From: Xiphophorus maculatus
Taxonomy: Eukaryota; Chordata; Actinopteri; Cyprinodontiformes; Poeciliidae
Direction of reading: 5' to 3'
Length of the DNA: 64,000 bases
NCBI RefSeq assembly: GCF_002775205.1
Contig: NC_036454.1
Span: 27,264,283-27,328,282, forward strand
Each line of letters begins with the position of its first letter. Within the stretch, counting starts at the first letter, position 1. Below are positions 1 to 64,000 of the stretch, piece after piece. The notes under the pieces were generated by a model that searched no databases, was not told the origin of the DNA, and worked only from the letters and a program-made list of their open reading frames with translations. The position numbers and the translations under genes were made by a program.

Positions 1-643
1 TGTGATCAATAAGGCCTTTTACAGCCTGGGCAGCAGCTCCTTTCACCAGGCTGAATGAATGGAGACGAGGCAGCCGCATCAGCAGAAATGTGATCAGGAA
101 CACAAACACAAGGACAGAACATGTAGAGAAGGGCGTCCAAAGCGCGGCCCCCCGGGGCCCAATTGCGGCCCCTTTACTGATTCTCTGTGGCCCAGAACAG
201 GTGGTTGACGCAGACTTTTTTTCTTAAAAAATGGGGCAAAATTATTACAGAAATTAACATTTTCTATCAGGGGAAAATCTTAAGTACAATGCAAAGTATT
301 TGTCTTTTAACAATCATGTTTTGTGTTTTTTCTTTAATTTCATAATAAATAGAAGCACATTTATCAACTGTGCTTCTATTAAAGCACAGTTGGTGCTTTA
401 ATAATGTTTGTGATGCTACGACCACTGCAACACAGTCACAGCCACACAGTTACCTAAAGAAGCAGTAGCAAGTGGTTCTTATTGTCACTTTTACTGTTAT
501 CATAACAGTACCGCAAAATATCACGATAAAACTTCAAGTTCACATCAAGTTAAATCTCTTATCTATATTCCCATTTTTTGTCTCAAAAAAAAAAAAACAG
601 CCATTACTTGCATCCATGCAGTGAAGATTAGTTGAGGACGTAC

Positions 644-1833
644 CCATAAAGGCTCCAACGTTGCCAATCAGGCTGAACAGGCAGCTTTCAGGAGGGAATG
701 AGCCACATTTACTGCAGGACAAACAAAAAAAAGACAGTCCAGATTTTAAAACCGAAGAAATGCATACACACACCTACACGTATCCCGCTGAACAGATCTT
801 AAGTGATCAAAAACGGGTTAGCTAGAAAATATCTTGTTCTGATTTCATTTGGATATGAATTTTAACGAACGCTTGTGAATCAATATTTTTTTTTTATATA
901 AAAGTAAAACAACAGACAAAGTGTGGGTTAATGACTGACACAGAACAGCAGCACAACCAGATGCTAATTCACGCCCAAGGCCCTTTCCGACACAAGCTGC
1001 GGTTTGTGTTCTGAGACCAAGAGGAGAACTGCAGCGGCAGAGGAGCCGACCTGATGAGGGGGATGTCCTGGATGGTGCAGCAGGTCTTGGGGAAGCCCGG
1101 TCGGGGCGACTCCTCTGTGCATGTGACGTTGTAAGACCTGCAGCGGCGACACAATGGGGTCAGTTCACTCTCCGGAGGTATCAGCTCCTCGCAAATTTGA
1201 TCACATCCTGTAACTTTTTCCAAGTTGCACCAACTTCAGGGTGTTATTCTGTGATTTTGTGCGGGATTAAGGAGTGTTTGATTCTCAATATAACGTATTT
1301 ATAAAAAATAAAAATGCGAAACATGTGCCGTGAATTTGTATTCCTCTGAAGTTCCAAAGTGAAAGCCAGAGATGAGGTGTGCATTTCAAAACACTGCGTT
1401 TTTAAAAAGGAGCAACAAGGAGAAAGCCACAAGAATTACATTTTGAAGTTTGTCGCAAGGAATGCAGAGGACACAGCCAGGGATGCAACTAACAATTATT
1501 TTAGTAATAGACTATTATACTGATTAATGTTCCGATGATTAATCGGATAAAAAATTGGCACATTCTGCAGATGTTTTATTTATTTAACCACTTCAGCCTT
1601 TTTTATACAATATTAAAAATACATTAAAAATTGCAAATAAATAACATTTATTTTTTAGTTTTATTTCCTAAGATGCAATAACATAACATTGTTACAGATT
1701 ATAAACTGGATAGTATATGTTGAGACATTTTTTCTTTTTTGTCAGAATTTGATACATACGAAGCTAAAACTATTTGACGACGTGTGGGTGCATTATTTTC
1801 ATAGACAAATGATTCTTTTAATCTTTATTACAA

Positions 1834-1874
<41 letters not shown>

Positions 1875-2841
1875 GTTTTAGTTTAATTACTGCTGTGAAT
1901 ATGTTGTCATTTCAGCTAATGGTCTTTTTTTTTTTTCCGTCTGTAAACTCCAGTTAACGATTAATCACTCACTAAATTAGTTGATTATTTCAATAACAGA
2001 TCGATTAATCGATTGGGCGGCAATCGTTTTAGCCCTAAACACAGCAAACTTGTAAGAAGGTCCTCTGGTCAGAGGTGATGAAAACTGAACAAATAATGAA
2101 TTAATTTTTGTAGGGCTCTTGAATACATCAAAATGTTAAACAGGAGGATATTTAAAAAAAAAAAAAAAAAAAAAACACCCACCAGTTCTCTACAGGACAA
2201 ACATGGTGATTCATTACAGCCATCGCATACCTGCAGGAAACAAAAGGTCAGAAGTGTTAAAGGGAGAAACACATCCTGGCAGACCCAATAAAACTCAAAG
2301 TATAAAAAACAAGTTTACACTTTTAAAAAACATAAAATCTTACCAAGTATTTTTTTTAGAGTTTCTAATCCAAATATCTTAGTACACTTAAAATAAGACA
2401 AAACTAACTTACACGCAACTATTCAGCACGAAATAGCAGCTTGTTTTGAATCAATAATTCCTTAATATTGATGAAGCAGCACTAGTTCAACTGGAAGATT
2501 ACTTCACTTATAACACGGGACAAATTTATTGTTACAACTAAATAATCTACCAGTGGAATTAGTGCTGTTTTCATTAACCTTATTAACAAGGTCCTATATC
2601 TCGCTGAAGAGCCACTTGTGAGCTAGTTTTGTCTCATTTCAAGAGTACCAAGATATTTTCACAAGAAACTAAACTAAAAATACTTCAGACTGTGTGTTTT
2701 TGCAGTGTTCTTTCCCGGACAAACGGTTCACATGAGTTGAAGCACAGACAACAGGCACTCCTCAGCCGTGACTCACACTATCCATATTCCTGTGATGGAG
2801 AAGGCAGCCAAGCTGACAGGCAGGACGATCCAGGCAGTCAT
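644..2841 (-). CDS. tmem150a: tmem150a, transmembrane protein 150A (N-terminal exons, partial)
   Basis: Four coding exons on the minus strand: 2841-2777 (ATG), 2230-2183, 1137-1051 and 711-644. All have AG/GT borders and matching phases (65, 48, 87 and 68 nt). The product starts [20 protein letters not shown], a first membrane segment. A cysteine-rich luminal loop follows with [13 protein letters not shown], a [11 protein letters not shown] stretch and [20 protein letters not shown], which leads into the second membrane segment. This order is diagnostic of TMEM150A, a multi-pass protein of the DRAM/TMEM150 group that helps place phosphatidylinositol 4-kinase at the plasma membrane. Only about 89 residues are visible. 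The later exons lie left of the window; I found no convincing exon in 1-640. The 5' UTR and promoter are not identified; the CpG-containing stretch near 6950-7180 is a guess. Confidence 0.88.
1487..2038. mobile_element. Possible non-autonomous hAT-like element in a tmem150a intron
   Basis: The outer ends are loosely inverted: CAGGGATGCAACTAAC on the left, and TAGGGCTAAAACGATT when the right end is read in reverse. Both are followed by AT-rich sequence with repeated attaat/gattaatcg motifs. The flanks share ACACAGC (gacacagc left, aacacagc right), a 7/8 match to an 8-bp target duplication as expected for hAT. No transposase is present. A (TA)n run sits inside at about 1842-1869. The ends are imperfect, so the superfamily call is tentative. 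Confidence 0.45.
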
Positions 2842-5800
2842 TGGGCTGGCAGTGAGCTGGCTTTGTCCCAAGCATGGGGTGAGAAGGGGGCTCAGGACTT
2901 GGGCGGCAACACGACGGGATGGGTCAGGTAGGGGCTGGATGGGGGCGTGGGGTCACTGATAGACTGGGAGACGCACACGGGGGGTGGAGGGGCATGAGAG
3001 GACGAACGGGGGGGTATGGCACAGCTCCTCTGCTCCACGGCACCCAGCAACCAGCAACAACCTTAAAAACAAGAATGATTGGAAACTTTTCGTTAGGCAG
3101 CTTTATTCAGGTGTACTTCTGATTTTTTTTTTTTTTTTTTTTACTTTTTATTGTGCTGTAATTTGCGTGTTCTTCCTTTCTGGGGAAAAACTACAAAGTG
3201 GAGAAAGAGAAACTAATCGGACATCGCAAAAAAACCCTTTGAAAAACATTTCTCTTCCAAGTTTCTCTGGTTGGCATTTAAAGCCTCTGACTTCTCCTAT
3301 CGGCGCTGAACATCGGCACAAAGCCGGCGTACAGAGAAACGACCTTTGTTGCTTACTGTAAATTAAAACATCCTGCAAGACAACTCCACTGCGTTGGAGT
3401 GGAACTGCGTCTCCGCTGCAAACCCAAACACAACCCTGGCATTGTTGACAAGCACAGAACCAGCAAAATCACTAGAAAACACATTTAAAGAGACAGTAAA
3501 GTGCAAATAACCTACAAGTTGCTTTCAGAGGACAGCCTACAACAACTGTGGGGAATGGGTGTTTCGTCAAGGACAGTCAGTTTAGTGTTGACAGTGGGAG
3601 CAAAACAGCACAGCAGAGGTTGCATCACTCTACAGGGTGTACAGTTACAAACGTGTCCTCGGCTCAGAGGGAGTATAGAGTGAATAAAGATTAACTTGCA
3701 GGCTTTACAGAGGGGAATCATTTTCTAAAAGTGTGCCCAAATCAAACTGAAGCTGTTAAAAAAAGAGAAATGTTTTACTTCTGCAAAGCCAGACATGGTT
3801 AATATGTTCTCGGTGTCAGTCACTTGTTACAAAACAAGTGAGTTTGCCAACTTAAAGTTTGAAATTTTGCTGTAATTTGAGAAATTTTTTCAGGGATGCA
3901 CGCCGACTGCAGTTTCCTGAACGATTTTTAAGAAGCCTTACCTGCCGATTCCTTTGTTGTCTGATACAGATTTTTTTTTAATAAGCGACACGGTCAGGTG
4001 TTATCAGGTCATTCCGTGTTTCAATCTTATATTAACCGAGGCATTTAAAACACACAGTGAAGATGAGCCAACACCTCCTAATGCAAAGATCCTCAATCAA
4101 AGAGGGAGTTTATTGGTCATTTTGAAACCATGTGTGCTAAATCATTTTGGAAATTAATCATAAACGTCTTTATTTTGATTTTTTTTGATGAAGTGTTCTT
4201 AGAACGTCATAGATGATTTTTGCTGGGACTAAATGCCAGTAGATTAAAGTGGCTGCAGAGTTATTGATGAGTCAGTATGTGGACCAGAAAATCCTGAGGA
4301 AATATAGAAAGATTTTTTCTCTTATCACCTTGAATTTACAAAACTATTTTTGTCTAATCTCCTGTTATTTTTCTGGTAGGGACATTTTTAAACACTTTAC
4401 TTTTTAGACACATTGCGTTCTGCTGCACTGCACCATCCCTTCAGTCCAACTGTAGAAATGCACAGGCCTGTCACGATAACAAATTTAGCTGGACGATAAA
4501 TTGTCCCAGAAGTTATTGCGATAAATCATAATGTTGTTCTGACCATTTTCCAGTAATATAATGGTAACGGCATGATGATGCAAGAACGCATCCTCAAAGA
4601 TCAGTAATCTTTAAATGCTAGCATTTAAAGGACATTTAAAGGAACTGGAACTGGAAGATGTTTTAAATATTCAAAATACATAAAACAGCAGAAACAACAA
4701 ATAAAATGAATATAGAAGTTTCTGTGAACAAAACTGTCCTTCAAAATAAAGTCTAGTTGAGACCAAATCACCAGACTGAACATTTTTGTCAGCTAATTTT
4801 TGGTGAACGAGAGAGAAGAGAGAAAAACAATAAAACATGCAAACTAAAATGATTGCAGTTTTTTTTTATGTATCATGAGATTAATTGAAATCCTGCTTAT
4901 TGCACATGTAAATTGTTTTAGTAGGGGGAAAATACATTCAATAATGTTCTGTAATGCAACAAGTACTCAGAGATCAGATTTATTTTGATGGATACCAAAA
5001 ATCACTTCGTTTTTTTTTTTTTTTTGTCCTGTTTCTTCAATAATCACGCAGCCCTGGTTAAAAGGTAAGAGGTTAATTGCTCCCTGACATGATGCCCAAT
5101 AGCAGAAGAGGACAAAGAGTGAGTTGTCCCAACCTCCCAGCCCATCTGCCACATGAGCTCCTCCATCTGCAAGGACACAAACAGTCCTTGAGTTACCGAC
5201 TCCAGAAGCCGCATCAGACAGCAGCTGAGAAGAGTTTCCTAATCTGTTTGGAAGATGATGCCTTCATAAAACATGATCAGTCATTATTTGACCTAGTTTG
5301 TTTCTGAACAAGTGTGCCGTGGTTCTTCTAAGTTGTTTCCATAACTCAGAAGACTGTAGCAGTTGGTAGGTATTCAGCGTTATTTGGCTGTTTAGTTGTT
5401 ACATCACCGCTGAGGCAACTCAAAACATGTGACAGATTTAATCTTGCTTCCCCACATACCCACCGGATTTCGCATTGAGAATCTGTTAAAAATCCCAATC
5501 GCATCTTTTGTGCTCCAGTCAGAGCAGTTCCTTGCTGTACGTGCAGGTTGTTTGTGCTGGTGAAGGTTTCCTCGGAGCCACCAAAACGATCTTTAAAGCG
5601 CACGGCTGCGAGGAAAAGCCTGAACGCGCGCAGCAAATTCCAGATGATTCACGACACGACGGCCAGACTGTGAACCCCGCAAAGCACAGCTGGGGGAATA
5701 CATAAAGCATACAATAAAAACATGCAATCTGCGAGAAGCAGCTCTGTTCCTGCTTACCCAGAGCAGGCGAGGAAGACCGAGTCAAACATTGTGAATGCAT

Positions 5801-7164
5801 TTTAATTCCACTGGCGACAACACCCCGGCAGGGCGGCAACAAGGATTTTTACAGCCTTGAAAGTGAGAAATGTGGCCCTGATTGAGGAGAGAAAGGTGCA
5901 TTTTACAACCCGAAAAAACAAACCAAAATCATCCGTTTCTGTTTAAGAGCTGCAATTAACAGCACTGAAACATGATTTTAGTATTATTCTAGTAGAGACA
6001 GAAAATGATTACTATGAAAAATCATTTCATCAAATCACTGCTGCTGAAAACATCTAACTTTGAGACGTGTCCTCTTAGTAACAACGTCCACGCCCTGCAG
6101 TGTTGCTACCCCCCAACCTGTCAGCACTTACATGTGCAACATTCACTGATTGACTGATCAAGATAAGGTCTGATTTCTGTAGCCGGGACTATTGCTGCAT
6201 AGCTAATAATTTCTCCTTGAACCACACGCATTTGTTTATTGTTCTGACTAAGAAAAGGGAGAACATATACATATTTCGCAGTAACATATTTTTATTTTCC
6301 ATTTGAGAATTTTCCCGATGATTTTAAAATCAGACAAAAATAAGTTTTTAAATGACAAAACATTTTAAAGTTTGTTATAAGCAACTAATAGGTTTCACAT
6401 TGAGGATAAGTGTTTAATATTTTCAAATTAAAGGTACTATGTAAAGTAAATGCAATTGTTTACATCAGGTGTACTGAACAGACATGAAGCACAGTGGAAC
6501 CTGAGGACCAGGGTTAAAAAAAAATAAAAAATCACTCCAATGATGTACTTTTCATATTAAATCTAAAAACAGATTAAATATGTCTGCGCATTTTCTGACC
6601 CCCTCATAAAATGTAGCAACATTAATCTCTAAACTGAATCATTTTAAGGTTTAGTTCAAGCTGTTTGCATGACTTCTTTTAACACAACTCTCCTAATAAT
6701 TAAGCTAACATACCGAGTCGAAGCAGCCAAAACTTTGGGACTTACAATGAAAGTACTGAAGTGTTTAGTAAATGCAAAGGGGGCACAGTTAGACCATCAG
6801 CCCCAGCGCTGTACTCAACAATTATACGCCACTGTATCTTAATAAAAAAAAAAAAAGCATCGAAACAACAGTCACAATATAGTTCAAGTACTTCAATCCG
6901 TTTGTTCACTTATTTACTTGTATCAAATGAAACAAAGCAAAGTGTTTGGCGTCTCTCGGCTCTGCCGCCGGTTATGAACAGTTAACGGTCCCCGCTAGCC
7001 CTGCTAGCTCACACCTAGCTCGCCAGTTAGCTTCCACTTCCCCAGTTGTCTTGACTTGACACTTGGCCGCATCTTGATTCCCGCTAACCTAAAAGATAAG
7101 CCGCTAAGCGGGATTCGTTCAGAGGATAACACCACTAACAATACTTGGACGGCTTGTCCGGAAA
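2842..7164. other. Stretch upstream of tmem150a with no confident gene
   Basis: I recognise no coding exon here. The ORFs around 5077-5842 overlap each other on opposite strands and match no family I know. The interval 6950-7180 is relatively CpG-rich for this window, with several GCTAGC/TTAGC words, and could hold the tmem150a promoter and a non-coding first exon. That is inference only. A repeat end lies at 4464-4900. Confidence 0.4.
4464..4900. mobile_element. hAT-like repeat fragment (one end)
   Basis: Begins AGGCCTGTCACGATAAC, followed by an acgataaattgtcccagaag segment. This is nearly the same as the reverse-read right end of the complete hAT element at 56671-57866 (TAGGCCTGTCACGATAG, with the same degenerate gataa/acaatt context). 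No matching second end was found downstream, so this is a truncated relative. The right boundary is approximate. Confidence 0.5.
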
Positions 7165-7798
7165 ATGAGTGTGCGCCTACCTTCCACCTGCTGTGCCCAC
7201 AACAGACCTCATCAATCTTGGTTTCCCTTTAAAAACATCGTTTTCTTAGCAAATGACGCTAGCAGTGGAGCTAGCTTCCTGTTACGCCTGTCAAAATTAA
7301 GCGTGAACGCAGGGTTTCTTTTGCGAAACACTATTTGGATATTTTTTAAAACGTTATTAATTTTGCTTTATTACGTTTGTGTACACGTAAATTGGTTTGC
7401 TCTGTGATGTTTTCACCGGGGTAACAAAGTGTTTAATCGCTTACATCAGGAGGCAGGATCCCTCTCACCTTTACACAAGAAAATTAAATTAAAAAATAAA
7501 AAAATTAAACCGAACGTTTTTAAGTGTATGTTTTTACGTATAGTTTTGCTTTTTTTCTCGGTCAAAATGTCAATTCTTAATGCTCTTGGTTTCAGTAGCC
7601 TGACATATGTGACGCTTTTATTTTAGCACAATCCCATAAATTGATGCAAGTAGGTAACTTTACAAAGATCTACCTGCTTCCAGGCCCTGCTCTGCATCTT
7701 TGCCATCAAAGTCTTATTAGAAAATGAAAGGAACGACTTTGCACCTTTAAAAAAAAAACAACAACAAAAAAAAAACAAATCTCATTGAAACATTTTAA

Positions 7799-8475
7799 CC
7801 CTCCTGTTATGTTCCGTTTTAAAGTTATTTTTTTTTCTTTTTTTTTAATAGTTGAAAGTATTTTTTTTGCATGAAACTTTTTCTATTTGTCCTAAAAGGT
7901 GCACTCTACATATAAATTGCAAATTAATTCATTTTACACACCAACCCCTAGGTCTACTCTTTACATAGATACTGTTCGGGTCAATTTGACCCGGCAGTCA
8001 GGTTAAAGTGCAAAAAAAAGTCTCTCTGCATGACTCATTTATCTTGATTTTAATCAGCGGGTCAATTTGACCCTGAACAGTTTGTGTGTCTCAAGTTCAA
8101 TTATAAAGGTCACCCATTGAAAAAAAAAAATAATAATAATATAAAAAAATTGACCAAAGATCAATTTCAAGGAAATTATAGTTTTTTATGTCTAGGTTTT
8201 TTTCAGTGGACATTAAAAATGTAAATTCCATTTTTTATGTCCCAAATGAGTAAATGAGTAGGTTGTCGTCATTGATCCTTAATTTCTGAGAAATAAAAAA
8301 ACATCATTGCACAAATATTGATTGAAATGGTTAGTATTGGAGTTAATAATCAGATACAAAAATGTTTTGGAGAGGTTTTTTGGTTTCTGACACTATGGCA
8401 TGATTAAACACTCCCCGGGTCAAATTGACCCACGAACATTTTTGCTGTGCCCTAGAAACGAACATAACAGGAGGG
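7799..8475. mobile_element. Non-autonomous piggyBac-type MITE, complete
   Basis: A 677-bp element bounded on both sides by TTAA (7795-7798 and 8476-8479), the invariant piggyBac target duplication. Its ends are inverted repeats starting CCCTCCTGTTATGTTC, 16 bp perfect, and piggyBac ends typically begin CCC. There is no transposase ORF; the interior is AT-rich. It carries three copies of a 15-bp palindrome of the form GGGTCAAWTTGACCC at 7978-7992, 8059-8073 and 8417-8431. Confidence 0.85.
7978..8431. repeat. Three internal GGGTCA-3-TGACCC palindromes
   Basis: Copies at 7978-7992, 8059-8073 and 8417-8431 read GGGTCAATTTGACCC twice and GGGTCAAATTGACCC once. Each contains GGTCAnnnTGACC, the core of an estrogen-response-element-type inverted repeat with 3-bp spacing. 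The outer base is G/C rather than the consensus A/T. Whether any receptor binds is unknown. Confidence 0.8.
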
Positions 8476-8820
8476 TTAAATAAACAGTTACTGTTTATTC
8501 ACGTTTGCAACATGCAGAGCAGCAGCTGCCCAAAGAAAGCTCCAGCTAGGGGTTGAGTTAGGGTTAGGATTTTTTTAATGATCATTTTTTAAAATCAGGT
8601 TACACCCTTTTTCCTAAAACAGTTTCTCTGCACTCATTTACCTGTAACCCTCTTTAAAACTTGCCTGTTGAAATGTTTTTCTTGTCCAGCAGCAAAAATA
8701 TTCAAACAGAACTGAATCTGTCCATCCATTTATGCCCACTTGTCTCCAGCAGTCATTGTGTGAGAGGCAGGGTATGTCTTGGATAGTTTAGTCCAACACA
8801 AAGGCTCACAGGGCAACTAA

Positions 8821-11185
<2,365 letters not shown>

Positions 11186-13699
11186 ATGATCACCATGGGG
11201 AGCACCAAGAAGGCAGGAAACTTGTGGACCAGGAGGCAGAGTCTCTTCCCCAACTACAAAGTCACAGACTCGGATGCTGCTCGAAGACCTTCTGAGGTCG
11301 TTTACCCACTAGCCAAGGAGAGTTGTGTGAAGACATGGAACTCTATGCAAGAACTGAGTAGGGACATCTATGATATTTACGCCGAGTATGAGGAAGAAGA
11401 AGAGGAGGGTGGCCCATTCAGCTTCTCCAGGCAGATATCACCCTCCAAGAAGAACTACGTGATCAACATCAACGTCGGGGGAAAGCCTTATCAAATAGCT
11501 TACAAAATGGCAGCAAAGTACCCCAAGACCAGGATAGGACGACTGGCCACGTACACGGATCACAACATGAAGTTGGACTTGTGCGATGACTACATAGTGA
11601 CTAGCAATGAGTACTTCTTTGACAGGGATCCTGAGGTCTTCCACAGCATCTTCAACTTCTACAGGACGGGTGTGTTGTGGATCAAAGATGAGCTTTGTCC
11701 CCGCAACTTCCTGGAGGAAATCAACTACTGGGGAGTGAGGATCAAAAACACCAACCGCTGCTGCCGCATCTCCTTCGAGGAGAGGCAGGACGAGCTGAAC
11801 GACCAGCTAAAGATCCAGAGGGAACTGGAGGCTGAGGTGGAGATCGAGGAGAATGAGGAGCTGTTCCACGACATGTTCATGGGTCAGACACGTCGAGCGA
11901 TATGGAACTTGATGGAGAAGCCTTTTTCTTCTGTCCAGGCGAAGATGATGGCCGTGGCCTCCAGTCTTTTTGTCCTGATCTCCCTGGTGGCCATGACCCT
12001 CAACACGGTGGAGGAGATGCAGTACAAAACCCACGCCGGTCACTTAAGTGGCAAGACTTATTGTGAATATGTAGAGTCCATATGCATTGCTTTCTTCACC
12101 ATGGAGTATGTGCTGCGTCTGATATCCACACCTGATCTCAGATCCTTCAGCAGGAGTGTCCTCAACACAGTGGACCTCATCGCCATCCTGCCGCAGTACC
12201 TGCAGGGCATCCTGGAGTACTTTGACAGTGAAGAAAACTACATGAAGCACGAGGCTGACATAAAGGCGGTGGGGCAGGTGGGCAAGCTGGGGCAAGTGTT
12301 GAGGATCATGAGACTGATGCGAATCTTTCGAATCCTGAAGCTAGCTCGCCACTCCACCGGTCTGAGGGCGTTTGGCTTCACCCTGCGCCAGTGCTACCAA
12401 CAAGTGGGCTGCCTCTTCCTGTTTATCGCTATGGGCATCTTCAGCTTTTCTGCCATGGTTTTCACTGTGGAGCATGACATGCCGCAGACTAACTTCACCA
12501 GCATTCCTCATGCATGGTGGTGGGCAGCTGTAAGTATATCTTTGTGCAAATTAATTAGACCAGCTATTACACCAGTGCACAGGAGTAGAATCGTTTGTCA
12601 TAAATGGGGCAGAAAAATCAGGTTATGAGTCGTTTTATTTGCAGAAATATGGTTTTGGTTTAAGCAATGACCTCAGACTGTTTACACACAACTCTGGTGA
12701 CAGAGCCTGCCCATCTGCCACAATTAAACCCATTAACAGATCAATGCACCGACTCTCTGAGCAGGTGGTGGAATCTTGCTTGTAATCCGGTAGAAGGAAA
12801 TGGTAATCCTCAGATGCTAATGGATACGATGAAGAGACAAGTGTGCAGAGCTCGCTGCTGCAGACTCCTGTTTTTTTGTTGTTTTTTTCAACAAAAATGA
12901 GTCACTAACCACTTCTGAGTCACCTTTGCTGCAGTTTGTTTACAGTGTCTCATTCAAGTATGACTGGATGTTGTGAAAAGGTAGTTTGGATTAAAAATAT
13001 TCTAACTAACATGGAGTTGTCACAACAGACCAGTTCTTACTGTGAGAGTGATACGGCGCAGAAGCAGAAAACGATATTTACTGTTGAAACGGAACAAATT
13101 TATTATACAATCTAATTTGTGTTGTGTTAAAAAAGGATAGGTTATTTACCAACGACTGACATGAACAAATGCAGCAGGAGGTCGCGGTTTTTCCAGAAGC
13201 TCAGTGTTAGCCTGCTTCGTCCATTTCACCAGCAGTTGTGATATTGATTGGGATAACTGCCCTAATTAACCAACTGTATCCATGTTTCCATCATTTGACC
13301 CAAGCTGTCTCCATCAAATGAAAAGAAACAAATCAGCAGTACTCAAAGCCAGTCATGGTATATCAATTAACAATGTAATCTCAGTGTCTCTTATGAATGA
13401 CTCCCTTCCTCTCTCTTTCTCTCTGTGTGTGTGTCTTCCTTTAGGTGAGCATCTCCACTGTGGGCTATGGAGACGTGTACCCGGAGACCGTGCTGGGTCG
13501 TGTCTTCGCCTTCATTTGTATCGCGTTTGGCATTATCCTCAACGGCCTGCCCATTTCCATCCTCTTCAACAAGTTCTCTGACTATTACTCCAAACTTAAA
13601 TCCAACCAGTACACAGCCTGCCTGAAGAAACGTGGGAAGGTGAGATTTGCCAAGAGGACAATTAATTCGCTCAGCAGCTGCTTTGGAAGTCAACACTGA
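11186..13699 (+). CDS. kcnv2: kcnv2, potassium channel modifier subunit Kv8.2
   Basis: Two coding exons, 11186-12529 and 13445-13699, joined in phase 0 (..GCT | GTG..), give about 532 residues; human KCNV2 is close to 545. An acidic N-terminus precedes a T1 domain ([30 protein letters not shown]). S1-S6 follow, with an arginine-rich S4 ([19 protein letters not shown]) ending exon 1 near the pore and the selectivity filter TVGYGD in exon 2. S6 reads NGLPISI, lacking the PVP kink of conducting Kv channels, as in Kv8.2. The family is silent alone and joins Kv2 subunits; in vertebrates Kv8.2 shapes the photoreceptor current. In-frame ATGs lie at 11186 and 11195; the second (accATGg) has the better context, so the true start may be nine bases later. 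Reading through the donor would add unrelated residues, so the splice is clearly needed. Confidence 0.95.
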
Positions 13700-15564
13700 T
13701 TCAGTTTTGAAGAAGGATTTTTGGGAAAACTGCGTGAAATATGTTTGAAAAACAACTGGCAATCTACTCCAGTGAGATGACAACATTTGTGTGGGAACAC
13801 ACTCTGCAGTCTCTCTAGGGCCACCTAGTGGCAGAAAGAAGTATTTGAAGTGGGAAGGTCGGCAGATATTTCTTGAAAAAACAAGAAAATTTGGAAATCA
13901 TTTTAAATTAATTGTCAAGTATAAGAAGCATAAAATATTCACCATATTCTTACGGTATTGCACTGTATTCAAGAAGGTTTTTTAACCTTCTTCATGCCCT
14001 GAAACTTCTGGGCATGACAGGTTTTTAAAAATAAAATCTGTGTTTAGTCAATTTAAGTCAGTACTTTGTAGCACCAACTTTAGCTGGAACATCATGGGGG
14101 TTTGAATAAATTTGCAAAACACTGTAGATCTGCCCGTTTTCTTAAAATCAAAGTCTGGAATGAAAGAGTTTATGACTGATCTTTCTGTAATGCATTACAT
14201 TCTGTAATGTATTCTGTAAACCTACCGAATATGTGGTATACAGTATATTTGACCTCATATGCTTAGCAGTGTCAAGAAACTTCACTGAAACCTTACAAGA
14301 AGTATCTTGGAGATTATTATTTCTGTGAGATGTGGCTTCAGTGAAGCTCAGGTGAGGATATAGAGGGAAATGTTTACAAGGGATACTGTAATAAAGCAAG
14401 GCCAAGATATGAAATGTAAGTAACAACTCTTTTCTACATTACAATGTTGTTGTTTATGTTGTTGAAAATGGAGAATGTTTCTGGTTCTGTACAAGCACCA
14501 GGAAATGAATGAGGAAACCATTTTTTTGGGTTTGGTTTTGTAAGAGCAGCTGATGTGCTTTCATTTTGTGCTCCTTCTCTGGATCTCAGAGATTGTTAAA
14601 TGCTTGCCTGTAAAAGGTGTTGCCGCTTTTCAAAACGGTGCAATATCCAGAGATTTCGCCAATGATGCTGGTGTGATAAAAAACCTGCAATGCATGGAAC
14701 AAAATCAGACTGCTGTCTTTTTGAATAAACTCTGCTCTTGCTTTAACTACGGTGTCTTTAATGACTGTAAAAAATATATATATTTTTGGAGAGAACACAT
14801 TTCTTCTGACCTCAACGGGATTTCTTTCAGTTATTGCGATGAAACAAGACATGTTCCTACTGAGATCTCCAACTTTCTACAAGCTAGAAGAAAGGGGCTC
14901 TCTCTGGTATTAACTAAGCCCTAAGTGCATGGATGCTGTTATCCTTTAAATCTAAAAAAGATTAAGATGAATTAGAATTAGTAATCTGTGAACCTTGTTC
15001 AAGAACTTTTTGAATAATACTGAAAGCATGAAACTGCTGCATTAAAGATTAAACATTTTATATTACTGAACCCATGTGTTTTCTTTATTTATTTCGTTTG
15101 TATCTCTTTTATAATCTTTTACAGATCTCAGAAAAATGCTATCGTTTCGTTGTATGCCACTAGTCATATGCTGAAATAATTGTGTCATGACTCAGCATAT
15201 AAAAACACAGAGGACAAATTAGCATAGATGAAAGAAAAATATATACATTTCTAATTATTTTGAACAGAAACATTGTGCTGCCAAAACATTAAGTGAAAAT
15301 ATTTTTACGCTGGAAGAATTAAGATTGCATGGAAACAGCAGAATCAAGAATCAACAACCTGAACATGCCATGCCCATATAAAACATGATCTTGGCAGTAT
15401 CAAGCTGTGGGGATGCTTTTTTTTTCTTAGTGGTGACAAAGAAGCTGGTCATGGCTGATGGGAAGATGGACAAATGTGTGGAGACAAAACTCAGAAGATG
15501 TGGCTGTGATCACAGTGAAAGGTGGTCCTACAAACAAGCAGTCAGGCTCTATAAAACATGCTAA
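13700..15564. other. kcnv2 3' side and intergenic DNA
   Basis: Presumed kcnv2 3' UTR followed by AT-rich sequence. A 123-codon ORF at 14553-14924 resembles nothing I know and lacks coding character. No RNA gene seen. Confidence 0.4.
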
Positions 15565-16257
15565 ATGAAGCAACAGTCCCTTGAAGGAATAAAAGGGAAT
15601 GAGTTGGCTGACAAATATGAAAAACAAGCTACAAAAAGTAGTAATATTGATATATTAGTACCATTCAGTAAAGAAGAAATCAAATCTATTATTAAACAAA
15701 AGGTTAAGGAAAGATGGCAGAAACAGTGGGAAGGTAGAACTGGTAGGTGGCTTTACAGTATTCAAAGAAAAGTTGGTGTAATGAGGAGAACAGGACGAAA
15801 TAGAAAAGAGGAAACCATTATAGCTAGATTGCGTTTTGGTCATACAAGGTTAAATAGTACATTATTTAAAATGGGAAAACATCCAACAGGAAATTGTGAT
15901 TTTTGTTTTCAAAGAAGAGACAGTAAAACATGTTTTGTTGTTCTGTTCTAAATATTCTGTTGAGAGAAGGGAAATAGTTTGTCGGTTACAAGAAAATAAA
16001 TTACAGTTAAATATACAAGATATTTTGGACAAAATTTCTACTTCTGAATATTTTTTGTTATTTAATAAATTACCTTAAGAAAACGAAACTGATAGAAAGG
16101 ATATAAGTTTTATTGATTTATTTTATTTATTTATTTATTGGGGGGGGGGGACTATATATGCAGCATCCCAATCCACACTCCATTCCAGTTGATGGCGGTA
16201 ATGCACATTAATAAGTTGCTTGCCAAACGCCATAAAAAAAGAAGAAGAAGAAGCACA
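15565..16257 (+). mobile_element. 5'-truncated I-group non-LTR retrotransposon (RNase H end plus 3' UTR)
   Basis: The left part encodes GNELADKYEKQATK, the C-terminal RNase H motif of I-group LINEs. A basic region follows (KVKERWQKQWEGRTGRW) and then a terminal zinc-finger-like CDFCF..H..C segment. The reading frame slips near 15895-15950: the first frame runs to 15951 and the continuation (KEETVKHVLLFCSKYS) is in another frame to 16078. The 3' UTR carries ttccagttgatggcggtaat, a tail I know from fish LINEs, and ends in an (AAG)n tail at about 16240-16257. It is a dead copy, and its 5' edge is uncertain. Confidence 0.75.
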
Positions 16258-16280
16258 GTCCCTTGCATAGCTATTTGTGT

Positions 16281-16295
16281 CCGGAAGATGGCAGC
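16281..16295 (+). promoter_or_regulatory. Putative ETS/YY1 composite site in the atp5me promoter
   Basis: CCGGAAGATGGCAGC combines an ETS/NRF-2 core (CCGGAAG) with a YY1-like AAGATGGC. This pair is common at start sites of nuclear-encoded oxidative phosphorylation genes. It lies 117-131 bp before the atp5me ATG and about 24 bp after the LINE tail. Activity is inferred from motif and position. Confidence 0.5.
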
Positions 16296-16411
16296 AGTTC
16301 AATTGTGACAGATTAAGCGGTAAGCAAGACTTTCCCCGAAGAAGAAGACGGCTCTCCTCTCGACGGTGGTAAAGTGACCTCTGTTGCTAACCGCTGGCCT
16401 GCAGTTGAACC

Positions 16412-17827
16412 ATGGCTCCTCCTGTTGCAGTGTCGCCTTTAATAAAGGTTTGTGCTGTTAAATATGTTACCGAAACGCTCATTAAGTAATTTAGTGTAAA
16501 ACTGCTAGAATAATTTTCCACACTTAGTGGGCAACTCGTCCGGAGTCACCAACATGCTAACTATAATCAGGATATATTAGCTCGAAGAGAATGGGTAAAT
16601 GGAAACATAGTACAAGCTTTCATTCAGTCTAGATTAGCAAAGAAGTGCATGTTGCAGTCCGTTTAAATAACACCCTGATTAACGCAAGAGTGAAGGTTTG
16701 TGTCATAGTTTACGTTGCTAAAGCTAACACTTTTTAGCTACCTGCAATGAAACGATAGTTAATTGTTACTAATTGAAAAACGAACCACGTGTTCCGTTTT
16801 TCCACTTTCAAACTGTAAAGGTTTTATCGTTTATATTTAATACATGTGATATCATGTATTACTCACGTTATTTAGCTTAAGTTGAACATGTTTTACAATT
16901 CATTTAACGCCTGTCTCCCCCTAGTGTTCATAGTGTGTATGACAAGGAAACTAGAAATTGTCACTAGTGAACGGTTTTGTTTCTGTTGCAGACTGCCAGG
17001 TATTCAGCTTTAATTGCTGGCATTATCTACGGTAAACGGCGATATGGTAAGTTATTAAATAAGTCATCATACAGTTATTTTTAACTTGTTTATAGAAGTA
17101 GCAATGCATGCTGCATATCACATATGAGAGAGTAGTTGCTAATAAACATGGTTTTGATAATATTTTAAGACCAGACATGATCGTACAACTTCTGATGGCA
17201 TGGTTAGATTAGGTAAACTAGCATTCTCTGTATTTTAAATGGAATGTAAATTATAATAGCAAAATTTTTTATAATGTAACAAGTATGTAGAATAGTCACC
17301 TGATAGTTTGAATATGTAAATCAGCCTTTATATAGGAGCGGTAACTTACCACACAAATAATTAATTTAAATGTTTAAATCCTGAACTTTTCTCCTGTTGA
17401 ATTCCCAGTGTGTCTACAATATGGGACTATGAAATTAACTGAAATAAACATAGTTTTAATATGTGGGGGTATTATCTTTTTAATTATGTCCACCTTCAAC
17501 AATTTATATCTTGTACATGGATGGTTTTCAACTAATCCTCTCCAAACTGAGCAAGTTAGAAAGGAAATTCTGACTGGACTTAGTTTGCAACTCTGACTTC
17601 ACCCTCCTCAGATTATCTGAAGCCTATTGCAGCCGAGGAAAGGAGGATTGAGGAGGAGGAGAAGAAAGCTCGAGAGGAGCAGGAGAAGATTGCCAAGCAG
17701 TTAGCAGAAGGTAACATCTTCACTCTTATTCATATACAAATCAAGTCCATAATCCAAATATTGTTGCATGATTCTTTACATTCTTACCCTCCACCTCACA
17801 GCTAATGAAGACACCATCCTGAAGTAA
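16412..17827 (+). CDS. atp5me: atp5me, mitochondrial ATP synthase subunit e
   Basis: Four short coding exons: 16412-16447, 16992-17046, 17612-17710 and 17802-17827. They close in phase and give 71 residues (human about 69). The start MAPPVAVSPLIKTARYSAL matches the subunit e N-terminus. The membrane helix with its GxxxG-type face (ALIAGIIYGKRRY) follows, then a charged coiled-coil tail (YLKPIAAEERRIEEEEKK) and the terminal DTILK. Subunit e sits in the inner mitochondrial membrane and helps ATP synthase dimerise and shape cristae. The gene lies between kcnv2 and rbp4l, all on the plus strand but with independent promoters. Candidate poly(A) signals AATAAA are at 18193 and 18301. Confidence 0.95.
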
Positions 17828-19773
17828 AGCTCTGGACTGTCCTTTGGAGACATCCTTGTGCACTTTCCAACCTTTTCCTGGAGTAACGGTGGCAAAGTCA
17901 GGCCACGCTGGTTCACTGTCGCAATGAAAACAACTCCCCTCCTCCAGTTTCCCAGAAACTGTAATTTAGTTACATGAGAAGAAATAACTTCAAATGCAGC
18001 TACACTCAGAAATTTATGTTGACATTTGAATTGAAGAAATTTCATAAATACAGGACATAAAATATAAAATGTATATTTTTTTCCTCCCTCATAACTGTTC
18101 AGTTTATTGTTGGTACATTTACTTAAACACCTTTTAGATCTCTGGCTCTGTACAGCATCATAAATAATTTTGTTCTTTAAATGTATTAAAAAAATAAATA
18201 CATGGCTTTGCTCCTTGTTGTTTTTTCAGAGGAAAAGATGATCAGTAATTAATGTATTAAAGGTGGTTGATTATTATGGTTTTTAATATTATGCACATTT
18301 AATAAAACCCCATAGGTTTTATTTTATTAACTAAGCAAAATGCTTGCTGATTAACTTTTTCCTAAACAATTTCTAACAGCTAAAGGTGTTCGAATCATCT
18401 CTGCAGAATGAAACATTCTGCCTTGTATTTTTATCATTTCACAGTTACATATTCAGATGTTTGCCTGATTTTATATATTTTATACCTCCAAGGTGATTGG
18501 TTAAAATATGTTGATTTCTTTAAAAGAGCTTATCTTTATGTTCTCTAAAAGCCTGAGGAAACTCTGAATCCTCACACGAAGAACCAAAAACATTGAGAAA
18601 CTGTAAGTTTAGTCTTGAAAACCACCAATTTAAATGATTTAATATGTCACTGTTTTAAATCAGAATTTCTAATTTAGAAACTAAAAGCCTGTAATAAGGT
18701 CACCAAGTCCTCGGTTTTATCATAGATGGCGTCAATCTTCATCTGCCATGGAGGTGTGAGGAGTTCATTTAAATGCGTAACGTGTATTTTTACATCTTGT
18801 TGTTGCACAACTTTGTCCTGCACCCACACACCAGACGTGACCCCATAAACAGTTTAACCTGCCGTCACCTGTGGCTAAGGAAAGCCGCCTCTTCAAGAGA
18901 TTGTTGATAAATCTACAGTTTTCAGATTAGTTAACTGAGCCAAGCAGCTGCTGTGGTTTCATATTTAGTTGGATTTAAATTTAGTGCAGCTACTCAAAGC
19001 GCAGATGTTTTGACTTGACAGGTGAAACAAACTAATACCAAGATATTCTGCTCACAGTTTGTGGTTCTATACAAATCAGAAAACCCAAGATTTTTTAAAA
19101 AGAAAATACTTTCATGTCTGCAGCTTAATTTACAGCAACATCTTTGAATTCACAGATCCTTTGCTTATGTATAGGCATTATCCTTATTAAATGCATTTTG
19201 GCAGTTCTGTGCAGCAGACGTTCAGCCTAGGATTAGACCTGGCAGCATTTACAGACAAGCTGACGGGAGACGAAAACACCTGAACCTCTACTGACATAAC
19301 ACATTACTCATAGCTGGTTTCCACGGTGGCCATCTCATTCTCACCCTTTATGGCTAAAGAAATACAAAAACATACATTTGCAAGCCTAATTTTAAAGTTG
19401 CTGGACGTAGCAACTTGTAAATATAAAACGTGAAAATAATTTCCTGAAAAATATATATGTATTTTAAGGACATTACAAAATGTCCAACATTGCAAAAGCA
19501 TCTTTAATTTCACTATATTGCACATAAAATACCACAGAGCCTTTGCAGCGTGACTCAGGGTTCAAACAAGTTTAATCTTCCTTTGCATCCGCCATAATCA
19601 ACTGCAGCCTGGCAAAAAAAAAAAAAAAAATTACATAAAGCCTGCATGCTCCTGAACGTGAAGGCTCATCAGCTTACAGGCAGGGATTTCTATAACTGGA
19701 TTAATGCTAGATTTAAAATCTACATTTAGGCTGAAGAAGTGAGAATACTCAGACAGCCCGTCTGTGGCTCCGG
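17828..19773. other. atp5me 3' UTR and rbp4l upstream region
   Basis: No coding exon recognised. Two GGATTA words (19230-19235 and 19698-19703) match the CRX/OTX core used by photoreceptor genes and lie upstream of the rbp4l TATA box. Motif matches this short are weak evidence. Confidence 0.35.
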
Positions 19774-19780
19774 TATAAAA
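19774..19780 (+). promoter_or_regulatory. rbp4l: TATA box of rbp4l
   Basis: TATAAAA in the context cggtataaaaggctcgc. A start site about 30 bp downstream would give a non-coding exon 1 of roughly 19803-19868, ending CACCTCAG|gtaagg, spliced to the exon that holds the ATG at 20009. Confidence 0.75.
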
Positions 19781-20008
19781 GGCTCGCTCACAGGCTTCTC
19801 GGCACAGCTAAAACACGGCAACACATCTCTGAACTGCAATCTTCCTGTGGATTTGCTCTGCACCTCAGGTAAGGAAATGATGCCTTCAGGGACCAATAAG
19901 AGGTTTATAGAAACCTATCGGTTTCTATAAATTTGTCCTACCTTTAAGCCATATGCGGAGACTTCAAAAGCGAAAGGCAACTAGGTTTCTTTCTTGGCTT
20001 GACTTAGA

Positions 20009-21042
20009 ATGGACTTCCAGCTCTTGGGGTTGGTGATGCTTTTCCTGGCCTGTGTGGAGCAGAGCCTGGCCTCTTGTGTGGTGGACAGATTCACAGTTAA
20101 ACAAGACTTTGATCCCCAAAGGGTGAGTACATAACTTCTATTTCCACTTCCAGAATAGCATTCTCCTTATAACGAACAATATCATCAGCATAGAGTGTGA
20201 CATTTTTTTTTTTGCATTTTGCTAATTCAGCTGTACACTCTGTGTAAAGCCACACTAATTGATGAAATATCTGTTAATGCATCTGTTTATCTTTTTTCCT
20301 TGGCAGTATGCAGGTAAATGGTACGCCCTGCAGAAGAAAGACCCTGAGGGTTTGTTCCTGCAGGACAACATCTCTGCTGAGTACACTGTTGCGGACGACG
20401 GTGCCATGGTGGCCTCCTCCAGAGGCAGAGTCACTCTCTTTGGGTTGGTTTTTCTTTTTTTAAACTTACTAGACTGAAATCTGTACAATACACAGCTCCC
20501 AGCATTTCAGCTGAAATGTTCTTACTCTATCCCATCTTCAGGTTCTGGGTTGTCTGTGCAGACATGGCTGCTCAGTACTCAGTACCTGACCCCAACACAC
20601 CAGGCAAGATGTTCATGAACTACCAAGGGTTGGCCAGCTACCTGTCCAGCGGCGGTAAGCCTACGAGAGCTGCATGTTTCATCCTCCTCTATCTCAGTGT
20701 AGTCAATACAAACATGTCTCTCTGCTTCGCTAGGTGACAACTACTGGATCATCGACACAGACTACGACAACTACGCCATCACATATGCCTGCCGCACCCT
20801 TAAGGAGGACGGAAGCTGCGAGGACGGCTACGCGCTGGTCTTCTCCCGCAACCCTCGCGGCCTTCCCCCAGCCATCCAGAGAGTCGTCCGGCAGAAGCAG
20901 GAGGAAATCTGCATGGCCGGACAGTTCCAGCCCGTGCTGCAGTCGGGTACGCAACAAGCACGCATTTGACTTGCAATATAAAGGCTATAGAGAGCATTTA
21001 AACTTAAAAGGCATTTGTCTCTCTTCAACAGGGGCGTGTTAA
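20009..21042 (+). CDS. rbp4l: rbp4l, purpurin (retinol-binding lipocalin)
   Basis: Five coding exons: 20009-20122, 20307-20443, 20542-20654, 20734-20946 and 21032-21042. Phases close to give 195 residues, the length of chicken purpurin. A secretion signal ([14 protein letters not shown]) is followed by the lipocalin GxW motif ([20 protein letters not shown]), [31 protein letters not shown] and the end [10 protein letters not shown]. The text is closer to purpurin than to liver RBP4, which has a different C-terminus. Purpurin is a secreted retinol carrier made by photoreceptors and linked to retinal cell adhesion and optic nerve regrowth in fish. The TATA-driven non-coding first exon fits a strongly tissue-specific gene. 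Its 3' end converges on idua. Confidence 0.93.
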
Positions 21043-21316
21043 ACAGCTTCCAGGCTGACGGTGGACGAGCGATTGCACTTTGTCAATCTGGACCGACTAA
21101 AATGCCCAGGATGAAGACGCAACTCTTCACAGGGGAATCGTGCAATACTACACTCTCATCTTAGTTGTCTGATGAATCCCGCACTCCATGAAACGCTACA
21201 ACACACTTCTAAGATAGTTCAAAGCAAAATCCAATAAATAGCACGATTTTCTCAAAGAATGTTATTGTAACTCGCTGACGGGTAACATCTGATGTGAATT
21301 GTTCTGTGCTGCTGAC

Positions 21317-21329
21317 AATAAATTTTATT
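21317..21329. terminator. Overlapping poly(A) signals for rbp4l (+) and idua (-)
   Basis: AATAAA at 21317-21322 on the plus strand serves rbp4l, 275 bp after its stop. TTTATT at 21324-21329 reads AATAAA on the minus strand, 206 bp past the idua stop. I found no other canonical minus-strand AATAAA between there and the idua stop. The two hexamers are one base apart, so the convergent 3' UTRs probably share this AT-rich palindrome. Confidence 0.65.
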
Positions 21330-21534
21330 TAAAAAAAAAAAGTAGTTTGTCTTTTGTTTTTGTAAAAATCTTCATGTGAACAAGTTTATATAAAATAGCA
21401 ATAATTCAATACGTGAGTTTTTTTACGTTTGTAAAGGAGTCGGATGCGTCTGTAACGTCGTCTGAGGTGTGATTTCACTCAACAAGCCACACATGGGAAT
21501 CAGCAAACTAAATGTCTCTAAAATGTGCTACTGT

Positions 21535-24500
21535 TTACTCCCCGTCTGAAAACCTCTCCGGCAGAGAGTAGGGCCCGGCCCGGCCCCAGTAGTCCACAGC
21601 TCGAACTCGGTACAGACCCCCAACCTTCTGGTCCACTGCAACACAAACATGATGGATAGATTATAATTACCAGCTCTGAGGCTGCAGTGAAGATCAGAAT
21701 TTACATCCCCAAAAAGAACAGAAAAAAAGGAGAGGGGAAAACATGTCTACCTGGTGAGTAGACGTAAGAAGTAAAAATGGTGTCCTGAGCATTAACCCGA
21801 CTGAATTCCTTCTGGTCCGTAGAAAATTCTACTTCAAACGTCTTGATGCATCTACAAAACATGGAGTCAGAAGTGAAGGCTATCACCTAACCTTTGAAAG
21901 GACACTACAGTGACTCGTTTAATCCATTTTCCTTGAATAAAATAGTCAAACTCAAAGAAATATTAGCCATTGCTCTTACTTTGAACCAACACAGTGATCT
22001 GACCAGATAACGAGGACTTGGCCTTTGGTGATCCTGATGAAGCGTAAACCATTGACCTGACAACGACAAAACACAGCTTGTGGTAGAAAACAGTGCTAAC
22101 TAAAACTTATTTGGCTGCAACGCCATAAAATATTCATATTAATAACACATTTTGTCATGGTACAAACACAGACTCCGTGCTGATGGTCTCCATTTCTAAT
22201 CAACTCACTTCTGAAGGCAAGTGGTTGAACTAGATTTTGTTTAGAGCTGTTACAATAACGGGGTATGAATACAAATTTATGTCAAACTATTCAGATTTGT
22301 TTTCGGAAAAAAAAGTTAGAAACCTTCTCGATCAAGGTCTTAATTAAGGACTACTTTGTTTTGATTTATCACACAAAATCCTGACTGATTAGATTGTTTT
22401 CAGTAAATGTAACACAATGTAAAGAAAAAAAAAAGTTCAAAGGATATGACTCCAAGGCCCTGAAAGCACATAAGAATGAACAAGTGTGTGTAATTACTGC
22501 AGCCTGTTCGTAACAAAGACTGAAACTTTTTCCAACCTGGTCTGGTCCGACCTCAGGCCGGGCACAAACATGGACTAGGAGGACGGAGGGAAGAGACAGT
22601 TTGGCTTTTAGAGTCAGAGTGTCGCCAGGAGGAAGTTTCTGAGGTCCGTCAGTCCGGGGGTCCTAACAGTGACACATCATCAGTGGGTCAGAAGCTGCAG
22701 ATTAAAAATTATGGCCATAATCGGCAGAATTTTTTTCCATCCAGAATTAAAACCTTGTTTAGATGGTTTTATTTAGAAATAATTACCTCCACACTCCTGA
22801 GCTGTCTGAACTGTTGTGTGGTGGGGAAGTCAGGGCTGCCCATGCTCTGCCACAGCTGGTGTGGGTTGGTAACGTTATTGTCCATGTAGTAGGTGACGTA
22901 CACCAGACCTGGACAACAAACAGATACTGAGCTGGACTAAAACATTCTATCTAAGCTGCAGGATTTTGTCAAAAGCTTACCCTTCTGCTCAGCTAGTCCT
23001 TTCAGCTCGACTGCAACATCATCGATGCGTTGGGAAGTGCTGTTGTCGTCGCTGTTGTAGACCAGGACCGCCGCCTGCCAGCTGTCGGACCCGCCATGGA
23101 TCACAGGTCTGTGGGTGCTGGCGAGAACGCCCACGGTGCTGTTTTCTTGACGTCCAGAGTTTAAAACCTGAGCCAGGACTTGTGTTTCTCCTTATAGAGG
23201 AATGACGTGCAGGAGTTCAATATTAGCCGCATGCATGACATTAAAAACAAACAACAACAAAAAATCACTGTTGATGAATCACACAGTTTTTCTGAGGCAA
23301 AATTTTTAAAGATTCGATGATTTTGGTGTTTCAGCAGGTGTCACCAACTCAAATTTAATACTGTATGAGACCATTTTAAAACTGTTATGAATAAAATTTA
23401 AGCTCTGTCACAATCACCACAAAAAAAGTGCTTTTTATTTTTTTTAAGAGTACCAAATTTATGATATGTCTGGGGGCTTTTTGTAACGCTTGGGAGCAGT
23501 TTTGAGCTCCTCACACTGTACAGTCTTAACCCATATAGTGTCAAGCTTTTTTGAACAAAATGCACGTGGTATGGGTCGGCGACAGAAGCGAGTCAGTGGA
23601 GAACTGCCAGTAAATTTACAACTACCCATGATGACACAAAAACAGCTAGGTAGCAAGTACTAGCAGTTCGCTACCAACCGCCTCAAGACACTGGATGCAG
23701 TGTGAGAAGATGTCTGTGTGCGACTCAAACGTTTGCCTATAGAAAAGTCCTGTAATAAAAAACCTATATAGAGTATAAAAGATTAAATAGTCCCATCACA
23801 ACAAAATTTAAGACCTGTGATTACTGTATTTAAGGCCAACTTACATTTTCTTTAATGAATTTAAAACATTTTAAGGTCTTAATTTTAGATACACAAATCT
23901 AAGTCTTAAATGATGTACAGACACCCTGACTTTTGAGAACGTCACCTAGCAGAGCCAGCAGGCCCATGACGGTGAGGACGGGCTTCCGGATGAGCTGGAC
24001 ATGAGGCGGCCGGGTGTTGTTGACCTGGAAACAAGCGGTCAGCGTGCGCTGAGTGAACGGGTGCGGGTGGTAACTCAGAAAGGCGTTGTCGTTGCTCAGA
24101 AGGGTGTAGTTGATGGTGTTATTGGGGTTAGCCAGAAGCAGATCCTGGTGCTGCTTTATTATCTGATTGGAGAAGAAGAAGAAGAAGAAGAAGATTTTTA
24201 ACAATACATTTATTGTACAATAATTCAACAATAAAAACATTACATAAATCAGGTCAAAGATACTAAAACAAATAAATATTTACATTAACACTTTGTTATA
24301 TTTTAGTTCTCCCTGATCAGAAATGATGCACAATATATTATTAAAAGCCCACAGTTCTAAAAACCCCGTCAAATTTTCGGTGACTCTGTAGAAACAAAAC
24401 TCTAACCTCAACCTAGCCCTGATGTTCACCTTCCACAGACTCACCGCGTCGAGTTGAGGTCCAGCCTGCATTTTGTCCCGTCGAGTTATATAAATAGCCA

Positions 24501-27500
24501 TCTTGGCCTCGGCTAATTAATAATTTAAAATCCGGGATTTAAAACTAGTGGATCGACTATAATGTACACCATTTATAAAAACAGAATTGGTAAAAACCAC
24601 GCCAAAGAGGCTAAAAATGCTCGCTAAAAAATGTAAAAAACTAGTTAAACGTACGCAATCTATAAAAACATGAAAAACACTCTCGGACAAACTGCAAAAA
24701 GGACACTCGTTTAAAACCCCAGGACTGATGACCGATAAAAACGAGTTCGTGGCGATGGCACCGTGCAGGATCCGCCACTGCAGATCACCAGTCCTTTTCT
24801 TTATCGGAGGTTTGTATAAAGTCCTCCACTGAGGCTTTTGCCCTCCCAGTTTGTCAGTCCATACACTGACGGATCTTTTACAAAGAGTTCTCTTGTTCAG
24901 GATCTTTACGCAGTATTTATATAGTATTTTTGGCCCCGTTTTGCAGAGCTCCATCCCTAATCCTGGGCTTTGCAGCAGGGGGCCACTTTCCTCCCCAAAA
25001 TTGGGATCCAGGGACACGTCAGGGAACGGGTCATTCGGATCAGGCAGGCACTCTTTTGTGGCGTGTAGTTGTAGCAGCCGCCTCTCCCCAGCCGTCATTC
25101 GCTCCTTCACCCTCTCCAGGAAGCGCTGTGTCAGCCTGGCGGACCGGATCTTCAACAGTGTGCTGACCTCCTGGACGTTGGCAAAGTCCGGTCCAGCCAC
25201 CACTATCAGCCGCCGCAGGGTCACCGTCCCGGACCCAGACAGCGCCTCAGAACAGCCCGGCACGGTGCTGTCGCAGACGTCTAATCTCGCTCCACAGATC
25301 AACGGTTCTTCTAAAAGCCAATGCAGAGAATTATGCGATTTTGTCCTGTGCAGTTTAAAAAAAGCACAGGATCTTAAAACACTTTGATAAAATTGAGGCA
25401 ACCCCTTTAACTTTAAAAAACTAAAATCAGTTAAAAACAGAGCAGCATCCAGCCCCAGAAAATTAACACGTCTGAGAATGCAGCTGGCCACGTCCTTCCA
25501 TACAGGGGAACCTGTCAAATACTTCTGGAGGAACTGTAATCTAAAAGTAGCCGTTCTACTGGCCAGGTGGACGAGGCCCTGACCCCCCTCCTCTCTTGAT
25601 AAAAACAAGACAGACTGTGGCACCCAGTGTAGACCGTTCCAAAAGAAATTGACCATCTCTGTTTGGATTTTTGCAAGTAGCCCAGATGGCGGGTCTAACA
25701 CCGCAAGTTTGTGCCACAGCTGTGAAGCGACTAGATTATTTAAAACCAACACTCTACCTCGGTAGGACATTTGTGAATGTAACCATTTCCATTTTGATAA
25801 CTTGTTTTTCATTTTTTCTTCAATATTTTCCCAGTTCTTTTTTACAACATGTTTATCGCCTAAAAACACACCGAGATATTTAAAACCATCCTTTTTCCAT
25901 AAAAGACCCTGAGGGAGAACTGGGAGCCCGTTGGACCACTCGCCGACTGCCAGGGCTTCGCTTTTTCCCCAGTTCACCCTCGCAGCGGACAGAATTGAAA
26001 ACTTTTTCGTGATCTCGGTTAAAACAGTGACATCCCGCTGATCTTTAATAAAAACAACGACATCGTCAGCATAGGCAGATAAAACCATATTGTTTTTAAA
26101 ACCGGGTAAAACCAGACCGTGAACAGTCGAGCGTATTTTCTGGAGGAGGGGTTCCAGGGAGAGTGCGTAGAGCATCCCCGAGAGCGCGCAGCCCTGTCGA
26201 ACGCCTCTACACACCCTAAAAGGAGCACACATGCTGCCGTTGATCTTCAGCACACTCTCAATATCACTATACAAAACCTGGATCTTGGCGATAAGACCCT
26301 CGCCGAACCCAAACCTCCTCATGGTTTCCCAGAGGAAGCCGTGTTCGACGCGGTCGAATGCCTTTTCTTGATCTAGTGAAATCAAGCCCGTTTGGAAACC
26401 CAATGAACCGGAGACCTCCAAAACGTCCCGAATTAGGTAGATGTTATCTACCATGGACCTGCTGGGGACACAATAGGTCTGATCCCGGTGGATGACCTGC
26501 TCCATAGCTCTTCCCAGCCTAGTGGCCAGGGCCTTGGAGAGAATTTTGTAGTCGGTGCAGAGGAGGGACACGGGGCGCCAGTTCTTGATGTCCTGCAGGT
26601 TTCCCTTTTTGGGCAGCAGGGTGATCACTGCCCTGCGGCAGGACAGGGGGAGTGAACCAGTAAGCAGGCTCTCATTGTATACGTCTAGCAAGTCTTGGGC
26701 CAGAAGATCCCAGTAGGCCTTGTAGAACTCCACAGTGAGCCCGTCAACGCCTGGGGACTTCTGGCCCTGCATGCTGAGGAGGGCTGTGTGGAGCTCCTGG
26801 AGCCCCAGAGGGCGCTCCAGCTCGGTGTTTGTCTCCTCGGAGACCTGAGGCAGTTCGTCACAGAACTCCTCGAACAGTTCCTCGTTCTCTTTATATTCGC
26901 TGTGGAACAAAGAACGGTAAAACTCCACAGCCCTCCTCCTGATCTGCCCTGGTTCACTCAGTTGCTGCCCCGTGTCCGACAGCAAAGAGTGGATCTGCTT
27001 CCTCTGCCCGTGCTTCCTCTCCAAGCTAAAGAAGAAGCTAGAGGGAGCATCCATCTCCGTGATGTTCTGGATCCGGGACCTGACCAATGCGCCTTGGACT
27101 TTATTCTCCAGCAGGTTTGCTAAAACTAGCCTTTTAGATTTGAGAGCTTCAATGTGCTCTCGATTTCCTGTGGATTCACTAAGTCGTTCTAACTCCACGA
27201 TGTTCATCTCCAGATCTCTAATAGATCCGGTGATGTCACGGGTGACATTGAGAGTATGCTGCTGACACAGCAGTTTTATTTGCACTTTACCATGGTCCCA
27301 CCACTGTCTCAGGCTGGTAAAATCAGACTTTCTCTGTCTAAAACCAGTCCAAAAATAACCTAAAATCTCCCTAAAACCCCGATCATAAGTTAAAACAGAG
27401 TTAAAATGCCAGTAAGCGCTTCTAGGTAAAATGTTTCTGATAAAAACGCTACCTAAAAGCAACGAGTGATCGGTAAAAGCCACCGGTAAAATCTGGCATG

Positions 27501-30500
27501 TTTTAAACACGTTAAAATGGTGTTTAAAACAATAAAAACGATCAAGTCGAGCTAAAGAGATTCGGTTTTCCTTAATGTGGGACCATGTGTACTGCCTGGA
27601 GCCTGCATGCATCCTCCTCCATACGTCCACCAGGCCGTGAGACGAGACCAGCTGCCGCAGAGCATGTTGGGCCGCTGGATGCGGCTCTGCATGATTACGA
27701 TCTAAAAACTCGTTTTCCGTACAATTAAAATCCCCACCTATAAAAACATAATCTTCCGACCCACAATCACCCAGCCTTTCCCCAATTTTTTCAAAAAAAC
27801 GCTTTTTTTCTGCATTGGTGATGGGAGCATAAATATTGATAAAAACCAGGCTAAAATGATCAAATTTTGTTTTGACTAAAAGACACCTCCCTTGAACGAC
27901 GTGCTCAACTTCTGTGGAGTTTGGGGTGAAAGCTCTGGAGAACAGAAAACCCACCCCTGCACTCTGGGAGGTGCCGTGACTTAAAATGACCTCCCCCCTC
28001 CACTCTCTGCCCCAGTCTGTTTCTATTAAGGAATCACTGTGAGTTTCTTGTAAAAAAATGATGTCAATTTTCTTCTGGTTTAATGTTTGGTATATCAATG
28101 CACGTTTCTGAGCTACCCTCGCCCCGTTAAGATTTAAAGATGCAATTTTAAAAGAATCCATATTGGGTAAGAAGCTAAAACCAAAACATAAAAACCTTAT
28201 AAAAAATAATAAAAAACTACTGTACATCATTTTTACTCAAAATTGTTTCCTAGCTTTTGACATTATTTTCTTTAATCTAAAAACTTCTGTATCTGTAAAA
28301 CCTGATACCTCTTTGTTTCTGATATGATATCTTGCAGAAAAATAAAATAGTCTTAAATTTGGAAAGTAACTTTCTATTTTTACTCCCCTCAATCCCTTGG
28401 TTTGTTGCAAAAAGGTTCTGTAAGATTCTACCGGGTACCTAGGTTCTTTACTGCTACTTTGGTTTACGGACACCTCACTGGTGTCAGAGAACCAGTCTTC
28501 ATTGTCACTGCTATCTGACACCTCCCTCCTGTCTGCAACCAGCTTGCTGGCCTGTTTACTTGCTTGCACAGCAGCCACCACATTTTTCCTTTTGCTGCGC
28601 CTTTTTTTGGGGGCAGAAGCCTCTAGCTCCATCCCCTCCTCTGTTTCACCTGTCTCTCCCTCCGCTCCTGCTCCAACAACCGACTCTACACTGTTCCTCC
28701 TTTCATTCTGTCCACCCACCTCCTCCTCTACTCTCTCTCCCTGACCTCCACACACTAAATGCTCCTCATCGCCCTTCACCTCCTCCTGCTCTCTCTGCAC
28801 ACCGTCTTTCTCCCCCTCAACACTTCCACCCTCACCACCATTCACCTCATCACCACACACCACCGTGCTCTCATCCATACCCACACACACACTCATTCCC
28901 AACGCTCCCTCACTCACGACTGTACCTCTCTCCAGTTCTCTTGCAGCGGGCTCTTCCACCACCACCGCGGGTTCCCCCGCAGCCGCCACGGCCTCCTCCG
29001 CAGCAACCGAGGGTCCTCCCGCAGCAGCCGCGGGTCCCTCCACGGCGGAAGCGGGTTTCCCCGCAGCAGCCGCGGATTCCTCCGCAGCGGCAGCGGGTTC
29101 TCCCGCAGCGGCAGCGGGCTCCTCCGCTGCCCTACCTTCACTAGGCGGGTTTCCTGTTATCTCACCAGCCGCCTGCTGCTTCGCCGGACCCTGCGGGGCC
29201 GGTTCGGCCTTGTCTGGGCACATTTTTATGATGTGGCCTTCTTTGCCACAACCAAAACATTTCATATTTGAGGACGTGGCAAACAAAACATAGTCAAATT
29301 AATCAATCCTCACGTGAAATCGTAAATTTAACTCGTCATCTTTTCGATTTAGAATCATAAAGAGTTGCCTCCTATGGGATACAACATGTTTTAGTAAAGG
29401 TGATTTGCACCCTGTTGGAACCTTTTTTAGCGGCGACACCACCTTACCGTGCCTCGACAACTCTTTAATCAAGAACTCGTCACTTATAAACGGAGGAACG
29501 TTTGACAGCGTTACCTTCGTTGCAGGTAAGGTAAGTGGCGAGACTTGTAAGAACAAATCGCCTACAGAAACGCCCACCTCCACTAGCTGTTGAGCCTGCT
29601 CAACTTTTTCCACAAAACACACCACCGCTCCATTCATCCGTGCTGCCGACCTTATGCTCCCGTGCCCAATCACATCACCCACAGCCAGACAAACTTCCTC
29701 CACGCTGCACGGAGAACCAGCACCCACCTTGATGCCGTTCTTCCGCGTCAGCGTGGAGAAAGACCCACCACCAGCCACCATGGCGTCCTGAGACGCCGGC
29801 CTGACGGCCACACCCAAACCCACAAAATCCCCTTAAAACGTGACAAAACTAACACAAAATCACAATTAAACAAGTAACACAAACACCCAGTGAATAAACA
29901 GTAAGAAAAAACCAAAGATAGAAAAATACACAATCGCTCGCTCTTTCACTCTTCTTCCGCTCTCCACTCACCCTCCTCTCACACGAAGAAGAAGAAGAAG
30001 AAGAGATGACAGATGGAATCCGAGTAAGTGATGAATTATTACTTATTTTGTCTGCACTTACATTGTTTTTTTGGGGTTATTTTTGCCTTACTTTTACCAC
30101 CATTGCAGCGTAGGTCACGTCAGCCCTCCAGTCCTGAGGTTTGGACCATCCCACCAGAGGGTCGGCCTCATCGTTGTAGACAGGGACGCTGCGGAAGCTG
30201 GGGAAGCGTTTCTGGATTTCCCCTACTGTCTGGAGCTCCTTCTGGAGAATGGGCAAAGAGAAACCCCCTCCCTAGGAGACGGAAACAGAGAGTCAGCTTT
30301 TTCTATACCACAGCTTTATCTCAATTCATAAAAATACTATTAACAAATATAATTATTCCACTGATTAAATTCAAAAAGTACTATTTTGCCATAATTACAT
30401 TGATTTATTACACACAAACTGATCAATTTCAAATGTTTAATTCTTTTCATCTAAATTCTTATGCCTTTTTCCAAATTCAGCTCCTTAGAAAATAAAAATG

Positions 30501-33500
30501 TCACATAGCACTGATAATAAAACATTTTAAAAAACATAAGTGCTATGTTTTGTTATGGTCTATATAATAACGTGAGAGTGCGAATAATAATGATGATTAT
30601 AAGAAATATTGTAAATTTGCCAAACACCACACAAGAAAAATACAGCGTGTGTTGAACCCGGCATCCCTGGGAAAGAGAGAACAGTTTTGTGTTCTTAAAG
30701 AGAATCATGTTTAGTTTTTTAGCCACAAAACTAGCTGCTCAAACACTGCTGTATCGAAGCACATTGATAGAAAATTGAGTAAAAGAACAAAGTTTGACTG
30801 AAAAAGGTGCAGAAGTAACAGGGGCATCTGCAGCCTTGGAAAGATAGTGAAGCAAAGCCCTTTCAAGAGATTGAGGAAGAGTCGGATTGTTGAGTGTGGA
30901 CAGTTTAGTTTTGTGCTAAGCTTTAAGTCATGATCACTAAAATAAACAGAAACAAACAGCGGAAATAAGCCACTGTGTGTGCAATGAGTCATTTCATGAG
31001 TTTTACTTAAAATACTTCAATAAGGTTTTTTCTTTAAATATTTTTTTCAGCACAAGTGGCCTTCATTTGATAGCAATCAGACAGGAAGGGGAGGAAAGAC
31101 ATGCGTCAGAGGAACCAAGGACAGGGGTTCCCACTCTAGCCACTGCGCCACGCGTCGCCCCTTTGATTAACATTTTGATCATATGCTAAACTGTGATCCA
31201 ACAGCATGCATTCATAAAAGAGACTGTGCGACCCGCCTTCTTGTGCAGGGCTATGTAGTCGATCCTGACGCCCGTCTCTCCGGTGAAGTAATTGGTGCCG
31301 TTGTAGCAGTGCTGCAGCATGGCCCAGCAGTACGGAGAGCGGGGGGGAGAATGACAAGAGTCTCCAGGACCGCCGAACCTCAGGAGCGGGCTGGCAGCGC
31401 GCAGCCCCTCTGAACACGCATCGTAGTAATTTAGAAACCCTGAAGGTATGTGGATGAAAAACAGAGATCTGGAGTGAGGCCTGATATAAATTCTTCATCA
31501 GTAATGTCTGTTGGCGACTGCGTTTCTCCGTTGTGAGCAGTCAAATTCCAGTGCAACACAAATAGCATGGAGTTATGTACGTGTTCTGGGGTTTACCTTG
31601 AATGGACATGGTGACATTATCAAAGTCATGATTATTGGGTTCGTTCCACGTTTCAAAGTTCCACTGAGAAACTCTTCCTGCGCCGTATTTGTCTGGAATT
31701 TAAAATGAGCAACAATATCTTTTAGATAGAATCAGATTTTATAGAATTTATGATTTTACAAAAAAAAAAAAGACATAATTTTCTATAAACCAGTTGAGAT
31801 TAATGTTACAGAGTCCCAGAAGAGTTTAGCAACATGTTTATTTTAACCATAATAGGAGATCACTCTCAATCAGCTGGTATGTAAATGGCATCTAACTGTT
31901 GCTACGGCGACTTGGAGGTCCTCAATATATTACTCTCAAACAGTGAACCATGGTTACTTTTTTTAAATTTTCCTATACGTTTCAACCTTTATTCTTCCAT
32001 TTTAATATTTTATTGGACATTTGACTGGTAGCATTGAGGTAAAACAGCTTAATTAGTAAACAAAGACTCACCAATGTATCGCTTGGCTATGAGATAAACC
32101 AGATTTCTCCATTCAATCACTTGGGCTTTATCCTCCAGGTCAGTGAAGTAGTTTGAGACGCTGCCCATCAATTCAAAACCTGAAATATGTCAAAACAATT
32201 TATCAAAATATCACAATGAAGATGATATTTATCAGCAAAGGCAGTGTGTTTTTAGCACAGTACCTGGTTGGAGCCCATTATCTGACAGCAGTTCTATCAG
32301 CTCATCCAGTTTAGTGAAGTTATACTGAGGTTTTCCTCCAGCATGTCTACAAAAATGAATTAAAAAAAATAATCCCACTTGTTTTAATATGGCAGTAGGT
32401 ATGCTTTCTCTAATATGAATCACAGTGTATAATTAACCACATTTTGTACATCAGCATATTTTTGCTTGCTAGTTGACTTACTGTAAAGTGACCAGCTCCA
32501 GCAACCAATGGATCCTAACCTGCTGGATCCCTCCGTGTGGGACCGAGCCCACATAGGCCAAATTCAGCCGCTGGTCAGTGCTCAAGTCAAACTGGTCAGC
32601 CTGGGTGTGAGGAAGTGGAGGGCTGCAGGAGAAAAAGTTTTAAAATTATGACATTTATACAGTTCTGTGGTGAAGTCTTGAGTCATTTGTTCATACTTTG
32701 CAGACATAACTTCACTTTAGAATATTACACAATATTCTAAATATATTTTGCTTATTGGAAGCAAATTATAAACGTAGAATGCAGGTTGGAACTGAACAAT
32801 AGCAGATGGGTCTCTTCTAAAGTAGTGAAAAAAAGTTATTTTAGAGTTTTACCAAATTGAATTGTTTTTAATCGCATATTTTATAAGAATCTGTGAGTTT
32901 AGATTAAAGTCAAACCATTGCATAGCTTGGACTCACTGTACAAATGCACCATAAATGTTTCCATCATGGTCTTATGTTAAAAGCAAGGTGCATATAGAGT
33001 CTTAAGGAATTGGATCAGGAGGTTTTCACCAAGAGAGAACAAATGGGCAGATATCTTATAGATCTGAGCTGTGAAGATTGAATGATTATCTCTATTATTA
33101 CTCACAGTCAAATGTCCAATAAATTATGTTTGACTTCTCAAACCTGGAGAACCGTCATCCCTCTGGACTCAATCCCATATATATGCAATCTTGAAAGGTT
33201 TCTGAATCTCAATCGATCTGCATTCAGTGTGAAATAATTATGTCTGCTTGAGCAGCACAGATGAATCAGCGTTTATATGTTTACCTTCAAAAATTAAGCG
33301 TAAAGCTATAATAAACTTTTTTAAATTCAATTTTCAGAAACTGAACAAAGTTGTCACAAAGCTGAAGTTGTGCTTCAACTAGGCCGACACTGATTTAGAA
33401 TAACTCCGTTCAACTTTGATACGTAGTTTTTACTTACAGGCCCACGTGACATGATTTCAAGCCAAAATGCGTCTTACATTTTGAATTGTTACAAAAACTT

Positions 33501-33817
33501 GATTAAAGGTTTCATAAATTATGTTTAGTTCAACCCGTTTTCAAGTTGAATCACTGCGTCACGTGTTTATAGTTTACTCTTTTTTGCGCATGCGCATGAC
33601 AGCGGTTAGCAAAACCAAGGTTGGTGACTTTAGCTTAAGAGGAAAATTCAATAAAAATATCGCTTTGAAAGACATAAGCGACCTACCAGAAGCCAGTGCT
33701 TCTCCAGAATGGCCTGAGCTCTCTTTCTGGTCGCTTCGCGTCAACTGTGATGATATAAGCGCCAGAAGTTTCACAGAAGCACCAAAATAAAGCAAGAAAA
33801 GGCAAACTCCTCCACAT
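21535..33817 (-). CDS. idua: idua, alpha-L-iduronidase (lysosomal GH39 enzyme)
   Basis: Fourteen coding exons, the human number: 33817-33687, 32622-32482, 32346-32264, 32179-32072, 31692-31597, 31439-31237, 30271-30092, 24162-23946, 23190-22981, 22908-22787, 22662-22537, 22056-21980, 21851-21751 and 21635-21535. Total 1896 nt, 631 residues plus stop (human 653). A signal peptide ([14 protein letters not shown]) leads to [16 protein letters not shown]. The acid/base Glu is in [16 protein letters not shown] (exon 5). Other hallmarks are [31 protein letters not shown] and [18 protein letters not shown], then the fibronectin-like C-terminal domain ending [14 protein letters not shown]. It removes terminal iduronic acid from dermatan and heparan sulfate in lysosomes. 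Intron 6 uses a GC donor (31236-31235). Intron 7 holds a 5.8-kb LINE in the same orientation. No lesion is seen in the coding exons. Confidence 0.96.
24172..24193 (-). repeat. (TTC)n tract at the 3' splice site of idua intron 7
   Basis: GAA repeats on the plus strand read TTC on the gene strand. The tract runs into ctccaatcag directly before exon 8, so it forms the polypyrimidine tract of the acceptor. It also abuts the 3' end of the LINE. Confidence 0.85.
24280..28161 (-). pseudogene. LINE ORF2: APE endonuclease and reverse transcriptase, one premature stop
   Basis: An open frame runs from an ATG at 28230. The likelier start is 28161 ([14 protein letters not shown]), where the endonuclease begins, and the frame is open to a TAA at 24519-24517. 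After it the same frame continues about 79 more codons ([12 protein letters not shown]..) to 24280, so the stop looks like a single substitution. Endonuclease marks: [24 protein letters not shown] and a late DHSLL. Reverse transcriptase marks: [43 protein letters not shown] and the catalytic [10 protein letters not shown] terminal CPFC..H..C zinc motif is present. The main open part has about 1214 residues. There are no frameshifts. Confidence 0.9.
28237..29781 (-). pseudogene. LINE ORF1: nucleic-acid-binding protein, one premature stop
   Basis: Starts at ATG 29781 in good context (gccATGg). An N-terminal region resembles an RRM-like fold ([20 protein letters not shown]). An in-frame TAA at 29301-29299 falls between HVRID and FDYVLFATS, and the same frame continues through the CCHC knuckle [15 protein letters not shown] long Ala/Pro/Glu-rich repeat region (about 28950-29140) follows, then an acidic stretch and a basic C-terminus ([11 protein letters not shown]). 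Without the stop it would be about 514 residues. ORF2 follows in another frame after a short gap. Confidence 0.82.
28960..29130. repeat. GC-rich imperfect tandem repeat inside LINE ORF1
   Basis: Successive units of roughly 24-30 bp (variants of ccgcagcggcagcgggctcct on the plus strand) encode runs such as [17 protein letters not shown]. The same region is open in several frames on both strands only because of this composition. Confidence 0.7.
29985..30004 (-). repeat. (TTC)n tract at the LINE 5' junction
   Basis: GAA repeats on the plus strand. On the minus strand they read (CTT/TTC)n directly before the LINE 5' UTR (cgtgtgagaggagg). With 24172-24193 it forms the apparent target duplication. 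The idua intron 7 donor is only about 87 bp upstream (30091). Confidence 0.8.
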
Positions 33818-33992
33818 AATGAACTCGTGTTCGTTTACATGTCTCCCGTAAAGTGACAAAACTGTCGGTCTATCCTCTTCTCAGCATGTTTTTTGTAGTA
33901 CAAGCTCAAACACTGAGCTTTTGCTGGTAAAAAACAAGCTAACATGCAACAAACCAACCAGGAGGCAGATAACCGTGAGCAGGTCACGTGAA
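33443..33992. promoter_or_regulatory. idua: Three CACGTG boxes around idua exon 1, one CLEAR-like
   Basis: CACGTG at 33443-33448 (cccacgtgac), 33560-33565 (gtcacgtgtt) and 33985-33990 (GTCACGTGAA, 33983-33992). The last lies about 170 bp upstream of the idua ATG and matches the TFEB/CLEAR consensus GTCACGTGAC at 9 of 10 bases. Lysosomal hydrolase genes commonly carry this motif near their start site. A TGACGT CRE-like word lies just beyond at 33998-34003. Confidence 0.6.
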
Positions 33993-34019
33993 CACGGTGA
34001 CGTATATAACGCGACGTAA

Positions 34020-34071
34020 ATGTAGTCTTCAGTGAAGGTGAACCGTTTCAAGTCAGAAGGTGGTCTGGTAA
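34020..34071 (+). other. Possible non-coding exon divergent from idua
   Basis: Sequence ending agaaggtggtctg|gtaagttaac has a strong donor and lies beside a TGACGT word and an atataa stretch, pointing away from idua. It may be the first exon of a divergent non-coding transcript, but no partner acceptor or ORF was found. Speculative. Confidence 0.2.
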
Positions 34072-35289
34072 GTTAACGCCAACACTAACGTTTTTGGCTT
34101 GAATGCACCCCATCCACAAGTAAAAACAAGCAAAAAGAAAACCTCTTGTTTTCCCGTCTTTTCTGTCCAGGATCAGAGCGTAAAACTTACAAACAGAAAA
34201 GCAAGAAGTCATTAATAGGACATTTATTTAAAAAAAAAAAAAAAGAAAAGAAGGGAGAAACAAAAAGGCATGAGAGGACGATTCAGATGTCATTTACATT
34301 TAAACTCAAAGAAACTGTTAAACAGCAACAGTTATGCACAACCATTTACACAACTTGTACAAATATCCCCTCCCTCCCCTTGGTAATTTGCAACTTTAAT
34401 TCAAAATAACTTAAATAGATTTCTAGGTAAAAGTGCAAATCCTTTTGCATGAATGTCCGAGTAAGACCATGGTGACAGAGGATGACTCGATGAGCTCACT
34501 AGCTGCAGGGTGTTTCACTTGTAAGGCATCACAAGCACATTACAACATCTACAACTCTAAAGTATGGAGCACAGAAACGCAAAATGTTTTTTTAAATGTA
34601 CAACAGTTTCACCATGCTTGATTATGATGACTTTCTTTGCATGGCTGAGCTCACACATTCTCTCTCATGCACATCCGTATTGTACTGGCAATATAATAGT
34701 CTCAAATCCTGTGATTTGACTGAGCCCTTTCCCTGTTAAGAGTGTGCTGCCCTGAATAAAACCTCCAAAAAATATGTTAGTTTACATTTTAGGGTTCTTG
34801 GTAATAAGTAATGTGGTATTGTTATCTCTTCAGTAGTGTTATTGTTTAGCGTTCAAAAACAGTCACCTACAGAAAATAAACCCCCTGTTCGGTGGTGAAG
34901 TAGTCCCGTTGTTTCTGGTTGGCATGACGAGGCGGTGTGGGTTTTACAGTCACAATGCGATGGTGACAAAATGTTTATACTTCAAAGTCTTAACAAGCAT
35001 CCTCCCATCAAGAGTGAAGAGGATCAAACTACTAACCCAGGCACGCTACTCGGCCCTACATGCTTCTGTAATAACATGCAGTTGATGCAAAAACATAACG
35101 TCATCACCAAGAATAGTAAAGTATTATACAGCATATCCTTATGAAGCACTGGTCACCATGGTTTCTACAGGGCAGGAGGCTGGAAAGCAAATGTGTTTGG
35201 TGGTGAGAAAGGTCTTCATATAATTCCAATACAAACGAGAACGTATCAAGCATCGAGTCCTTGTGTACGGCTGTGCAGTTGTTCTGTAA

Positions 35290-52112
<16,823 letters not shown>

Positions 52113-53268
52113 TACAGCAGCTCGGAGGCGACAATAAAAACTGCTCCTCCTTTCCGGTGAAAGTGCTTCAGTTTCCTGTCAGCTGTTTACTTCCAGCCAG
52201 GGCACAGAAGGAAGAAATGTTCCGACAAAAAAATAAAAAAAACAACTAGGAAATTCAGCCAGAAAAAATAGTTTAAATAAAATTTAAGTGAGCCACTTAC
52301 TTTCACTTCAGTGCAAGCATCGAATAAGATGGAAACAAAATGTATTTATATGAAACGTGTTTTAAATTTCTAACAACGCCACAAACTATTGGATTATGTA
52401 CCGTGCACTGAAATTAAAACGTGTTAAAATGTTAACACATTTTAATATCATTAAAAATATACATATATTTTCATGTTCTCTTGAATTTTCATTGTTTTGA
52501 AGACCTAAAAGTGTGAAACCAATAATACAATATAGGCTTGCCCAAAGCAATACTAAACATATTCAACTGTTTCTCATCTTCCTCATTCACACAATGATCA
52601 TTTGACAAACGTTTTATATTAAACACTTGAATACCTGATAAAGCCACAATATGTCAGCAGTGCGCGTGACTGTCATCGTTGCTTTCACCTGTTTGAAATT
52701 TTTATTTTTTTTACTTCAGTCAGTTTTCATTTGGAAAGACGTTTAAGACATGACGTTTTTTTTCTTTAAAACAGATCAAGACGCAGTGGATTTTTTGCTA
52801 TTTTTTTTAAAAGACTGGGTGTTTTATATGGATTCCACCCAAGTCAGAGTAAGTTAACTGTATGTCATTGATTGGTGTCGTTTATTCAGCAGCTTTTGTA
52901 GTCAGTTTAAGACTTATCTTATTTGTATGGAGATATACTAAATAAAAATCAGAAAGTATTTGATGTATTTGTGCAAGAGCTTGTCAGCCTAATTCAAAAC
53001 ATTTAGTCTGAAATTGCCATTTCCTACATTTTATGGTTTGTTTGGACAGATCCATGACTGGCCAAGACTGGGTGGTGAGAATAAAAGCCAAAGGATACAA
53101 GCTCCAGTTTACTATAACATCATCTCGGTTCAGGGGGATTTTGATTTTCCAGGCGAGTCAACTCCTATTTTGAACAAACATCTAAGAATTTACAAGTTGA
53201 AAATGTTTACACATGCTGCCCTCTCAAAGTCTGTCCACCAACTCAACTGGTTCACTTACACATATAGT
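52113..53268. other. tnks 5' flank and intergenic DNA
   Basis: Contains the presumed tnks 5' UTR and promoter (GC content drops quickly beyond about 52200), then AT-rich sequence. A 137-codon ORF overlapping 53014-53427 matches nothing known and runs into the transposon; it is not called. Confidence 0.45.
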
Positions 53269-53302
53269 GTATGTGGAAGAGACAAGTCCTTCCACATACA
53301 CT
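53269..53302. repeat. 14-bp perfect hairpin at the left edge of the Tc1 element
   Basis: AGTGTATGTGGAAG and its exact complement CTTCCACATACACT are separated by 8-9 bases. The right arm includes the first bases of the transposon. Confidence 0.75.
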
Positions 53303-54401
53303 ACATTGCCAAAAGTGTTTGCTCACCCATCCAAATAATTGGAATTAGGTGTTCAATCACTTCCATGGCTACAGCTGTATCAAATGAAGCACCTAGACAT
53401 GCCAATTGTTTTTACAAACATTTGTAAAAGAATGGGTTGCTCTCAGGAGTTCAGTGAGTTCCAGCATGGTACTGTGATATGATGCCACCTGTGCAACAAA
53501 TCCAGTCATGAAATTTCCTTGCTCCTAAATAATCCAAAGTCAGCTGTATTATAAGAAAATGGGAGTGTTTGGGGATCACAACAATTCAACCATAAAGTGG
53601 TAGACCACAGAAACTGATTGAGCGGGGTCAGTGGATGGCGAAGCAAAGAGGTCGCCAACTTTCTGCAGAGTCAATCACTACAGTCCTCCAAACTTCACGT
53701 GGCCTTCAGATTAGCTCAAGAATAGTGCGCAGAGAGCTTCAAGGAATGGATTTCCATGGTGGAGCAGCTGCATCCAAGCCATACTTCACCAAGTGCAATG
53801 CAAAGCGTTGAATGTCGTGGTGAAAGCACGCCACCACCGGACTCTAGAGCAGTGAAGGCACGTTCTTTGGAGTGATGAATCGTGCTTCTCCATCTGGCAA
53901 GCTGATGGAGGTCGGGTTGTATTTCAGGAGCTGGACTTGGCTCTTTAGTTCCAGTGAAAGGAACGCTGAATGCTTCACCATACCAAGACATTTTGGACAA
54001 TTCCCTGGTCCCAACTTTGTGGGAACACTTTGGAGCTGGCCCCTTCCCCCTCCAACATGACTGTGCACCAGAGCACAAATCAAGGTTCATAAAGACATGG
54101 ATGGCAGAGTCTAGTGTGGGTGAACTTGACTGGCCTGCCTAGAGTCCTGACCTCAACCCGACAGAACACCTTTGGGATGAATTAGAGCAGAAACTGACAA
54201 CCAGGCCTTCTTGTCCTACATCACTATGTTACCTCAAATGCGTTTCTGGAAGAATGGTCAAAAATTCCCATAATCACACTCCTAAATGGACAGCCTTCCC
54301 AGAAGAGTTGAAGCTGTTCTAGCTGTGGATTAGAAATGGGATGTCACTTACGCTCAAATGTGAGTCAAGGCAGGAGAGCAAATACTTTTGGCAATATGGT
54401 G
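53299..54401 (+). mobile_element. Decayed Tc1/mariner transposon
   Basis: The ends read CACTACATTGCCAAAAGTGTTTGCTC and, in reverse, CACCATATTGCCAAAAGTATTTGCTC, flanked by TA on both sides as Tc1/mariner requires; length about 1.1 kb. The interior encodes a broken transposase. Recognisable pieces in shifting frames include LWSDES near 53868-53885 and LNASPYQDILDNS with HDCAPEH and IKTWM in 53954-54142. Many stops and frame changes show it is inactive. Confidence 0.85.
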
Positions 54402-55446
54402 TACCAATATATCCCCACACACAATAAGTTATTGTGTTTTGCTTTTCAGGGTATTGTGTATGCTTCTTCAGAGTGTATGCTTCAAAGTGCTTTTTTTGGC
54501 CTACCTCTAAACCTTTGGGTGTTTGTAAAGTGTACAGATGTGATTGCTCCTCTCAGGAGGCACATCCTCTGCATTGCCACCTATGTCGACGGCTGGCTTC
54601 TGGAGACAAGCTCAAGAAACGACGATTTCCATATTTAATTCTTAATGGATACATCTGAAGTATGTCAATCTGGCTATGCACAAGAAAACTGAAGTCTAAT
54701 TTGGTATATTTGTGGGATCTTTTTCAAACAGATTATTGAGAAAAATATGATCCATGAAAATTTAAGGTATTGATAAAAAAAAAAGAGAAACATCAAGCCT
54801 CAATTTAGGTTTGGACCTAATAATTTTGAATATTTTAATTATGGTTTACATTTGCACATTTATTATGGTGGGTTGACATTTCATCACCTCTACTGGTGTT
54901 AATTACCAGGACCTTCTGCTGTGAACACTCCCTACTCAGGTCACTTGTAGGTAGAATTGAACATGTTGACTGCCAGGTTAGGGAGGAGAGCAACAGTTTT
55001 CCTTAATACTATTTTATAAATCCAAGGTTTAAAAATATGTACATGTATGCTTATGGAGATGTAAAATGCAGTAGTTTCTCTGTCCAGCACTGTGGTTGAA
55101 ATTAAATGTAGATGCTTAGCCAAAACACAATAATGTATTAATCTTACACTTAAATAAATAAAATGTAAATGTTTCGTTTTATTGGACGCTTTACAACACA
55201 AAATTAACACACTACAGATTTTTTTTGATACAGCAACATAAATGTGGAACAAAATAAAAAGGCTTGTTGAAATCGTTTGGGGGGGAAAAAAGGATAAAAC
55301 TGAAAACTCTGGAACAAATTTAGAGAACAGTAACAACAAAACAAACCTTCTGCAACACTGAAAACAATGTGTTAAGTCATTTCAATCTGTGAGGCTTCAA
55401 GATGTTTTCATCAAAGCTGTTCTATGACTTGTCTATAACTGTCAGC

Positions 55447-64000
<8,554 letters not shown>

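Follow-up and report, generated by a model that had tools for sequence, protein, structure and literature searches.

A (TTC)n-specific L1-type LINE family of Xiphophorus maculatus with a copy at a 3' splice site of idua

The LINE-bearing intron of idua

The window, i.e. the whole stretch of 64,000 nucleotides that was analysed, carries idua, which encodes a lysosomal enzyme, on its minus strand. One idua intron spans 5,929 bp (30091-24163), identical to the interval given in the original prediction. In the sense of the gene it is composed of 87 bp of host intron, the tract TC(TTC)6, a LINE of 5,792 bp, the tract (TTC)7 and TCCAATCAG, after which the next exon begins. The donor reads AAA/GTAAGG (the slash marks the splice junction), with position 30091 as intron base 1, and the acceptor reads CCAATCAG/ATAATAAAG, with position 24163 as the final intron base. 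The features are as follows, all on the minus strand.

30092..30241, minus strand: upstream idua exon (this segment as a minimum), with the end ...MVVK at AAA/GTAAGG (PF01229 positions 246-297, E 8.1e-12)
24163..30091, minus strand: idua intron with the LINE, GTAAGG...CCAATCAG, 5,929 bp (flanking exons in PF01229 order)
29985..30004, minus strand: 5' TTC tract, TC(TTC)6, immediately before the LINE (from the sequence)
24193..29984, minus strand: LINE, 5,792 bp, GTGTGAGAGG to TTAAAAATC, in the same sense as idua (repeated genome-wide)
29299..29832, minus strand: ORF1 part 1, closed by an in-frame TAA in the idua copy (open reading frame)
28237..29298, minus strand: ORF1 part 2, in the same frame as part 1, with a CCHC zinc knuckle (PF00098, E 4.9e-4, just below the cut-off)
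24517..28236, minus strand: ORF2, open frame of 1,239 aa, APE-type endonuclease and reverse transcriptase, L1-like (PF03372, PF00078)
24209..24214, minus strand: AATAAA belonging to the 3' end of the LINE, some 50 nt ahead of the exon (from the sequence)
24171..24194, minus strand: 3' tract, TC(TTC)7T, the present pyrimidine tract of the acceptor, its first two bases TC being also the final two bases of the LINE (from the sequence)
24163..24170, minus strand: CCAATCAG, acceptor end of the intron (from the sequence)
23941..24162, minus strand: downstream idua exon, starting ATAATAAAGCAGCAC (IIKQHQ...; PF01229 positions 293-352, matched from 24165)

The two exons beside the intron match the Pfam GH39 domain (PF01229) in order and contain no internal stops. 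In the genome there are six PF01229 matches, all collinear at the idua locus; of the four outside these two exons, two cross stop codons, as is expected of a match spanning introns. Several claims of the original prediction were confirmed by this structure, namely a 5.8-kb LINE between two (TTC)n tracts, a downstream tract that serves as the polypyrimidine tract of the acceptor, and intact coding exons. Moreover, the host intron with one tract amounts to 107 + 9 = 116 nt, computed from the present-day tracts, in agreement with the predicted length of about 120 bp.

The element is an L1-type LINE with an APE endonuclease, its ORF2 being nearest to that of L1. ORF2 matched PF03372 (E 6.4e-10) and PF00078 (E 7e-35), and among solved structures LINE-1 ORF2 (8uw3_A, E 2.1e-77) scored far better than R2 (E 3.6e-20). 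ORF1 forms an unbroken frame of 517 residues in three of the five sister copies examined. The idua copy is young, sharing 97.9-99.5% identity over the compared parts with its closest relatives.

Family copies and their (TTC)n target

The first 16 nt of the LINE, GTGTGAGAGGAGGGTG, occur 47 times in 704 Mb, while the reversed control sequence does not occur at all, and TTCTTC stands directly 5' of the LINE start in 42 of these 47 exact matches (0 mismatches). Among 40 copies found by BLAST, duplicates included, 39 start immediately after TTC with GTGTGAG or a closely similar sequence, and 35 have TTCTTC at the 3' junction. In a set of 43 independent flanks, TTCTTC was present at the 3' junction in 35 and absent from eight; as regards copies lacking TTC flanks, which the original prediction had singled out as a check, most copies do have TTC and these eight 3' flanks do not. 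Head-to-tail arrays, in which copies lie 5.8 kb apart with TTC between them, were found on C3, C4, C11, C15 and C30.

Duplicated loci were not accepted as separate events in the flank count: six flanks resembling L066 (96.6-99.6% identical) were counted once, as were four resembling L058, while the C36 copy L118 was retained despite 206 nt matching L052 at 97.6%. Of 20 extra regions nine were counted and 11 excluded, four of them (L107, L109, L120, L126) as not clearly members of the LINE family and seven (L111, L119, L121-L125) as belonging to or resembling a TTTC family. The inner junctions of tandem copies were left out of the 43 flanks. The TTTC family is a sister LINE family with about 44% ORF2 identity, located in (TTTC)n rather than (TTC)n.

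Because TTCTTC is found at 42/47 5' ends and 35/43 3' flanks, and the arrays are joined by TTC, the family is (TTC)n-specific. Its TTC flanks and its 5' end, fixed at the target, constitute Koshi-like behaviour. A chance or private occurrence of TTC at idua was ruled out, TTC being common to the family.

We assign a probability of about 0.85 to the reading that this L1-type family inserts in (TTC)n by sequence-specific target-primed reverse transcription and that the pyrimidine tract of idua was the target. The LINE endonuclease would nick the GAA strand, at which the LINE RNA, ending ...AAAAAUC(A)n, would then prime. Since the target is a repeat and is partly duplicated, TTC stays on both sides of the new copy. 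At idua the LINE would have inserted into the pyrimidine tract of an intron only some 116 nt long. TCCAATCAG still follows the downstream copy of the TTC tract, which leaves the acceptor with its pyrimidine tract and AG.

It is improbable that the TTC by the idua exon came with the LINE or grew afterwards, the original tract having been an ordinary pyrimidine tract with little TTC. Where it could be read automatically, the length of the tract beside a copy ranged between 2 and 58 units, so that tracts can grow, and some copies have only very short TTC beside them. However, the C18 copy is flanked on both sides by a 25-nt TTC duplication with a non-TTC interruption, and that tract is therefore older than the insertion; furthermore, family copies occupy TTC next to various repeats and genes, with 5' tracts present as well.

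Copies in front of exons

A TTC tract, an AG and an open exon follow the LINE in the sense of the gene in four of the 43 flanks (idua, cngb1, a DUF4455 gene and an unnamed gene); a fifth exon-adjoining copy, in a kinase-like gene, has no TTC. At cngb1 the exon after the LINE matches CNGB1 (7rh9_B) from residue 391 with E 5.6e-74 and the exon before it matches residues 349-389 with E 4.5e-16. In this copy roughly the first 40 nt are missing and no TTC lies 5' of it, so its target is documented from one side. The DUF4455 match (E 5.9e-21) extends across two joined exons, and the piece on the 5' side gave a sub-threshold match of the coiled-coil type, so the intron is established at one side. The exon after the fourth TTC copy ends with the donor CAG/GTAAGG. 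Landing at splice sites is most simply explained by the fact that some pyrimidine tracts are TTC repeats.

For comparison, LINE-free TTC tracts were taken from the first 100 of 308 listed, minus eight LINE junctions, and 80 of the remaining 92 (C1-C7) were used, which makes this a biased sample. Exons were called by eye in both sets by one reader who was not blind to the set. Three of the 80 control tracts also adjoin exons (Fisher p = 0.24 against 4/43, and 0.13 against 5/43), so that nothing more than TTC targeting is needed to account for the landings at splice sites. When only exons with homology support were counted (idua, cngb1 and DUF4455, and UBE4B in the control), the comparison was 3/43 against 1/80 (p = 0.12), or 4/43 with the kinase-like copy (p = 0.050). 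The UBE4B exon matched Ufd2P_core (E 2.1e-10) with no PDB match; the control exons L193 (Pfam E 0.058, PDB E 0.7) and L190 had no homology support.

The claim of the original prediction that a microsatellite-specific LINE can target 3' splice sites thus stands as far as such landings recur, four by way of TTC and one without it, while a preference beyond TTC is unsupported and enrichment at splice sites was rejected as unproved. Such a preference, which might stem from accessible chromatin or R-loops where exons begin or from selection for tolerated sites, appears quite unlikely to us. The higher fractions of exon-adjoining LINE flanks point towards it, as do binomial p values of 0.077 for four and 0.022 for five copies when the control rate of 3.75% is taken as exact; yet none of the four Fisher values, which allow for the small control, is convincing, and the control was limited to long, pure tracts ending in TTC and a non-T base, unlike the tracts beside exons, many of which are short and contain interruptions.

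Possible consequences for splicing and comparison with known systems

The LINE would have moved the former branch-point region of idua about 5.8 kb upstream, and a replacement branch point may lie within the T-rich LINE 3' end, which is free of AG in this copy; splicing would then proceed normally. Upstream of the acceptor AG, 100 nt of sequence separate the next AG from the exon. Closest to the exon, yTnAy motifs resembling branch points occur 70-92 nt from it inside the LINE 3' end, beyond the 31 nt of the original prediction. An AG-free 3' end is not constant across the family.

The AATAAA in front of the exon could compete with splicing, and with the displaced branch-point region and the young age of the copy it is consistent with the sequenced individual having a harmful allele, perhaps a polymorphic one, whose carriers would mis-splice idua or polyadenylate its transcript too early. 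Splicing of dog PMEL is altered by a SINE located at an intron/exon boundary (PMC7349775). We nevertheless consider such an allele unlikely, since the donor, pyrimidine tract and AG are all preserved, the reading frames of the two neighbouring exons are uninterrupted and at least cngb1 has the same arrangement.

Under the preferred reading, insertion in the TTC tract of a functional acceptor, a more general role can be proposed, albeit tentatively and as a doubtful possibility: LINEs of pyrimidine microsatellites might recurrently lengthen introns exactly at 3' splice sites, the duplicated target rebuilding the acceptor and the T-rich 3' end, with motifs like TTGACCTGAT, supplying the branch point, so that insertion would be tolerated, and the (TTTC)n sister family would hit other acceptors. 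Targeting of multicopy repeats is regarded as sparing single-copy genes (PMC4640811); here the TTC target is also part of the splicing signal in single-copy genes, and insertion rebuilds the signal. At idua and cngb1, the exon-adjoining copies are natural tests of tolerable branch-point displacement, and the (TTC)n and (TTTC)n sister families in one genome form a natural pair for studying what sets repeat-unit recognition by APE-type endonucleases.

Koshi and Kibi of the Tx1 group, reportedly described by Kojima and Fujiwara in 2004 (MBE 21:207), are said to be fish APE-type LINEs in pyrimidine microsatellites, with Koshi in (TTC)n. The idua LINE resembles Koshi as an APE-type element inserted in (TTC)n, a likeness of behaviour. 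We know of no report of recurrent landing before exons for Koshi. The best relative of solved structure is human LINE-1 ORF2 (PDB 8uw3), which aligned over endonuclease and reverse transcriptase (residues 30-886); human L1 favours TTTT/AA-type sites, whereas the idua LINE family is tied to (TTC)n. A literature search, with most subscription journals outside its scope, found no report of a microsatellite-specific LINE in polypyrimidine tracts.

The Koshi/Kibi work of Kojima and Fujiwara (2004) is referenced by PMC4640811, which describes the Togen families as (TG)n-specific fish non-LTR retrotransposons and as relatives of NeSL, whose group has an endonuclease of the restriction-like rather than the APE type. 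The Togen and idua LINE families are therefore alike as microsatellite-specific non-LTR retrotransposons of fish, and differ in endonuclease (restriction-like against APE-type) and in target ((TG)n against (TTC)n). The Merle SINE of dog PMEL is, like the idua LINE, a retroelement at an intron/exon boundary beside an acceptor; it differs by its reverse orientation, its 15-bp duplication and the altered splicing, and the accessible part of PMC7349775 mentions no microsatellite target for it.

The LINE in the idua intron

All six PF01229 matches in the 704 Mb genome searched lie in order inside idua, which is located on the minus strand of the window (G000:C12:27264283-27328282; C-numbers are contigs of genome G000). 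The interval from 30091 to 24163 was confirmed as one idua intron of 5,929 bp, which in gene sense consists of:
host intron starting GTAAGG..., 87 nt in total, then TC(TTC)6
LINE of 5,792 bp, first bases GTGTGAGAGG, last bases TTAAAAATC
(TTC)7, then TCCAATCAG, then the next exon
When the element and one tract are removed, about 116 nt remain, close to the predicted short ancestral intron of about 120 bp.

ORF2 is uninterrupted over 1,239 aa and has APE-type endonuclease and RT domains; among solved structures, those of LINE-1 ORF2 come closest (E 2.1e-77). ORF1 of the window copy is broken by one TAA, and among sister copies the ORF1 frame of 517 residues is unbroken in 3 of 5 examined. A tandem repeat of 21/42/84-bp units within ORF1 (28946-29127 of the window) encodes an Ala/Glu/Pro-rich stretch; a (CA)n microsatellite, perfect over its 54.5 units, lies at 8822-8930 of the window. 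Since the nearest copies are so similar to the window copy (97.9-98.4% identity in the first 1.8 kb, 99.3-99.5% in the last 1.5-1.9 kb), the idua insertion looks young.

Target specificity of the TTC family

The first 16 nt of the element have 47 exact matches in the genome (reversed control: 0), and TTCTTC stands exactly before the element start in 42 of them; the other five are preceded by TGCTTC, TTCTTT (twice), TTCTGT and, at C19:13387996, a sequence unmatched at ≤2 mismatches. BLAST with 285 nt of the element and 116 nt of flank yielded 40 places (41 rows), 39 of which start directly after TTC, the sole exception being the cngb1 copy, which is 5′-truncated by about 40 nt. At the 3′ junction, TTCTTC was found in 35 of 40 copies detected by BLAST. 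The sets of 47 and 40 still include duplicated loci; in the set cleared of them, 35 of 43 independent flanks carry TTCTTC, often behind a short A run. The predicted TTC flanks are thus borne out by these 35 but not by the remaining eight (L057, L058 (duplicated locus), L059, L081, L093, L113, L115 and L117; L-numbers denote individual regions around LINE copies or control tracts).

Same-direction neighbours about 5.8 kb apart have the TTC tract in common, as predicted for later copies inserting into tracts that earlier ones had left. Head-to-tail arrays occur on C3, C4, C11, C15 and C30, where the TTC linkers were read, and, from coordinates only, on C13 and C36. Flanking a C18 copy on each side is a duplicated 25-nt stretch that is interrupted by non-TTC bases, and the tract therefore pre-dated the insertion. 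A single kind of repeat, ATGGCGGTTGGCAAACAACTT...TTACCGCCACC, with TTC at its edge, recurs as the continuation of about 18 of the 43 independent 3′ flanks when these are read by eye (e.g. L010, L045, L052, L054, L066, L083, L113); it also lies beside about 5 of 80 control TTC tracts without a LINE, the control pattern being biased against its junction phase.

Copies in front of exons

In 4 of the 43 independent 3′ flanks the TTC tract is followed by AG and an open exon in element sense:
minus strand of the window, idua: TTC tract, AG, exon
C2:479.5k, cngb1: TTC tract, AG, exon
C12:2.083M, DUF4455 gene (E 5.9e-21 across two joined exons)
C18:31.359M, exon closing CAG/GTAAGG (exon/donor boundary at slash): TTC tract, AG, open exon

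The cngb1 exon after the LINE starts at CNGB1 residue 391 (7rh9_B, E 5.6e-74, three joined exons) and the coding piece before it corresponds to residues 349-389 (E 4.5e-16); the LINE therefore lies within that intron. The C18:31.359M exon had no match in Pfam or PDB. In a fifth flank without TTC at its 3′ side (L081, C10:21.279M; C10:21278523), TTTTCTAG ends about 50 nt past the element. The open piece that follows resembles by eye a pim-type kinase, runs into a stop and had no Pfam match of its own, and a piece further downstream matched Pkinase with E 2.1e-5, under its cut-off; this kinase-like exon may be a pseudogene.

The control pattern, (TTC)6 plus a non-T base, occurs 308 times in the genome; from the first 100 listed, 8 LINE junctions were removed, and the control consists of 80 of the 92 left. 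An open exon after an AG adjoined three of the 80 tracts (L133 of UBE4B type, L190 and L193), at distances of 10, 32 and 15 nt, respectively. Against 3/80, Fisher p was 0.24 for 4/43 and 0.13 for 5/43; with homology-supported exons only (control 1/80) it was 0.12 (3/43) and 0.050 (4/43). A one-sided binomial test with the control rate taken as exact gave p = 0.077 (four) and 0.022 (five), and a second such baseline, 0.85% of the genome, was a guessed share and not relied on. From these counts, splice-site landings are therefore expected from TTC targeting alone. The original prediction that a microsatellite LINE can target 3′ splice sites stands for the four landings via TTC; an added preference was neither shown nor excluded (p = 0.24).

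Judging from sequence, idua splicing may survive through a rebuilt tract and motifs in the LINE end. The duplicated repeat would restore a pyrimidine tract beside the AG, and the nearest upstream AG ends 100 nt before the exon. The presumed old branch-point region (CACTTACTC) has been moved about 5.8 kb away; counted from the exon, the A of yTnAy motifs falls at 70, 83, 87, 92, 111 and 123 nt, always within the LINE 3′ end. The stretch without AG that closes the element is 32-33 nt long in L084 and L103 but 70-73 nt in L092, L099 and the window copy; as its length is inconstant between copies, it may be due to chance. An AATAAA lying about 50 nt before the exon could act as a competing signal.

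A TTTC sister family and known elements

A pattern search returned 21 places, eight of them sharing the exact or one-off end AAATAAATGTGGTGTTAAAAATC of a related LINE family. TTTC repeats are found at the 3′ junction of six of these (L208, L209, L210, L212, L213, L214), while L211 has (TC)n and L207 little repeat. The first 21 nt of this sister family match 16 places at ≤2 mismatches, 11 of which have TTTCTTTC or a close variant in front (≤2 mismatches in all), whereas 5 do not; one copy (L219) has its 5′ end behind TTTCTTTCTTTC, and C5 carries copies linked head to tail. Sister ORF2, in its C-terminal part, shares 43-45% identity with that of the window copy across the five longest matches and mostly less across the shorter ones; for ORF1, one copy reaches 52% over 131 residues. 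Judged by their junction repeats, these are two related families of one genome whose targets differ by one T.

Koshi is a LINE residing in (TTC)n, and Kibi is another microsatellite-specific LINE. The TTC family behaves like Koshi in its residence in (TTC)n. Togen is a (TG)n-specific LINE of fish (PMC4640811). Within the literature searched, in which TTTC was not a named target, what is most likely to be new is the repeated landing of copies at splice sites, together with the sister family in TTTC.
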